Source of the DNA: Aquabacterium sp.
Lineage (GTDB): Bacteria > Pseudomonadota > Gammaproteobacteria > Burkholderiales > Burkholderiaceae_C
DNA length: 64,000 nucleotides
Direction of reading: 5' to 3'
Assembly (NCBI RefSeq): GCF_016234775.1
Contig: NZ_JACRAH010000001.1
Location: forward strand, 248,001-312,000
Shown: positions 1 to 64,000 of the stretch, one piece after another
Layout: each line of letters opens with the position of its first letter
Numbering within the stretch: the stretch's first letter is position 1
Program-made: the position numbers and the translations under genes
The notes under the pieces: generated by a model
Database searches by the model: none
Seen by the model: the letters and a program-made list of their open reading frames with translations, nothing else
Told to the model about the DNA's origin: nothing

Positions 1-171
1 TGCCTTGATGTTGTGCATACCCGCACCCAGTTGCACGGTCGGGAGGTGCTGGGCGCGATCCTGGGCCCAGGCGCTGGCGCTCAGGCTTGTTGCTGCGATG
101 CACAAGCTGATCGCGCCAAAAACCGCTTTCAAGGCTGGAATGCCGGCAACTTGAAACACAATCCGAGACAT
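1..171 (-). CDS. DUF192 family secreted protein, 5' part only
   Basis: This is the first 57 codons of a minus-strand gene that leaves the window at its left edge. The start is the ATG at 171-169. The N-terminus is a Sec signal peptide: a hydrophobic stretch around residues 12-34 followed by ASAWA, with likely cleavage before QD. The mature start, LPTVQLGAGMHNIKA, resembles the opening of DUF192 proteins, small periplasmic beta-rich proteins of unclear function that are common beside housekeeping genes in Burkholderiales. The conserved core lies outside the window, so the family call rests on this short stretch. It is divergent from ccoI, with about 116 bases between the two starts. Confidence 0.6.
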   Translation of the reverse strand, partial: MSRIVFQVAGIPALKAVFGAISLCIAATSLSASAWAQDRAQHLPTVQLGAGMHNIKA

Positions 172-287
172 TGCGTTGATCCTTGTTGGGGTAAACCCGT
201 AAATTTTCGTGTAGATTGCCCGCCTGTGTCGCCCCAGACCCCGTCAGGGTGACCCCATATGGCAGCCCGACTGTATCAGCGAGCCCG

Positions 288-2684
288 ATGAACCCTGCGC
301 CCTCCCAACTCACCAATCCTGTGGCAACGCCTCTGGAGCCGCTGACGTCTGCGCAGGTGGCGGGGTTGGATGATCCTGCCTTGCTGTCTCAGTGCATCGT
401 CGAGATGCCCGCGGGCAGCAGCATGCGCCGCATCGGCTTGGGCTTGTCGGGCATGTACTGCGCGGCCTGCTCGATCACGATCGAAGACGCCATCCTGCGT
501 GTGCCGGGTGTGAAGGAGGTACAGGTTCAGGCAGCGTCACAGCGCGCGCGCATCCTGCTGGACCCTGCACGCACGAAACTGTCCGACATCGTGAGCGCCG
601 TTCAACGGGCTGGCTATCGGGCCTGGCCAGATGCGGCAGCGAGGGCGGGTAACGAGCGCCTGCTGGAGCGCCGCAAATTGCTCTGGCGTCTGTCCGTGGC
701 CGCCTTTTGCATGATGCAGATCATGATGGTCACGACCATGCAGTACGTGGCCGGGCCGGACGCCATTCCCAGGGATCTGTGGAATCTGATGAACTGGGCT
801 GGTTGGGTGCTCAGCCTGCCGGTCATGTTCTTCTCGTGCGGGCCCTTCTTTTCCGGCGCGTGGCGCGCGGCTCGGCAGGGCCACATCTCGATGGACACGC
901 CTGTTGCCCTGGGCATCGCCGCGACCTTCATCACCAGCACGGCCGCCAGTTTCGGCGGGCACGCGATCTTCGGTCACGAGGTGTATTTCGACTCGCTGAC
1001 CATGTTCGTCACCTTCCTGCTGGGTGGGCGCTGGCTGGAAAGCCGTGCCCGAGAAAAAGTCACCCAATCGCTGGAGTCGCTCCTGGTTCGTCTGCCTGAG
1101 GCGGTCGATCGGGTGGTCGCGTCTGACGCGGCATCGGCAGACATCACCGCCGCCCAGACCGAGTCCATCCCCATCTCTTCCCTCAAGCACGGCGATCGCG
1201 TTCGCGTGGCGGTCGGGCAGGTTTTCCCGGCTGACGGCCAGATCCTGGTGGGCAAAACCGAGGTCGATGAAGCGATGTTGACTGGCGAGTCGCGAGCCAT
1301 GCCCAGGCAGGTCGGGCAGATGGTCGTGGCCGGCAGCATGAACCTGGGTGCACCCGTCTGGATGACCGTTGAGCGATTGGGGCCGGATACCCGCTACCAG
1401 CAAATCGTGTCGCTCGTGCAGCAGGCCATGACCGAAAAGCCGGGCTGGATGCGTCAGGCGGACCGCATCGCGGGGCCGTTCTTGTGGGGCGTGCTGGTGC
1501 TGGCGGCCGGTTCGGCCGTGGCCTGGCAGTTCATCGACCCCGCCCGTTCGGTCTGGGTGGCGGTGTCGGTGCTCGTCGTGACCTGCCCATGTGCCTTGTC
1601 GTTGGCGGCCCCTTCTGCCTTGCTGACAGCGGCCGGAGCCATGGCCAAACAAGGTCTGCTGGTGCGGCGTCTGGATGCGCTGGAGGCGCTGGCCCACGTT
1701 GATCGCATCTATTTTGACAAGACCGGCACGCTCACCGAAGGCGAGTTGCGCGTCGTGGGGCTGGTCACGGAGCAGGGCGCGCACGAACTGTCTTCGGGCT
1801 TGTCAAGCCAGTGGGCCTCGCGCTGGCAGATGGCCGCGGCACTGGCATCCCATTCTCAGCATCCCTTGTCAAAGTCCCTGGTGAAGGCGGCGCAGGATGC
1901 GGGCGGATGGCAGGGACAGTCGTGGCTGGATGTGCGCGAGCACGCAGGCAAGGGCGTGGAGGCTCGAGACCAGGACGGCCGGGCCTGGCGCCTGGGTTCG
2001 CGACACTGGGTGCTGGAAGGGGCGAGTGCAGATATCGATCATTGGGCGTCGCAGGCCGACGAGGCACGTGTGTGGCTCGCAGCCCGGGCAGAGCAGGGTG
2101 GTTTTGATGCGCGCAGTGTGACGGGCTTCGTATTTGACGAGACGTTCCGCCCCGAAGCCGGCCCCGCCATAAAGCGACTGACGGCCCTGGGATGCCAGTC
2201 CGCCCTGTTGTCTGGCGATCAGGAAAGTCGGGTAGTTGCTGCAGCGCAACATTTGAGTGCGCATGGTGAAATCGTGATCGCCAAGGCCCACGCCACGCCC
2301 GAAGACAAGCTTCAGGTGATTGCGCAAGTGCAGTCCCAGGGGCACCGCGTCGCCGTGGTGGGGGATGGCATCAACGATGCCCCCGTGCTGGCCAAGGCCG
2401 ATGTCTCGATCGCGCTTGACCAGGGCGCGGCACTGGCGCAATCTCAGGCGGATCTGATCGTGCTGGGCGGGCGCCTGCTGGGGGTGCCGCTCGCCGTGGA
2501 AACCGCCAGGCGTGCGATGCGCATCGTCAAGCAGAACCTGGCCTGGGCCGCGTTTTACAACATCAGTTGCATTCCTCTGGCCCTGATGGGGCTGCTGCCT
2601 CCCTGGTTGGCGGGGTTGGGCATGGCACTCAGTTCACTGGGTGTGGTCCTGAATGCGCTTAGACTCGGCGCCTTCCGCGCTTGA
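288..2684 (+). CDS. ccoI: Cu(+)-exporting P1B-type ATPase for cbb3 oxidase assembly
   Basis: A heavy-metal P-type ATPase of 798 residues. It most likely pumps Cu(I) across the inner membrane for insertion into the CuB site of cbb3 oxidase. Visible motifs are an N-terminal HMA metal-binding site GMYCAAC (residues 55-61), actuator TGES (332-335), membrane copper motif CPC (433-435), phosphorylation site DKTGTLT (477-483), HP in the nucleotide domain (SQHPLSKS) and the hinge GDGINDAP. The ATG at 288 is preferred. An in-frame TTG at 216 would only add 24 residues of non-domain sequence. Only 14 bases separate it from ccoS, and the cco structural genes follow, which favours CcoI over the detoxifying CopA. 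Confidence 0.92.
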   Translation: MNPAPSQLTNPVATPLEPLTSAQVAGLDDPALLSQCIVEMPAGSSMRRIGLGLSGMYCAACSITIEDAILRVPGVKEVQVQAASQRARILLDPARTKLSDIVSAVQRAGYRAWPDAAARAGNERLLERRKLLWRLSVAAFCMMQIMMVTTMQYVAGPDAIPRDLWNLMNWAGWVLSLPVMFFSCGPFFSGAWRAARQGHISMDTPVALGIAATFITSTAASFGGHAIFGHEVYFDSLTMFVTFLLGGRWLESRAREKVTQSLESLLVRLPEAVDRVVASDAASADITAAQTESIPISSLKHGDRVRVAVGQVFPADGQILVGKTEVDEAMLTGESRAMPRQVGQMVVAGSMNLGAPVWMTVERLGPDTRYQQIVSLVQQAMTEKPGWMRQADRIAGPFLWGVLVLAAGSAVAWQFIDPARSVWVAVSVLVVTCPCALSLAAPSALLTAAGAMAKQGLLVRRLDALEALAHVDRIYFDKTGTLTEGELRVVGLVTEQGAHELSSGLSSQWASRWQMAAALASHSQHPLSKSLVKAAQDAGGWQGQSWLDVREHAGKGVEARDQDGRAWRLGSRHWVLEGASADIDHWASQADEARVWLAARAEQGGFDARSVTGFVFDETFRPEAGPAIKRLTALGCQSALLSGDQESRVVAAAQHLSAHGEIVIAKAHATPEDKLQVIAQVQSQGHRVAVVGDGINDAPVLAKADVSIALDQGAALAQSQADLIVLGGRLLGVPLAVETARRAMRIVKQNLAWAAFYNISCIPLALMGLLPPWLAGLGMALSSLGVVLNALRLGAFRA

Positions 2685-2698
2685 GGCGGGTACACAAC

Positions 2699-2875
2699 AT
2701 GGAAATCCTCTACGTCCTCATCCCCGTGTCCGTTTTGCTGGTGCTGGCTGTACTGGCTGTGCTGGGCTGGGCCGTCAACAGTGGACAGTTTGAGGACATC
2801 GAACAAGAAGGTCTGCGCATATTGCAGCCCGAAGGGCAAACAGATGGGGGCAACGTTGAGCCTCATCAAGAATAA
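2699..2875 (+). CDS. ccoS: cbb3 oxidase maturation protein CcoS
   Basis: A 58-residue protein with one N-terminal membrane helix (about residues 4-25) followed by the CcoS signature W-x-V-N-S-G-Q-F-[ED]-D. CcoS is needed for cofactor insertion into cbb3 oxidase subunits. The ATG at 2699 is chosen because the protein then begins MEILYVLIP, directly at the membrane helix as in other CcoS proteins. An in-frame ATG at 2681 overlaps the ccoI stop. The acidic and polar C-terminal tail is variable in this family. It lies between ccoI and ccoN in the usual order. Confidence 0.9.
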   Translation: MEILYVLIPVSVLLVLAVLAVLGWAVNSGQFEDIEQEGLRILQPEGQTDGGNVEPHQE

Positions 2876-2923
2876 CCAGAGGTTTGCCCTCACAATTTAG
2901 TCTGTAACAAAGGAGAAAAAGAG

Positions 2924-4381
2924 ATGGCAACCACCCACTCTGCCACGTACAACGATGGAGTTGTCCGGGCTTTTGCCATTTGCGCCGTGGTTTACGGCGT
3001 AGTTGGCATGGCCGTCGGTGTCCTCATCGCGTCCCAGTTGGCATGGCCGGAGCTGAATTTCGGCATCCCATGGCTGACCTACGGTCGGCTGCGTCCACTG
3101 CATACCAATGCGGTGATTTTTGCTTTTGGGGGCTGCACCCTGTTTGCGACGTCCTACCACGTCGTGCAACGCACCTGCCAGACGCGCCTGTTCGCCGGGC
3201 CGCTCGCCACGTTCACCCTGATCGGGTGGAATCTGGTGATCCTGCTGGCCGTCGTCACCTTGCCGCTGGGTCTGACCTCCGGCAAAGAGTACGCCGAACT
3301 GGAGTGGCCAATTGACCTGCTGATCACGCTGGTCTGGGTGGCCTACGCCGTTGTGTTCTTCGGGACCGTCGGCACACGCAAGATCCGTCACATCTATGTG
3401 GCGAACTGGTTCTTCGGCTCCTTCATCATTGCCGTGGCCCTGCTGCACATCGTGAACAGCGTGGCCATTCCCGTGATGTCCAGCGACGGTCTGCTGGCCA
3501 GCGTCCTGCAACCTCACTCCTACTCTGCCTACGCCGGCGTGCAGGACGCCATGATCCAGTGGTGGTACGGGCACAATGCAGTGGGCTTCTTCCTGACTGC
3601 CGCCTTCCTGGGCATGATGTATTACTACATTCCCAAGCAAGCCGGCATGCCCGTTTACTCGTATCGCCTGTCGATCGTGCACTTCTGGGCGCTGATCTTC
3701 ACCTACATGTGGGCGGGTCCTCACCACCTGCACTACACCGCGCTGCCTGACTGGACCCAATCCGTCGGCATGGTGTTCTCGCTGATTCTGCTGGCACCTT
3801 CCTGGGGCGGCATGATCAACGGCATCATGACCCTGTCGGGTGCCTGGTACAAGCTGCGTGACGACGCCATCCTGAAGTTCCTGATCGTGGCCCTGTCGTT
3901 CTACGGCATGTCTACCTTCGAAGGTCCGATGATGTCCATCAAGACCGTGAACTCGCTGTCGCACTACACCGACTGGACTGTCGGCCACGTGCACTCCGGG
4001 GCCTTGGGCTGGGTGGGTCTGATCTCGATGGGTTCGTTGTACTACCTGATTCCCCGCATGTTCGGTCGTACCACGATGTACTCCGTTCCCGCCATCTCGC
4101 TGCACTTCTGGGCTGCGACCATCGGCATCGTGCTCTACATCGCTGCAATGTGGATTGCCGGTGTGATGCAAGGCCTGATGTGGCGCGCTGTGAACCCTGA
4201 CGGTACCTTGGTCTACACCTTTGTGGAAAGCGTGAAGGCAACCTATCCGTTCTACGTGATCCGCGTGGCCGGTGGTCTGCTGTACCTGGGCGGCATGATC
4301 CTGATGCTGTGGAACACCGTGATGACCGCGATCTCTGGTCGCGCCGTCGATGCGGTTATCCCTCAGCCTGCTCACGCCTGA
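2924..4381 (+). CDS. ccoN: cytochrome c oxidase cbb3-type, subunit I
   Basis: Catalytic subunit of the high-affinity cbb3 terminal oxidase, an integral inner-membrane protein of 485 residues with about twelve helices. It carries haem b and the haem b3-CuB centre where O2 is reduced. The sequence shows the early helix-II histidine ([14 protein letters not shown]), the CuB region (YVHxx-type [18 protein letters not shown]), the HH pair in [15 protein letters not shown], and the late haem-ligand helix ([15 protein letters not shown]). A strong ribosome site (aaaggag) precedes the ATG. It is followed after 13 bases by ccoO. No convincing FNR box lies directly in front of it, so it may be transcribed with ccoI-ccoS or use an unrecognised promoter. 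Confidence 0.97.
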
Positions 4382-4394
4382 TAAGGAGAACAAC

Positions 4395-5024
4395 ATGGCT
4401 GACAACAACCACAAAGTGAAGTTCTTCTCGCACGAGAAGATCGAGACCAGCAACACGCTGATGATCGTGCTGACGCTGTTCGTGGTGCTCTTCGGGGCAC
4501 TGGTCGAAATCGTTCCGCTGTTCTTCCAGCACAGCACGACCGAACCCGTGCCTGGTCTGAAGCCCTACACCTCACTGCAACTGGCAGGTCGTGATGTCTA
4601 CCTCCGCGAAGGCTGCTACAACTGCCACTCGCAGATGATCCGTCCCTTCCGTGCAGAGACCCTGCGCTACGGGCACTACTCCATGGCTGGCGAGTTCGTG
4701 TACGACCACCCCTTCCAATGGGGCTCCAAGCGTACCGGTCCTGACCTCCATCGTGTGGGCGGCAAGTACTCCGACGAATGGCACGTTGCGCACTTGCGCA
4801 ACCCACGTGATGTGGTGCCCGAGTCGAACATGCCTGCCTACCCCTGGCTGGAACAGAACAAGGTTGACCCTGCCGGCATGGCGCCTCGCATGAAGGCGCT
4901 GCGCACGGTGGGTGTGCCTTACAGCGATGCAGATATCGCCGGCGCTGCCGACGAAGTCAAGGACAAGACCGAGCTTGATGCCGTGATTGCCTACCTGCAG
5001 GTGCTGGGTACAGCTGTCAAATAA
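4395..5024 (+). CDS. ccoO: cytochrome c oxidase cbb3-type, subunit II (mono-haem c)
   Basis: A 209-residue membrane-anchored cytochrome c subunit that passes electrons from CcoP to CcoN. One N-terminal membrane helix spans about residues 20-42. The covalent haem c site is CYNCH (74-78) in the context [14 protein letters not shown]. The distal methionine probably lies in the [11 protein letters not shown] region. The start ATG at 4395 follows taaggag; upstream in-frame ATGs would lie inside ccoN. Spacing on both sides (13 and 12 bases) indicates a single operon with ccoN and ccoQ. Confidence 0.97.
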
Positions 5025-5036
5025 GGAGCGACGCAC

Positions 5037-5174
5037 ATGGACATCATTGTCGTGAGAAGCATTTTCACCGTTGTGTGTCTGTGCGTTTTCGTGGGCATTG
5101 TTGCTTGGGCTTTCAAGCGCGGCAACAAGGCCCAGTTCGAGGAGGCAGGCCGCCTGCCCCTCGCAGAAGATTGA
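5037..5174 (+). CDS. ccoQ: cbb3 oxidase subunit CcoQ
   Basis: A 45-residue protein with one membrane helix (about residues 4-25, IVVRSIFTVVCLCVFVGIVA), then a short basic-acidic tail FKRGNKAQFEEAGRLPL typical of CcoQ/FixQ. CcoQ stabilises the association of CcoP with the CcoNO core. It begins at the ATG at 5037, 9 bases after aaggag, and ends with TGA at 5172-5174, 14 bases before ccoP. Position in the ccoNOQP order and the tail motif support the call. Confidence 0.92.
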   Translation: MDIIVVRSIFTVVCLCVFVGIVAWAFKRGNKAQFEEAGRLPLAED

Positions 5175-5188
5175 CTGGAGGCTCAGAT

Positions 5189-6124
5189 ATGAGCGACTTC
5201 ATTAACAATGGATGGTCGTGGTACGTCATCGCGATCGTGGTGTTTGGTCTCGTTTACTGCGCCATCGTTCTGATCGGTGCAGCCAAGCACAAGGTCATCT
5301 ATGACGCACAAGGCAATGTCGACAAGACGACAGGTCACATCTGGGATGGCGACTTGCGCGAGTTGAACAACCCGTTGCCTCGCTGGTGGCTGTTCCTGTT
5401 CATCATCACCTTGGCCTTTGCTGGTGGTTACCTGGCCTTGTATCCCGGTCTGGGCGACAACAAGGGTACGCTGGGCTGGAGTTCCAAGGGGCAGCTGGAA
5501 GCCGAAATGGCCAAGGCCAAGGTTGAGCAAGACAAGATCTTCGCCGCGTTCAAGAACGCTTCGGTGGAAGACCTGGCTCGCGACCCTAAGGCTCACGCCA
5601 TCGGAGAGCGCCTGTTCCTGAACAACTGCGCGGCCTGTCACGGCTCCGATGCCAAGGGCAACAAGGGCTTCCCGAACCTGACCGACGGTGATTGGCTGCA
5701 TGGCGGTTCGCCCGAGAAGATCATCGAGACCGTCACGCATGGTCGTCGTGGTCAGATGCCTGTGATGTCCGCTGCGGTCGGTACCCCTGAGGAAGTGCGT
5801 CAGGTGGCGAACTATGTTCTGAGCCTGTCTGGTGCTGGCCACAACTCGATCTCTGCGGAGCTGGGCAAGGCCAAGTTCAAGCAGGCTTGTGCGGCCTGTC
5901 ACGGCGCGGACGGCAAGGGCAACCAGGCTATTGGCGCGCCCAACCTGACCGACAAGATCTGGCTGCATGGCTTCGGCGAAGAAGCCATCATGAGCATGGT
6001 CAACAAGGGCAAGCTCAACGTCATGCCGGCTCAGGATACACGCCTGTCGGAAGATCAGATCAAGCTGGTCGCCTCCTACGTGTGGAGCCTTTCTCACACA
6101 ACACAGACGGCTGCCGCTCAATAA
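5189..6124 (+). CDS. ccoP: cytochrome c oxidase cbb3-type, subunit III (di-haem c)
   Basis: A 311-residue membrane-anchored di-haem cytochrome c that accepts electrons from soluble cytochromes. It has two N-terminal membrane helices (about residues 10-32 and 66-86), with the typical HIWDGDLRELNNPLPRWW link between them. Two CAACH haem-binding motifs lie at 147-151 and 234-238, one in each cytochrome c domain, with matching methionine ligands (GQMPVM and NVMPAQ). The ATG at 5189 follows ggag. The last gene of the oxidase operon proper; ccoG follows after 135 bases and has its own control region. Confidence 0.97.
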   Translation: MSDFINNGWSWYVIAIVVFGLVYCAIVLIGAAKHKVIYDAQGNVDKTTGHIWDGDLRELNNPLPRWWLFLFIITLAFAGGYLALYPGLGDNKGTLGWSSKGQLEAEMAKAKVEQDKIFAAFKNASVEDLARDPKAHAIGERLFLNNCAACHGSDAKGNKGFPNLTDGDWLHGGSPEKIIETVTHGRRGQMPVMSAAVGTPEEVRQVANYVLSLSGAGHNSISAELGKAKFKQACAACHGADGKGNQAIGAPNLTDKIWLHGFGEEAIMSMVNKGKLNVMPAQDTRLSEDQIKLVASYVWSLSHTTQTAAAQ

Positions 6125-6159
6125 GAGCTGCAAGACCGTGCAAGGAGCCCCTCAATAGC

Positions 6160-6173
6160 TTGATATCTGTCAA
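6160..6173 (+). promoter_or_regulatory. FNR/Anr box upstream of ccoG
   Basis: TTGATATCTGTCAA matches the FNR consensus TTGAT-N4-ATCAA at 9 of 10 defined positions. Its centre lies 93 bases before the ccoG start. A class II FNR promoter (box centred near -41.5) would start transcription near 6208. An Fnr protein with the oxygen-sensing cysteines is encoded at 8464-9279, so low-oxygen activation of ccoG is expected. Confidence 0.75.
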
Positions 6174-6211
6174 GTGGGGCTCTAAAGTCAAGCGGTGGAT
6201 CTCTGATTTTG

Positions 6212-6227
6212 ATACCCTATAGGGTAT
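6212..6227. promoter_or_regulatory. Perfect 16-bp palindrome in the ccoG leader
   Basis: ATACCCTATAGGGTAT is a perfect palindrome. It lies 32 bases before the ccoG start and just downstream of where the FNR-dependent transcript would begin. That is a usual place for a repressor operator. The TACCC...GGGTA symmetry recalls operators of CsoR/CstR-type metal or sulfur repressors, but no such regulator is encoded in this window. The assignment is inference. Confidence 0.5.
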
Positions 6228-6259
6228 TCATCGGGTCCACCGCTTTTTCCATTTGCGCC

Positions 6260-7741
6260 ATGACTGACACCAGCACAAGCCCCCCTGATCCCAAGCGCGT
6301 CATCCCTATTCAGCCCGACCCTGCGGCCGCACAGGCGCGCCGGGAGGAGGTGGTGTCGCTCTACAAAAAGAGCGAGAAAATCTACGCGCGAGAAGTGGCC
6401 GGCTGGTTCGCCAACTGGCGTTACGCACTCATCTGGATCACCCAGATCGTGTTTTATGGCACGCCCTGGTTGATGTGGAATGACCGCCAGGCCGTTCTGT
6501 TTGACCTGAGTGTTCGCCGCTTTTACATGTTCAATCTGGTCCTGTATCCGCAGGACTTCATCTACCTCACTGCGCTGCTGGTGATTTCCGCGTATGGCCT
6601 GTTCCTGTTCACGACAGTGGCGGGGCGGCTGTGGTGTGGATATGCCTGCCCTCAAACGGTCTACACGGAAATGTTCATGTGGATCGAGAACAAGATCGAG
6701 GGCAACCGTGCCAAGCGCATGAAGATGGACAAGTCGCCCTGGACGGTCGACAAGCTCTGGCGCAAGTTGGCCAAACACGGTGCCTGGATCACGCTGGCCT
6801 TGTGGACGGGCTATACCTTCGTAGGGTATTTCACGCCGATTCGGGTCCTGGCCGCAGAAGTCGTCTCCTTTGGCATGGGCCCCTGGGAAGTCTTCTGGGT
6901 GTTCTTCTACGGTTTCGCAACCTATGGCAATGCGGGCTTCATGCGCGAGCAGGTTTGCAAATACATGTGCCCGTATGCGCGCTTTCAGAGTGCCATGTTT
7001 GACCGAGACACGCTGATCATCTCTTATGACGCCAAGCGAGGCGAGCCTCGCGGTTCTCGCTCACGCAAGACGGACGCGCAGTCGAAGGGGCAGGGCGATT
7101 GCGTGGACTGCACACTGTGCGTACAGGTTTGCCCAACCGGCATCGATATCCGCAAGGGCCTGCAGTACGAATGTATAGGATGTGCCGCTTGTATCGACGT
7201 TTGTGATTCGGTCATGGACAAGATGGGCGCGCCCCGCGGTCTGATCCGTTATGCCACGCTCAACTCGATGGACAACGGTTGGGGGAGCAAGGAAATGTGG
7301 GCGCGGGTCACCCGTCCTCGCGTGCTGATCTATACGGCAATCCTTTTTATTGTTCTGGGCGTCTTTGCGTCGAGCCTGTATTCGCGACCGCCGTTCCGAG
7401 TTGACATTGTTCGCGATCGCGGATCTCTCGCGCGCATCGTCGATGAAGGGTACGTTGAGAACGTCTATCGAATCCAGTTGATGAACGCCAGCGAATCCGT
7501 TCAGAAGTACCGTGTGGGTGTCGAGCAGTTGAGTCAATCGCTGGTCAAGGGCGGTGAAGATCTGGTTCTGGGCCCGGCCGAAGCGCGTTGGGTGCCCATT
7601 TCCGTCAAGGTGCCGCCAGAGGTGGCGGCGCGGATGGGGTCGGGTGCCTTCCCGATGACCGTGGTGGTCGAGCAGATTCGTCAAGGCGATCAGCCCCAAG
7701 TGCACGTTCGCGAAAAATCAACATTCATGGTCCCTCGATGA
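6260..7741 (+). CDS. ccoG: cbb3 oxidase accessory protein CcoG (4Fe-4S, cupric reductase type)
   Basis: A 493-residue inner-membrane iron-sulfur protein needed for cbb3 assembly; family members have been linked to Cu(II) reduction before delivery to CcoN. It has several membrane helices in the first half, with CGYACPQ and CKYMCPYARFQ motifs. Two ferredoxin-like clusters follow, CVDCTLCVQVCPTG and CIGCAACIDVCD, then a final helix near residue 355-375 and a C-terminal periplasmic Ig-like domain. The ATG at 6260 is preferred over an in-frame ATG at 6209, which would fall at the predicted transcription start and inside the operator region. Its stop overlaps a possible ATG of the next gene. Confidence 0.94.
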   Translation: MTDTSTSPPDPKRVIPIQPDPAAAQARREEVVSLYKKSEKIYAREVAGWFANWRYALIWITQIVFYGTPWLMWNDRQAVLFDLSVRRFYMFNLVLYPQDFIYLTALLVISAYGLFLFTTVAGRLWCGYACPQTVYTEMFMWIENKIEGNRAKRMKMDKSPWTVDKLWRKLAKHGAWITLALWTGYTFVGYFTPIRVLAAEVVSFGMGPWEVFWVFFYGFATYGNAGFMREQVCKYMCPYARFQSAMFDRDTLIISYDAKRGEPRGSRSRKTDAQSKGQGDCVDCTLCVQVCPTGIDIRKGLQYECIGCAACIDVCDSVMDKMGAPRGLIRYATLNSMDNGWGSKEMWARVTRPRVLIYTAILFIVLGVFASSLYSRPPFRVDIVRDRGSLARIVDEGYVENVYRIQLMNASESVQKYRVGVEQLSQSLVKGGEDLVLGPAEARWVPISVKVPPEVAARMGSGAFPMTVVVEQIRQGDQPQVHVREKSTFMVPR

Positions 7742-7758
7742 AGGGCGCAGGAGCAGTC

Positions 7759-8016
7759 ATGTCCTCATCTGAAAACAAGCAGCCTGGTCAGGGCGAGCAA
7801 TCCAAGCCCTGGTGGCGCTACCCCATCGTCTGGATGGTCGTGGCAGGGCCTGCTGCAGTCGTCGTGGCCTCTTTCTACACGGCATCATTGGCCATCAAGC
7901 ACGTCGATCCCGTGCTGGATACGTCTGCAGGTCAGGTGAAAACGCCTTCGCAAGCACCGGCCGTCAAGGCGCGTAATCACTCGGCCGAGCCGGCACGCGA
8001 ACCTGCAGATCGGTGA
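7759..8016 (+). CDS. FixH-like small membrane protein
   Basis: An 85-residue protein with one membrane helix (about residues 22-46, YPIVWMVVAGPAAVVVASF). The opening KPWWRYPIVWMVVAGPA and the downstream A-x-K-x-V-D-P-V-L resemble the N-terminal part of the FixH proteins found after ccoG. FixH proteins assist cbb3 or copper maturation. It is shorter than classical FixH (about 150 residues) and lacks most of the periplasmic domain, ending in a low-complexity Ala/Pro/Glu tail. The ATG at 7759 is chosen for its ribosome site caggag. An alternative ATG at 7738 overlaps the ccoG stop codon. Confidence 0.7.
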   Translation: MSSSENKQPGQGEQSKPWWRYPIVWMVVAGPAAVVVASFYTASLAIKHVDPVLDTSAGQVKTPSQAPAVKARNHSAEPAREPADR

Positions 8017-8018
8017 TT

Positions 8019-8055
8019 CCCCTAGGTGGGCTACCCCCGCATTTAGGGGTTAGTC
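8019..8055. promoter_or_regulatory. GC-rich inverted repeats between the FixH-like gene and the next gene
   Basis: CCCCTA (8019-8024) is matched by TAGGGG (8044-8049). Nested with it, CTACCCCC (8031-8038) faces GGGGTTAG (8046-8053). The arrangement could be a response-regulator operator for the 8123 gene or a weak hairpin. There is no T-run to make it a clear terminator, and I cannot assign a binding protein. Confidence 0.3.
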
Positions 8056-8122
8056 CTCGATCCTTTGTGCACCCGGAGTAGGAATATGTGATCTGTGTCC
8101 CAGTTCAACGAAGGAGAACCGA

Positions 8123-8410
8123 ATGACACAGCGCGTCCTACACGCAGCCCAGATCCTGTGGCCGGCCTTTCTGATCGCCGGCGTCCTTGAGATGGTGGTC
8201 TTCTCCTGGGTGGATCCCACCTTGTTGAGGATCGGGCAATGGCAACCAGATGCCCAGACGACCTACAGTCTGGCGTTCTTCGTGTTCTGGGGGTTGGTGA
8301 CGCTGTCATCGCTCCTGAGCCACTGGATGATGAAAACATCGGACTCCGGTGTCGAGCAGCGCAGAGCGCGCCGCCACGCACGTCGCCAGCATGTCCACAA
8401 TCATGCGTGA
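8123..8410 (+). CDS. Small two-helix inner-membrane protein, function unknown
   Basis: 95 residues with two predicted membrane helices (about 8-28 and 48-67). The second is followed by a strongly basic and histidine-rich tail (RRARRHARRQHVHNHA), which should sit in the cytoplasm by the positive-inside rule. The start ATG at 8123 has a good ribosome site (aaggag). I do not recognise a named family. Its place between the cco genes and fnr suggests a link to micro-aerobic respiration. The His-rich tail could bind metal, but that is a guess. It converges with fnr on a shared terminator. Confidence 0.75.
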   Translation: MTQRVLHAAQILWPAFLIAGVLEMVVFSWVDPTLLRIGQWQPDAQTTYSLAFFVFWGLVTLSSLLSHWMMKTSDSGVEQRRARRHARRQHVHNHA

Positions 8411-8415
8411 ATGAA

Positions 8416-8443
8416 AAAGGCCCGTTGAAACGGGCCTTTGTTC
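8416..8443. terminator. Bidirectional rho-independent terminator
   Basis: A perfect nine-base stem, AAAGGCCCG (8416-8424) with CGGGCCTTT (8431-8439), and a six-base loop. T-rich sequence follows on the plus strand and A-rich sequence on the other side. It can serve both the 8123 gene and fnr. Confidence 0.88.
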
Positions 8444-8463
8444 TTTCAGTTGGTGCTTGCTGA

Positions 8464-9279
8464 TCAGCAGCGCACGCTGTTGACCAATGCTTTCAGGCCG
8501 GCCTCATCCGTGATGCGAATGTCGCGTTGTTTGACCTCCAGCAGACCATCTTCCTGAAATTTGGAGAAGGTGCGGCTCACCGTTTCCAGCTTCAGGCCCA
8601 GGTAACTGCCAATTTCCTCGCGGGTCATGCGCAGCACCAGTGCTGACGCCGAGAAGCCTCGTGCATGCAGGCGTTGCGTCAGGTTCAGCAGGAAGGCCGC
8701 CAGGCGCTCTTCGGCGCGCATGCTCCCCAGGAGCAGCATCACGCCATGGTCGCGCACAATCTCGCGGCTCATGATCTTGTGGAACTGATGCTGGAGATCC
8801 GAGAACTCGCGGGACAGGTCTTCCAGTTGCGAATAAGGGATCACGCAAACTTGCGAATCTTCCAATGCAATGGCGTCGCAGGCGTGGCGGTCGGTGCTGA
8901 TGCCGTCCAGGCCCAACAACTCACCTGCCATCTGGAAGCCCGTGACCTGATCGCGGCCATCTTCCGACGATACACGCGTCTTGAAGAATCCAGTGCGCAC
9001 GGCATAAACGGAGCGGAAGGGGTCGCCTGTATGAAAAAGCGCATCGCCGCGCTTGACCGTTTTGCGGGTGGCAACCAGTGAATCCAGGTGGGACAGTTGA
9101 GGTGCAGACAGCCCCACGGGCAGGCACAGTTCGCGCAGATTGCAGCTGGAACAGGCGACTTTGAAGGTGTCGTATTTCATGGAACAGCCAGACGTACCGC
9201 AATGGTCGCTGTGAGAGTGAGAATGAGCGGTCGAATCTGCGGCAGACACGTCTGTAATCGGAAAAGTACTGTTCAGCAT
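8464..9279 (-). CDS. fnr: FNR-type oxygen-sensing transcription regulator
   Basis: A CRP/FNR-family activator of 271 residues. The oxygen-labile 4Fe-4S ligands are present as C-x2-C-x5-C (Cys43, 46, 52) plus Cys134 in DRHACDAI, as in E. coli FNR. The recognition helix ETVSR carries the residues that read TTGAT half-sites. The effector domain spans about residues 60-180 and the winged helix 195-265. The start is taken as the ATG at 9279, which has GAGG six bases upstream; an in-frame TTG at 9291 has no such support. The N-terminus carries an unusual extension with four His (19, 21, 23, 26) and two extra Cys (27, 32). It is divergent from hemN with an FNR box between. Confidence 0.95.
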   Translation of the reverse strand: MLNSTFPITDVSAADSTAHSHSHSDHCGTSGCSMKYDTFKVACSSCNLRELCLPVGLSAPQLSHLDSLVATRKTVKRGDALFHTGDPFRSVYAVRTGFFKTRVSSEDGRDQVTGFQMAGELLGLDGISTDRHACDAIALEDSQVCVIPYSQLEDLSREFSDLQHQFHKIMSREIVRDHGVMLLLGSMRAEERLAAFLLNLTQRLHARGFSASALVLRMTREEIGSYLGLKLETVSRTFSKFQEDGLLEVKQRDIRITDEAGLKALVNSVRC

Positions 9280-9328
9280 GAGGAACCTCAAAGGTTGCCC
9301 GATTGTTGCTGCTTCCCCGTTCTAGACC

Positions 9329-9342
9329 TTGAGCCAGATCAA
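9329..9342. promoter_or_regulatory. FNR box between fnr and hemN
   Basis: TTGAGCCAGATCAA matches TTGAT-N4-ATCAA at 9 of 10 defined positions. The centre is about 41 bases before the hemN start and 56 bases before the fnr start. The site could activate hemN under low oxygen and autoregulate fnr. For hemN, a box at -41.5 would put the transcript start almost at the ATG, so a short or absent leader is implied. Confidence 0.75.
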
Positions 9343-9376
9343 CCCAATAAGGCGACAGTTTGGCACAGTCCCTCGC

Positions 9377-10801
9377 ATGAGTGAATCGGTCCTGCTATCA
9401 AATCATGCTGCTCCTGTTATTTCCGGAGAGATCCTGACTCGTCTGGATGTTAGCGGGCCGCGCTATACCTCCTATCCGACGGCCGACCGTTTCGTGGAGG
9501 CCTACGGGCCCTCCCAGTATGTGCAGGCGCTGCAACAGCGCGTTGAAGGCGGTGGCGCCGTTGGTGGCGCCGCCACGCCGCTGTCGATTTATGTCCACAT
9601 TCCTTTTTGCGAGTCGGTCTGCTATTACTGCGCCTGCAACAAGGTCATTACCAAGCATCATGAGCGCGCAGCCGAGTACCTGGAGGCCTTGCGCACGGAA
9701 ATCGACATGACCGTGGCCCAGCTCGGGCGAGGTCAGGCCGTGTCGCAGTTGCACTTTGGCGGCGGCAGCCCTACTTTCCTGTCCGATGACGAACTGGAGG
9801 GGCTGCTCACCACCCTGCAATCTGCCTTTCGCTTCGTGCCAGGTGGCGAGTATTCGATTGAAATCGACCCCAGGACCATCGATGCAGGGCGCCTCAAGCG
9901 CCTGGCCGCCATGGGATTCAATCGCCTGAGCTTCGGTGTGCAGGATTTCGATCCCCATGTTCAACAGGCTGTGCACCGTGTGCAACCGTTCGAGCAAGTG
10001 GCGGAGTTGATGCAGGCGGCGCGCGCCGAAGGCTTCGAATCCATCAACATGGATCTGATCTATGGCTTGCCCAAGCAATCCTTGGAGAGCTTCCAGCGCA
10101 CGCTCACGCAGGTGTCGAGCCTCAAGCCGGATCGCATCGCGCTGTACGCCTATGCGCACTTGCCGCAGCGCTTCAAGCCGCAGCGTCGCATTGACGCGTC
10201 CGCGCTGCCCAAGGCCGAGGACAAGATCGGCATGCTGTCGATGGCCATCAACCACTTCGGTGGGTCGGGCTATGACTACATCGGCATGGATCACTTTGCC
10301 TTGCATCACGACAGCTTGGCTGTGGCGCGCAGGCAAGGGCGCCTGCATCGCAACTTCCAGGGTTACAGCACCCATCCGGACAGTGACCTGATTGGGCTGG
10401 GTGTGTCCGCCATCGGCCGCGTTGGAGCGCATTATTGCCAGAACGCCAAGACGCTGGATGAGTATTACGACTCGCTGCGCCGGCGCGAATTCCCGATCGT
10501 GCGGGGCTTGATGCTGTCCCGCGATGACTTGGTGCGCCGTGCCGTCATCATGGCCGTCATGTGCCAGGGGCGCGTTGATATCGAATCGATAGAACTCGCT
10601 TACCTGATCGATTTCAGGCAATACTTCGCCACTGAACTGCGCCAGTTGGAGCCGCTCGTGGAGTCGGGGTTGGTGCAGCTGGAGTCTGATGGTGTTCGGG
10701 TTACCGCCCTTGGTTGGTATTTCGTGCGTGCCATTGCGATGGTGTTTGACAGGCACCTCCAGGCCGACAAGAAGGTCGAGCGCTTCTCGCGCATCATCTG
10801 A
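9377..10801 (+). CDS. hemN: Oxygen-independent coproporphyrinogen III dehydrogenase
   Basis: A radical-SAM enzyme of 474 residues that converts coproporphyrinogen III to protoporphyrinogen IX without O2, providing haem for the neighbouring cbb3 oxidase under low oxygen. The cluster motif is C-x3-C-x2-C-x-C (Cys78, 82, 85, 87) in IPFCESVCYYCAC. The HemN N-terminal trip-wire GPRYTSYPTADRF is present. Other matches are HFGGGSPTFL, EIDPR and INMDLIYGLP, and the C-terminal HemN domain. Start is the ATG at 9377; the frame is open up to a TTG inside the FNR box that is not a credible start. Confidence 0.96.
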   Translation: MSESVLLSNHAAPVISGEILTRLDVSGPRYTSYPTADRFVEAYGPSQYVQALQQRVEGGGAVGGAATPLSIYVHIPFCESVCYYCACNKVITKHHERAAEYLEALRTEIDMTVAQLGRGQAVSQLHFGGGSPTFLSDDELEGLLTTLQSAFRFVPGGEYSIEIDPRTIDAGRLKRLAAMGFNRLSFGVQDFDPHVQQAVHRVQPFEQVAELMQAARAEGFESINMDLIYGLPKQSLESFQRTLTQVSSLKPDRIALYAYAHLPQRFKPQRRIDASALPKAEDKIGMLSMAINHFGGSGYDYIGMDHFALHHDSLAVARRQGRLHRNFQGYSTHPDSDLIGLGVSAIGRVGAHYCQNAKTLDEYYDSLRRREFPIVRGLMLSRDDLVRRAVIMAVMCQGRVDIESIELAYLIDFRQYFATELRQLEPLVESGLVQLESDGVRVTALGWYFVRAIAMVFDRHLQADKKVERFSRII

Positions 10802-10825
10802 CCGCTGGCATGAAAGGAGCTGGGC

Positions 10826-11668
10826 ATGCTGTCCAGCTTGATGCTGACCGCTTTCCTGATGGGCCTTGGCGGTATACCGCACTGTGCCGCCATGTGTGGT
10901 GCGGCCTGTGCCGCACTTCTTCCCCGTGGCGTTCCCTTGATCAGCCTGGCAGGCAGGTGTCTGGGGTATGCGTTGCTGGGCGCCGTGGCCGCGGCCAGTT
11001 TTGGCGCGGCCGCCCAATGGGGGCGTCAGTTCTCGTTTTTGCAGCCGCTGTGGATGCTGGCTCAAGCTCTGGTTCTGGTGCTGGGGATCTTGCTGCTGGT
11101 CACGGGCGGCATACCCCGTCAGCTCGATGGCCTGGGGCAACAGGTTTATCGCGATGTGCGCGCCCGGCTGAGCGGCAGCGCACTATTCAGTGAGGGGGGC
11201 AAGCTGCGTGCGGTCTGGCCACTGGTGGCTGGTATGGCGTGGGCCCTGTTGCCTTGTGGCTTGTTGTATGCCTCCGTCATGGTGGCGGCATTGGCGCCGG
11301 ACCCGGTGGGCGGTGCGATGGTGATGTTGGCTTTCGCTCTCCCTGGTGCATTGGGTGTGTGGGGCGCGCCCGCCGTGTTGAGATGGCTGTCCGCATGGCG
11401 TTCTCCTGCCGCGGTTGGCGCGGGTGCTCCAGCACCCGTCGCTACGTCTCAAAGCGAGTTGGCGCCTGTGCTGTGGCTCAAGTCGGAGCGCGGTGGCAAT
11501 GGCTCGGCGGCTTGCTCGGGCGCGTCGGAGCGGGCGCAGTGGGTGGCATCATCTGCCTTGATCGATCCCCGGTGGGCTGTGCGTCTGTCCGGACTCATGC
11601 TGGTGGGCATGTCCGCCTGGGCGCTCTACCACCAGGTCATGGATCAATGGCGGGCCTGGTGTGCCTGA
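10826..11668 (+). CDS. DsbD_2/TauE-like membrane protein of cbb3 loci
   Basis: A polytopic inner-membrane protein of 280 residues with about six helices. The N-terminal motif GGIPHCAAMCG matches the G-x-x-HC-x-x-MCG signature of the family often annotated 'sulfite exporter TauE/SafE' or DsbD_2-type transmembrane domain. Members sit beside cco genes and are suspected in copper or cytochrome maturation. A second conserved block, WALLPCGLLYASVM, carries the matching Pro-Cys. A soluble, variable insert lies around residues 190-235. It starts with a good ribosome site (aaaggag) 24 bases after hemN, so it is probably co-transcribed with it. Substrate unknown. Confidence 0.8.
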   Translation: MLSSLMLTAFLMGLGGIPHCAAMCGAACAALLPRGVPLISLAGRCLGYALLGAVAAASFGAAAQWGRQFSFLQPLWMLAQALVLVLGILLLVTGGIPRQLDGLGQQVYRDVRARLSGSALFSEGGKLRAVWPLVAGMAWALLPCGLLYASVMVAALAPDPVGGAMVMLAFALPGALGVWGAPAVLRWLSAWRSPAAVGAGAPAPVATSQSELAPVLWLKSERGGNGSAACSGASERAQWVASSALIDPRWAVRLSGLMLVGMSAWALYHQVMDQWRAWCA

Positions 11669-11823
11669 TATGGCCTCGTGGGCGAGGCTAAATGGCAACC
11701 TATACCGGTAATCCCCTGGTCTTATTGCGTGCTGATTGAATCTGCTCGCGTAGAATTCTTTTTCACGCTGCCGATATCCATGGCAACGTTTTTTACGGAA
11801 ACGCCAAACGCGGAGACCAAAAC

Positions 11824-13077
11824 ATGTATCAGCACATCAAAGTGCCCGAGGGCGGGCAGAAGATCACGGTGAACCCGGACTTTTCGCTCAACGTCCCCAA
11901 CAACCCCATCATTCCCTATATTGAAGGTGACGGCACCGGCTTTGATATCACCCCGGTGATGATCAAGGTGGTCGATGCGGCCGTCGCCAAGTCCTATGGC
12001 GGTCAGCGCCAGATCCACTGGATGGAGATCTACGCCGGTGAAAAGTCCACCCGCGTTTATGGCCCCGATGTGTGGCTGCCTGAAGAAACGCTGGGCGTAC
12101 TGAAGGACTACGTTGTGTCCATCAAGGGCCCGTTGACCACGCCCGTCGGCGGCGGCATCCGCTCCTTGAACGTCGCGCTGCGCCAGGAACTGGATCTGTA
12201 TGTCTGCCTGCGCCCCGTCGTGTATTTCAAGGGTGTGCCTTCTCCGGTGAAAGAGCCAGAAAAGATCGATATGGTGATCTTCCGTGAGAACTCGGAAGAC
12301 ATTTACGCCGGTATCGAGTTCGAAGCGCAGAGCGACAAGGCCAAGAAGCTGATTGCGTTCCTGCAGACCGAGTTCGGCGTCAAGAAGATCCGCTTCCCTG
12401 AAACCTCGGGTATCGGCATCAAGCCGGTATCCAAGGAAGGCACCGAGCGCCTGGTTCGCAAGGCCTTGCAATACGCCATCGACAATGACAAGCCCAGCGT
12501 GACCATCGTGCACAAGGGCAACATCATGAAGTACACCGAAGGTGGCTTCCGTGACTGGGGCTACGCGCTGGCTCAGAACGAGTTCGGTGCCGAGCTGATG
12601 GATGGCGGCCCATGGTGCAAGTTCAAGAACCCCAAGACGGGCAAGGACATCGTCGTCAAGGATGCGATCGCTGACGCGTTCCTGCAGCAGATTTTGCTGC
12701 GTCCCGCCGAGTACAGCGTGATTGCCACCCTGAACCTCAATGGCGATTACATCTCGGATGCGCTGGCTGCGCAGGTGGGCGGCATCGGTATCGCCCCTGG
12801 CGCTAATCTTTCTGACTCGGTGGCCATGTTTGAAGCCACGCACGGCACGGCGCCCAAGTATGCTGGCAAGGACTATGTGAACCCCGGTTCCGAGATCCTG
12901 TCGGCCGAAATGATGCTGCGCCACATGGGCTGGTTTGAGGCTGCCGACATGATCATCAGCGCCATGAACAAGGCCATCCAAGGCAAGAAGGTCACTTATG
13001 ACTTCGCCCGATTGATGGATGGCGCGACGCAGGTGTCGTGCTCTGGCTTTGGTCAAGTGTTGATTGACAACATGTGA
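11824..13077 (+). CDS. icd: Isocitrate dehydrogenase (NADP+)
   Basis: A TCA-cycle enzyme of 417 residues, E. coli Icd type, converting isocitrate to 2-oxoglutarate. The substrate loop [13 protein letters not shown] contains Ser114, the position phosphorylated by AceK in enteric homologues. Other family blocks are PYIEGDGTG near the N-terminus, [25 protein letters not shown] and the metal/NADP region [21 protein letters not shown] (its first half shown in the family). The 155-base upstream gap holds a possible -10 (TAGAAT at 11751-11756) without a well-spaced -35. It ends at a strong bidirectional terminator shared with the cold-shock gene. Confidence 0.97.
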
Positions 13078-13100
13078 CAGCGTGATCTGGCTGTTGAAGT

Positions 13101-13131
13101 AAAAAAGCCCGCTCGATGAGCGGGCTTTTTT
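13101..13131. terminator. Bidirectional terminator between icd and cold-shock gene
   Basis: A perfect 14-base stem, AAAAAAGCCCGCTC (13101-13114) and GAGCGGGCTTTTTT (13118-13131), with loop GAT. A- and T-runs on either side suit termination in both directions. Confidence 0.95.
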
Positions 13132-13134
13132 GTG

Positions 13135-13161
13135 CGCCATTCATTGAAACAATGAATGGCG
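13135..13161. repeat. Second perfect inverted repeat in tandem with the terminator
   Basis: CGCCATTCATTG (13135-13146) pairs perfectly with CAATGAATGGCG (13150-13161) around an AAA loop. It lies just after the cold-shock gene stop on the minus strand and three bases from the terminator. It has no T-run, so it may protect the 3' end of the transcript or be a protein site. Confidence 0.6.
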
Positions 13162-13173
13162 GTAACTTGATGA

Positions 13174-13467
13174 TCAGTGTGGCAGGCTGTGCCCCGTGCT
13201 GCCATGCTCTCGGAAGTGCATGTCGCTCAGTGCATCCGGAGTAAGCTCCGTGCCTGCGGTGCCGTCGACCTGCTGGATGTTCTGGGCGAGCATGCCTTTA
13301 GGGCCGGCAACAAGTTCATATTGAACCTTGGAGCCTTGCTTGAGCGTGCGGAACCCGTCCATCTGAATGGCCGAAAAATGAGCGAAGACGTCGCCTCCGC
13401 CTTGATCAGGCTCGATGAAACCAAACCCTTTGGCATCATTGAACCATTTGACAGTGCCTGTGGCCAT
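13174..13467 (-). CDS. Cold-shock domain protein with C-terminal extension
   Basis: A CspA-type single-stranded nucleic-acid-binding protein of 97 residues. The OB-fold domain fills residues 1-68, with RNP1 KGFGFIEP (13-20) and RNP2 VFAHFS (27-32). A tail of about 28 residues ([22 protein letters not shown]) goes beyond the usual 67-70 residues; such tails occur in betaproteobacterial Csp proteins. The start ATG at 13467 follows GGAGG. It is convergent with icd, and the 297-base gap to clpS is shared upstream sequence. Confidence 0.93.
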
Positions 13468-13764
13468 CTGCCCCTCCTACGTTAATTTGTTGTCATTTTC
13501 TGAGTGCTGGATGGACCTGTCAAGTGCTGCGGCGCACCAAAATCATTGCCAGATGTGGTGAATGATTTCATATTGCAAAAAAAGCATGGGTGGCTTGACG
13601 AACTTGCGCACTTTGACAACAGCAGGTGGGCATGAAGATTGCGCTCAGCCAAAGTGGTCCGGCAAAAAGTCTTGTGTCTGCCGTGAATTTCCTACCCTTG
13701 AACTGGGGTCGGTTACCCCAAGATGACAAGACATGATCGCGGACCGTCTCTTAGAATCATTTTC
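13468..13764. promoter_or_regulatory. Divergent control region between cold-shock gene and clpS
   Basis: No gene seen. On the clpS side, -35-like AAGACA (13728-13733) and -10 TAGAAT (13752-13757) are 18 bases apart. The -10 ends only seven bases before the clpS ATG, and no ribosome site is visible, so clpS may be leaderless. A short inverted repeat, GGGGT-N5-ACCCC, lies near 13705-13719. The cold-shock side carries the ribosome site but no promoter I can name. Confidence 0.45.
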
Positions 13765-14114
13765 ATGACAAATCCGTTTCCCACCCGGTCGTCCGCGACA
13801 CCTCCTGGCCCAGCCGAGGATGGGCAGGGTGCTGCCGTTGCAGAGAAAGAAGCGCTCGCGCTGGAGCCGCCCAAGCTCTATCAAGTCGTCATGCTCAATG
13901 ACGATTTCACGCCCATGGAGTTCGTTGTCCTAGTATTGCAGGAGCATTTCCGGCACGATATAGAGACGGCGACGCAGATCATGCTAAAAATCCACCACGA
14001 AGGTCGTGGTGTGTGCGGTGTCTATACCAAGGACGTCGCGGCCACGAAGGTCGAACTTGTTCTTGCCGCCGCCCGCCAAGCCGGGCACCCCCTGCAGTGC
14101 ATTCTGGAGACCGC

Positions 14115-14118
<4 letters not shown>
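13765..14118 (+). CDS. clpS: ATP-dependent Clp protease adaptor ClpS
   Basis: 117 residues. ClpS delivers N-degron substrates to the ClpAP protease. The core motifs are [17 protein letters not shown], which includes the N-end-binding Asn-Asp-Asp, and [16 protein letters not shown]. The first ~35 residues are the flexible tail that acts on ClpA. The ATG at 13765 is chosen over one at 13723 because the family's tail is short and the -10-like TAGAAT lies between the two. The stop overlaps the clpA start (ATGA), indicating translational coupling. Confidence 0.95.
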
Positions 14119-16433
<2,315 letters not shown>

Positions 16434-16462
16434 GCCGGGCTTTCTGCCTGGGCTCCGCAAGC

Positions 16463-16490
16463 AAAAGGCCGACTTCGTGTCGGCCTTTTT
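16463..16490 (+). terminator. Rho-independent terminator after clpA
   Basis: Stem AAAAGGCCGAC (16463-16473) with GTCGGCCTTTT (16479-16489), a five-base loop and a T-run. It also lies 20 bases beyond the lpxH stop on the other strand and may serve both. Confidence 0.9.
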
Positions 16491-16510
16491 ATATGGTGCT
16501 TGCGCGGTGG

Positions 16511-17311
16511 TCAGCTTGATGCAAGTGGGATACGCTCGAAGCCTGTCGCGGTCAAGCGCAGTATTTGCGCCCTGGGTGAGCCGTGGTCCAAGTCCCAATC
16601 GCTCAACACGTGCCTGCTGGCACCTTCAAAGGCGAATGGTTGGTCAGCAGGGTGATGCGTGTGGCCGTGAATCAGCGTGGCGGCTCCGGCGGCGCGCATC
16701 CATTGTTCGGCAGTGCTTTCATCCACGTCAGCCCAGGTTTCAGGCGTCTGGGTTTGCTGCTTCATCTGGCTGGCTTCTCGCATCTGACGTGCCTGCGCCA
16801 GCCGGGCTTGCAGCGGATGAGACAGAAAGGTGGATTGCCAGGCCGGATGGCGGACTTGCTGACGGAACCGCAGGTAGTCGGTGTCGGTCAGGCATAACTC
16901 GTCACCGTGAATGAGCAGCAGGGTCTGGCCAAACGCGTGCAAGACGGTGGGGGCAGCCAGTCGATGTGCGTGGCAGTCAGTCAGCATGTCCTCGCCAAGC
17001 AGGAAGTCCCGGTTGCCCACCATCATCCCAAGGTGAAGCCTGGTGCCAGCCTGGGCAAGAAAGTGCACACAGGCCGCTTCATAGGGCTGGGTGCGCATGT
17101 CGTCGCCAACCCAGGCTTCGAAGATGTCGCCAAGCATCAACACCGCATCGGCAGGCGTGCTGGCAAGGTAGTTGGCCAGTGCCTGCGTCGTGCGAGGAAG
17201 GTCCTCGTGCAGGTGCAGGTCGGATATGAAATCAATACACCGCCACGAGGGCGGTGCATACAGGATGTCCGGTGCAGGGAAGGGGGGCACGGGCCCCCTT
17301 GCATCAGGCAT
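16511..17311 (-). CDS. lpxH: UDP-2,3-diacylglucosamine diphosphatase
   Basis: A calcineurin-like metallophosphoesterase of 266 residues for lipid A synthesis. It hydrolyses UDP-2,3-diacylglucosamine to lipid X at the inner membrane surface. Metal motifs are present in order: FISDLHL, LMLGDIFEAWVGDD, MVGNRDFLLG, LIHGDELC and LIHGHTHHP. The last gene of a five-gene minus-strand operon, it begins four bases after ppiB. The N-terminal 20 residues before the catalytic DLH are longer than usual, and an internal start cannot be excluded. Confidence 0.93.
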   Translation of the reverse strand: MPDARGPVPPFPAPDILYAPPSWRCIDFISDLHLHEDLPRTTQALANYLASTPADAVLMLGDIFEAWVGDDMRTQPYEAACVHFLAQAGTRLHLGMMVGNRDFLLGEDMLTDCHAHRLAAPTVLHAFGQTLLLIHGDELCLTDTDYLRFRQQVRHPAWQSTFLSHPLQARLAQARQMREASQMKQQTQTPETWADVDESTAEQWMRAAGAATLIHGHTHHPADQPFAFEGASRHVLSDWDLDHGSPRAQILRLTATGFERIPLASS

Positions 17312-17315
17312 GGTG

Positions 17316-17816
17316 TCAGATCACGACGGCCTTGGTGATCACGACGTCTTCCAGCGGAACGTCGTCATGGAAACCCTTGCGGCCGGTCTTGACCTTTTCG
17401 ATCTGGTCAACCACTTCCGTGCCTGCCACAACCTTGCCGAACACGGCATAGCCCCAGCCTTGGGCGGATTCCGACTTGAAGTTAAGGAAGTCGTTGTTGG
17501 TGCCGTTGATGAAGAACTGTGCGCTGGCCGAGTGCGGGGCGCTGGTACGGGCCATGGCAATGGTGTACTTGTCGTTCTTCAGGCCATTGTTGGCCTCGTT
17601 GGTGATGGGTTCTTTGGTGGGCTTTTGCTTGAGGCCGGGCTCAAAGCCGCCGCCCTGGATCATGAAGCCCTTGATGACGCGGTGGAATACGGTGCCATCG
17701 TAGTGGCCACCGTTCACGTAGTCCACGAAGTTGGCCACGGAAACAGGGGCCTTCTCTTCATCGAGTTCCAGGCGGATCACGCCGGCGGTGGTGTGCAGTT
17801 CTACGGTCTTGGTCAT
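17316..17816 (-). CDS. ppiB: Cytoplasmic peptidyl-prolyl cis-trans isomerase B
   Basis: A cyclophilin of 166 residues without signal peptide. Active-site blocks are [36 protein letters not shown] and the [12 protein letters not shown] segment. It catalyses proline isomerisation in the cytoplasm. It lies three bases after ppiA and four before lpxH, so it is co-transcribed with them. The GxxxGxxW-type C-terminal half is complete. Confidence 0.94.
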
Positions 17817-17819
17817 GGC

Positions 17820-18407
17820 TTACTTTTCGATGGTCGCGGATTTGATGATCACGGCTTGCGCGGGAACGTCGCCGTGCGGGCCCTTCTGGGTGGTTTCAAC
17901 CTTGCGGATTTTGTCGACGACGTCCATGCCAGACACAACCTTGCCGAACACGGCATAACCATTGCCATCGGGCGAGCGGGTGGCGTCGAGGAAGTTATTG
18001 TCCACCACGTTGATGAAGAACTGCGATGTGGCCGAATCCGGAATGCTGGTGCGGGCCATGGCGACGGTGCCTCGCACGTTGCTCAGGCCGTTGCGGCTTT
18101 CCAGCGGAATGGGCGGGCGAGTGGGCTTTTCTTTCATGTCCGGGGTCATGCCCCCACCCTGGATCATGAAGCCAACGATCACGCGATGGAAGATGGTGCC
18201 GTTGTAGTGTCCGGCTTTGACGTATTGGACGAAGTTGTCCACCGTTTTGGGTGCTTTGGCCGCATCAAGCTGGACCACGATGTCGCCCATGTTGGTCGCG
18301 ATCTTCACGTTCTGTGCCAGTGCCAACTGGGTGCTGACCAGCGCGAGGCCGGCTGCAAGCCACTTCAGGCGCGTGGCCATGGTGGTGCGTGTGTTGTGCA
18401 GGGTCAT
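17820..18407 (-). CDS. ppiA: Periplasmic peptidyl-prolyl cis-trans isomerase
   Basis: A cyclophilin of 195 residues with a Sec signal peptide: basic start [14 protein letters not shown], hydrophobic core [13 protein letters not shown], cleavage after ALA. The catalytic core [18 protein letters not shown] and [16 protein letters not shown] is close to that of the ppiB product next to it, so the two are probably an old duplication split between compartments. The ATG at 18407 follows AAGGAG and overlaps the stop of the L,D-transpeptidase gene by four bases. Confidence 0.92.
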
Positions 18408-19717
18408 CCAATCACTCCTTCGAAGAAGATTTTCCAGAGGCCGCCTTCTTTGCCCCAATATTGACGTTTGACTGCGCCGGTGCGTTGACCGTCAGAGACT
18501 TCGCCGAAGGTCACGACCAGGATGTCGCTCTTGTCTTTCCAGCCCAGGATGGCGACATCCTTGAGTTGCAGGGTTCTGCCGCGTTGCTGCGTGACGTCCT
18601 TTTCCAGCGTCTGGCGCCACTGGTTCAGGTCACGGGTGCCGTTGGCAAACTGAGGCGAGTAAAACGACATCAGGCGATTGAGGTCGCCGCTGGCCCGCGC
18701 CACACGCCAGCCTTCAATCAGGTTGTGCAGGCTGCGCCGTTGCAGTTCGGCCTTGGTCGGGGTCACCCATTGCAGGCTCTTGGCGATCACGACCGGTGTG
18801 GAGCGAGGCTGCACGCGGTCAAGGATGGTTTGTAGCTCGGGGTTGGCCAGCACGACGCAGCCGTCGGTGCTGTTGGGGCTGCGCGCGTAACTGTCGCTGG
18901 GCACGCCGTGTAGCCAGATGCCGCTACCGGTCTTGCCCAGGCGGCGGTCGTATTCATTGGGGTAATTCAGCGGCAGGGCGCCAATGCCGTAGAAGTCGGT
19001 CAGTTTCTTGGCGTCCAGTCGGCTGGTGATGTAGTAGACGCCCAGTGGGGTGCGCTGATCACCTTCAAAGCTCTTGTCTGCACCCAGTCGCCCGATGGAG
19101 GCGTAATGGTCGGCCACCAGTTGCAGGCCGTTGGGGCCGTTCTCGAACAGGTAGAGGCGCGATTTGCTGGCGTCTACGGCGATGGCGTGCTTTGTGGTGG
19201 GGGGGACTTCAATGAACTGAGTCGGCAGGGCGCCCGTGGGGGGGCGGTCGCGCAAAGCCTGCAGGCGGCGATCGGCTTCCATGCGTAACTGATCCAGGCG
19301 TTGCGGAGCCTTCGCGGCCAGGTCGTCAGGCGCATGCCCCATTGATGGCAGCGGGTGGACCTGCGCACTCAGCAGGTCTGCGTAAACCAATTGAGCCAGT
19401 TGGAAGTTGGGCACATCCTTGACCAGTGCCTCGGCCTTGTTCAGGGCTTGCCTGGTCTGGCCAGCCCCGATCAGTTTGTAGATGTCCAGCAGGCGTGCTT
19501 CAGCGGGCGCCGATTGAGCCTTGAGTTCGGGCAGCGGGGTTGATTGAGTCGCCGCTGCAGACGACGGTGTTTTGCTGCGAATGAGGCGCGCTTGCCCCTC
19601 CGTTGCGATCAGGCATGCGGTGATCATCAGCGAGACGAGAAGGTGCTGGCGCACCTTGCGTACTACAGACAGCCCGCCTGTCATGGCAGACGGGCAGCAA
19701 AACTCACCAAGACTCAT
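18404..19717 (-). CDS. L,D-transpeptidase (YkuD) with C-terminal NTF2-like domain
   Basis: 437 residues. After an N-terminal signal segment (about 18-43, cleavage likely after GQA), a TPR-like helical region (70-150) precedes a YkuD catalytic domain (175-312). The catalytic signature is IWLHG (His270) and S-T-D-G-C-V with Cys287. The enzyme should form or modify 3-3 peptidoglycan cross-links or attach proteins to murein in the periplasm. Residues 335-437 form an NTF2/SnoaL-like domain, also present in the upstream gene. The ATG at 19717 overlaps the upstream TGA (TGATG); an in-frame ATG at 19684 is an alternative start closer to the signal peptide. Confidence 0.88.
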
Positions 19718-20781
19718 CACGACCCAGCGCTTTCCTTCGCGATCACCCAGTTGTTGCCGGAGCGAACCATGTCCAGCTTCTTGCCGCTGCTGATGCTGAG
19801 GCTGTCGGCCTTGTAGTCCTGATGGAAGCGGACTGTGGCCTTGTTGCCGTTGACATCAACCTTGATGCCGGAGATTTTCACCGAAATTGTGTTTTTGCTC
19901 GTGATGCGATCGCGGCGTTCCTGTTCCCAGGCCTTTCGGGTCTTGCCGCCGTTGAAGTCCTTGGCATAGGCGGCGAAATAGCCGTCCATATCTTGTTTGC
20001 TCCAGGCGGCCGCCCAGGCTTTGACGGCGGATTCGATGTCACGCTCTTGGGCTGCATCACTCTTGGACTCAGGTGCTGGCGACGGGGTTGGCGCAGGCGC
20101 TGGGGCGGGTTTGACCGCGGGCGTTGGCGCCGGCGTGGCTGCGGGCGCAGGAGCGGGCTTCGGCACTACCACGGGTGCAGGCGGTGCGGCCGCAACCACT
20201 GGTGCGGGCGCAGTTGTCGCCGAGGCTGCCGCAATGGAATTGCGCTCCTTGGGGAACAGATCGCGAATCATCGCCAGCTTGGGGGCCACTTGAGAGCGCG
20301 TGTCGATCTGCAGGGCCTTGGAGTAGGCCTGGCTGGCCAGCTTGGCGTAGACATCACCCAGGTTCTCGTACGCGGTGGCGTAGCTGGGGTTGGTGCGAAT
20401 CGCCATTTCCAGGGCTGTGCGCGCCTTGTCGTACTGACCTTGCTGCGCATACAGCACGGCCAGGTTGTTGAAAGGCTCGGGCAGTTCGGGGAAGTCTTCC
20501 GTGAGCTTGGTGAAGGTGGTGATGGCCTCAGGTGCCCGGCCCGCTTGCGACAGGCTGATGCCACGCAGGAAGCGCATCATGGGGTCGCGGGGTTTGCTGG
20601 ACAGAAATTGGTCGGCTTTTTGCAGGGCCTCGGCGTTCTTGCCTGCCGCGAGCAACTTCTGGACATCGGAGATGTCGTCAGCGCGAACGCTCAGGGCCGT
20701 GACGGACAGGGCGGCGATGGCCAGGCACTTGGCGGCGAGAGCAGTGAGGCGGAGTCCAACTTGAGGCGCAACAGCTTGCAT
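19717..20781 (-). CDS. Periplasmic TPR protein with NTF2-like C-terminal domain
   Basis: 354 residues, first gene of the envelope operon. It has a signal peptide ending SVRA before DD, two to three TPR repeats (about residues 40-170, with NLAVLYAQQGQYDKA and ENLGDVYAKLA) and a Pro/Ala-rich linker (about 185-245). The C-terminal NTF2-like domain (250-350) is of the same type as in the L,D-transpeptidase that follows. It probably acts as a scaffold for that enzyme. The start is the ATG at 20781; an ATG at 20850 would bury the signal peptide. Function is inferred from context. Confidence 0.78.
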   Translation of the reverse strand: MQAVAPQVGLRLTALAAKCLAIAALSVTALSVRADDISDVQKLLAAGKNAEALQKADQFLSSKPRDPMMRFLRGISLSQAGRAPEAITTFTKLTEDFPELPEPFNNLAVLYAQQGQYDKARTALEMAIRTNPSYATAYENLGDVYAKLASQAYSKALQIDTRSQVAPKLAMIRDLFPKERNSIAAASATTAPAPVVAAAPPAPVVVPKPAPAPAATPAPTPAVKPAPAPAPTPSPAPESKSDAAQERDIESAVKAWAAAWSKQDMDGYFAAYAKDFNGGKTRKAWEQERRDRITSKNTISVKISGIKVDVNGNKATVRFHQDYKADSLSISSGKKLDMVRSGNNWVIAKESAGS

Positions 20782-21059
20782 GGAGTGATGGTCCAGTTTG
20801 TTTGTAATGAGCGCTGGGTGGGCGCTGAATGCCGCGAAACCATTGCGCATTCACGGGTGCGCAACAGCTCGACGCAAACCTCCAGAGAATAGCAGTCAGC
20901 TGTCGATCGGGAACTTGTCAGTCACCTTCTTCGATGAGCGGCCCGCTATACTCAACGAATTGTATCTGAGCGGCGTGGTCGCTTAACGTCTTGTATCAGG
21001 TGTTGGTGCCAGCCAACCATGTTCGAATACATTCGCCCCAGATCCCCTCTTTCCCTCCC
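20782..21059. other. Divergent gap between envelope operon and cysS
   Basis: No gene seen. A possible -10, TATACT (20947-20952), points towards cysS, but no -35 at the right distance is visible. I could not place a promoter for the minus-strand operon. Confidence 0.4.
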
Positions 21060-22451
21060 ATGAGTTTGCGTCTTTTCAATAGCCTTTCCCGTCAGGTCGA
21101 GCCCTTTGTTCCCATGACGGCGGGCCAGGTCCGCATGTATGTGTGCGGCATGACCATCTATGACTATTGCCATGTGGGCCATGCCCGCATGATGATGTCC
21201 TTCGATGTGGTGCAGCGCTGGCTGAAGGCCAGTGGCTTTGATGTGACCTACGTGCGCAACATCACCGACATTGACGACAAGATCATTCGTCGCGCGGTCG
21301 AGCGAGGCATCACGATTCGCCAGTTGACGGACGAGATGACCGTGGCCATGCACGAGGACATCGCCGCCCTGGGCATCGAGCCCCCGACGCATGAGCCACG
21401 TGCTACCGAATACGTCGGGCAGATGCTGGATCTCATCGGCAAGCTGGAGGCCAAGGGGTTGGCCTATCGTGCCCGCAATGGCGATGTGAACTATGCGGTG
21501 CGCAAGTTCGAGGGTTACGGCAAGCTGTCGGGCAAGTCGCTGGATCAGTTGCGCGCTGGCGAGCGTGTGGCCGTCGATGATGGCAAGCAGGATCCGCTGG
21601 ACTTCGTGCTGTGGAAGTCCGCCAAGGCAGAAGAGCCTGCCGATGCGAAGTACCCGTCACTCTATGGCACAGGCCGCCCTGGCTGGCACATCGAGTGCTC
21701 GGCGATGGCGTGTTCTTTGCTGGGCGAGCAGTTTGATATTCACGGCGGTGGGCTGGATCTGCAGTTCCCTCACCACGAAAACGAGATTGCGCAAAGCGAA
21801 GGCGCCAACGGCAAGCCCCTGGCCAACTTCTGGTTGCACAACGGCTTCCTGAATGTGGACAACGAGAAGATGTCCAAGTCGCTGGGCAACTTCTTCACCA
21901 TTCGTGATGTGCTCAAGAGTTACGACGGCGAGACCATCCGCTTCTTCGTGCTTCGTACCCACTATCGCAGCCCGTTCAACTACAGCGATGCTGGGCTGGA
22001 TGATGCGCGCAATGGTTTGCGTCGCCTCTATACCGCGCTGGACGGGATGCAGTTGGATGCCGTTGATGCCTTGGTGATTGACTGGGCCGAGCCTTCTGCC
22101 GCGCGTTTCAAGGCCGCCATGGACGAGGACTTCAATACGCCGATCGCCGTGTCGGTGTTGTTTGATCTGGCGGCCGAGGTCAATCGCTCGCGCTCCGTCG
22201 AGGCTGCGCGTCTGTTGAAGGCGCTGGCTGGCGTGCTGGGCTTGCTGCAGCAGTCTCCCAAGGCCTATCTACAAGGTGGCACAGGTTCGTCCGGCGTGGA
22301 TGCGCAGGTGATCGAGGCGTTGATCGTGGCGCGCGCCGAGGCCAAGAAGGCGCGCAACTTCGCGGAGGCTGATCGCATTCGCAACGAGTTGACCGCGATG
22401 GGCATCGAGTTGAAGGACAGCGCGCAAGGCACGACCTGGGTGAAAGCTTAA
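21060..22451 (+). CDS. cysS: Cysteinyl-tRNA synthetase
   Basis: A class I aminoacyl-tRNA synthetase of 463 residues. The HIGH-type motif is HVGHAR in [16 protein letters not shown], and the KMSKS loop is [11 protein letters not shown]. Zinc-ligand residues appear as VCGMTIYD (Cys), WHIECSAMA and [12 protein letters not shown]. The ATG at 21060 gives the canonical opening [14 protein letters not shown]. An in-frame ATG at 20991 would add a non-conserved leader. The next gene begins immediately after the TAA. Confidence 0.97.
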
Positions 22452-23147
22452 ATGGGTACGTCTTCCGCCAAGCCGCCTGCCGACGCGGTGGCCGCCAACC
22501 AGTTGGTGACGCCACCTTACTGGGATGAGGCGTGCAAGCACCTGTCCAAGCGAGATCGTGTGATGCGCAAGCTGATCGCTGATCACGGCTCGGCGCGTTT
22601 GTACAGTCGTGGCGATGCTTTCACCACGCTGGCGCGCTCCATCGTCGGGCAGCAGATTTCGGTGAAGGCGGCGCAGTCGGTCTGGGAAAAACTGTTGATG
22701 TTGTTCGGCCAGCAGCCGCCCGAACAACGCGCGCCACTTTCCGTGCAGGGCTTGTTGGCACAATCGCCTGACAGCCTGCGCCAGGTGGGTTTGTCCGCCC
22801 GCAAGGTGGAGTACATGCGCGACCTGGCCAAGCACTTTGACGAAGGTCAGGTGCATGTGGGTCAGTGGCAGCAAATGGACGATGAAGCCATCATCGAAGA
22901 GCTGATCGACATCCGCGGCATTGGCCGCTGGACTGCCGAGATGTTCCTGATTTTTCACTTGATGCGGCCCAATGTGTTGCCGCTGGATGACCTGGGCCTG
23001 ATCAAGGGCATCAGCTTGAGCTATTTCAGCGGCGAGCCTGTGTCTCGCGCGGAAGCTCGTGACATCGCTGAAGCCTGGGCGCCGTACCGCACGGTCGGCA
23101 CCTGGTACCTGTGGCGCAGCCTCGACCCGCTGCCCGTGGAATACTGA
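22452..23147 (+). CDS. AlkA-type DNA-3-methyladenine glycosylase
   Basis: A helix-hairpin-helix GPD glycosylase of 231 residues that removes alkylated bases. The HhH is IRGIGRWTAEMFLIF, and the catalytic aspartate is in LPLDDLGLIKG. The upstream block RSIVGQQISVKAA is typical of AlkA/MAG II. It lacks the N-terminal AlkA domain of E. coli, which is usual for short bacterial members. Its ATG abuts the cysS stop codon, so it is translated from the same message. Confidence 0.9.
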   Translation: MGTSSAKPPADAVAANQLVTPPYWDEACKHLSKRDRVMRKLIADHGSARLYSRGDAFTTLARSIVGQQISVKAAQSVWEKLLMLFGQQPPEQRAPLSVQGLLAQSPDSLRQVGLSARKVEYMRDLAKHFDEGQVHVGQWQQMDDEAIIEELIDIRGIGRWTAEMFLIFHLMRPNVLPLDDLGLIKGISLSYFSGEPVSRAEARDIAEAWAPYRTVGTWYLWRSLDPLPVEY

Positions 23148-23183
23148 CAGACAAGGCCTGGAGTCTAGGAAAGGACGACCGCC

Positions 23184-24155
23184 ATGAGCAAAAGACACTT
23201 TCTGGAATTCGAGCAACCGATTGCCGAACTGGAATCCAAAATCGAAGAGCTGCGTTATGTGCAGAGCGAATCTGCTGTTGACATCTCCGAAGAGATCGAT
23301 CGCCTGAGCAAGAAGAGCCTGCAGCTCACCAAGGACATCTATTCGACCCTGAGCCCCTGGCAGGTCACGCAGATCGCCCGCCATCCTCAGCGCCCTTACA
23401 CGCTGGATTACGTCAACGATCTGTTCACCGACTTCCAGGAAATGCACGGCGATCGTCATTTCTCCGATGACCTGTCCATCGTGGGTGGCCTGGCTCGCTT
23501 CAATGGCCAGCCTTGCATGGTGCTGGGCCATCAGAAGGGCCGCGACACCAAGGAGCGCGCGATGCGCAACTTCGGCATGTCTCGCCCCGAGGGCTACCGC
23601 AAGGCGCTGCGCCTGATGCAGACGGCCGAGAAGTTCGGCCTGCCCGTGTTCACGTTTGTGGATACACCTGGCGCCTATCCCGGCATTGGTGCGGAAGAGC
23701 GCAACCAGTCTGAGGCTATCGGTCGCAACATCTTCGAGATGGCGCGTCTGGAGGTGCCCATCATCACCACCATCATCGGTGAGGGGGGCTCGGGCGGCGC
23801 GCTGGCCATCAGCGTGGCCGACCAGGTGCTGATGATGCAGTACTCGGTGTACTCGGTGATCTCGCCTGAAGGCTGCGCGTCCATCCTGTGGAAGACGGCC
23901 GACAAGGCCTCGGATGCGGCGGAAGCGCTGGGCATCACGGCGCATCGCCTGAAGGCGCTGGGGCTGATCGACAAGATCGTCAGCGAGCCGGTTGGTGGGG
24001 CACACCGCGATCACAAGCAAGCCTGCGCGAACCTCAAGCGTGCGCTCAATGATGCACTGCGCCAGGTCAGCGACATGAAGGTCAAGGATTTGCTGCAGAC
24101 GCGCTACGACCGTCTGCAGAGCTACGGCCGGTACAACGACACCAAGGAGCATTGA
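23184..24155 (+). CDS. accA: Acetyl-CoA carboxylase carboxyltransferase subunit alpha
   Basis: 323 residues. With AccD it transfers carboxyl from biotin to acetyl-CoA, giving malonyl-CoA for fatty acid synthesis. Family blocks are [18 protein letters not shown] at the N-terminus, [37 protein letters not shown], the oxyanion motif [10 protein letters not shown] and the [11 protein letters not shown] loop. The start follows aaaggacgacc. No zinc finger is present (that belongs to AccD, encoded elsewhere). Confidence 0.97.
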
Positions 24156-24190
24156 GCTTCGGCGGTGGCGGCGGCACGTGAAGGACGGTG

Positions 24191-25585
24191 ATGTCGATCC
24201 GTGAGTTGCCGCAACTGGGGCGTGTTGCCGTGGCCTACAGCGCGGGGCGGGATTCCACCGCCCTGTTGCACGCGACAGCCTGCGCGGCCCGTGAGTCGGG
24301 CGGCCTGGAGGTGCTGGCGCTGCATGTGCACCATGGGCTTAGTTCACACGCGGATGCTTGGCTGGCGCATGCCGAGCAAGTGTGTGCCGAGTGGGCACGT
24401 CAAGGCTTGCCAGTGAGGCTGTTGTCGCGGCGGGTGAGCGTGGCGCTTGATGCGGGTGAGGGTGTCGAATCCGCGGCAAGGCGGGCGCGTTATGTTGCCC
24501 TGGCCGATATGGCGCGTGAGGCTGGCGCCGATCTGATCCTGCTGGCCCACCATCGTCGGGATCAGGCAGAGACCGTACTGCTACAGGCGCTGCGGGGTGC
24601 AGGCGTCAGAGGCCTGGCGGCGATGCCCGCAGACATCGAGCGCGATGGGCTGCGATGGGTTCGCCCCTGGTTGCGCCATCCTCGTGAGGCGATCGAGGCT
24701 TATGTTGGCTTGCATGGCCTGGCCTTTGTCGACGATGACAGCAATGGCGACATCCGTTTTGCGCGTAACCGCCTGAGGTTGGACGTCTGGCCTTCCCTGG
24801 AGACCGCTTTTCCGCAGGCAGAAGTTTCATTGGCGGCCTCGGCTGACAGGGTGCAGGACGTGTTGCCTGGCGTCGAGGATTGGGCCCAGGGACTGGTCGC
24901 TTTGCTGCAGGTCCGTGGCGTAGAGGGTGCGGCTGCTGGCCCGGGGCTGGATGCCGTTCGCTGGGCGGAGCTGTCTGGTGCGGAGCGGCGTGTGTCATTG
25001 GCGCACTGGTATCGTAGTTGGCAAGGGTGGTCGCTGTCTGCCAGTTGGCTGCTGAGGCTGGCTCAAGAGGTGCCGGGGTTGGTTTTTCGAAAGCAGCCTG
25101 CGCAGTGGCCAGATATCGGGTTGAGCCTGTATCGGGGCGTCTTGTTGCCACTTGAAGGTGAAGGGCTCGTCGCTCAGGCTCGTGTGCTTGACAGTGCGGT
25201 GCAAGGCGAATCCAAGGGCGCGGCGACCGCAACGGATTGCAGTTTCTGCGTTGAATCCCCTGGCGACCACGCGCTGACATCCTGGTGTGGGGTCTTGCGG
25301 GTGACGCCGGTTCAGGCCGGAGGCGTAGCGCCTTCGCTGTTGCGTCATGTCTTCGCGGCAGGAAGGCGGGGCGGAGAGCAGTTCCAGGCCGGCCCCGGCA
25401 GGCCTCCGCGGTCGCTGAAGAAACAGTTTCAGGCTGCGGGGGTGCCCGAATGGCGCCGCAGTGGGCCCCTGATCTGGTCTGGTGAACGACTCGTTTTTGT
25501 CCCCGGACTGGGTATCGATGCGAGGTGTCTGGCCTCGGATGGTGGCGTCCAATGGGGCCTCGAATGGGTGCCTGACGCCCGTTAA
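24191..25585 (+). CDS. tilS: tRNA(Ile)-lysidine synthetase
   Basis: An N-type ATP pyrophosphatase of 464 residues. It converts C34 of tRNA-Ile(CAU) to lysidine so that AUA is read as Ile. The PP-loop is AYSAGRDSTALL (Ala in place of the common first Gly of SGGxDS). Further blocks are LHVHHGLS, ESAARRARY, LAHHRRDQAETVLLQALRG and RNRLR. The TilS C-terminal domain follows after about residue 370. The ATG at 24191 has aagga five bases upstream; a GTG one codon earlier is less likely. Confidence 0.92.
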   Translation: MSIRELPQLGRVAVAYSAGRDSTALLHATACAARESGGLEVLALHVHHGLSSHADAWLAHAEQVCAEWARQGLPVRLLSRRVSVALDAGEGVESAARRARYVALADMAREAGADLILLAHHRRDQAETVLLQALRGAGVRGLAAMPADIERDGLRWVRPWLRHPREAIEAYVGLHGLAFVDDDSNGDIRFARNRLRLDVWPSLETAFPQAEVSLAASADRVQDVLPGVEDWAQGLVALLQVRGVEGAAAGPGLDAVRWAELSGAERRVSLAHWYRSWQGWSLSASWLLRLAQEVPGLVFRKQPAQWPDIGLSLYRGVLLPLEGEGLVAQARVLDSAVQGESKGAATATDCSFCVESPGDHALTSWCGVLRVTPVQAGGVAPSLLRHVFAAGRRGGEQFQAGPGRPPRSLKKQFQAAGVPEWRRSGPLIWSGERLVFVPGLGIDARCLASDGGVQWGLEWVPDAR

Positions 25586-25597
25586 ATACCCGGTTGG

Positions 25598-25628
25598 TTG
25601 ACCACGGGCTCGGCCATGAGGCTAAAAT
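25598..25628 (+). promoter_or_regulatory. Candidate promoter of the aspartokinase gene
   Basis: -35 TTGACC (25598-25603) and -10 TAAAAT (25623-25628) with a 19-base spacer, slightly long. A transcript would start near 25635, about 90 bases before the coding region. Confidence 0.5.
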
Positions 25629-25637
25629 CGAGAGTTT

Positions 25638-25712
25638 GACCGCGCACGCATTTCTGGTTTTCTCGTGTGTTTTCCTTGTGTGCACCCTTTCTGTTAAGGC
25701 GTGCGGTCTTTT
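25638..25712 (+). promoter_or_regulatory. Long-range inverted repeat in the aspartokinase leader
   Basis: GACCGCGCACGC (25638-25649), at the predicted 5' end of the transcript, pairs with GCGTGCGGTC (25699-25708) using ten base pairs and a two-base bulge. TTTT follows at 25709-25712, and the coding ATG is at 25728. The enclosed loop is T-rich. The layout resembles an attenuator, but I know of no matching riboswitch class. Confidence 0.4.
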
Positions 25713-25727
25713 CCAACAACATCTGAC

Positions 25728-26984
25728 ATGGCACTGATCGTTCACAAATACGGCGGCACGTCGATGGGCTCTACCGAGCGCATCCGTAACGTGGCCAAGC
25801 GCGTGGCCAAGTGGGTGCGGGCGGGTCATCAAATCGTGGTCGTTCCGTCGGCCATGAGCGGTGAAACAAACCGTCTGCTGGGCCTGGCCAAAGAACTCTC
25901 CGCGAACCCCAGCGCTCGCGAACTCGACATGATCGCCGCCACTGGCGAGCAGGTCTCTTCTGGCTTGCTGGCCATTGCCTTGCAGGCCGAAGGCCTGGAG
26001 TCGGTCAGCTACGCTGGCTGGCAAGTGCCGATCAAGACCGATTCCGCTTTCACCAAGGCCCGTATCGAGAGCATCGATGACGCCCGCGTGCGTGCCGATC
26101 TGGCTGCCGGCAAGGTGGTGGTGATCACGGGCTTCCAGGGTGTGGATCCTGAAGGCAACATCACGACGCTGGGTCGCGGTGGTTCCGACACCTCGGCGGT
26201 GGCTGTGGCCGCTGCCATGAAGGCTGACGAATGCCTGATCTACACCGACGTGGACGGCGTTTACACGACCGACCCGCGCGTGGTGCCCGACGCTCGCCGC
26301 CTGACGGCCATCAGCTTTGAAGAAATGCTGGAAATGGCTTCGCTGGGCTCCAAGGTGTTGCAGATCCGTTCGGTGGAATTCGCCGGTAAATACCGTGTGC
26401 CCCTGCGCGTGCTGTCCAGCTTCACGCCCTGGGATATCGATCTGGCTGAAGAAGCCAAGTCGGGCACGCTCATCAGTTTTGAGGAAGACGAGAAAATGGA
26501 ACAAGCCGTTGTTTCGGGCATCGCATTCAACCGCGACGAAGCCAAGATCACCGTGGTCGGCGTGCCCGACACCCCTGGTATCGCCTACCAGATCCTGGGC
26601 AAGGTTGCCGAGGCCAATATCGACATCGACGTGATCATCCAGAACGTCTCGCACGATGGCAAGACGGACTTCTCGTTCACCGTCCACCGCAACGATTTTG
26701 CCAAGACCGTGGAACTGCTCGAAACCAAGGTGCTGCCTTCGCTGGGCGCCGCCAAGGTGGTGGGCGATCCCAAGATCTGCAAGGTGTCGATCGTGGGCAT
26801 CGGCATGCGCAGTCACGCTGGCATCGCGGCCACGATGTTCAAGACCCTGTCTGACGAGAGCATCAACATCCAGATGATCACGACCAGCGAAATCAAGACC
26901 TCCGTCGTCATCGACGAGAAGTACATGGAACTGGCTGTGCGTGCTTTGCACAAGGCGTTTGGCCTGGAAGAAGCGAAGGCCTGA
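25728..26984 (+). CDS. lysC: Aspartate kinase
   Basis: A monofunctional aspartokinase of 418 residues, first step of Lys/Thr/Met synthesis. The kinase domain starts VHKYGGTSMGS and includes TLGRGGSDTSAVA and IYTDVDGVYTTDPR. Two ACT domains fill about residues 265-415 (VVGVPDTPGIAYQILGKVAE and VSIVGIGMRSHAGIAATMF) and should give feedback control by lysine and/or threonine. The ATG at 25728 is the family start. There is no clear ribosome site, and an in-frame GTG at 25701 lies inside the leader repeat. The tRNA-Ser gene follows. Confidence 0.95.
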   Translation: MALIVHKYGGTSMGSTERIRNVAKRVAKWVRAGHQIVVVPSAMSGETNRLLGLAKELSANPSARELDMIAATGEQVSSGLLAIALQAEGLESVSYAGWQVPIKTDSAFTKARIESIDDARVRADLAAGKVVVITGFQGVDPEGNITTLGRGGSDTSAVAVAAAMKADECLIYTDVDGVYTTDPRVVPDARRLTAISFEEMLEMASLGSKVLQIRSVEFAGKYRVPLRVLSSFTPWDIDLAEEAKSGTLISFEEDEKMEQAVVSGIAFNRDEAKITVVGVPDTPGIAYQILGKVAEANIDIDVIIQNVSHDGKTDFSFTVHRNDFAKTVELLETKVLPSLGAAKVVGDPKICKVSIVGIGMRSHAGIAATMFKTLSDESINIQMITTSEIKTSVVIDEKYMELAVRALHKAFGLEEAKA

Positions 26985-27050
26985 TTGACGTTGTTTTGAG
27001 CGCAACAATCAGAACGCTCGGATTTCTGGGCTAGAATGCTCGCTGTTGCT

Positions 27051-27141
27051 GGAGACGTGGCCGAGTGGTCGAAGGTACTCCCCTGCTAAGGGAGCATACG
27101 CCAAAAGCGTATCGAGGGTTCGAATCCCTCCGTCTCCGCCA
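27051..27141 (+). tRNA. tRNA-Ser (anticodon GCU)
   Basis: 91 bases with the acceptor stem GGAGACG (27051-27057) paired to CGTCTCC (27131-27137), discriminator G and encoded CCA. The anticodon loop CTGCTAA sits in the stem CTCCC/GGGAG and gives GCU, reading AGC/AGU serine codons. The long variable arm CATACGCC-AAAA-GCGTATC is typical of tRNA-Ser. The T arm is GAGGGTTCGAATCCCTC. Confidence 0.97.
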
Positions 27142-27148
27142 GAACAGG

Positions 27149-27185
27149 AAACCCCCAAGTGAGTAATCGCTTGGGGGTTTTTCTT
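27149..27185 (+). terminator. Terminator after tRNA-Ser
   Basis: Stem AAACCCCCAAG (27149-27159) and CTTGGGGGTTT (27170-27180), then TTCTTT. It lies 14 bases from the 3' end of the converging HDOD gene and may serve both strands. Confidence 0.9.
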
Positions 27186-27198
27186 TGGCCGTCACAGG

Positions 27199-28080
27199 TC
27201 ACTGGTCACCAGCGAAACGCTCGTGCAGTTCGTCCGCCCAGTTGTCGATGTCCGACCTGGAGATCGCCAGCGTTTGCATCGCCAACTCAGCGCCCTTGGC
27301 CCATTCGGCGTGATTGTTGAGCCCCTGAAAGCGTTGAATGATGTGCTCGACGACCAGACACAGCGCGATCAGCTCATGTACGACGCTGGTGGCGCCCTCC
27401 TTGAGGTAATCGTAGTCATGATGGAGCTTGACGGCGTTGGCGATGTCTTGCGTGAGGCCCCATGAGCGAGCCAGCAGCGAGCCGATGACCGTGTGGTCCG
27501 TGGCGTGACGCTCTTGCTCCACCTGCGTGAAGGCCAGTTCGCTGCGGTTGGCTTCGACCAGCGTTTCGACGTAGGAAGGTTGCGTGAAGCGTTGCGCCAG
27601 CAAGGGAATGCCGACATCGGCGAACAGGCCCATCGTCTGAGCTGTTTCCGGATCGACCCCGACACGATGCGCGAGCATGCCCATGGCCTGGCTGCGCTTG
27701 GAAGACACATCCCAGAACCGGAAGAGGGCGGGGCCGTCTGTCGGCAACACCTTGCGCAAGGCAATTTCCGTGAGAATGTGCTCACATCGCTTGAAGCCGA
27801 TGATGTTGAAGGCCTCGGAGACATTGCCGATGCGCCGGCTCATGCCCAGCCAGGGGGAGTTGGCCAGCTTGAGCAGTGCGGCCGACATGGCCACGTCCGA
27901 GTTGACGATCGCCACCAGGCGATCAATGCGCGGCTCGGCACGTTCCAGTTCCAGCTTGAGATCGACCAGGGAGCTGGGTCGAGGCGGAATGGTGATGTCC
28001 TTGAGCATATCGCGCAGCGTGGGGGATGGCGCTGTCTCGCGCTTGTCGCTCCCGAGCTGAGATTCGATGGTGGATTGCAT
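27199..28080 (-). CDS. HDOD domain protein
   Basis: 293 residues. The HDOD domain, a degenerate HD phosphohydrolase relative, covers roughly residues 30-230. It shows IPPRPSSLVDLKLELE, AIVNSDVAMSAALLKLANSPWLG and AFNIIGFKRCEHIL. HDOD proteins act in signalling, motility or stress pathways, usually without enzymatic activity. No second output domain is seen. The ATG at 28080 has GGGAG upstream and starts the protein just before the domain; the open frame further upstream is not protein-like. It is divergent from rdgC. Confidence 0.85.
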   Translation of the reverse strand: MQSTIESQLGSDKRETAPSPTLRDMLKDITIPPRPSSLVDLKLELERAEPRIDRLVAIVNSDVAMSAALLKLANSPWLGMSRRIGNVSEAFNIIGFKRCEHILTEIALRKVLPTDGPALFRFWDVSSKRSQAMGMLAHRVGVDPETAQTMGLFADVGIPLLAQRFTQPSYVETLVEANRSELAFTQVEQERHATDHTVIGSLLARSWGLTQDIANAVKLHHDYDYLKEGATSVVHELIALCLVVEHIIQRFQGLNNHAEWAKGAELAMQTLAISRSDIDNWADELHERFAGDQ

Positions 28081-28260
28081 GGAGGCTCCCTGTGGATAGG
28101 CTCTTATCGCCTTCTGGTCGGTGATCTGAATCCGAAAACCCGGATGGATATCGGTATTTTTGCTGTGCGCGCCACAAATCAGCCAGCCCGGACACTCCGC
28201 TACACTGACCACTCGGGAACGGCGTGCGCGCCAGGGTGCCGTAACGTTTTCCGTCAAGAG

Positions 28261-28286
28261 AACGCCTCTGCTCGGTCAGGGGCGTT
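28261..28286. repeat. Inverted repeat upstream of rdgC
   Basis: AACGCCTCTG (28261-28270) and CAGGGGCGTT (28277-28286) form a ten-pair stem with one G-T pair and a six-base loop. It lies 30 bases before the rdgC start, in the gap shared with the HDOD gene. The T-run after it is weak (tgcttt), so a leader hairpin or weak terminator are both possible. Confidence 0.45.
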
Positions 28287-28315
28287 TGCTTTGGTGGGTT
28301 AGTAGAAGGTCGAAC

Positions 28316-29341
28316 GTGTTCAAGAATCTGACGGTGTATCGAATCGGGCCGGATTGGGCTGCCAGTGCAGCTGAAATCGAGGCGGTCCTGGACAAAGAGC
28401 GTTTTGTTGAATGTGGCGCTACGCAGCAGAAGTCGTCGGGCTGGGTTGAACCCCGTGGCGAGGCCAATGCACCGCTGGTGGAGGTGGTCGATGGCCACAT
28501 GCTGCTCAAGCTCATGACCGAGCAGCGTGTGGTGCCGGGTTCGGTGGTGAAGCGTCGCACGGAAGAAATTGCCGAGCAGATGGAGAAGAACACCGGCCGC
28601 AAGCCTGGCAAGAAGATCATGAAGGAACTCAAGGAGCAGGCCTTGCTGGAGCTGCTGCCCATGGCCTTTACCAAGCAGTCGGTGACACGGGTGTGGATCG
28701 CGCCCAAGCAGCGCCTGTTGATGCTCGACAGCGGCAGCCAGTCCAAGGCGGACGAGGTGGTCACGATGCTGATCAACGCCAACCAGGGGCTGGCGCTGTC
28801 ACTGGTCCAGACCGAGATGTCACCCGCCGTGGCGATGACGCATTGGCTGGGTACGGGCGAGCCGCCTTACCAGTTCACGATCGACCGCGAATGCGAGCTG
28901 AAGTCGACCGACGAGATGAAATCGGTGGTGCGTTATGCGCGCCACGATCTGGACACCGATGAGGTGAAGCAGCACATCGTCAGCGGCAAGGTGCCCACGC
29001 GCGTGGCCATGACCTGGCGCGATCGCGTGTCGTTCATCCTGAGCGAATCCATGCAGCTCAAGAAGGTGGCCTTCCTTGACGTGGTATTCGAGGGCCCCAT
29101 GGCAGCTGCCGGCAAGATGGACAAGGGCGAGGCCTTTGATGCCGATGCAGCCATTGCCACCGGGGAGCTGATCGAGTTGATTCCGGATCTGCTGGAGGCG
29201 CTCGGCGGCGAGCAGGTCATGGGCCTGGGTTCGACGCTACCTGTGTCGGATGCCCCGGTGGTGCCAGCCAGGACTGAATCTGCGCCACCACCCAAGGAGC
29301 TGCATCCAGCGGGAGATCATGCCCCGCCTTGGGATGTCTGA
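28316..29341 (+). CDS. rdgC: Recombination-associated protein RdgC
   Basis: 341 residues. RdgC is a ring-shaped DNA-binding protein that restrains RecA. The opening MFKNLTVYRI is the family's start, here from GTG at 28316 with agaagg upstream. Other family blocks are CGATQQKSSGWVEP, IAEQMEKNTGRKPGKK, LLELLPMAFTK and RVAMTWRDRVSFILSE. The C-terminal ~40 residues (from GLGSTLPVSD, Pro-rich) are not conserved and overlap the end of the convergent hydrolase gene by 125 bases. Confidence 0.95.
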   Translation: MFKNLTVYRIGPDWAASAAEIEAVLDKERFVECGATQQKSSGWVEPRGEANAPLVEVVDGHMLLKLMTEQRVVPGSVVKRRTEEIAEQMEKNTGRKPGKKIMKELKEQALLELLPMAFTKQSVTRVWIAPKQRLLMLDSGSQSKADEVVTMLINANQGLALSLVQTEMSPAVAMTHWLGTGEPPYQFTIDRECELKSTDEMKSVVRYARHDLDTDEVKQHIVSGKVPTRVAMTWRDRVSFILSESMQLKKVAFLDVVFEGPMAAAGKMDKGEAFDADAAIATGELIELIPDLLEALGGEQVMGLGSTLPVSDAPVVPARTESAPPPKELHPAGDHAPPWDV

Positions 29342-30008
29342 GCAGAGGTAGCTGCCAGCGCTGCGCCAGTTCGGCTGAGCAGGCTGGATGGACCAGCCGG
29401 TCGCCCAGGCTGTTGAGTATCAACATGGGCACAGGCGGTCTTTGCTGTGGCGCACGGTAGCGCGTGGCCGCCCATAGTTGGCGCAGGCCGTTGCGTGTGC
29501 TCACAGGGTGCTCAGCGCGCAAAGCAAGCCACCTCGCCAGCGTTCCCTCGGGATCGTTCGGGTGCCGCGTGGTCATGGCCATGATGGCGCGTTCCCAGCG
29601 TTCCGCATCTGCCTGTCCGAGCAGCAGCTTCAGGATGAGAGGATAGTTGCTCGCTTGCAGGCGATGCCAGAACGGGCTGAAGGGCCGCAGGCTGGTGTTG
29701 ATCAGCGCGCAACGAGTCAGCTCACCGGGATAGGCGCGAGCCCAGGCGACGGTGACCATGGCACCCAGAGACATGGCGATCATGCTGTAGGGCGGCTGGT
29801 GGCCCTGCGCCCGCAGACTGGTCCGGACGGACTCAACCATGTCCTCCACCCGCGTCGGGCTCTCCTGCAGATGCAGTTCGCCATTGCCGGGCAGATCAGG
29901 CGTCAGCACCAGGTCGCCAGCGGGCAAGGCCTGCTGGAGCAAGGGCACGAAGGCGCCCCAGTGCCCCTGTTCGCGTGTCAGGCCTCGCAGCAGTATCCAG
30001 GTGCTCAT
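29217..30008 (-). CDS. Alpha/beta hydrolase
   Basis: 263 residues with an alpha/beta hydrolase fold. The oxyanion region is LLRGLTREQGHWGAF, the nucleophile elbow is IAMSLGAMV (M-S-L-G, with Ser in the G/A-x-S-x-G position), the acid is in LNSLGDRLV and the histidine in KAGHDLPLD. Substrate unknown. The ATG at 30008 opens directly at the first beta strand. The catalytic histidine lies before the region that overlaps rdgC, so the enzyme core is complete outside the overlap. It follows the M14 peptidase by 10 bases and is probably in its operon. Confidence 0.85.
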   Translation of the reverse strand: MSTWILLRGLTREQGHWGAFVPLLQQALPAGDLVLTPDLPGNGELHLQESPTRVEDMVESVRTSLRAQGHQPPYSMIAMSLGAMVTVAWARAYPGELTRCALINTSLRPFSPFWHRLQASNYPLILKLLLGQADAERWERAIMAMTTRHPNDPEGTLARWLALRAEHPVSTRNGLRQLWAATRYRAPQQRPPVPMLILNSLGDRLVHPACSAELAQRWQLPLLRHPKAGHDLPLDAAPWVVAQIQSWLAPPGHPTQVASNPGP

Positions 30009-30018
30009 GACAGCCCTT

Positions 30019-31140
30019 TCATTTGGGTCTGACCAGGCCTGATCGCCTGGACTTGGGCAGTTCGGGGTACCAGCGGGCCAGCGCCTGGCGGTGGTGCAGA
30101 TCGCGCTCATGCTCGTCGGGCTGCCAGCGGCTGTGGCTGGCCACTGCGCGGGTCATGAAGTCCAGCAAGGCCATGTGCCGGCGCAAGACGCGCTGCTGTC
30201 GGTGCGCGATCAGCGGGTTGAAGATGCCATGGCGGGTGAACAGCTGGCGCGGGTTCTTCTTCACCCAGATCCACGAACCCATCTCCAGGGTGAGGGGCAG
30301 GAAGATGTGCTGAGGGTGCCGCTCTCGGCCCAGCAGGTAGAGGTGATCCCACAGATCACCATGTGTCAGGTAGTGCACGCTTTGCGGCTCGAACACGTAG
30401 CGATGGTGTGCGTGGGTCTGGTCAAAGATGCGGTGCAGGGCGTGGAGCTCGGCCAGGTGCGCGATGGGCTCGGTGGTATGGGCAAAGGGAAACCAGATGC
30501 GGTCCTGCACACCAAAACCGGAGTGGCAATCGATGGCGGCACTGAAAGGGCTGGTCAACAAGGATTGCTCGACCACCTGACACAGTGCATAGCTTTCTTC
30601 TTCCATGGGCGCGCGCTCCGGGCCCCGGTACCAGGGCAGGGTCGCACTCAGACGTTGCCCGCCGATCAGAAAGGGCACGTCTTCCTTGGCATCGATGGGG
30701 GCATTGCGCATCAGGTCGACGCCATGAGGATTGGCGCGTGTGCCTTGCCATAGCCCGCCCGGGTTCACCAGGGGCATGAACACCAGTCGGACGTCGGCCA
30801 GCAGATCGTGCAGGGCCTTGTCCCACTTCAGGCGGTGAACCAGGCTGCCCAGGTAGGCCAGCACGACTTCGGCGCCGATGCGCTCCAGGCCATGGACGCC
30901 GCCAAAAAAACCGATGGCTGGCGCGCCGGGATCGCGGGTGCCCATGGTGACGGCCAGCACGTCAAACTGATGCGAGCCCATCGCGATCTTGCACATCGTC
31001 TGGGCGTCCAGATGCGTGCCGCCCAATTCAATCAGGCGATGCAGTTCTTCCAGTTCGGGCAGGGCGGATGCGGGCACGCTGGGGGCGTCGGGTAAACGAC
31101 GTCGGTTGGGAAGCAAAACCCGAGAGCGTAGGTGCGGCAC
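30019..31140 (-). CDS. M14-family zinc carboxypeptidase
   Basis: 373 residues, no signal peptide. Zinc ligands are HGLE (His83, Glu86) in GGVHGLERIGAE and His206 in IDCHSGFG. Also present are VNPGG (125-129), the GVDLMRN variant of the arginine/asparagine substrate site, and a candidate catalytic Glu286 in LTLEMGSW. Family members trim peptides, including murein peptides, or amino-acid conjugates. The start is a GTG at 31140 without a visible ribosome site, so it is uncertain. The downstream hydrolase gene is 10 bases away. Confidence 0.83.
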   Translation of the reverse strand: MPHLRSRVLLPNRRRLPDAPSVPASALPELEELHRLIELGGTHLDAQTMCKIAMGSHQFDVLAVTMGTRDPGAPAIGFFGGVHGLERIGAEVVLAYLGSLVHRLKWDKALHDLLADVRLVFMPLVNPGGLWQGTRANPHGVDLMRNAPIDAKEDVPFLIGGQRLSATLPWYRGPERAPMEEESYALCQVVEQSLLTSPFSAAIDCHSGFGVQDRIWFPFAHTTEPIAHLAELHALHRIFDQTHAHHRYVFEPQSVHYLTHGDLWDHLYLLGRERHPQHIFLPLTLEMGSWIWVKKNPRQLFTRHGIFNPLIAHRQQRVLRRHMALLDFMTRAVASHSRWQPDEHERDLHHRQALARWYPELPKSRRSGLVRPK

Positions 31141-31245
31141 ATGTCAGGTGTGCGACAAGTGGCGGGTGCCTTGTCACCGCCGTGTCATTGGCGCCTCATA
31201 AGCTGCCAGGCCAGCCAGGAGCGGTTTTCTGGCAGGAGTACTCAC

Positions 31246-31395
31246 ATGCATCGCTCCCATCTGTCCCGCCCTCTCGGGCGGCAGGTCTTCAAGATCGCCA
31301 TGATCACCGTGGCGGCACTGGGCGGCCTGGTTGAATACGCGGCTCTCCTGCGTGTTCGCCTGGGTTCGCAACTGCATGGCTTGCGTCAATCTTGA
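31246..31395 (+). CDS. Possible 49-residue single-helix membrane protein
   Basis: A short frame with a strong ribosome site (AGGAG at 31234-31238, seven bases before ATG). The product has a basic start (HRSHLSRPLGRQ), one hydrophobic helix (about residues 15-35, FKIAMITVAALGGLVEYAALL) and a polar end. I recognise no family. It lies between the M14 gene and the sulfate-binding protein gene, 107 bases before the latter. Coding is supported only by the ribosome site and membrane-protein pattern. Confidence 0.45.
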   Translation: MHRSHLSRPLGRQVFKIAMITVAALGGLVEYAALLRVRLGSQLHGLRQS

Positions 31396-31399
31396 GTTC

Positions 31400-31436
31400 A
31401 TGCGCGAAGCGCATATGAAGCATTGAATTGCTTCGT
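31400..31436 (+). promoter_or_regulatory. Inverted repeats upstream of the sulfate-binding protein gene
   Basis: ATGCGC-GAA-GCGCAT (31400-31414) is a perfect inverted repeat. It is followed by GAAGCA-N6-TGCTTC (from 31418). The first overlaps GCGCATATG (31409-31417), a nine-mer also found upstream of cysB. Likely regulatory sites, perhaps for CysB. Confidence 0.45.
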
Positions 31437-31501
31437 TCCCGTCCGGGGCGCCTCTTCATACGATTCAGTCATCGAATCCCACTGATGTCTGCAAAAAAAT
31501 C

Positions 31502-32560
31502 ATGAAGAAACCCGCTTACCTTGCCGCTCCGTTCTCACGTCGGTTCCTGCTGAACCTCACGCTGTCGGCCGTTGCCATCACATCGATCGGCGTGGCCTCC
31601 CTGGCGCCTGTGGTCGCCCACGCCAAGGAGGTCACGCTGCTCAACGTGTCATACGACCCTACGCGTGAGTTTTATCAGGACTACAACAAGGCCTTTGCCA
31701 AGTTCTGGAAAGGCAAGACCGGCGACGACGTGACGGTTCGCACCTCACACGGTGGCTCGGGCAAGCAGGCTCGCTCCGTGATCGATGGCCTCGATGCCGA
31801 TGTGGTGACGCTGGCCCTGGCCTACGACATCGACGAAATCAGCCAGCGCGCCAAATTGTTGCCTGGCGACTGGCAAAAGCGCCTCAAGCACAACAGCTCG
31901 CCCTACACCTCCACCATCGTGTTCCTGGTGCGTAAGGGCAACCCGAAGGGCATCAAGGACTGGGATGACCTGGCCCGCCCTGGCGTGCAGGTGATCACGC
32001 CCAACCCCAAGACCTCGGGTGGTGCGCGCTGGAACTATCTGGCGGCCTGGGGCTATGCCGCGAAGAGGTTTGGTTCTGATGCCAAGGCGCAGGAGTTCGT
32101 GAGCAAGGTCTACAAGAACGTGCCGGTGCTGGACTCAGGCGCACGTGGTGCGACGACCACCTTCGTGGAGCGCGGGATCGGCGACGTCCTGCTGACCTGG
32201 GAGAACGAGGCGCTGCTGGCCATCAAGGAACTGGGCCCGGACAAGTTCGACGTCGTGGCCCCGTCCGTGAGTATCGTGGCCGAGCCACCCGTGACGGTGG
32301 TCGACAAGGTGGTTGACAAGCGCGGCACGCGAGTTGTGGCCCAGGCTTATCTGGACTACCTGTACTCACCTGAAGGGCAGGATCTGGCTGGGCAGAACTA
32401 CTACCGGCCGATCGACTCCGCTGCGGCCGCCAAGTACGCCAAGATGTTCCCCAAGATCAACCTGTTCACGATCGATGGTGCCTTTGGCGGCTGGACCAAA
32501 GCGCAGAAGACCCACTTCAGTGACGGGGGCGTCTTCGATCAGATCTACATCAAGCGCTGA
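31502..32560 (+). CDS. sbp: Sulfate/thiosulfate ABC transporter substrate-binding protein
   Basis: A periplasmic binding protein of 352 residues with a signal peptide (cleavage after VVAHA). The sulfate-binding family blocks are [63 protein letters not shown] and LLTWENEAL. No CysT/CysW/CysA genes are in the window, so the permease is encoded elsewhere. Its stop codon touches that of the convergent cysB (TGATCA at 32558-32563). The call between Sbp and CysP is open. Confidence 0.93.
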
Positions 32561-33505
32561 TCAGATATCGAACTGTTCGCCCGTCTCGGCACGGGCGGCC
32601 ATGTCGACCACCTTGCGCGTCAAGGGCGGCGCGAAGGTCTCGATGAAGGCGTAGAAATAGTTGCGCAGGAAAGCGCCCTTGCGGAAAGCCAGGCGCGTCA
32701 TGTTGACGGCAAACAGGTGGCCCGCGCCGATGCCGCGCAGGTTCAGGTCGCGCTCTTCGTCAAAGGCGATGGCCGCCACGATGCCGACACCCATGCCCAA
32801 CTCCACGTAAGTCTTGATCACGTCGGCGTCCATGGCGGTGAGCACGATGGAGGGTGTGATGCTTTCGCGGGAAAAGGCCTCGTCGATGTGCGAGCGCCCC
32901 GTGTAGCCTTCGTCGTACGTGATGAGCGGGAAGCGCGACAGGCGTTGGAGCGTCAGAGGCTCCCCATCCAGCAAGGGATGCCCGGGCGGTACCACCACCG
33001 CGTGCGTCCAGGTGTAGCAAGGCAGTGTGACCAGTTGTGGGTACTGGGTCAGCGACTCGGTGGCGATGCCGATATCGGCCTCACCGCTGATCAGCATGTT
33101 GGCGATCTGGTGGGGCGAGCCCTGGTGCAGGCTGAGCGTGACCTGCGGGTACATCTCGCGGAAATCCTTGACGGCCGAGGGCAGGGCGTAGCGCGCCTGC
33201 GAGTGGGTCGCGGCAATCGACAACGGCCCTACGCCGTGCTCGGAAAAGTCGCGAGAAGCCTGGCGCAGGTTTTCGGCATCGACCAGCATGCGCTCGACGA
33301 TGGGCAGGACCTGCGCGCCGGGTTCTGTCAAGCCGGTCAGGCGCTTGCCTGCGCGGACGAACAGGTCGATACCCAGCTCTTCCTCCAACTCCCGGATCTG
33401 TCGGCTGACACCGGGCTGGGATGTGTGCAGGGCATTGGCCACTTCGGTCAGATTGAAGCCTCTGCGAACCGCTTCGCGGACTGATCTTAATTGCTGAAAG
33501 TTCAT
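32561..33505 (-). CDS. cysB: CysB-family LysR regulator
   Basis: A LysR-type regulator of 314 residues. The winged helix-turn-helix starts MNFQQLRSVREAVRRGFNLTEVA, followed by LHTSQPGVSRQIRELEEELG, which is close to CysB/Cbl. The effector domain includes ATHSQARYALP and the ligand loop TYDEGYTGRS. CysB-type proteins sense N-acetylserine or sulfate and control sulfur assimilation, which fits the convergent sulfate-binding gene. The ATG at 33505 is the family start. Repeats upstream suggest autoregulation. Confidence 0.92.
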   Translation of the reverse strand: MNFQQLRSVREAVRRGFNLTEVANALHTSQPGVSRQIRELEEELGIDLFVRAGKRLTGLTEPGAQVLPIVERMLVDAENLRQASRDFSEHGVGPLSIAATHSQARYALPSAVKDFREMYPQVTLSLHQGSPHQIANMLISGEADIGIATESLTQYPQLVTLPCYTWTHAVVVPPGHPLLDGEPLTLQRLSRFPLITYDEGYTGRSHIDEAFSRESITPSIVLTAMDADVIKTYVELGMGVGIVAAIAFDEERDLNLRGIGAGHLFAVNMTRLAFRKGAFLRNYFYAFIETFAPPLTRKVVDMAARAETGEQFDI

Positions 33506-33521
33506 GGCCTTGCCTTCTACA

Positions 33522-33595
33522 TGCGGATTTCGTATTTTGATGTTGCGTGCATATGCGTAAAACAATGATTTGCGCATATGCATGTGCGGATTTCG
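33522..33595. promoter_or_regulatory. Nested repeats upstream of cysB
   Basis: TGCGGATTTCG occurs twice (33522-33532 and 33585-33595). Between the copies a perfect inverted repeat, TGCATATGCG (33548-33557) and CGCATATGCA (33573-33582), is separated by 15 bases. This is a good layout for a LysR operator. The rest of the 352-base gap (33506-33857) up to the next gene shows no coding sequence or other signal I can support. Confidence 0.55.
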
Positions 33596-33857
33596 CAGAT
33601 GCAGGGCGTTTCCTGACAAAACCAAAACGGCGCGCTCATGTGTGAGCAATTGAAACCGCTGCGCCTTGGGTGCCAGGCAAAGCAGGCGTGCGTGCGATCA
33701 CGCCGAAACCGGTGTGGCACACATCCAGGTTGAGCGTGGCGCTTCTATTTCAGAGATGGCCGCCAAATGCGTCACGCCTGACAGGGTGACGCCTCTGGAC
33801 ACAACGTGAAGGGCATGCCTTGCTGAAAGCAGGTGTTCCACTCAATTGGAGTCCATC

Positions 33858-34277
33858 ATGCAGGCAACGACACTCTGTTTCAGTTTTGCGGCCGGGTTGA
33901 TGCTGGCCTTGAGCCAGTCCGCTCAGGCGGGCGTGCCGGACGAGGTTCGCAAGGACTTCGCACACGCTGTCTACAGCGGTTCGCCAGAACTGGTCCACAA
34001 CCGCAATCCACAGCCCTTGCTACGCGCGGTGATCGTGCTCAATGTGACCCTCGATGAGTCTGACAACTGGCGGGCCGAAGTCTTGCGAACGAATGATACG
34101 CAGCCTGAGATGCTGGCGCGGGCGATCGAAACGGTCCGCCGTGCACCGCGTATCCAGTTGAACGACGACGCCAAGGCCGAACTGCGCCGAAATGGCATGG
34201 TCGAAGCCTGGCTGTTCGACAACGATGGCAGCTTCCAGGTCAAGACGCTGGCCAAGGCGCAACGCCGCACCTTGTAA
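33858..34277 (+). CDS. Small secreted protein resembling TonB C-terminal domain
   Basis: 139 residues with a signal peptide (QATTLCFSFAAGLMLALSQSAQA, cleavage before GV). The mature part shows AVIVLNVTLDESDNWRAEVL followed by LARAIETVRRA and a final strand. This recalls the beta-alpha-beta fold of TonB C-terminal domains, but without the TonB membrane anchor or proline-rich region. Function unknown. The ATG at 33858 has GGAG six bases upstream. It lies 36 bases before ldcA, perhaps in one transcript. Confidence 0.72.
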   Translation: MQATTLCFSFAAGLMLALSQSAQAGVPDEVRKDFAHAVYSGSPELVHNRNPQPLLRAVIVLNVTLDESDNWRAEVLRTNDTQPEMLARAIETVRRAPRIQLNDDAKAELRRNGMVEAWLFDNDGSFQVKTLAKAQRRTL

Positions 34278-34313
34278 GCCAACCGAGGCTGAGACTCAGG
34301 TCAGAATAGCGGG

Positions 34314-35258
34314 ATGACTGATGCCCGCTCCTCCCTGATCATCTTCAGCCCCTCCGGCATCGTGCCGGCGGCTGCCCCGGTCCGCAAGGCCGCCAAACGG
34401 CTCGCCGCTTTGGGCTTCGATGCCCAGGTGGACGAATCGGCTTTGCTCAAGCACCAGCGCTTTGCCGGTGAAGATGAGGTGAGGCTGGCTGCCATCCACC
34501 GTGTGGCTCAAACCGCGCCTGACGTGGCACTGGCCACACGCGGTGGCTATGGCCTGAGTCGGCTGCTGGATCGGATCGACTGGTCACTCATCGCCAGGAG
34601 CGTGGAGCGCGGCACCTCCTGGGTTGGCTACAGCGATGTCACGGCGTTGCAATTGGGCGCCCTGGCACACAAGGCCACAGGCCCGGCCAAGGTGGAAGAG
34701 GGTGTGACCGCCGGCTTCTGGGCGGGCCCAATGGCCTGTGACGACTTTGGTCGCGCGGACAGCCCGGAAGGTGGCGACGACGTCACCCAGGATTGCTTCG
34801 TTGAAGCCATGACGGGCGAGCTGGAAGCCGTGGGCTTTCGCGCCGAGGCCGGTCACGACGGGCTGGAGGTGTCCGGACGCTTGTGGGGCGGTAACCTGGC
34901 CATCTTGCAGGCGCTCTTGGGTACGCCTCACTTCCCGAAGATCAAGGGGGGCGTGCTGTTCCTGGAGGATGTCAACGAGCACCCTTACCGGATCGAGCGG
35001 GCGCTGCTGCAATTGCATCAGGCCGGCGTGCTCGAACAGCAAAAGGCGATTGTGCTGGGCGCGTTCACCGAATACCGCAAATCGCCCCTGGACCGTGGCT
35101 ACAACCTCAAGACGGTCATCCAGTATTTGCGCACGCAGATCAAGACACCCATCCTGACGGGGCTGCCTTTCGGGCACGTGCCGGTCAAGCTGACGCTGCC
35201 GCTGGGCCGTCAGGTCAACCTGGTGGTGCAAGGGCGCGACGCTTTTGTGATGTGGTGA
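34314..35258 (+). CDS. ldcA: L,D-carboxypeptidase (peptidase S66)
   Basis: A serine peptidase of 314 residues for murein recycling. It removes the terminal D-Ala from murein tetrapeptides in the cytoplasm. The catalytic serine is Ser107 in VGYSDVTAL, and the Glu and His of the S66 triad fit FLEDVNEHPYRIE and GLPFGHVPVK. ATRGGYGLSRLLD is also family-typical. The -10-like CAGAAT (34302-34307) lies six bases before the ATG, and no ribosome site is seen, so translation may be leaderless. A peptide transporter operon follows after 46 bases. Confidence 0.92.
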   Translation: MTDARSSLIIFSPSGIVPAAAPVRKAAKRLAALGFDAQVDESALLKHQRFAGEDEVRLAAIHRVAQTAPDVALATRGGYGLSRLLDRIDWSLIARSVERGTSWVGYSDVTALQLGALAHKATGPAKVEEGVTAGFWAGPMACDDFGRADSPEGGDDVTQDCFVEAMTGELEAVGFRAEAGHDGLEVSGRLWGGNLAILQALLGTPHFPKIKGGVLFLEDVNEHPYRIERALLQLHQAGVLEQQKAIVLGAFTEYRKSPLDRGYNLKTVIQYLRTQIKTPILTGLPFGHVPVKLTLPLGRQVNLVVQGRDAFVMW

Positions 35259-35304
35259 TCCTACCGGGCTACGTGGGCGCCAAGGCAGGACACAATAGGT
35301 GCCC

Positions 35305-37608
35305 ATGCACATCTTGCTGACCAGTCTTGCCCAACGCCTCAAAGCCGGTACAAGTCGGGGCGCCAGCCTGAGGCAAATGTGGCGCCTGATGCATCTGGTG
35401 CTGGCCAGCCTGCTGCTGTCCGTGCTGGTTGGGTGCGACAACAGCCCGCACCCGGACGGCTCGGCTGCGCAGAACACCCTGTATACCGCGTTCAACGAAC
35501 GTTCGCCTCGGTATCTGGATCCGACCTCGTCCTACAGCAGCAACGAGACGCCTTATACCTACCAGATCTACGAGCCGCTTTACGCTTACCACTACCTCAA
35601 GCGGCCCTACACGCTGATCCCACGGGCAGCGCAGGCCGTGGTGGTGCCCCATTACGTGGACAAGCAAGGCCGCGCGCTGCCGGACGACGCGCCAGCCGAT
35701 CAGATCGCCGAGAGCATCTACGAGATCCGCATCAAGCCGGGCATCCAGTTCGCGCCGCATCCAGCCTTCGCCAAGGATGCGCAGGGCCAGTACCTGTATC
35801 ACCACCTGAGCAGGCAGGACGTGGGTGACAAGCGCAGCCCCTGGCAGTTCGAGAAGCAAGGCACCCGCGAGCTCGTGGCTGACGACTTTGTCTATGCCAT
35901 CAAGCGCCACGCCACCACGCGCACTGCCGCACCGGTCTTCGGCACCTTCTCGGAGTACGTGGTGGGCCTGGCCGAGTATGGCAAGCTGATCCGCGCGGAA
36001 GACAAAAAGCTGCGAGCCGGCCTGGCACCGTCGGTGCGAGACAAGCCTTTCCTGGATTTCCGCAAGTGGCCACTGGCTGGCGCCCGGGCCGTGGACAAGC
36101 ACACCCTGCGTATCCGCATCAATGGCAAGTATCCCCAGTGGAAGTACTGGATGGCCATGACCTTCCTGGCGCCCATCCCCTGGGAGGCTGATGCCTTCTA
36201 CGCGCAGCCCGGCATGGCCGATCACGGCTTGTCGCTCAACACCTGGCCCGTGGGCACAGGCCCCTACATGATGGCCGAGTACGTGCAGGACCGTCGCCAT
36301 GTGCTCAAGCGCAACCCGAACTACCGCGGCGAGCCCTATCCTTGCGAAGGCACGGCGCAAGACAAAACCGAGAGCCGCCTGGCCGATTGCGGCAAGCCCA
36401 CGCCTTTCATCGACACCATCGTCTTCAACATCGAAAAAGAATCCGTCCCGCAGGACACCAAGTTCCGCCAGGGCTATCTGGACATTCCCGAGTTCGACCA
36501 GATGAGCTATGGGAACGCCTACAAGATTCAGATGGAGGATTCGCCCTCCTTCAACAAGGAGTTCCTGGACAAGGGCATCGTGCTGTCGCGCAATGTGGAC
36601 CTGTCGAGCAAATACATGGGCTTCAACTGGCTGGATCCGGTGGTGGGGCAGGGCGACACACCCGAGCAAAAGCTGAAGAACCGCAAGCTGCGCCAGGCCT
36701 TGTCGATCGCCATCGACTGGGATGAGTACAACCGCATCTTTCCCAAGGCCGCGGGTGAGGTGGCGCAGGGGCCCTTGCCTGGTGGCGTGTTCGGCTCGCG
36801 TCATGGCACGCCTCAAGGCCTCAACCCGGTGACACACAAGGTGGTCAACGGCGCGATCGTGCGCCGGCCGATCGAGGATGCGAAAAAGCTGCTGGCAGAA
36901 GCCGGCTACCCGGATGGCCGCGACGCGCGCTCGGGCAAACCGCTGGTGCTCAACTATGACTACGGTGCGCCCGCCACGCCTGAGGCCAAGGCCACGCTGG
37001 ACTGGACCACCAAGCAGTTCGCCAAGCTGGGCATTCAGCTTGAGATTCGTGCCACCGACTACAACCAGTTCCAGGACAAGGTCCGCCGGGGCAAGCACCA
37101 GATCTTCAGTTGGGGCTGGCTGGCCGACTACCCGGATGCCGAGAACTTCCTCTTCCTGCTTTATGGGCCGGGCGCGAAATCCGTGCATGACGGCGAAAAC
37201 GCCGCCAACTACCAGAGCCCCGAATACGACAAGCTCTACGCGCGGCTGCGCTTCATGGACGATGGCCCGGCCAAACAGGCTGTGATCGACCAGATGGTGC
37301 GCATTCTGCAAGAAGATGCGCCCTGGTCCTGGGGCTACTTCCCTTATGCCTCGGGCGCCTATCATCGCTGGGTCCACAACGGCAAGCCCAGCATCATGGT
37401 GCGCGACCAGGCGCAGTACTACAGGCTGGACACGGCAGATCGCGCGCGCAGCCTGCGCGAATGGAACAAGCCGTTCTACCTGCCGCTCGTGTTGCTGGTG
37501 GTGCTCCTGACCGCCATGGGCTGGTGGGCGGCCCGCATGGTGAGGGCGCGCGACATGCAGACGGCCTTGCCGGCTGATCCTTCCACATCCTTGAGCAGGG
37601 GCCGCTGA
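35305..37608 (+). CDS. Peptide ABC transporter substrate-binding lipoprotein (family 5)
   Basis: A solute-binding protein of 767 residues, longer than the usual 500-620. A lipobox, LLSVLVGC, gives a lipidated Cys44 (Cys20 if translation starts at the ATG at 35377, which may be the true start). SBP_bac_5 blocks are YTAFNERSPRYLDP, ADDFVYAIKRHA, WPVGTGPYMM, LRQALSIAIDWDEYNRI and FSWGWLADYPDAENFLFLLYGP. An unusual feature is a C-terminal hydrophobic helix (about 20 residues from FYLPLVLLVVLLTAMGWW) followed by basic residues, so the protein may be anchored at both ends. The stop overlaps the next ATG (TGATG). Confidence 0.88.
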   Translation: MHILLTSLAQRLKAGTSRGASLRQMWRLMHLVLASLLLSVLVGCDNSPHPDGSAAQNTLYTAFNERSPRYLDPTSSYSSNETPYTYQIYEPLYAYHYLKRPYTLIPRAAQAVVVPHYVDKQGRALPDDAPADQIAESIYEIRIKPGIQFAPHPAFAKDAQGQYLYHHLSRQDVGDKRSPWQFEKQGTRELVADDFVYAIKRHATTRTAAPVFGTFSEYVVGLAEYGKLIRAEDKKLRAGLAPSVRDKPFLDFRKWPLAGARAVDKHTLRIRINGKYPQWKYWMAMTFLAPIPWEADAFYAQPGMADHGLSLNTWPVGTGPYMMAEYVQDRRHVLKRNPNYRGEPYPCEGTAQDKTESRLADCGKPTPFIDTIVFNIEKESVPQDTKFRQGYLDIPEFDQMSYGNAYKIQMEDSPSFNKEFLDKGIVLSRNVDLSSKYMGFNWLDPVVGQGDTPEQKLKNRKLRQALSIAIDWDEYNRIFPKAAGEVAQGPLPGGVFGSRHGTPQGLNPVTHKVVNGAIVRRPIEDAKKLLAEAGYPDGRDARSGKPLVLNYDYGAPATPEAKATLDWTTKQFAKLGIQLEIRATDYNQFQDKVRRGKHQIFSWGWLADYPDAENFLFLLYGPGAKSVHDGENAANYQSPEYDKLYARLRFMDDGPAKQAVIDQMVRILQEDAPWSWGYFPYASGAYHRWVHNGKPSIMVRDQAQYYRLDTADRARSLREWNKPFYLPLVLLVVLLTAMGWWAARMVRARDMQTALPADPSTSLSRGR

Positions 37609-38591
37609 TGCTGCAATACATCCTGCGCCGCCTGGGCTACGGCTTCCTCATCCTGATCGGTGTCAACCTGATCACCTTCGTGCTGTTCTTCACCGTCAAC
37701 ACGCCGGATGACATGGCGCGGCTGAACATTGGCGGCAAGCGCGTCACGCCAGATCAGATCGAAAAGTGGAAGGTCGAGCGCGGCTACGACAAGCCCATGC
37801 TGTTCAATCCACAGGCTGAAGGTGCGAGCAAGCTCACCGACACCGTGTTCTGGGACCGATCCATTTCCCTGTTCCGGTTCGAGTTTGGCCGGGCAGACAA
37901 CGCCAGTGGTGGCGACATCGGCTACCAGATCCGCCAGCGCATGGGCGTGAGCCTGCAACTCACCGTGCCCTTATTCGTGATGGGCCTGCTGGCCAGCGTC
38001 ATTTTTGCCTTGTGGCTGGTGATGTTCAGAGGCACGCCCATCGATTTCTGGGGCGTGGTGCTGTGCGTGTTCATGATGTCGATCTCCAGCCTGATCTACA
38101 TCATCGCGGGGCAGTTCATGTTCTCGCGCATGGCCAAACTGGCGCCCATCTCGGGCTATGCCAACGGGCTGGACGCCGTGCGCTTCCTGGTGCTGCCGAT
38201 CTGTCTGATGCTGGTGGCCAGCCTGGCAGGTCAGGCTCGCTTTTTCCGTACCTTGTTCCTGGAAGAGTCTGGCAAGGACTATGTGCGCACCGCCCGGGCC
38301 AAGGGCCTGACCGAGGGTCGGGTCCTGAGCCGGCACGTGCTGCGCAACGCCATGCTGCCCATCATCACGAGCGCGGGCGCTTCCCTGCCGGGATTGTTCA
38401 TGGGTGGCTTGCTCACCGAGAGCTTCTTTGGCATCCCGGGACTGGGCGCCTACACGATTGACGCCATCGCCAGCCAGGATTTCGCCATCGTTCGCTCGAT
38501 GGTGTTCCTGGGTTCGGTGTTGTACATCCTCTCCAACATCCTGATCGATGTGGCCTATACCTGGGCCGATCCTCGGGTGCGGATGCAATAA
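37608..38591 (+). CDS. Peptide ABC transporter permease, DppB/YejB type
   Basis: 327 residues with about six membrane helices. The opening LQYILRRLGYGFLILIGVNLITFVLFF is standard for DppB/OppB/YejB. The EAA-loop region KDYVRTARAKGLTEGRVLSRHVLRNA (first part) is intact, and LLTESFFGIPGLG follows. Coupled to the upstream gene by a one-base stop/start overlap. It forms the membrane channel with the next gene product. Confidence 0.92.
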   Translation: MLQYILRRLGYGFLILIGVNLITFVLFFTVNTPDDMARLNIGGKRVTPDQIEKWKVERGYDKPMLFNPQAEGASKLTDTVFWDRSISLFRFEFGRADNASGGDIGYQIRQRMGVSLQLTVPLFVMGLLASVIFALWLVMFRGTPIDFWGVVLCVFMMSISSLIYIIAGQFMFSRMAKLAPISGYANGLDAVRFLVLPICLMLVASLAGQARFFRTLFLEESGKDYVRTARAKGLTEGRVLSRHVLRNAMLPIITSAGASLPGLFMGGLLTESFFGIPGLGAYTIDAIASQDFAIVRSMVFLGSVLYILSNILIDVAYTWADPRVRMQ

Positions 38592-38608
38592 GGCGGGCGC
38601 GACATATC

Positions 38609-40042
38609 ATGGGATTCAAGACCGTCATCTTGTGGACCGACGTGGTGCTGTGGCTGATGCTGCTGGGCCTGGTTCAATATGTTCGCGTGGTCAGGCGCGA
38701 TGAGGCCTTGCGCGCAACCTGGCAGCGCGTGTTCGTCACGCCCGCAGGTATGGCCTCTTCCGTGGTCTTGGCGGCCATGCTGCTGGTGACCCTGGCCGAC
38801 AGCTTCCACTTTCGCCGCGCGCTGCCCATCGTCAATGGCGGCGCCCAGGCTTACGATACGCGAACCGAGTCGGCGCTGGACTTGGCACTGAGCAAGTTGA
38901 TCGATGGCCGAGAAAAGAGCTATTCCAGCCCCCTGGCAACGCACGGCTTCACCAAGGAAGCCGTGCCGCCCAAGGCTGGCGCCAAGCCGGTGCTGGATGA
39001 GAACGGCCTGCCGGCGCTGCCCAAGCGTGAGTTTCCGCGCCTCAAGCATGGCGGCGCAGGCCTGACGGACACAGACAAGGGCTGGGCGGCCGATGTGGCG
39101 CAACGCGTGCTGGCAGGTGCCGCTGGCGGCGCGGGTATCGCGCTGATCCTGTTTGTGGCGCTGCGCTCCCGCATGGGCGATGACAACCCGCTGGCCTGGC
39201 GCGCAGCCTGGATGACGGCCAGTTGCCTGGGCTTCCTGCTGGCATGGGGTGTGGCCCTGAGCTGGGGCGATGGCTATCACGTGCTGGGTACGGATCGCAC
39301 CGGCAATGATGTGCTCTACCTCACCATCAAGAGCATCCGCACGGCCTTCGTGATCGGCAGCCTGGCCACCATTGCCACGATTCCGCTGGCCCTGGTGTTC
39401 GGGATCGCGGCGGGGTACTTCAAAGGGTGGATCGATGACGTCATCCAGTACCTGTACACGGTGTTGTCGTCGGTGCCGAACATCCTGCTCATTGCCGCTT
39501 GCGTGCTGATGATGCAGGTGTTCATCGACAAGCACCCTGAGCTGTTCGAAACCGGCCTGGAGCGCGCCGATCTGAAGATCTTCCTGCTGTGCGTGATCCT
39601 GGGGCTCACGGGCTGGGCCGGCTTGTGCCGCCTGCTGCGCGCCGAGACGCTCAAGCTGCGCGAGCTGGAGTACGTGCAGGCAGCCACTGCGTTTGGCGCG
39701 AGCCCCTGGCGCATCATGCGCCGCCACATCCTGCCCAATGTGATGCACCTGGTGCTGATCACCACGGTCATCGAGTTTTCCAGCCTGATCCTGTATGAGG
39801 CCGTGTTGTCCTATGTGGGTATCGGCGTTGATCCGTCGATGAACAGCTTTGGCGGGATGATCAACCAGGCGCGTGTCGAGATGTCGCGCGATCCCGTGGT
39901 GTGGTGGTCGTTTGCGTCGGCTTTTGTGTTCATGGTGGGCATCGTGCTGTCGGCCAATCTGTTTGCCGATGCGGTGCGGGATGCCTTTGATCCGCGTGCC
40001 CGCGTTGCCCGTCCTGTCAAACGCCTGGCGGCGGCAAGCTGA
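38609..40042 (+). CDS. Peptide ABC transporter permease, DppC/YejE type, extended
   Basis: 477 residues, against about 300-340 for DppC/YejE. The C-terminal half is the normal permease (HVLGTDRTGNDVLYLTIKSIRT, EYVQAATAFGASPWRIMRRH, SYVGIGVDPSMNSFG). The N-terminal ~220 residues hold three further hydrophobic segments and a soluble insert (about residues 65-150, Pro/Lys-rich). Its role is unknown; it might contact the doubly anchored binding protein. It lies 17 bases after the first permease gene. Confidence 0.9.
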   Translation: MGFKTVILWTDVVLWLMLLGLVQYVRVVRRDEALRATWQRVFVTPAGMASSVVLAAMLLVTLADSFHFRRALPIVNGGAQAYDTRTESALDLALSKLIDGREKSYSSPLATHGFTKEAVPPKAGAKPVLDENGLPALPKREFPRLKHGGAGLTDTDKGWAADVAQRVLAGAAGGAGIALILFVALRSRMGDDNPLAWRAAWMTASCLGFLLAWGVALSWGDGYHVLGTDRTGNDVLYLTIKSIRTAFVIGSLATIATIPLALVFGIAAGYFKGWIDDVIQYLYTVLSSVPNILLIAACVLMMQVFIDKHPELFETGLERADLKIFLLCVILGLTGWAGLCRLLRAETLKLRELEYVQAATAFGASPWRIMRRHILPNVMHLVLITTVIEFSSLILYEAVLSYVGIGVDPSMNSFGGMINQARVEMSRDPVVWWSFASAFVFMVGIVLSANLFADAVRDAFDPRARVARPVKRLAAAS

Positions 40043-40053
40043 GGAGCCCGACC

Positions 40054-41940
40054 ATGTTGCAACTGCAAGATCTGCAAGTGGTGCTGGAGGCCGATGCCGG
40101 CCTGGTCAAGGCGCTCGATGGCGTGAGTCTGACGCTGCAGCGTGGCGAAACCTTTGCCCTGGTGGGTGAATCGGGCTGCGGCAAGAGCATGACGGCCCTG
40201 GCCATCATGCGCCTGTTGCCCGATAACGGCCGTGTGATGCGTGGCCGTGTGGCCTTGAGCAACAAGGTGCCCGATGCCAAGCCCAACGAGTTGCTGGCTC
40301 TGCCCGAGTCCAGCATGCGCCGCATCCGTGGTGGCCGTGTCGGCATCATCTTCCAGGAGCCTGCGACCAGCCTGAACCCCGTCATGCGCGTGGGTGATCA
40401 GATCGTCGAGGCTATCGAGGCGCACACGAATCTGCGCGGGGTACATGCTCGCAACAAGGCCATCAGCTGGCTCAAGCGCGTGGGCATTCCCGAGCCCGAG
40501 CGCCGCATCGACAGCTATCCCTTCGAGATGAGCGGTGGCCAGAAGCAGCGCGTGATGATCGCGATGACGCTGGCGGCCGAGCCGGACTTCCTGATCGCGG
40601 ACGAGCCCACCACGGCACTGGATGTGACCATTCAGAAGCAGGTGCTGGACTTGCTCAAGGCGCTGCAAAGCGAGCGACAGCTGGGCTTGTTGCTGATCAC
40701 GCACGATCTGGCTGTGGTGGCCGACATGGCGCACCGAGTAGCCCTGATGTACGCCGGGCAGATCATCGAAGAAGCGCCGGCCGAGGTGTTCTTCAAGCGG
40801 CCTCGCCATCCCTATGCGCGCAGCCTGTTGCAGGCGCTGCCGGATGGCGTGCTGCGTGGCCAGAAGCTGGCGGCGATTGCCGGTACGGTGCCGCCACTGT
40901 GGCAAACCTTCACCGCATGCCGCTTCGAGCCTCGCTGTGAGCGTGCGCAGGCGCAGTGCCGTGCGCAGGCGCCCAAGCTGGAGCGTCTGGGGCAGCAATC
41001 GGTGCGGTGCTTTTTCCCCGTCACATCGGCGCAGGCTGCAAAGTCAACAGGCGCAGCCTTGTCTGCCGACACCCCGGCAAGTCCGTCTTCGTTCATCGCA
41101 GCGTCGAGCTCGACACCCTTGCTGGACGTGCGCGGGTTGAACGTGCGCTTTACCTCTGGTGGCGGCTTGTTCCGCCAGCCTCATGTCGTGCAGGCGGTGT
41201 CCGACGTGTCTTTCCAGGTGCATGCCGGGCAGACCTTGGCACTGGTGGGGGAGTCCGGTTGCGGCAAGACCACGACCGGGCGCGCCATCGTGCAGTTGCT
41301 GCGCGGGCAGCCTCAGATTCAGGTGGCAGGCGAGGCCTGGCTGGATGCGGGTGCAGCCAGTGGTGCCGGTCGGCTCGATTTGTTTGCCATGCAGTCGGCG
41401 GCCTTGTTGAACGCCCGCCGCTCCGTGCAGATGGTGTTCCAGGATCCGTTTGCCTCGCTCAACCCACGCATGCGCGTTCAGGACATCCTGCAAGAGGGGC
41501 TGCTGATCCTGCGCCCGGACTGGTCGCAGGATCAGCGCATGGCGCGCGTGCGTGAACTGGTCGAGCGTGTGGGCTTGCGGGCGGATGCGCTCAATCGCTT
41601 CCCGCATGAATTTTCAGGTGGGCAGCGCCAGCGCCTGGCCATTGCCCGTGCACTGGCGGTCGAGCCTCGCGTGCTGGTGTGCGACGAGCCCACCTCTGCG
41701 CTGGATGTGTCGGTGCAGGCGCAGATCCTCAACCTGTTGAGGGAGTTGCAGCAACAACTGGGCCTGGGCATGCTGTTCATCACGCACAACATGGGCGTGG
41801 TCGCCTATCTGGCCGATCGCGTGGCAGTGATGAAGGCCGGGCGGGTGGTGGAGCAGGGCGATGCGCAGGCCGTGTTCGAATCGCCTCAGGACGAGTACAC
41901 CCGCACCTTGCTGGCTGCAGTGCCCAAGCGGCCGGTGTGA
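40054..41940 (+). CDS. Peptide ABC transporter, fused double ATPase (DppD-DppF / YejF type)
   Basis: 628 residues with two ABC ATPase domains. Domain 1 (about 1-330) has Walker A GESGCGKS, signature MSGGQKQRV and Walker B FLIADEPTTALD, with the C-terminal Cys-rich oligopeptide extension (CRFEPRCERAQAQC). Domain 2 (about 350-625) has Walker A GESGCGKTTT, signature FSGGQRQRLA and Walker B LVCDEPTSALD. Both sites look competent. The fused design is that of YejF. It completes a full importer with the preceding three genes. Confidence 0.94.
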   Translation: MLQLQDLQVVLEADAGLVKALDGVSLTLQRGETFALVGESGCGKSMTALAIMRLLPDNGRVMRGRVALSNKVPDAKPNELLALPESSMRRIRGGRVGIIFQEPATSLNPVMRVGDQIVEAIEAHTNLRGVHARNKAISWLKRVGIPEPERRIDSYPFEMSGGQKQRVMIAMTLAAEPDFLIADEPTTALDVTIQKQVLDLLKALQSERQLGLLLITHDLAVVADMAHRVALMYAGQIIEEAPAEVFFKRPRHPYARSLLQALPDGVLRGQKLAAIAGTVPPLWQTFTACRFEPRCERAQAQCRAQAPKLERLGQQSVRCFFPVTSAQAAKSTGAALSADTPASPSSFIAASSSTPLLDVRGLNVRFTSGGGLFRQPHVVQAVSDVSFQVHAGQTLALVGESGCGKTTTGRAIVQLLRGQPQIQVAGEAWLDAGAASGAGRLDLFAMQSAALLNARRSVQMVFQDPFASLNPRMRVQDILQEGLLILRPDWSQDQRMARVRELVERVGLRADALNRFPHEFSGGQRQRLAIARALAVEPRVLVCDEPTSALDVSVQAQILNLLRELQQQLGLGMLFITHNMGVVAYLADRVAVMKAGRVVEQGDAQAVFESPQDEYTRTLLAAVPKRPV

Positions 41941-41968
41941 TGCAGGCCTAAAGCGTTAGGGCGCGCCC

Positions 41969-42244
41969 TCAAATGCCCATCTTGCCGAGCGTGTCCATCA
42001 CGTCGCGCAGTGTGCTGGCCAGATAGGGGTGCTCGGTGGCAAAGCGTGCCTCTATCTGCTGGGCACGGTCTTCCAGCGTGGTGTCATCTGCTTCACGCGC
42101 CAAGGGGCTGCCTTGCGCGAGCACTTTCTGGATGTCCTGATCCAATGTCTGCAACTGCAGCTTGAGTTGTTCGTCAACAGGCTGACCAGACTCCAGTTCA
42201 GTCTGCAACTTCTTCAACAGCGATGCCAACTCTTGTTTGTCCAT
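41969..42244 (-). CDS. DUF4404 family protein
   Basis: 91 residues, all-helical and soluble. The opening DKQELASLLKKLQTELESG and the end FATEHPYLASTLRDVMDTLGKMGI match the small DUF4404 proteins of unknown function found in proteobacteria. Heptad-like spacing of Leu suggests a short coiled coil. The start ATG at 42244 is clear. No operon partner is evident; it converges on the ABC transporter operon 28 bases away. Confidence 0.8.
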   Translation of the reverse strand: MDKQELASLLKKLQTELESGQPVDEQLKLQLQTLDQDIQKVLAQGSPLAREADDTTLEDRAQQIEARFATEHPYLASTLRDVMDTLGKMGI

Positions 42245-42333
42245 GTGGTGTTCTCCAGTTCACGCCTTGATTGTGCCAAGCGAAGGCTGTCGCGCCTAGG
42301 CCATGACAGCATCATCAACGTGATCCAGATCAT

Positions 42334-43140
42334 TCACGCACGCAGACGGGTGCTCTGTGGTGAAAACGCGCCGCCGGTGAACTCGCCGCGGTGCAGGTCA
42401 TACATCTGACGCACCCATTGCAGCGCCTTGCGATCACGCCAGGGCTTGATGGCATCGACCATGCTGGCCGCAAACTGCGGGTCGCCATACACCGGGTGCT
42501 GGGCGGGGCAGGCGATGGGGGCGAGCAAGGCAGCGGCGGTGATGTCGGCGGCGGAGAAGCGGTTGTTGATCAGATACAGGCGGCCATCCGCCAGTTGGGT
42601 ATCGAGCCAGTTGATTTCCCTTGTGATGCGCTGCAGCGCCAGTTCGGCACGCTTGGGGGTGATGCTCAGTTTGCGGCGGAACGCCCAGCGCACGAAGGGG
42701 TAGGCCACACGCAGGAACGTGGCCTGGCCGGGGCTGGCGTGGTCGGTCCACAGTCGCAGGATGTGCTCGTCGGCCTTGCCGAAGCTGTTGGCGTACAGAA
42801 AGCGGGCCACGTCCTTGCCAATGGCGTCAAAGCGTTGTTCGACCTCGCGCACGGCTTGACGGTTGGGGGAAGGCAAGACGTCCAGTGGGCCGTAGTTGTC
42901 GATCAGCCAGTCCAGGATGCGGGGGCTGTTCTGGATGGCCTTGCTTGGTGTATGCAGGATGGGCAGGGTGGTTTGCCCGCGCTTGCCCATGCGCAAGGCG
43001 GGCAGCATGTGGAACACCGGCGTCATGCAGACTTCACGATACGGAATGTGGCAGTGATCCAGCGTCCAGCGGATCTTCTCGCTGTAGTGGGACATGGCAA
43101 ACGTATAGAGCGTGAGGCCGCTGGGAATATTGGTTTTCAT
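42334..43140 (-). CDS. Glutathione S-transferase-like protein
   Basis: 268 residues. An N-terminal thioredoxin-like domain (about 10-85) begins LTLYTFAMSHYSEKIRWTLDH. The cis-Pro motif is TTLPILHTP and the glutathione gamma-Glu contact is QNSPRILDWL. The C-terminal helical domain (95-260) carries the N-capping motif FSAADITAAALLAPIACP. The ATG at 43140 is preferred over one at 43155. Substrate unknown. It is divergent from the GlxA-type regulator gene with only 66 bases between the starts, so it could be that regulator's target. Confidence 0.83.
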   Translation of the reverse strand: MKTNIPSGLTLYTFAMSHYSEKIRWTLDHCHIPYREVCMTPVFHMLPALRMGKRGQTTLPILHTPSKAIQNSPRILDWLIDNYGPLDVLPSPNRQAVREVEQRFDAIGKDVARFLYANSFGKADEHILRLWTDHASPGQATFLRVAYPFVRWAFRRKLSITPKRAELALQRITREINWLDTQLADGRLYLINNRFSAADITAAALLAPIACPAQHPVYGDPQFAASMVDAIKPWRDRKALQWVRQMYDLHRGEFTGGAFSPQSTRLRA

Positions 43141-43182
43141 GGGAGACGCTGGCAAAGTGACTTGCTCCCATTTTGTTGAAAT

Positions 43183-43203
43183 GCCAACTTCAATAGAATT
43201 GGC
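43183..43203. promoter_or_regulatory. Inverted repeat between GST-like and GlxA-type genes
   Basis: GCCAA (43183-43187) and TTGGC (43199-43203), 11 bases apart, next to the regulator's start codon. Candidate operator only. Confidence 0.3.
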
Positions 43204-43206
43204 GTT

Positions 43207-44217
43207 ATGGACATCTTTGATGCTGATATAGCCAAATCGCCAGCAGTCTCTCCCACGTCAGTGGGGCGGCGCTTGCATCGTGTCGGCGTGCTGGTCTGCG
43301 AAGAAGCCAGTCTGGCCAGCCTGGGCTTGCTCATGGACGTGTTCCGCATGGGCAACCAGTTGTCTGGGCCGCACCGGTTCGAGCTGACGCGTGTGAGCGA
43401 CACCGGCCTGCCCGTGCATCATGCCGATGGTGAACTCAGGGTGGAGGGCGATGCTTCGCTGCTCAAAGGCATGGACCTGGTTGTTGTGCCGTCCATGTGG
43501 ACCATGGGGCCTCGTGCGGTCGAGCGTCACCCGGTGCTGGTGGCGGCCTTGCGTGATCTGCCTGAGCCGGTGCTGGTGGTGACCATGTGTTCGGGGGCTT
43601 ATCTTCTGGCGGCCACGGGGCGCCTGGCGGACAAAAGCGTCACCACGCACTGGATGCTGGCGGACGGCTTGCAGGCGCGTTACCCGGATGTGCATGTGCA
43701 GGCTGGCGAGAACCTTGTCCAACAAGGTGGCCTGATCTGTTCCGGCGGCTCCTTGGCTGGCGTGGATGCCTGCCTGCATGCCGTGCAACTGCTGACCGAT
43801 CGGCGCACCGCCAAAGATCTGGCGGGTCTGCTGGTCACGGACATGAGCCGAGGGCCTCAGTCCAGGTTCATGCCCTCGCTGGGCATGCGTCGCCATGCGG
43901 ATCGCGAGATCAAGCTGGTGCAGGATCGCCTGGAGGCGCAGTGTGATCAGGCCTTTTCGCTGAACGACCTGGCGGGTTTCATCCACGTGAGTGTGAGAAC
44001 CTTGCAGCGCCGTTTTCTGGCGGCCACGGGTATGACGCCGGTTCAGTATCTGCAGGCTGTGCGCATCGAGCGCAGCAAGGATTTGCTGGAGTCTGAGCGC
44101 CTGCCCGTGCCAGACATCGCGGCACGCGTCGGCTACCAGGACCGTGTGGCCTTTGGTCGCCTGTTCAAGAAGATGGTGGGCATGACCCCGGCGGCCTACA
44201 GGCAGAAGTACCAGTGA
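43207..44217 (+). CDS. GlxA-type AraC family regulator with DJ-1/PfpI domain
   Basis: 336 residues. The N-terminal class I glutamine-amidotransferase-like domain (about 25-190) shows VGVLVCEEASLASLGLLMDVF, and a Cys in VTMCSGAYLLAATG at the nucleophile-elbow position. The C-terminal AraC domain (about 235-335) has two helix-turn-helix units, with FSLNDLAGFIHVSVRTLQRRF and IAARVGYQDRVAFGRLFKKMVG. Members regulate catabolic or amine/choline genes in response to small ligands. Ligand unknown here. Confidence 0.9.
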   Translation: MDIFDADIAKSPAVSPTSVGRRLHRVGVLVCEEASLASLGLLMDVFRMGNQLSGPHRFELTRVSDTGLPVHHADGELRVEGDASLLKGMDLVVVPSMWTMGPRAVERHPVLVAALRDLPEPVLVVTMCSGAYLLAATGRLADKSVTTHWMLADGLQARYPDVHVQAGENLVQQGGLICSGGSLAGVDACLHAVQLLTDRRTAKDLAGLLVTDMSRGPQSRFMPSLGMRRHADREIKLVQDRLEAQCDQAFSLNDLAGFIHVSVRTLQRRFLAATGMTPVQYLQAVRIERSKDLLESERLPVPDIAARVGYQDRVAFGRLFKKMVGMTPAAYRQKYQ

Positions 44218-44254
44218 GGTACCTCTGCCACGGGCTTCAACTGATCGAAGGTGA

Positions 44255-45043
44255 TCAGAGTGCTTCGCTGCTGCCAGCCATCACGTGGCTGAAGCCGCCA
44301 TCCACGTAGGTGATTTCGGCGGTGACGCCTGCAGCCAGGTCGGACAGCATGAAGGCGGCGACGTTGCCGACGTCCTCAATCGTCACGTTGCGGCGCAGCG
44401 GCGCGTTTTCTTCCACCACGCTCAGGATCTTGCTGAAGCCCTTGATGCCGGCAGCTGCCAGCGTCTTGATCGGGCCTGCCGAGATGCCGTTGACGCGGAT
44501 GCCCTTGGGGCCCAGGCTGGCGGCCGTGTAGCGCACGCTGGCTTCCAGCGAGGCCTTGGCCAGACCCATGGTGTTGTATGCCGGCACAATGCGCTCCGAG
44601 CCCAGATAGGACAGGGTCAGCAGGGCGGCGCGCTCGTTCAGGTAAGGCAGGGCCGCCTTGGCCATGGCCGGGAAGCTGTAAGCCGAGATGTCGTGCGCAA
44701 TGCGAAACGATTCGCGCGACAGGCCTTCCAGGAAGTCGCCGGCAATGGCTTCGCGAGGTGCAAAACCGATCGAGTGCACGAAGCCATCGATCTTGGGCCA
44801 GGTCTTGGCCAGATCCGCGAACATGGCGTCGATCTGCTCGTCGCTGCCGACGTCGCAATCGAAGATCAATTCAGAGTCGAATTCCTTGGCGAACTCGGTG
44901 ATCCGGTCCTTGAAACGTTCACCAACGTAGCTGAATGCCAGTTCGGCGCCTTCGCGTTTGCAGGCTTTGGCGATCCCGTAGGCGATCGAGCGGTTGGAAA
45001 GCAGGCCGGTGATCAGCAGGCGTTTGCCGGCGAGAAATCCCAT
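44255..45043 (-). CDS. fabI: Enoyl-[acyl-carrier-protein] reductase (NADH)
   Basis: An SDR enzyme of 262 residues, last reduction step of fatty acid elongation and the triclosan target in many bacteria. FabI features are [39 protein letters not shown] and the catalytic Tyr-x6-Tyr-x6-Lys arrangement in [21 protein letters not shown]. The C-terminal [13 protein letters not shown] loop is also present. The start ATG at 45043 follows a GGAG-like site. The 309-base gap to rimP holds the latter's promoter and leader. Confidence 0.96.
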
Positions 45044-45123
45044 GAGGTCTCCATTTTGGGTACTGAACCAGCCACGGATTTTGGCATGGCAATGTGGGTA
45101 AAAGAGAATTTGTGCCCAATCTC

Positions 45124-45152
45124 TTGATCGAGCTCGTTCCTCAGGCTAAAAT
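45124..45152 (+). promoter_or_regulatory. Sigma-70-type promoter of the rimP-nusA-infB operon
   Basis: -35 TTGATC (45124-45129) and -10 TAAAAT (45147-45152) with an optimal 17-base spacer. Transcription would start near 45159, leaving a leader of about 190 bases before rimP. Confidence 0.7.
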
Positions 45153-45277
45153 GCGGGATTCGCTGCTTTTGCGGAAAGACTGGCTTTGAGCTCTCGCAAT
45201 CCTCGTTCAATGTGTTCGGGGGCTGCTAGCAGGTTTATTGGGCAGGGCTGAAAGCAGCACGTCTCGTGTTTGTCACG

Positions 45278-45307
45278 AATGGGCGGGTCTTCCGGCCCAT
45301 TTTTTTT
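45278..45307 (+). terminator. Attenuator-like intrinsic terminator in the rimP leader
   Basis: AATGGGCGG (45278-45286) pairs with CCG-g-CCCATT (45292-45301), one bulged G, five-base loop, followed by a run of T to 45307. It lies inside the leader of an essential operon, so read-through must be controlled. ATTGGGC at 45237-45243 could pair with the same 3' arm with one mismatch, as an alternative fold. Confidence 0.75.
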
Positions 45308-45352
45308 GCTCGATTGTTTTTTAAGCGCTGATTGAAACGCTGATAGGACTGG

Positions 45353-46030
45353 ATGACAGGGTTGATGACCTCGTGGCTCAAAGTTGTTGAAACCACCGTG
45401 ACCGGCCTCGGTTACGAGATTGTGGACTGCGAACGCAGTTCGCAGGGTTTGCTGCGTGTGTACATCGATCGTCTGCCTGAAGGTGTCTACGACTTGCCTG
45501 GTGATGTGGTCACCGTGGACGATTGCGAGAAGGTCACGCGTCAGTTGCAGTATGCGCTGGAAACAATCGATGCCGATTACGCCCGTCTGGAAGTGTCCTC
45601 GCCTGGCGTGGATCGCCCGCTGATCACGCCGGCGCACTTCGCGCGTTTCGTGGGTGAAGAAGTCGCGATCAGCCTGAAGGTTCCTTTCCAGGGGCGCAAA
45701 AAATACAGCGGCATCCTGTGTCAGTCGCAAGATGCCGATCCTGCCGCCATCGAAGCGGGTCAGGCCTGGGGCCTGGTGCTGAAGTCGCCGGACGCGGACA
45801 AACCTTTGTCCAAGACGGCTGCCAAGAAGCTGGCGAAGGATCTGGCCAAGGGCATTGCCCCTGCGCCGCAGGAAGTGGATGAAGTGTTGGGTTTCACGCT
45901 CGATGAAATTCGCGAGGCACGCCTTGTGCCTGAGGTGGTTTTCAAAGGGCGTAGTGGTCGGGCGGCAACCCCGGCTGCTGGTGATGTTGCCGTAGATGAG
46001 GCGCAAGAACTCGGAGGTCAGAAGAAATGA
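45353..46030 (+). CDS. rimP: Ribosome maturation factor RimP
   Basis: 225 residues, required for 30S subunit maturation. The N-terminal domain shows [21 protein letters not shown] and [12 protein letters not shown] (RimP signature). The C-terminal SH3-like domain has [14 protein letters not shown] and [17 protein letters not shown], then a non-conserved tail of about 35 residues. The start is either the ATG at 45353 (AGGA four bases upstream) or the one at 45365. It overlaps nusA by four bases. Confidence 0.95.
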
Positions 46031-47502
46031 ATCGCGAATTGCTGATGTTGGTGGACGCTATTTCTCGCGAAAAGAGCGTGGACCGTGATGTGGTGTTTGG
46101 TGCGGTGGAATCCGCTCTGGCGTCCGCTACCAAGAAGCTGTACCAAGGTGAAGTCGATATTCGCGTGTCGATTGACCGTGAGAGCGGCGTGTACGAGACC
46201 TTCCGTCGTTGGCACGTGGTGCCCAACGAGGCTGGCCTGCAGCTACCTGACGCTGAAATCCTGTTGTTCGAAGCTCAGGAGCAGATTCCTGACATCGAAG
46301 TCGATGACTACATCGAAGAGGGCATTGAATCCGTGCCCATCGGCCGTATCGGTGCGCAGGCTGCCAAGCAAGTCATCCTGCAGAAGATCCGTGATGCCGA
46401 GCGCGAGCAATTGCTCAACGATTTCCTGTCGCGCGGCGAGAAGGTCTTCGTCGGTACCGTCAAGCGTCTGGACAAGGGCGACATCATCGTCGAGTCGGGC
46501 CGCGTTGAAGGCCGCCTGAAGCGCACGGAAATGATCCCGAAGGAAAACCTGCGCTCCGGCGACCGCGTTCGTGCCTACATGCTGGGTATCGATTCGCTGG
46601 CCCGGGGCCCGCAAATCATGCTGTCGCGCTCTGCGCCTGACTTCATGATCGAACTGTTCCGCCAGGAAGTGCCCGAAATCGAGCAAGGCCTGCTGGAGAT
46701 CAAGAGCTGCGCCCGTGATGCCGGTTCGCGTGCCAAGATCGCCGTGCTGTCGCATGACAAGCGCGTGGACCCGATCGGCACCTGCGTGGGCGTGCGTGGT
46801 TCGCGCGTCACCGCCGTGACCAACGAACTCGCCGGCGAGCGTGTGGACATCGTGCTGTGGTCGGAAGACCCCGCACAGTTCGTGATTGGCGCATTGGCAC
46901 CTGCCAATGTGCAATCCATTTTTGTTGACGAAGAACAGCACGCCATGGACGTGGTGGTTGACGAGGAAAACCTCGCCATCGCCATCGGTCGTGGTGGTCA
47001 GAACGTGCGCCTGGCGTCCGACCTGACCGGCTGGCGCATCAACATCATGACGGCCGAGGAATCGGCCCAGAAACAGGCTGTCGAGACCGACTCCATCCGC
47101 AAGATCTTCGTTGACAAGCTCGACGTGGACGAGGAAGTCGCCGATATCCTGATCGCAGAAGGGTTCACCAGCCTGGAAGAAGTGGCCTACGTGCCGCTGC
47201 AGGAAATGCTGGAAATCGAATCGTTTGACGAAGACACGGTCAATGAGCTGCGCACCCGCGCCAAAGATGCTTTGCTGACCATGGAAATCGCCAAGGAAGA
47301 AGAAGTCGAGACTTTGTCGGAAAATCTCAAGGGTCTGGAAGGTTTGACTCCTGAGTTGATCGCGAAGCTGGCTGAAGCTGGAATCCACACCCGTGACGAC
47401 CTGGCCGATCTGGCCGTGGACGAGCTCACTGAAATCACCGCCGTGTCTGATGAACAAGCACGTGCCCTGATTCTCAAGGCCCGTGAACACTGGTTTGCCT
47501 GA
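46027..47502 (+). CDS. nusA: Transcription termination/antitermination factor NusA
   Basis: 491 residues. The N-terminal RNA-polymerase-binding domain (about 1-125), the S1 domain ([20 protein letters not shown]), KH1 ([19 protein letters not shown]) and KH2 ([18 protein letters not shown]) are all present. Two C-terminal acidic helix-hairpin repeats (about 365-490) match the AR1/AR2 repeats of proteobacterial NusA. The ATG lies inside the rimP stop (ATGA), so the two are translationally coupled. Confidence 0.97.
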
Positions 47503-47561
47503 TCGCCCCCAGCTCCAAACACTCGACTCATTTGCAAGCAAGCTCATCAAGGATTAACACA

Positions 47562-50500
47562 ATGGCCGTGACCACCGTCGCACAATTCGCCGCGGAGCTG
47601 AATCGCCCGGCTGCGACACTGCTGGATCAGCTGCATTCTGCTGGCGTGCCCAAAGGCGCACCGGAAGATGTGCTCACGGAAGCCGATAAGGAGCGTCTGC
47701 TGGATCACCTGCGCAGCGCCCACGGCTCCGCAGGCGCAGATCGCAAGAAGATCACCCTGACCCGCAAGTCGACCACCGAAATCAAGCAAGCCGATGCCTC
47801 TGGCAAGGCGCGCACCATCCAGGTGGAAGTCAAGAAGAAGCGCGTTTTCGTCAAGCGTGATGACGCTACTGGCGGCGACGAAGCCGTCAATGCCGCACAA
47901 GCTGCCCAGGAAGAAGCCGAACTGGCTCGCCGGGAAGAAGAAGCGCGCGCTCAGGCTGAAGCGCTTCGTGTGCAGGAAGAACAACTGGCCGAAGCCCGTC
48001 GCCTGCGTGAAGAGCAGGAGCGCCGCGAACGTGACGAAGCAGAAGCGCGTGCTCGTGCTGCTGCCGAACAGGCTGCGCGTGATCTGGCCGAGCGTGAACT
48101 GGCTGCCAAGAAGGGCGGCAAGGCCGCTGTGGCAGCCAAGACTGCCGAGCAGGATGCCGCTGAACGCGAAGCCGCTGCCGCACGCCGTGCCGCCGCGCTC
48201 GAAGCCGGCCGCGCTGAAGCCGCTGCCTTGACGGCTGCCGCACAACGTGGCTCGCGTAGTGGTCAAGCGAAGGCTGCTGCCGAGAAGGCTGCGGCTGAAG
48301 AGGCCAAGGTTGCCAGCGCTGTGGAAGAGGCCAAGGTTCAGGAAGCCGTTGCGCAAGCTGCTGCGCCTGCACCAGCCCCTGCGCCGGCCGTGGCGCCCAC
48401 CATGCCGCTGCCTGTCGCTGATGCACCAAAGCCCACCGCCGTGCGTGTGGTGAAGGCTGCAGATATCGAAGCTGAAGAAAAGCAAAAGGCTGCTGATCTG
48501 GCCAATCGCCGCAAGGCCGCGGAAGCTGAAGCTGCCGCCATCCGCGCGATGATGAATGCACCCAAGAAGGTGCTCACTGCCAAGAAGCCAGAAGAACCCA
48601 AGCCTGCCGAAGCGGCCATCAAGGGCACGATTCACAAGCCCAAGGGCGCGCCTGGCGCTGCTGCTCCTGCAGCTGGTGCTGGTGCCAAGCCTGGCGACAA
48701 GAAGTCGGTCAAGTCCGAAAAGCTGTCGTCGAGCTGGGCCAATGACGACAAGAAGCGCGGCGGACCTACGCCGGCCAAGGGCCGCACCGATGCAGGTGCT
48801 GGTGCGAACCGTGGTGGCTGGAAGGCCCCTGGTGGTGGCCGTGGCGGCCGTCGTGGTGACCGAGGCGATCGTGGTGACAACCAGTCCAACTTCGTGGCAC
48901 CGACCGAGCCGCAAATCCTGGAAGTCCACATTCCCGAGACCATCTCCGTGGCCGACCTGGCTCACAAGATGTCGGTGAAGGCTTCCGAGCTCATCAAGCA
49001 GATGATGAAGCTGGGTCAGATGGTCACCATCAACCAGCAGCTGGACCAGGAAACCGCCATGATTCTGGTGGAAGAAATGGGCCACAAGGCGTTTGCCGCC
49101 AAGCTGGACGATCCTGATGCCTTCCTGGAAGAAGAACACGAAGATCAAACGGCAGAGTCGCTGCCACGTGCGCCTGTCGTGACCGTCATGGGTCACGTCG
49201 ACCACGGCAAGACCTCGCTGCTGGACTACATCCGTACGACCCGCGTGGCCTCTGGCGAAGCCGGTGGCATCACGCAGCACATCGGTGCGTACCACGTGGA
49301 CACGCCTCGCGGCATGATCACCTTCCTCGACACCCCGGGTCACGAAGCCTTCACGGCCATGCGTGCTCGCGGTGCCAAGGCAACCGACCTGGTGATTCTG
49401 GTGGTGGCGGCCGATGACGGCGTCATGCCCCAGACCAAGGAAGCCATCCACCACGCCAAGGCTGCGGGTGTGCCCATCGTTGTGGCGATCAACAAGATCG
49501 ACAAGCCTGGTGCCAACCTCGACCGCGTGAAGCAAGAGCTGGTTGCCGAAGAAGTCGTGCCTGAAGAATACGGCGGTGATTCACCCTTCGTGCCGGTGTC
49601 GGCCAAGGTGGGTACCGGTATCGACGATCTGCTGGAGCAAGTGCTGCTGCAGGCCGAAGTGCTGGAACTGAAGGCCCCGGCTGCCTCCATGGCCAAGGGC
49701 CTGGTGATCGAAGCCCGTCTGGACAAGGGCCGCGGCCCTGTGGCCACCGTGCTGGTGCAGTCCGGTACGCTCAAGCGTGGCGACGTGGTTCTGGCTGGTT
49801 CCAGCTATGGCCGTGTCCGCGCCATGCTCGACGAAAATGGCAAGAACGCCACCGAAGCCGGTCCTTCCATTCCCGTGGAAATCCAGGGCCTCACCGAGGT
49901 GCCGGGCGCTGGCGACGAGTTCATGGTGCTGAGCGACGAACGCCGTGCCCGTGAAATCGCCACCTTCCGTCAAGGCAAGTACCGTGACGTCAAGCTGGCC
50001 AAGCAACAGGCCGCCAAGCTGGAAAACATGTTCGAGAACATGGGTCAGGGCGATGTCCAGACCCTGGGCCTGATCATCAAGGCCGACGTGCAAGGTTCGC
50101 AGGAAGCCCTGGCTACCTCGCTGCTCAAGCTGTCGACGCCCGAAGTCAAGGTTCAGATCGTGCACGCCGCCGTCGGTGGCATCAGCGAGTCGGACGTCAA
50201 CCTCAGCATTGCCTCGAAGGCCGTCATCATCGGCTTCAACACCCGTGCTGACGCCGGTGCGCGCAAGCTGGCCGAGAACAACGGCGTGGACATCCGCTAC
50301 TACAACATCATTTACGACGCTGTGGATGATGTGAAGGCAGCGATGGGCGGCATGCTGGCACCCGAACAACGTGAAGAAGTCATCGGTTCTGCCGAGATTC
50401 GTCAGGTGTTCATCGCCTCCAAGATTGGTACGATCGCAGGTTGTATGGTCACCAACGGCGTGGTCCGCCGCAGCGCTCGTCTGCGACTGCTGCGCGAAAA

Positions 50501-50669
50501 CGTGGTCATCTACACCGGCGAGCTGGAAGGTCTCAAGCGCTTCAAGGACGACGTCAAGGAAGTGCGCGAAGGTTTCGAGTGTGGTCTCAATATCAAGGGC
50601 TACAACGACATCAAGGAAGGCGACGTCCTCGAGTTCTTCGAAATCAAGGAAGTGGCCCGTACGCTGTAA
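47562..50669 (+). CDS. infB: Translation initiation factor IF-2
   Basis: 1035 residues. The IF2-N module ([22 protein letters not shown]) is followed by a long Ala/Glu/Lys/Arg-rich, probably coiled segment to about residue 430. A Gly/Arg-rich linker ([14 protein letters not shown]) precedes the second IF2-N module. The G domain starts near residue 543, with [17 protein letters not shown] and NKID; domains II-IV complete the protein. It recruits fMet-tRNA to the 30S subunit. The ATG at 47562 is the family start. An internal start for a short IF2 form is possible but not shown by sequence. Confidence 0.97.
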
Positions 50670-50696
50670 ACAAACGCACAGGCTACCCCCCCGAAC

Positions 50697-50724
50697 AACC
50701 CCGCCTGAACCCAGGCGGGGTTTG
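50697..50724 (+). terminator. Terminator-like hairpin between infB and rbfA
   Basis: AACCCCGCCT (50697-50706) with AGGCGGGGTT (50713-50722), loop GAACCC, followed by only three T (TTTG). It is probably a partial terminator or mRNA stabiliser, since rbfA and truB are expected to share this operon. Confidence 0.6.
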
Positions 50725-50765
50725 TGCTTGAAGGGATGCCACTGCGCCGACAGCAGGAATTCACC

Positions 50766-51182
50766 ATGCGCCATAAACGTTCTACCCCCAACCGCAGCTT
50801 GCGCGTCAACGATCAGATCCAGCGGGATGTGGCCGAGTTGATCCGTGACCTGAAAGACCCGCGCATCGGCAGCATGGTGACGATCACCAATGTGGAAGTG
50901 ACGCCGGATTACGCCCACGCCAAGATCGGTTTTTCTCTCCTGGTGGGAGACCCTGTCGAGTGCGAAAAGGGCCTCAACGAAGCGGCCGGCTACATCCGCA
51001 ATGGTTTGTTCAAGCGCCTGCAGATCCATACCGTTCCTACCTTGCACTTCCACTTTGACCGCACCACCGAGCGTGCGCTGGAGTTGAGCGCACTGATCAA
51101 CCGCGCCGTGGCCGACAAGGCCAAGGATGCAGATGAGCAAGCCGCAGCGTCAGAGGGCAAAGACGGAGGCGAACAGCCTTGA
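50766..51182 (+). CDS. rbfA: 30S ribosome-binding factor A
   Basis: 138 residues, a KH-like protein for late 30S maturation and cold adaptation. The core is [41 protein letters not shown] and [16 protein letters not shown] charged tail of about 25 residues follows. The ATG at 50766 follows agcaggaattcacc. Its stop overlaps the truB start. Confidence 0.95.
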
Positions 51183-52219
51183 ACAAGCCCGTGCGTCAAC
51201 CGCGTCGCCAACTGCATGGCGTCATCCTGCTTGACAAGCCTCTGGGCCTGTCGAGCAACGATGCATTGCAGAAGGTGCGCCGCTTGATGCGCGCTGAAAA
51301 GGCGGGTCATACCGGCACGCTGGACCCGCTGGCGACCGGTTTGTTGCCGCTGTGCTTTGGTGCAGCCACCAAGTTTTCTCAGGTGTCCCTGGACGCCGAC
51401 AAGCGCTACACCGCCACGCTGAAGCTCGGGCAGACCACGACGACGGGTGATGCCGAAGGCGAGATCCTGCAGACTCGCCCGGTGACGGCCGAGCAGGTGA
51501 ACGCAAGCCGCATCGCCGAGGCCTGCGAGGCCTTCACCGGCCCCATCTCGCAGATCCCACCCATGCACTCGGCGCTGAAGCATCAGGGCCGTGCGCTGTA
51601 TGAATATGCCCGCGAAGGCATCGAGATCGAGCGCCCCGCCCGTGACGTGACCATTCATGCGATTGACATCGTCAGCTGGCAAGGTGACGAGTTGGTGCTG
51701 GATGTTCGCTGCAGCAAGGGCACGTATATCCGTACGCTGGCCCAGGATATCGGCGAACATTTAGGCTGCGGTGCGCACCTGATCGGCTTGCGCCGTACAG
51801 GCAGCGGCGGCGTGAGCCTGCAAGGCGCGGTGACGCTGGATGCCATGCTGGCCATGTCCGAGCAAGAGCGTGACGCGCACTTGCAGCCGGCCGATGTTTT
51901 GTTGAATGATTGGGCCGATGTGCTGTTGTCCGAGTCGGAGGCCGCGCGCTTTCTGACCGGCCTGCGTCGTCGGACGCATCTGGCGGACGCGGCCCAAGTG
52001 CGTGTCTACGGTCCTGTGCCTGGCCAAGGCAAGGGCGAAGGCCGCGTCTTGCTGGGCAGCGCCCACATCAAGGCCGGTGAATTGATCCCGACGCGTCTGC
52101 TGAGTCCAACTGAAGTACAAGGCCTGCTTGAAGTGCAGGCCGCGGTTCAGGCGACAGTGCAGACGCAAACCGAAACCGCTGACGCCGCCGCGCTACGTCA
52201 GCCCGACCCTGTTCTTTGA
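51179..52219 (+). CDS. truB: tRNA pseudouridine-55 synthase
   Basis: 346 residues, makes pseudouridine 55 in the T loop of tRNAs. Blocks are [19 protein letters not shown], catalytic Asp49 in [36 protein letters not shown] and [14 protein letters not shown]. It starts with a rare TTG at 51179 that overlaps the rbfA stop (TTGA); GGAGG nine bases upstream supports it, and no ATG is in a suitable place. The C-terminus has an extra Thr/Ala-rich tail after the PUA-like part. Confidence 0.94.
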
Positions 52220-52240
52220 TTTCAGACCAGTGAGCTTCCT

Positions 52241-54067
52241 ATGAGTACTCAAATCCGCAATATTGCGATCATCGCCCACGTTGACCATGGCAAAACGACC
52301 ATGGTTGACCAATTGCTGCGTCAAAGCGGTACCTTTGCCGACCACGAAAAGGTCGTCGATACCGTGATGGACAACAACGCCATCGAACGCGAACGCGGTA
52401 TCACCATCCTGGCGAAGAACTGCGCCGTGAGCTGGGAAGGCACGCACATCAACATCGTCGACACCCCGGGCCACGCGGACTTCGGCGGTGAAGTCGAGCG
52501 CGCGCTGTCCATGGTGGACGGTGTGGTGTTGCTGATCGACGCGCAAGAAGGCCCGATGCCTCAGACGCGCTTCGTGACCAAGAAGGCACTGGCCCTGGGT
52601 CTGAAGCCCATCGTCGTGGTCAACAAGGTGGACAAGCCCGGTGCCAAGCCTGACGCCGTCGTGAACGCCGCTTTCGACCTGTTCGACAAGTTGGGTGCCA
52701 CCGACGAGCAGCTGGACTTCCCCGTGGTGTACGCATCGGGCATCAACGGCTGGACCTCGCTGGAAGAAGGCGCACCTGGTGAGAAGTGGGGCAACGACAT
52801 GTCGGCCCTGTTCAACACCGTGCTCAAGCACGTGCCTGCCCAGACGGGTGACCCTGCTGCCCCACTGCAACTGCAGATTTCGGCACTGGACTTCTCGACC
52901 TTCGTCGGTCGCATCGGCGTGGGCCGCATCAGCCAAGGCACGGCCAAGCCCGGCCAGGACGTGGTCGTGATGGAAGGCCCTGAGGGCAAGCCCATCAAGG
53001 GTCGCATCAACCAGGTGCTGACTTTCCAGGGGCTGGATCGCGTGCAAGTGACCGAAGCCGGTCCTGGCAACATCGTGCTGATCAACGGTATCGAAGACGT
53101 CAACATCGGCGTGACCGTGACCGACCCGATCAACCCGGCTCCGCTGCCCATGCTGAAGGTGGACGAGCCCACGCTGACCATGAACTTCTGCGTGAACAAC
53201 TCGCCTCTGGCCGGTCGTGAAGGCAAGTACGTGACCAGCCGTCAGATCTGGGACCGTCTGCAGAAAGAGCTGCAACACAACGTGGCCCTGCGCGTGAAGG
53301 AAACCGACGAAGACGGTATCTTCGAAGTGTGCGGTCGCGGCGAACTGCACCTGACCATCTTGCTGGAAAACATGCGCCGCGAAGGCTATGAACTGGCCGT
53401 GTCCAAGCCCCGCGTGATGTTCAAGGACATCAACGGCGAGAAGTGCGAGCCAATGGAGCTGGTCACTGCCGACGTGGAAGAAATCCACCAAGGTGGCGTG
53501 ATGCAGGCGCTGGGTCTGCGCAAGGGCGATCTGGTCAACATGGAGCCGGACGGTCATGGCCGCGTGCGCCTGGAATACCGCATTCCTGCTCGTGGCCTGA
53601 TCGGCTTCAGCAACGAATTCATGAACCTGACGCGTGGTTCTGGCCTGATCTCGTCGATCTTCGACGGCTATGAGCCGCACAAGGGTGAAATCGGTGGCCG
53701 CAAGAACGGCGTGCTGATCTCCATGGACGACGGTGAAATCTTCACCTACGCCCTGGGCAAGCTGGACGACCGTGGCCGCATGTTCGTGAAGCCGAACGAC
53801 CCCGTGTACGAAGGCATGATCGTCGGCATCCACAGCCGCGACAACGACCTGGTGGTCAACGCCACGCGAACCAAGCAGCTGACCAACTTCCGCGTGTCCG
53901 GCAAGGAAGACGCGATCAAGATCACGCCTCCGATCGACCTGACGCTGGAATACGGCGTGGACTTCATCGATGACGACGAGTTGGTCGAAATCACGCCCAA
54001 GTCGATCCGTGTGCGCAAGCGCCACCTGAAGGAACACGATCGCAAGCGTGCTTCGCGCGAAGCTTGA
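52241..54067 (+). CDS. typA: Ribosome-associated GTPase TypA/BipA
   Basis: A translational GTPase of 608 residues, involved in 50S assembly and stress adaptation. The G domain has [15 protein letters not shown], the switch region [22 protein letters not shown] and NKVDKPGA. Domains II, III and V and the BipA-specific C-terminal domain (about 480-608, [18 protein letters not shown]) are complete. It starts 21 bases after truB and ends at a strong terminator, so it may close the operon. Confidence 0.97.
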
Positions 54068-54108
54068 AGCTGATTCACGTGCAGGCCCGAACGGGCTAGT
54101 ACGATACG

Positions 54109-54141
54109 AGGGCTGCACCTGCAAGGGTGCGGCCCTTTTTT
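54109..54141 (+). terminator. Rho-independent terminator after typA
   Basis: AGGGCTGCACC (54109-54119) with GGTGCGGCCCT (54126-54136), one T-G pair, six-base loop and T-run to 54141. Confidence 0.92.
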
Positions 54142-54158
54142 CATGTGGAGTGAAGTTG

Positions 54159-55277
54159 ATGGAAAGCTTGGTTCTGACAGAGGTGATCGGTGGCCTGGGC
54201 GTGATCACGCTCAATCGCCCCAAGGCCCTCAATGCCTTGTCGCTGGAGATGGTGCGTGAACTGCACAATGTGCTGGCTGGCTGGCGCACCGACGAGGCCG
54301 TGCTGGGCGTGTTGCTCAAGGGCGCGGGCCGGCTGGACGAGCACGGCAAGCCTCATGGCGCCGTGCATTTTTGCGCGGGCGGTGACATCCGTTTCATCCA
54401 CCAGGCAGCGGTAACGGGGGACTTGAGCCTCGACGACTTCTTCACCGAAGAGTATGCGCTGGATCACCTCATCCACACCTATCCCAAGCCATTCGTGGCC
54501 TGGATGGAGGGCATCACCATGGGTGGGGGCATGGGCCTGGCGCAGGGGGCGACGTGGCGCGTGGCCACGGAGTCCATTCGCATGGCGATGCCAGAGACGC
54601 GAATTGGCTTGTTTCCGGACGTGGCGGGTGGCTACTTTCTGTCGCGTTGTGCGGGCGCGATCGGCGAGTACCTGGGTGTGGTTGGCCCCCATCTGCACGT
54701 GACGGACGCCTTGACGCTGGGGCTGGCCGACGCGCACGCCCAGGCGGCCAGCTTGCCGGATTTGCTGGCATCGTTCAGGCAGATGCGCGCAACGTCTGCG
54801 GATGATTTGTTGAGTCGGGTGAAAGCTCATGTGGAGGCCCATGGGCTGCCAACCTTGCCGGAGGCGACAGTGACCGTGCATGCCGATCAGATCAACCGGC
54901 ATTTCAGTCTGCACACCATGCCGGAGATCGAAGCATCGCTCCAGCGCGACGACAGCGAGTGGGCTCAGGGTGTCTTGCGCCAGATGGCGGGGCATTCGCC
55001 TTTGATGATGTGCGTCACGCTGGAGCAGATCCGCCGTGCACGCTCCATGAGTCTGGCCGATGTCTTTCGCATGGAGCGCGGGATGGTCCGCCAGTGTTTC
55101 GCCTTGCGCAAGGGGCGCGATAGCGAGACGGCTGAAGGCGTACGCGCCCTAGTGATTGACAAGGATCAGCAGCCCAAATGGAGGGCAAGCAGCCTGTCTG
55201 AGGTGTCACCCGCGTCGGTGGAGGTCTTTTTTGAGTCTCCCTGGCCTTTGCGATCACACCCGCTGAGGGATTTGTGA
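54159..55277 (+). CDS. 3-hydroxyisobutyryl-CoA hydrolase-like crotonase
   Basis: 372 residues, length and motifs of HIBCH rather than of ordinary enoyl-CoA hydratase (about 260). Motifs are FCAGGDIRF (oxyanion Gly-Gly), EEYALDHLIHTYPKPFVAWMEG, MGGGMGLAQGATWRVATES, and Glu146 and Asp154 in PETRIGLFPDVAGGYFLS, which match the catalytic acids of HIBCH. The likely role is valine degradation. The C-terminal helical region follows, including RMERGMVRQCF. ATG at 54159 with GGAG upstream, 18 bases after the typA terminator. Confidence 0.88.
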   Translation: MESLVLTEVIGGLGVITLNRPKALNALSLEMVRELHNVLAGWRTDEAVLGVLLKGAGRLDEHGKPHGAVHFCAGGDIRFIHQAAVTGDLSLDDFFTEEYALDHLIHTYPKPFVAWMEGITMGGGMGLAQGATWRVATESIRMAMPETRIGLFPDVAGGYFLSRCAGAIGEYLGVVGPHLHVTDALTLGLADAHAQAASLPDLLASFRQMRATSADDLLSRVKAHVEAHGLPTLPEATVTVHADQINRHFSLHTMPEIEASLQRDDSEWAQGVLRQMAGHSPLMMCVTLEQIRRARSMSLADVFRMERGMVRQCFALRKGRDSETAEGVRALVIDKDQQPKWRASSLSEVSPASVEVFFESPWPLRSHPLRDL

Positions 55278-55304
55278 CGCGCGGATTGGGGATGCCTGGC
55301 CGGT

Positions 55305-56012
55305 TCAGGACCGGATCCAGGCAAGGCAGGCCGAATGCGGCACGGCCAAGGGCAGGTGAGCAAGGTCAAGCCACTCGACGAGGCCGCCTTCTGGTCTGTG
55401 CCATTGCCCTCGCGCCGGTGTGGGCGCCAGCCCCAGTTCCACCTGGTCAGGCGGTGTGATCAGGCCGGTTCCAACAGCCTTCAGGCAGGCTTCCTTGCGT
55501 GTCCAGGCGGTGTAGAGCACGCTTGCCTGGTCAGCTGGTGTGGTGGCGCGCCATGTGCGCAGTTCAGCCTGACTGAACACGCTTTCAGCCAGATCTTGCA
55601 TGTGGGGCCACGGCTTGTGCATTTCGAGGTCGACACCGATCTCCCAGTGGGGGTGCAGTGCGATCAGGGCCCAGTTGTCGCTGTGGGTCAGATTGAAGTG
55701 AAGTGCTGGCGACGCCGTCATCAGCGTGGGTTTGCCGTTTGCGCGTGTCGTCATGGGCACGTCGCGAGGCGCGCACAGGCAAGCCGGGGCCAGCAGGACA
55801 CGTAAGGCCGCGTGTGCTGCCATGTACCGATGCGCATCGACAGCGCGCGCAAAACGTGCGGCACGTTGTTTGTCTTCGTCGCTCAGGCAGGCCCTGGTGG
55901 CAGCGCTGACTTCGTCATCCATGTCGGGTAGTTCGACCAGATGGAGTTGGCAGTCCTCCTGAAAGCGGCTCGACAAGGTCTGTTGTGCCGCAGCATGGAC
56001 ATCCCAGGTCAC
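55305..56012 (-). CDS. Sfp-type 4'-phosphopantetheinyl transferase
   Basis: 235 residues, the pseudo-dimeric Sfp type that activates carrier proteins of NRPS/PKS systems with phosphopantetheine from CoA. Motifs are FNLTHSDNWALIAL (105-118), the Mg-binding GVDLE (126-130) and WTRKEACLKAVGTGL (170-184). It starts with GTG at 56012, overlapping the stop of the upstream methyltransferase gene (GTGA). Its presence 4.6 kb from an NRPS gene suggests it serves that enzyme's carrier domain. Confidence 0.92.
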   Translation of the reverse strand: MTWDVHAAAQQTLSSRFQEDCQLHLVELPDMDDEVSAATRACLSDEDKQRAARFARAVDAHRYMAAHAALRVLLAPACLCAPRDVPMTTRANGKPTLMTASPALHFNLTHSDNWALIALHPHWEIGVDLEMHKPWPHMQDLAESVFSQAELRTWRATTPADQASVLYTAWTRKEACLKAVGTGLITPPDQVELGLAPTPARGQWHRPEGGLVEWLDLAHLPLAVPHSACLAWIRS

Positions 56013-56806
56013 GATTTCAAGCGGAAATACAAGCCGCTGTAGGCATCGAAGAAATCTTCGGCGAAGCCCAGTGAGTGGAAGGTGCGCTCTGGAACCTCCC
56101 AGGCATCGACCAGTTCATAGCCCAGTTGTTCGACAGACTGGACGAACGCGGCTCTGTTGAAAACTTTGTGTGGCACGAAGGAACCGAAGCCGATGTTCTG
56201 TGTGGACACAAAGCCCGGGGCTTGGGTCAGTGGCAGTTTGTTGAGCAGAATGTGGCGGGGTTTGTGTACAGCGCGTGCCAGCAGTGCAGGCAGGTCGTAG
56301 GCTTCGATGAACTCCAGCACGCCGGCTGCCATCCAGATCTCGCTGTCGAGCCATCCTGATGGCCAGTCATCGGAGAAGGTCAGCGCCTGCGCGCCACGTT
56401 GGCTGGCCAGTTCCCGGCCTTGCGGGATGAATGCCGACAACTCATGGACACGCCACTGGATGCCCTCGGGATAGCGAAGGTACTGCTGGTAGGCGTAGTA
56501 CTGATTGCCAATCGATCCACCGATGTCCAGGACCGAACTGGCACCACTGGCAAAGGCTTCGCGCAGCCAGAAGATCACAGGATAGTCAAATGCCCAGATG
56601 CGCTTGGATCGTTCATCGACGTATTCTTGCGTGAATTTGTCGTGGCTGAACTCCGGCGACGCGGGCAACCAGGCTCGCGCCTCGGCAAAGGACTCGAAAT
56701 GCCCGCAGTGATAGCCACGTCCGCCAGGACCCAGGTACCTGCGGATAGCGCGCTTGCGCAACAAGGTGCGGATCAGAGGCAGTCGTTTGATGTGGGCCAG
56801 TTGCAT
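56009..56806 (-). CDS. TIGR04325-like SAM-dependent methyltransferase
   Basis: 265 residues with a class I methyltransferase fold. The SAM motif is SVLDIGGSIGNQYY (91-104). Features shared with the TIGR04325 family are the basic N-terminus, YPVIFWLREA before the SAM motif and the late block LLNKLPLTQ...GFVSTQNIGFGSFVPHKVF (first parts shown). Such proteins are often found in polysaccharide or secondary-metabolite loci; the methyl acceptor is unknown. Coupled with the phosphopantetheinyl transferase that follows. Confidence 0.82.
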   Translation of the reverse strand: MQLAHIKRLPLIRTLLRKRAIRRYLGPGGRGYHCGHFESFAEARAWLPASPEFSHDKFTQEYVDERSKRIWAFDYPVIFWLREAFASGASSVLDIGGSIGNQYYAYQQYLRYPEGIQWRVHELSAFIPQGRELASQRGAQALTFSDDWPSGWLDSEIWMAAGVLEFIEAYDLPALLARAVHKPRHILLNKLPLTQAPGFVSTQNIGFGSFVPHKVFNRAAFVQSVEQLGYELVDAWEVPERTFHSLGFAEDFFDAYSGLYFRLKS

Positions 56807-56912
56807 GGTTGATCACGCTGCGAGCGGCAGAGTCGGGATTGAAGAATAAGATACACCGGGGGCGCGCGGCGAGATGCTGCGGTTTGGGTATGAAACGCAA
56901 AGCGAAGACATC

Positions 56913-58010
56913 ATGAAGAAGGTTTGGGTGCTGACCGCGGCACTGTTGGGGCTGGGCTTGGCCTTGTTCATTTTACTGTCCGTGGACGAACGTCTTCAGC
57001 GGTGGCGCCACGTGCCGACACACACGAATGCGGTGCCATTTGGGGTACTGGGCGATTCTGACAGCCACGCCTACCACGATGAGTTCAGCTTCGGGCACCG
57101 CCCCGAGGCTCGTGGTGGCGCCTTGAGGCAGCGTACATGGCAATGGACGGAGGTGCTGGGGCACCTGCGCAGTGAGCAGCTGGATCCTGGGCCATGGGGG
57201 CAATGGGGTACGCGGTACCGGCGCCTGTCGGTGCTGCGCGACGCCGTGGGGCAGGATGGACGTTTTCTCCGCAAAGAGGACTACCTCTACAACCAGGCCT
57301 ATTCTGGCGCGGTCTGCGCCAACCTCAATGTGGCGCCGCACGATCAGGTTGGTCGTCTGTTGACCACCATGGCGCGAGAGTCTGGGCGTTGGCAGCGTGG
57401 CGTGGTGGTGATCCGCATGGGGACCAACGATTTTGGCAGGCAGGAAAGCCTGGACGCCTTGTCTCGCGATCCGCTGGACCCCCAAGTCGTCGGCTCGATC
57501 GATGCGTGTCTGGGCCATATCGGGCAGGCAGTGGCGCGCTTGCATGCGGTCTACCCGGGCTTGCGTATCGTGTTGGTGGGCATCTTCAACAACGCGGAGT
57601 GGGAGAAGTTCCATCATCTTTGGCGTTCTCCTCAGGCCCAGTCCCGGATTCATCAGGGGCTGGCGCGTTTCGATGATGGCTTGAAGGCGCTTGCGCTAGG
57701 CAAGTCGGGGGTGGCCGTGTTTGATGACCAGGCCTGGTTTGCCGGGCTTTGGGGTTCGCGCCGTGCGACCGGGCAACCGGCCTATCGGAACGTGCGATTC
57801 GGCGAGCGCTTCGAGGTGCGCAATACCGGTGGGGATGAGCCGATGAACGCGACGCTGGCAGACGGCCACGCCGGATCGGTCTGGAATGCCCTGTGGGCCC
57901 AGGCGATGGTGGCGCTCCTGGTGGAGCGGTTCGGCGTGCCGGTGCCGCCTTTGCAGACCCAGGAACTGGTGCAGTTTGTGGATCCGGACGGGCGATTCGG
58001 CATGCGTTGA
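56913..58010 (+). CDS. SGNH-hydrolase-like protein, membrane-anchored or secreted
   Basis: 365 residues. The N-terminal hydrophobic segment (about 4-23) is an uncleaved anchor or signal. SGNH blocks are GVLGDSDSHAYHD (block I, Ser49), RMGTNDFGR (block III, Asn172) and a late D-G-H in LADGHAG (block V). The predicted role is esterase, acetyl-transfer or acyl-release chemistry outside the cytoplasm. It is the only plus-strand gene in the cluster, converging with the cupin gene (15 bases) and diverging from the methyltransferase. Start ATG at 56913; the ribosome site is weak. Confidence 0.75.
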   Translation: MKKVWVLTAALLGLGLALFILLSVDERLQRWRHVPTHTNAVPFGVLGDSDSHAYHDEFSFGHRPEARGGALRQRTWQWTEVLGHLRSEQLDPGPWGQWGTRYRRLSVLRDAVGQDGRFLRKEDYLYNQAYSGAVCANLNVAPHDQVGRLLTTMARESGRWQRGVVVIRMGTNDFGRQESLDALSRDPLDPQVVGSIDACLGHIGQAVARLHAVYPGLRIVLVGIFNNAEWEKFHHLWRSPQAQSRIHQGLARFDDGLKALALGKSGVAVFDDQAWFAGLWGSRRATGQPAYRNVRFGERFEVRNTGGDEPMNATLADGHAGSVWNALWAQAMVALLVERFGVPVPPLQTQELVQFVDPDGRFGMR

Positions 58011-58025
58011 CGTGCGGCAGGCTGA

Positions 58026-58895
58026 TCAGCCGGCGTAGCCCCTCATCTTGAGGTAGCGGTGCCACATGCGGGATTTGATGGCGTCCTTGAAGTCCGACTG
58101 GCCGATGCCTGAGGGGCTCAGTCCCACGCGGCCCAGTTGCTTGCGCAGCACATGGTTGAACGACAGCGCATCTTTCCAGCGAACGCTCTCGTCCGTGTTG
58201 AAAATGATCGACATCGAGATGGACACGTCGTCTGGCCCGTTGCGCACGTGGTGTCCTGCAATGAAGGGGATGTGCAGCGCCTCCCCCGGGCTGAACTCGA
58301 ATGGGGTCGCGAAGGCGTCACGTTCGATCGTCCAGGGCAGCTTGGTGTTTTCTCGGACCACATAGGCTTCCCTGTTGGGCTGTGACACCAGTCGGTCATC
58401 CCAGGGCAGACCCACGGTGACCGTCTTGCTGCCACGGAACTGCATCAGGAAGGTGGAGTAGCGGTCTATGTGAAAGGGCGTGACGCTGTTGGGCGAGGCG
58501 ATGAAAAGATAGAGTTGTGCGTCAATAGGCCGTTTTCCGACGCCGCGCAAGGCCATCAATGCAGCGACCTCGGCACACAGCGCCTTGTACAGGTCAGCAA
58601 AGGAGGGATCGACCTCTGGCGAGCGGACCATGATGTAGGAGTCGGTGGTCCGGATGGATTCGATGGTCTCTTCCAGCGTGCGTTCCTTGGGCTTCTTGCG
58701 GAAGGTGGACTCGAAGTCTGCCCCGACATCCAGCAAGCCCTTGGAATACATGACCTGCTGTTGAGGCAAGGTGGGCAGAACGCGTGAGAGGTTCTCCAGT
58801 GACAGCGCGGGGTGCCCCAGCAGTTTGTGGTGGAACTTGAACGGCTGTCTGTCCAGCAGTTCGCTCTTGATGTCGTCGGCAAAGCAGGGCGTCAT
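58026..58895 (-). CDS. JmjC/cupin-8-like oxygenase-type protein
   Basis: 289 residues. The iron facial triad is visible as H-x-D in TPFHIDRYSTFLMQF (His142, Asp144) and a distal His in FIAGHHVRNG (His215 or 216). FSPGEALHIP precedes it. This fits Fe(II)/2-oxoglutarate hydroxylases of the cupin-8/JmjC group, so oxidation of an amino-acid residue or product is plausible; the substrate is unknown. The ATG at 58895 is chosen because the open frame further upstream is not protein-like and runs under the neighbouring hydrolase. 17 bases separate it from that gene. Confidence 0.78.
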   Translation of the reverse strand: MTPCFADDIKSELLDRQPFKFHHKLLGHPALSLENLSRVLPTLPQQQVMYSKGLLDVGADFESTFRKKPKERTLEETIESIRTTDSYIMVRSPEVDPSFADLYKALCAEVAALMALRGVGKRPIDAQLYLFIASPNSVTPFHIDRYSTFLMQFRGSKTVTVGLPWDDRLVSQPNREAYVVRENTKLPWTIERDAFATPFEFSPGEALHIPFIAGHHVRNGPDDVSISMSIIFNTDESVRWKDALSFNHVLRKQLGRVGLSPSGIGQSDFKDAIKSRMWHRYLKMRGYAG

Positions 58896-58912
58896 GATGG
58901 TATGGCGTTGGA

Positions 58913-59752
58913 TCAGTTCAGATGTGCAGCAAAACGGGTGACGGCGTCGATCAGGCGTCGCTGGGCATGCAGCGTGGAGACGGTGTGATCGACATCGGGG
59001 ATCAGGTCGCAGGGCAGATCGGCCACGGCACCATAGGCTTTGAACGTGTCTCGCCACTGACCTGCGTAGTTGAACAGCCAGAGAAAGCTGCCTGAATAGA
59101 CCAGTTGCACACGGACTTGCTTGTCGACGATCACCTTCAGGCGCGCGGCGAACTCGTCGCGGGTGGGCGAGGCATACGGGTTGTCCAGCAACTGTTGCAT
59201 TGGCTCGCTTTGCCGGGGGGCAGGTCTCAGCCGTTTGAGCAGCAAGCCCGGCAAGCGCCCGGCCCATCCCATCAATGTCCCCGACGGATCGACGTTCAGT
59301 TGCCGCCAGGCGCGCACGAGCGACGTCTTCTTGTTGGGATAAGCGTGCGTGTCCATCAGCCACAAGGCCTTGAGGCGATCGTCCACCATGGCCGTCGACA
59401 CACCATGGTGTGCAGCCGAGCAGATGCCGGCCAGCGCGAAGGTCTGGATCGAGGTCAGGCGCTGGATGTGGTCCATCGCAGCCTGCAGGTCGGCGACGGC
59501 TTGCTGGTCATAGGACAAGGTCGAGTCGGATGCCTCGCTGTCACCTTGGCCGGACAGGTCAAGGCGCAGCACGGTGTGGCCTTGGGCGGCGAGTGCCCGG
59601 GCCAGTTTCACGTTGATCCGGTGAGGGCCCATGCGGTGGATGACGCCCGCATTGAGCAAGAGGATGGCGGTACCCCTGGATGGCCCATCCGGACGGGTCA
59701 GGGTGCCGGTCAGCCTGGCGCCCGGGCCGAAGGTGAGGATGTTTTCGTTCAT
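58913..59752 (-). CDS. Alpha/beta hydrolase with Cys at the nucleophile elbow
   Basis: 279 residues. The fold is shown by ILLLNAGVIHRMGPHR (oxyanion strand), LRLDLSGQGDSEAS and the final histidine in IPDVDHTVST. The nucleophile elbow reads A-G-I-C-S-A (Cys111), where Ser is usual. This recalls the 'hydrolase 1, exosortase A-associated' type, which has a similar G-x-C elbow (recollection, not a search). It overlaps the preceding hydrolase gene by four bases (ATGA). Possible roles are product release or editing for the NRPS. Confidence 0.82.
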   Translation of the reverse strand: MNENILTFGPGARLTGTLTRPDGPSRGTAILLLNAGVIHRMGPHRINVKLARALAAQGHTVLRLDLSGQGDSEASDSTLSYDQQAVADLQAAMDHIQRLTSIQTFALAGICSAAHHGVSTAMVDDRLKALWLMDTHAYPNKKTSLVRAWRQLNVDPSGTLMGWAGRLPGLLLKRLRPAPRQSEPMQQLLDNPYASPTRDEFAARLKVIVDKQVRVQLVYSGSFLWLFNYAGQWRDTFKAYGAVADLPCDLIPDVDHTVSTLHAQRRLIDAVTRFAAHLN

Positions 59753-60549
59753 GCCGATTCACCCTTCACGCTGGCAATCAGCAAGCGCAGCAACTCTGGT
59801 GGGGCCAGTGCGGCACCATTGGCCTCTTCAACATGCCAGGCGATGTCCGGGCCCGGTGCGGTGAGGTGACGCCAGGGTTGCCCCTTCGCGAGTTGTTGGT
59901 CGCCCAGGGCGGTCGACAGGGCCGAGGCCTTTGTGGCGATGTGGATGCACTCTGCCGCACAGGTGGGGTTCAGATCCTTGACCGACAGGGCCTGCATTTC
60001 GCTGATCCATGTCGGACTGACACCAAAGCCGATGATTTCGTCGCGAACGTCCCGGGACGGGCTTCTGGACTGGATGTAAGGATCGTAGGTTTGCGCGAGG
60101 TGGGCTTCGCCGAGTTCCTTCAGGTAGCTGGGCCCGTCCAGCAAGGGCTCCCACAAGACGAGTCGGTGCGGCACTGTCGGGCTGACCGCAGACGCCATCA
60201 TGGCGAGGGTGGCACCCAGTCGCACGCCCAGCCACACGGACTGCGTGGCGCGGGTTCGCAGGCTGAGTTCGGCATGCGCCAGCACGATGTCGTCTCGCCA
60301 ATGGGTCAGTGTGCCGTCTTCGTCCTGGCCTGCGGACTCGCCGCAACCAAAGTAGTCAAAGCGCATGACGTGGACACCTTGACGCGCAAGTTGCTCGGCC
60401 AGCAGGCGATACAACCGGTGCATGCGCACGGCTTCCTGGCCGAAAGGCGGGCACAGCAGGACCTGTAGCCTGGCGCCCTGGGCGGATGCCGGGGCGTGGT
60501 AGACACCGTATAGACGATGCGCTGGAGGGCCGAATAGAAAAGGTGTCAT
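59749..60549 (-). CDS. Alpha/beta hydrolase homologue with Arg at the nucleophile elbow
   Basis: 266 residues. The fold is recognisable: VLLCPPFGQEAVRMHRLYRLLAEQL (first part), MRFDYFGCGESAG. At the elbow, however, WLGVRLGATLA places Arg110 where Ser should be. No clear catalytic histidine is seen near the C-terminus. It resembles the 'hydrolase 2, exosortase A-associated' type, which carries the same G-x-R-L-G-A block (recollection). It may be a non-catalytic partner of the next hydrolase. It starts 36 bases after the NRPS stop. Confidence 0.8.
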   Translation of the reverse strand: MTPFLFGPPAHRLYGVYHAPASAQGARLQVLLCPPFGQEAVRMHRLYRLLAEQLARQGVHVMRFDYFGCGESAGQDEDGTLTHWRDDIVLAHAELSLRTRATQSVWLGVRLGATLAMMASAVSPTVPHRLVLWEPLLDGPSYLKELGEAHLAQTYDPYIQSRSPSRDVRDEIIGFGVSPTWISEMQALSVKDLNPTCAAECIHIATKASALSTALGDQQLAKGQPWRHLTAPGPDIAWHVEEANGAALAPPELLRLLIASVKGESA

Positions 60550-60585
60550 CTCAAGGTTGATGCGAGCGGAGCGTGGGGCACCGCC

Positions 60586-63500
60586 TCAGCGACGCAGAAT
60601 GCGGTTGAACCAGCCGCTCTTGGCTTCGGTGTCAGTGCCCGTTGGCGGCGCTGACGCAGGCGTGGTGGCGTCGGGCTGACTGCTGCCGGTTGTACCGGTT
60701 GCCGCTAGCTGGCCGAGTGTTTCGAAAATGATCCGACGAACGCTGATGGTGACGCCTGTGCGGCGCATGATTTCGGTCACAGCCTTCATCGCCAGCAACG
60801 AATGGCCGCCCAGGTTGAAGAAGTTGTCGTCCAGCGTGACCTCCTCGACATCGAGCAACTCCCTCCAGACATCGGCGATGGCCTTTTCCGTGGGCGTGAC
60901 TGGCAGGCGACCATGCGCCTTGGCCTTGTGCTCTACCGACGTGGTGGCGTCCGGGGGTTTGGGCAGGGCCGCGCGATCGGTCTTGCCATTGGGTAGCCGT
61001 GGCAGTTGCGCCAACAGAACAAAGTGCTGCGGCAGCATGTACTCTGGCAGCGTCCTGGCCAGTTCGGCCTTCAGCGCCTGCGGCAAGACCGATGGGCTTT
61101 GTGCATCACGGACCACGCAGTACGCCACCAGTCGCACATCGCCGGGATGGTCCTCACGGGCCATCACTACCACCTGTGAGATGGCGGGGTTGAGCTGAAG
61201 GGTGGCTTCGATCTCGCCAAGTTCGATGCGGTGGCCTCTTACCTTGACCTGATGGTCCAGTCGGCCCAGGTGTTCCAGTTCACCATTCGCGTGCAGGCGC
61301 CCCAGATCGCCGGTTCGGTACAGGCGCGCTTGGCCACCGGGCGTGAAAGGATCGGTGATGAAGCGCTCTGCCGTCAGTTCGGGACGGTGCAGATAGCCTG
61401 TGGCGACCCCCGCACCCCCAATGCAGATTTCGCCCGGCTCACCCGCACCGCAGGCTCGCCCTTCGGTATTCAGGATGTGAATTTGCGTGTTGGCGATGGG
61501 CTTGCCGATGCGGATACCTTGTTCAGGTGCATTGACACGCCAGCAGCTTGACCAGACCGTGGTCTCGGTTGGCCCGTACATGTTCCAGACGGCGGCACAG
61601 CGCGTCACGAGCTGGTTGGCCAGCTTGAGGGTCAGCGACTCGCCTCCCACCAGCGCCGTGAAACCCGGGCGTCCATTCCACCCTGCTTCGATCAGTGCAT
61701 GCCAGGTGCTGGGTGTGGCCTGCATCACGTCGATCGCATCCTCTACCTGCGCTTTGAGCAGGAAGGGGTCTCGTGCGTCTTCCGTCCGGCAAAGCACCAC
61801 TTCGGCCCCAACGAGCAAGGGCAGGAACAACTCCAGCACGGAGATGTCGAAGCTCAAGGTGGTGACCGCCAGCAAGCGCTGCCCTGCCTGCAATCCGGGC
61901 TCTTTGGCCATGCTTTGCAGGAAATTGATGACCGCACCATGGGGCACGACCACGCCCTTGGGCTTGCCAGTGGAGCCCGAGGTGTAGATCACGTAAGCAG
62001 CGTCCGAGGCCTGGGCATCACGTTGCGCGTCTGCCGTTGGCGGCGTGTCCGGGCGAGTCTGGATGAGTGCATCGTCGAGGTCTGTGAGCAGGGTCTTGTC
62101 GCGCGGCCAGTTGAGGACCTGCATGACATCGGTTCGGCTGATGATCAGCGCCAGACCTGCGTCATCGACCATGTGGGCCAGTCGTTCAGCCGGATAGTCT
62201 GGATCCAGCGGGACGTAGGCCGCACCGGCCATCAAGGTACCCAACACTGCGCCAAGCAGGTCCGGGCAGCGTGGCATGCACACACCGACGAGCGAGCCTC
62301 GGCCGATGCCGTGGGCGCGCAGGTGATGGGCGATCTGGCTGGCGCGGGCCCACAGTTCGGTGTGGCTATAGGCGCGTTCCCCCGTCTGACTCAGTGCGAT
62401 CGCTTTGGATGTGGTGTGAGCCTGTTGGCGCAACAGCGTGATCAGGTTGCCCTCAGATGCGGTCGCCGAGGCTTGCGCAGCCGGTGCTGGCAAGCTGGGT
62501 TGGCTCGCGGGCGAATTGGAATTGGCCTGCGCTGAGCCCGGCAGCTTGGCCGGCGCCTGGAAGGTGTAGCCTGACAGCGGACGATCGGGGTCGGTCACGA
62601 TTTCGCGCAGAAGGTTCTCCAGGTCTGCAGCGAAGCTGGCGACGGTGGCGGTTTCGAGAACGTCAGCATTGAAGGTGAAGACAAACTCGATGTGGTTGCG
62701 CGTTTCCACGCACCACAGTGCCAGGTCTTGCGCGGCACCCAGCATCGGCGTGGCCATGCGCTGGTGATCGACGTTGCCCCAGCGCGTGGTGCGCTCCCGC
62801 ACGTCCTGATAGGAGAAGGACACCTGGTGGATAGGCGGGCGACTGTAGTCGCGAGGCACCTGCATCACATGGACGAGGTGGTCGAAAGGCACGTCCGGGT
62901 AGGAGAAGGCATCGACCACTTTGCGGTGGACAGATGCCAGCCAGGACTGCATGGACATGTCGTCACGCGGTTGCATGCGCAGCGGCAACATGTTGACGAA
63001 GAAGCCCATCAGGTTTTCCAACGCCGGTTGCTCACGACCTCGAACGGGCGTGCCGATGACGAAATCGTCTTGCTTGCTGGCGCGGTGCAAGGCCAGGGCA
63101 TAGGCAGACAACAGCGTGATGTAGAGCGTGCGCCCCTGCTGCTGAGCCTGGGCTCGCAGCGCATCAGTGACGTCCTTGGCCAGGTTGAACTGGAAGGAGC
63201 CACCGCGGCCGGACATGGCGGGTGGGCGGGGGTGATCCAGCGGCAGCTCGATGTTGGGTGGCAGCGGCGTCAGTTGCTCACGCCAATAGCCCAGCTGACG
63301 CTGCAGCTCCGGCCCAGTCATCCACTCGTTGTGCCAGGCAGCAAAGTCACCGTAGCTCACCGTTAGGGGTGGCAGTCGCGGCTCGCGCTTTTCCAGGCAG
63401 GCTGCGTACAGCTCAGGCAGGTCGACATAAAGAAGGTCGAACGACCAGGCATCCCAGATCAGGTGATGGGCCTGGAACAGCAGGCCGTGTTCCTCCGGCG

Positions 63501-64000
63501 AGAGCCGGAACAGGCGCGCCGTGAACAAAGGTGCCTTTTCCGGGTTGTAAGGCGTCTCGACAAGCTCGGCGATGATCTTGTTCATCGTGGGCTTGCGCTC
63601 GGCCTCCGGCAAGTGGCTCAAGTCGTCATAGGGCAGCAGGCTGAAGGGGATTTCCGGCAGGATGCGTTGCACATCACCGTTTGGTGTGCGCTCGACCACC
63701 GTGCGGAAGATGCTCTGGCGCTGGACGAGCATGTGCCAGGCCTGGTTGAACGCTTCGACGTCAAGCGGACCCAGCAGGCGATGCCCTGTAGGGATGCTGT
63801 GCACCACGGTGCCGGGCGTCAGGTTTTCCAGGAACCAGACGCGTTCCTGCATTTGAGACAGGGGGGCCGTGGACTGGTCAGCCCGGATCGGGATGGTGTC
63901 GGCAGGGCCGCTGTTGGCTTTGGCTGTTGCCGCAAGCTGGTGTTTGGCATCCAGCAAGGCCTGGGCCAAGGCTGCAGGCGTGGGGTGATCGAAGATCATC
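60586..64000 (-). CDS. Non-ribosomal peptide synthetase, 3' part (carrier end - C - A - PCP)
   Basis: About 1138 codons of a gene that continues beyond the right edge. The first visible residues, IFDHPTPAALAQALL, are the end of a carrier domain from an upstream module. Next come a condensation domain with HHLIWDAW (His178-179, Asp183; HHxxxDG with Ala for Gly), and an Ala/Pro linker near 490-515. The adenylation domain shows YTSGSTGKPKG, MYGPTETTVW, YRTGDLGR, GRLDHQVKVRGHRIELGE and NGKTDR. A carrier domain follows, with LGGHSLLAM (Ser1067). Aligning to GrsA by eye gives pocket residues D-I-L-Q-L-G-M-V-W-K, close to the glycine code. No thioesterase or reductase domain follows; a 40-residue linker-like tail ends WFNRILRR. 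Confidence 0.93.
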   Translation of the reverse strand, partial: MIFDHPTPAALAQALLDAKHQLAATAKANSGPADTIPIRADQSTAPLSQMQERVWFLENLTPGTVVHSIPTGHRLLGPLDVEAFNQAWHMLVQRQSIFRTVVERTPNGDVQRILPEIPFSLLPYDDLSHLPEAERKPTMNKIIAELVETPYNPEKAPLFTARLFRLSPEEHGLLFQAHHLIWDAWSFDLLYVDLPELYAACLEKREPRLPPLTVSYGDFAAWHNEWMTGPELQRQLGYWREQLTPLPPNIELPLDHPRPPAMSGRGGSFQFNLAKDVTDALRAQAQQQGRTLYITLLSAYALALHRASKQDDFVIGTPVRGREQPALENLMGFFVNMLPLRMQPRDDMSMQSWLASVHRKVVDAFSYPDVPFDHLVHVMQVPRDYSRPPIHQVSFSYQDVRERTTRWGNVDHQRMATPMLGAAQDLALWCVETRNHIEFVFTFNADVLETATVASFAADLENLLREIVTDPDRPLSGYTFQAPAKLPGSAQANSNSPASQPSLPAPAAQASATASEGNLITLLRQQAHTTSKAIALSQTGERAYSHTELWARASQIAHHLRAHGIGRGSLVGVCMPRCPDLLGAVLGTLMAGAAYVPLDPDYPAERLAHMVDDAGLALIISRTDVMQVLNWPRDKTLLTDLDDALIQTRPDTPPTADAQRDAQASDAAYVIYTSGSTGKPKGVVVPHGAVINFLQSMAKEPGLQAGQRLLAVTTLSFDISVLELFLPLLVGAEVVLCRTEDARDPFLLKAQVEDAIDVMQATPSTWHALIEAGWNGRPGFTALVGGESLTLKLANQLVTRCAAVWNMYGPTETTVWSSCWRVNAPEQGIRIGKPIANTQIHILNTEGRACGAGEPGEICIGGAGVATGYLHRPELTAERFITDPFTPGGQARLYRTGDLGRLHANGELEHLGRLDHQVKVRGHRIELGEIEATLQLNPAISQVVVMAREDHPGDVRLVAYCVVRDAQSPSVLPQALKAELARTLPEYMLPQHFVLLAQLPRLPNGKTDRAALPKPPDATTSVEHKAKAHGRLPVTPTEKAIADVWRELLDVEEVTLDDNFFNLGGHSLLAMKAVTEIMRRTGVTISVRRIIFETLGQLAATGTTGSSQPDATTPASAPPTGTDTEAKSGWFNRILRR

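Follow-up and report, generated by a model that had tools for sequence, protein, structure and literature searches.

How an assembly line that lacks a thioesterase lets go of its product is the question raised by a gene cluster at the edge of the window, by which we mean the whole stretch of 64,000 nucleotides of Aquabacterium sp. DNA analysed here. The first-pass annotation had described the right-hand end of a cluster built around an NRPS C-A-PCP module. The module is present at 60586-63999 (minus strand) but is not a plain NRPS: reading the sequence rightward past the window showed that it belongs to a hybrid PKS-NRPS encoded by a single minus-strand ORF of about 4,370 amino acids, which spans 60586-73689 in extended coordinates (far end at position 321689 of contig C16). 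The window truncates this cluster and holds its 3' (left) end. All the genes named earlier, i.e. those for the NRPS, a pair of hydrolase homologues (HYD2 and HYD1), cupin-8, SGNH and TIGR04325 proteins and a PPTase, were found (Table 1), and the intact KS, AT, C, A and carrier domains together with the PPTase bear out its view of the cluster as biosynthetic.

Table 1 Features of the cluster within the window, and polysaccharide genes near HYD1 in relatives
Feature	Position	Strand	Remarks
C-A-PCP, C-terminal quarter of the PKS-NRPS megasynthetase	60586..64000	-	ORF runs on to 73689
Condensation domain 2, active-site motif AHHLIWDAWS	62563..63876	-	domain scan and motif check
Last-module adenylation domain (AMP-binding and C-terminal part), code DILQLGMVW, Gly-like	60982..62430	-	
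Terminal carrier (PCP) domain	60700..60882	-	domain scan
C-terminal tail KSGWFNRILRR, preceded by a flexible linker; may serve membrane targeting or docking	60589..60621	-	
HYD2, alpha/beta-hydrolase-fold pseudo-enzyme, Arg110 at nucleophile position, Trp238 near His position	59749..60549	-	
HYD1, alpha/beta hydrolase, probable triad Cys111-Asp134-His256	58913..59752	-	
Cupin_8/JmjC-type protein, conserved H142-x-D144...H215, predicted metal site	58026..58895	-	30.8 bits, cut-off 27.4
SGNH-fold protein, hydrophobic N-terminus, conserved Ser49/Gly132/Asn172/His319	56913..58010	+	
TIGR04325-family methyltransferase	56009..56806	-	172.8 bits, cut-off 80
Sfp/HetI-type 4'-phosphopantetheinyl transferase (PPTase)	55305..56012	-	
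L063: flippase	downstream of HYD1		Pfam
L066 and L067: flippase, glycosyltransferases, deacetylase	downstream of HYD1		Pfam
L068: UDP-glucose dehydrogenase	downstream of HYD1		Pfam
L072: sugar transferase, Wza- and Wzz-type proteins	downstream of HYD1		Pfam
L075: glycosyltransferases, deacetylase	downstream of HYD1		Pfam
L077: flippase, glycosyltransferase	downstream of HYD1		Pfam

The full synthetase has the domain order A-PCP-KS-AT-ACP-AMT-C-A-PCP-C-A-PCP, as given by a Pfam scan of the window's copy; relatives were read with our own HMMs. The KS motif TACSTS was found in 14 of 18 KS matches, the AT motifs GHSxGE and SHAFHS in 18 and 17 of 19 matches, respectively, and the catalytic lysine motif of the class III aminotransferase domain (AMT), which sits after KS-AT-ACP, in 15 of 16 domains. 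The window's copy has all four, and we take SHAFHS to indicate a malonyl-type AT. The synthetase contains no fatty-acyl starter ligase; its starter A domain is of the amino-acid type, with solved NRPS A domains as best matches. Read at what we take to be the Stachelhaus positions, the starter code (DVQYIAHVV) is Pro-like here and Val-like in other branches. The nine-residue code of the last module was compared with PMC12283262. The codes suggest the use of proline and malonate, transamination to a beta-amino acid, and then incorporation of two glycines. On this sequence-based prediction, carrier domains primed by the PPTase would be loaded with the starter amino acid, which would be extended once by malonate, the beta-ketone would be turned into an amine by the embedded aminotransferase, and the NRPS modules would attach glycine-like residues. 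The predicted chain is a beta,gamma-diamino acyl-Gly-Gly, here 3-amino-3-(pyrrolidin-2-yl)propanoyl-Gly-Gly, which the cupin (by hydroxylation), the methyltransferase and the SGNH protein may tailor.

A comparable logic is found in systems of the iturin/mycosubtilin and ralsolamycin type, PKS-NRPSs with an embedded aminotransferase, in which KS-AT-ACP-AMT builds a beta-amino acyl unit that feeds NRPS modules. Unlike the iturin type, the line described here starts with an amino-acid-type A domain instead of a fatty-acyl ligase, has few amino-acid modules after the AMT and has no thioesterase. The glidonin NRPS, also from Burkholderiales, likewise yields an unusual C-terminal product end, according to the part of the source consulted (PMC10587159); that product carries a C-terminal putrescine, whereas the line here ends in a carrier domain. 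None of the open-licence literature matches listed described the cluster or the hydrolase pair.

No integrated terminal release domain (TE, R or terminal C) was detected in the window synthetase, in which the Pfam scan found no TE, nor by our own HMMs in the lines of relatives whose ends were read. Only 39 residues follow the last PCP in the window copy and only 32-59 in the 27 family subunits compared. Beside this end lie the genes of HYD2 and HYD1, with nucleophile elbows GVRLG and GICSA, overlapping by 4 nt; the two genes overlap in 27 of 34 loci (starts chosen by script; L065, L069, L089 and L090 excluded). Cys111, Asp134 and His256 were invariant among 34 aligned HYD1 sequences, as was Arg110 among 34 of HYD2. 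The elbow Cys was also present in 27 of 27 HYD1 and the Arg in 27 of 27 HYD2 sequences in a comparison that left out partner cross-hits and in which eight sequences per family came from Lautropia or from exosortase-bearing genomes. The altered nucleophiles noticed in the first-pass annotation are thus real but, judging from these sequences, characterise the TIGR03100/TIGR03101-like pair as a whole and are no local peculiarity; their invariance also led us to reject gene decay as their cause. In a model-based comparison the HYD folds were similar to hydrolases, among them two thioesterases, DcsB ranked 16th and the curacin TE 31st.

The pair travels with the assembly line. Both were found together in Aquabacterium, Piscinibacter, Rhizobacter, Variovorax, Thiomonas and Rhodocyclaceae, including the named strains Aquabacterium commune DSM 11901, A. 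parvum B6, Thiomonas delicata DSM 16361 and Rhizobacter sp. Root1221, and gene order is preserved in eight near relatives, in agreement with the conservation that the annotation had set as its test; a chance neighbourhood was rejected on these grounds. At 38 HYD1-related loci from a scan of named genomes, the fetched stretch contained HYD2 in 37, condensation domains in 33 and AMT in 30. Among 399 genomes of the order, scored for up to six HYD2 and four AMT candidates each, the six top HYD2 scorers were the six top AMT scorers; genomes of the family are non-independent samples. Three more distant AMT lines (G218, G279 and G021) were read over 18-20 kb, and no HYD hit turned up there. Lautropia was considered as a counter-example, with HYD pairs lacking an adjacent line, and rejected, as it keeps both pair and line at separate places in its genome.

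Within the genus, the AMT domain was found in 19 of 42 genomes and HYD1 in all 19, with a partial hit in one of the other 23. So patchy a presence would suit a conventional cluster for a secreted siderophore or antibiotic whose tailoring genes are routine; PKS-NRPS, PPTase, cupin and methyltransferase genes are common in clusters of that sort. We consider this improbable, since the cluster genes scanned include none for a receptor, a transporter, resistance or regulation, the predicted residues offer no siderophore ligand, and several relatives have adjoining polysaccharide genes.

The recurrence of the line with the HYD pair but without a thioesterase leads us to lean, by a modest margin, towards a conserved specialised cluster whose line is off-loaded in trans: HYD1, with its Cys nucleophile, would take the chain off the last carrier in place of a thioesterase, and HYD2 would be a catalytically dead partner working with it. 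We infer this action on the terminal carrier from the gene content, architecture, conservation, co-occurrence and conserved residues observed. Several observations argue against it. The pair could be tailoring enzymes, and Lautropia has it well away from the line. Members of the genus whose AMT is 80-92% identical can share as little as 31-39% identity in HYD1, an unexpected divergence if the enzyme serves a single substrate. G164 and the five exosortase-genome relatives all have Asn in place of Asp134, with an Asp that follows the next strand as a possible substitute in the five that are readable. Finally, HYD1 and HYD2 score below the cut-offs of their nearest curated families (73.1 bits versus 168.45 for TIGR03100, hydr1_PEP, and 100.7 versus 202.75 for TIGR03101, hydr2_PEP). 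In a rival reading the pair would edit mis-loaded carriers, as a type II thioesterase does, or modify the product, and the chain would come off through slow hydrolysis or with the help of a housekeeping thioesterase. In its favour, editing thioesterases share the alpha/beta-hydrolase fold, pair and line are not always linked, and one HYD2-HYD1-PPTase set has no line nearby. We regard this as unlikely, as it leaves release unexplained in lines that, read to their ends, have no release domain, and sits poorly with HYD1 being present in 19/19 AMT-bearing genomes of the genus; a Cys nucleophile with an Arg pseudo-partner is, to our knowledge, also untypical of type II thioesterases.

TIGR03100 and TIGR03101, named by NCBI only as exosortase A system-associated hydrolases 1 and 2, share with HYD1/HYD2 the adjacent arrangement with HYD2 first, the elbow Cys and Arg, and a carrier or ACP-like protein directly upstream. 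In addition to the low scores, they differ in that the partner of HYD1/HYD2 is a PKS-NRPS and the window locus lies outside an exosortase A context. An exosortase/PEP-CTERM locus, raised earlier as a possible neighbour, was rejected, the genome's four exosortase matches lying on contigs C27, C43 and C59 and none on C16. A TIGR03100/03101 pair was located in an exosortase A locus. Five loci from exosortase-bearing genomes were read, and in four of them the frame that ends at HYD2 is ACP-like, a position occupied here by the terminal PCP; these frames were spotted by eye, our own HMMs gave no match to them, and the one run against NCBIfam fell below cut-offs. The widely conserved, uncharacterised cluster family is thereby tied to TIGR03100/03101, and we propose for both hydrolase families a common role in moving acyl groups off carrier proteins, by release or by transfer, where no thioesterase is present.

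A short cationic tail, which may bind the membrane, ends all 27 terminal subunits compared (31 rows minus two of G218 and one upstream subunit each of G164 and KLAP50). By hydrophobic moment, the shuffle fraction was below 0.1 in 16 of the 27, the other 11, the window's among them (0.284), being unremarkable alone. The tail motif occurs in 25 of the 27 versus 59 of 1943 other ORF ends, a descriptive count given that the pattern was derived from the same tails. The tails resemble the ends of MinD and FtsA from E. coli K-12 (KGGWLKRVLRR in 2PF versus KKGFLKRLFGG in MinD and GSWIKRLNSWLRKEF in FtsA), of which MinD fits the motif and FtsA does not; the likeness implies no common descent.

The released chain would go to water or to an acceptor, perhaps a glycan. 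The polysaccharide genes hinted at in the first-pass annotation were found in several relatives and not beside the window's copy. Fourteen relatives were inspected, and in seven of them Pfam confirmed such genes within the 10 kb fetched downstream of HYD1 (Table 1); in the other seven, Variovorax included, none were recognised, mostly by eye. The G164 line is also adjoined by a nucleotidyltransferase, epimerases and glycosyltransferases, and both HYD pairs of Lautropia G009 lie inside polysaccharide loci. Among the Glycos_transf_1 matches listed for 15 genomes, at least 19, in six genomes, were within 21 kb of a HYD pair versus about 2 expected from overall density, an overstated excess because such genes cluster. 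Bcam1334, a TIGR03100 protein, belongs to an exopolysaccharide cluster of B. cenocepacia in the part of the source consulted (PMC3584217).

These polysaccharide neighbours and the cationic tails make transfer to a surface glycan a serious reading, to which the pair in the exosortase A locus also lends support. The chain would then be no free metabolite, and the line, perhaps membrane-tethered, would pass it via HYD1/HYD2 to a lipid-linked sugar or polysaccharide. Such transfer is a refinement of off-loading by the pair. We hold it tentatively, as no glycan genes adjoin the window's copy and none were recognised beside half of the relatives inspected, the neighbourhood could stem from a shared regulon or hot spot, and the tail of the window's copy shows no significant amphipathicity. 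More tentative by a shade is its fullest version, in which a tail-tethered, thioesterase-less PKS-NRPS would have its beta,gamma-diamino acyl-glycyl chain moved by the Cys/Arg pair to a surface glycan or lipid-linked precursor, the same pair doing a corresponding job in exosortase A loci, where its partner would be a stand-alone ACP. The repeated neighbourhood raises the possibility of assembly-line peptides decorating glycans; if true, a nonribosomal peptide would serve as polysaccharide decoration.

Among the accessory genes, the SGNH match (32.7 bits) falls just below the Pfam cut-off of 32.9, and its conserved residues are presumably catalytic. No Rfam match was found in 50000-64000. The methyltransferase and PPTase genes overlap by 4 nt, as the hydrolase genes do, matching the start/stop overlaps described earlier; most of the genes are on the minus strand, as also described, but the plus-strand SGNH gene interrupts the set. 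Housekeeping-type genes do flank the cluster, on both sides: infB, rbfA, truB and typA (named from their translations) with an enoyl-CoA hydratase-family gene on the left, and acpS and a dus-like gene (the latter also named from its translation) on the right.

The window covers bases 248001-312000 of a longer contig (C16, 335,501 bases, in a draft genome of 4.27 Mb), so the cluster could be read past the window edge. In Pfam terms the synthetase has the domain order A-PCP-KS-AT-ACP-AMT-C-A-PCP-C-A-PCP, AMT being an embedded class III aminotransferase domain. The accessory genes listed in the first-pass annotation were all found beside it, namely those for the alpha/beta-hydrolase-fold proteins HYD2 and HYD1, a cupin-8 protein, an SGNH protein (plus strand), a TIGR04325 methyltransferase and an Sfp/HetI-type phosphopantetheinyl transferase (PPTase), and the genes on both flanks look, as described there, like housekeeping genes. 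The G+C of the cluster (0.62-0.64) is near that of its surroundings (0.60-0.62), and composition thus does not point to a recent insertion of foreign DNA. Four exosortase matches were detected in this genome, on contigs C27, C43 and C59, none of them near the cluster.

Features of the cluster, its flanks and the synthetase tails (window numbering, extended past the window edge)
Feature	Coordinates	Strand	Details
Synthetase	60586-73689	minus	single open frame without internal stops
Synthetase tail, window	60589-60621		KSGWFNRILRR
Synthetase tail, Lautropia			GGLMARMLGGLRKRH
Left flank			infB, rbfA, truB, typA (names assigned from translations)
Left flank			enoyl-CoA hydratase-family gene
Right flank			acpS
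Right flank			dus-like gene (name assigned from translation)

With HYD1 as the query, named genomes yielded 38 loci. The eight nearest (60-71% identity) belong to Comamonadaceae bacterium 2PF, Aquabacterium commune, A. parvum and five MAGs, three of Aquabacterium and two with a name at higher rank only. Gene order, the conservation of which had been left to be checked, is kept in all eight as synthetase-HYD2-HYD1-cupin-SGNH (opposite strand)-methyltransferase-PPTase, followed in six by the same hydratase-family gene as at the window. Scored by tblastn above 60 bits within the fetched stretch, and with relatives phylogenetically non-independent in this and all other counts, the 38 loci contained HYD2 (37), condensation domains (33), AMT (30), PPTase (29), SGNH (11), methyltransferase (10) and cupin (8). 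The five loci without condensation domains are three from Lautropia and two (L076, L090) near the limit of the fetched sequence. Within the window's genus, AMT was detected in 19 of 42 genomes (E <= 1e-55) and HYD1 in 20 (E <= 1e-20); all 19 AMT genomes also have HYD1, on the same contig within about 11 kb in 17 and on different contigs in two, and the twentieth HYD1 genome is a partial match. Order-wide, the six best HYD2-scoring genomes of 399 drawn are also the six best AMT-scoring ones, four of them from one genus (Lautropia) and hence not six independent events. At one locus (L107, G410:C101) HYD2, HYD1 and PPTase genes stand together and the 20 kb read there contains no assembly line, the genome (G410) having a full cluster elsewhere, and another (L065) has a tandem double HYD2-HYD1 pair with a TIGR04325-like methyltransferase in between.

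Read with HMMs built for this analysis, the assembly line, encoded by one or several genes, follows the pattern A-PCP-KS-AT-ACP-AMT then C-A-PCP-C-(A)-PCP in Aquabacterium, Piscinibacter, Rhizobacter, a Rhodocyclaceae MAG, Thiomonas, Variovorax J22R193 and Lautropia (two Lautropia stretches start within KS); that of KLAP50 deviates from it. With these HMMs, AMT was not found in Variovorax J22P168 or in the portion of the line read in G164, and the last-module A domain was not recognisable in Thiomonas, Variovorax, Rhodocyclaceae and Lautropia. This domain is truncated or weakly recognised in AquaE6 and four further genomes (G432, G433, G443, G453), and an additional A-less C-PCP precedes the complete last module in A. 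commune, A. parvum, Burk63_240 and G451. These A-less modules and the missing or degenerate last A domains of other branches point to repeated A-domain loss, perhaps because a single Gly A domain loads several carriers. At L056, L060, L055 and L129 (A. commune, A. parvum and others) the A-less C-PCP module lies between two complete modules, L128 (G444:C154) has tandem A domains, two within one module, and the synthetase of the Rhodocyclaceae MAG (L104 + L066) ends in a tandem pair of carrier domains. In the Aquabacterium/Rhizobacter branch, including the window synthetase, the first His of the HHxxxDG motif of the first C domain is replaced by Ser (SHLVFDG) and the second retained; the Val-type branches have HH.

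Nine-residue A-domain codes were extracted at what we take to be the Stachelhaus positions. The window starter reads DVQYIAHVV and both later A domains read DILQLGMVW. Family starters are Pro-like (nine, DVQ[YF][IV]AHVV) or Val-like (six, DALW[LF]GGTF), and later-module codes are not Gly-like in Thiomonas, Variovorax J22R193 and KLAP50. A published study gives DILQLGMIWK as a glycine code and DALWIGGTFK as a valine code, with Val236 and Gln239 frequent in proline domains (PMC12283262). Together with the malonyl-type AT motif and intact AMT motif of the window synthetase, the codes lead to a predicted product core in which glycine residues come after a beta,gamma-diamino acyl unit.

Cys111, Asp134 and His256 of HYD1 are invariant in 34 sequences and, in a model with mean pLDDT of 89.8, follow strands 104-110, 127-133 and 248-251, the placement to be expected if they form a triad whose acid follows strand 6. 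Asp134 is replaced by Asn in G164 and in five relatives from exosortase-bearing genomes, and in the five readable sequences of this group an Asp follows the next strand. The presumed catalytic acid thus seems to differ in position between two strands, being Asp134 in NRPS-linked proteins and the later Asp in those with Asn134. This later Asp is located in the loop after strand 214-220. HYD2 (model pLDDT 92.5) should be catalytically dead, judging from its Arg110, present in 34 of 34 sequences, and from Trp238 near the His position. Foldseek matched both models to many alpha/beta hydrolases; for HYD1 the top 31 matches include the thioesterase DcsB and the curacin TE.

The nearest curated families, TIGR03100 (HYD1) and TIGR03101 (HYD2), connect the pair to exosortase-type loci: the G182 pair, the sole one from an exosortase-bearing genome scored, is above both cut-offs, and shares its Cys/Arg elbows with the window pair and four more pairs from such genomes. 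The G182 locus also encodes an ACP-like protein and the acyl-CoA ligase associated with exosortase A (TIGR03098, 799 bits). In four of five loci of exosortase-bearing genomes an ACP-like frame runs up to the HYD2 start, and at the window the terminal carrier of the synthetase is immediately ahead of HYD2. HYD1 and HYD2 are inferred to act on the chain attached to this terminal carrier.

Only 32-59 residues follow the last carrier in the 27 family subunits used, comprising a linker rich in Ala, Pro, Ser and Thr and, after it, a cationic hydrophobic end resembling the membrane-targeting ends of MinD and FtsA. The hydrophobic moment was reached by <10% of shuffles in 16 of the 27 tails, the window tail (shuffle fraction 0.284) being outside these 16, and a docking role is as possible as membrane targeting.

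Polysaccharide genes, about which the first-pass annotation had asked, lie near HYD genes in several relatives. In G164 (L044, G164:C99), HYD1 is followed by a nucleotidyltransferase, two epimerase-family proteins, glycosyltransferases and a polysaccharide lyase-like protein, and polysaccharide genes directly downstream of HYD1 were Pfam-confirmed in seven of the 14 further relatives listed (L063, L066, L067, L068, L072, L075, L077), the gene types in these eight being flippase, glycosyltransferases, deacetylase, sugar dehydrogenase or export genes. None was recognised in L061, L064, L069, L080, L084, L086 and L089, where three genes were tested (UbiA-family, L069; sulfate permease, L080; radical SAM, L084) and others judged by eye, and none of the 21 Glycos_transf_1 matches of the window's genome is on C16 among the matches listed. 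Across 15 genomes, at least 19 Glycos_transf_1 matches among those listed are at most 21 kb away from a HYD pair (five in G009, two in G164, three each in G406, G407, G411 and G414, none in the nine others), against about two expected by even spread of about 229 matches in 73 Mb, a comparison in which glycosyltransferase genes cluster and the radius was picked afterwards. Both HYD pairs of Lautropia G009 lie within polysaccharide loci; these pairs (L035/L036, L074) are of the NRPS type, and the assembly line is encoded elsewhere in the genome.
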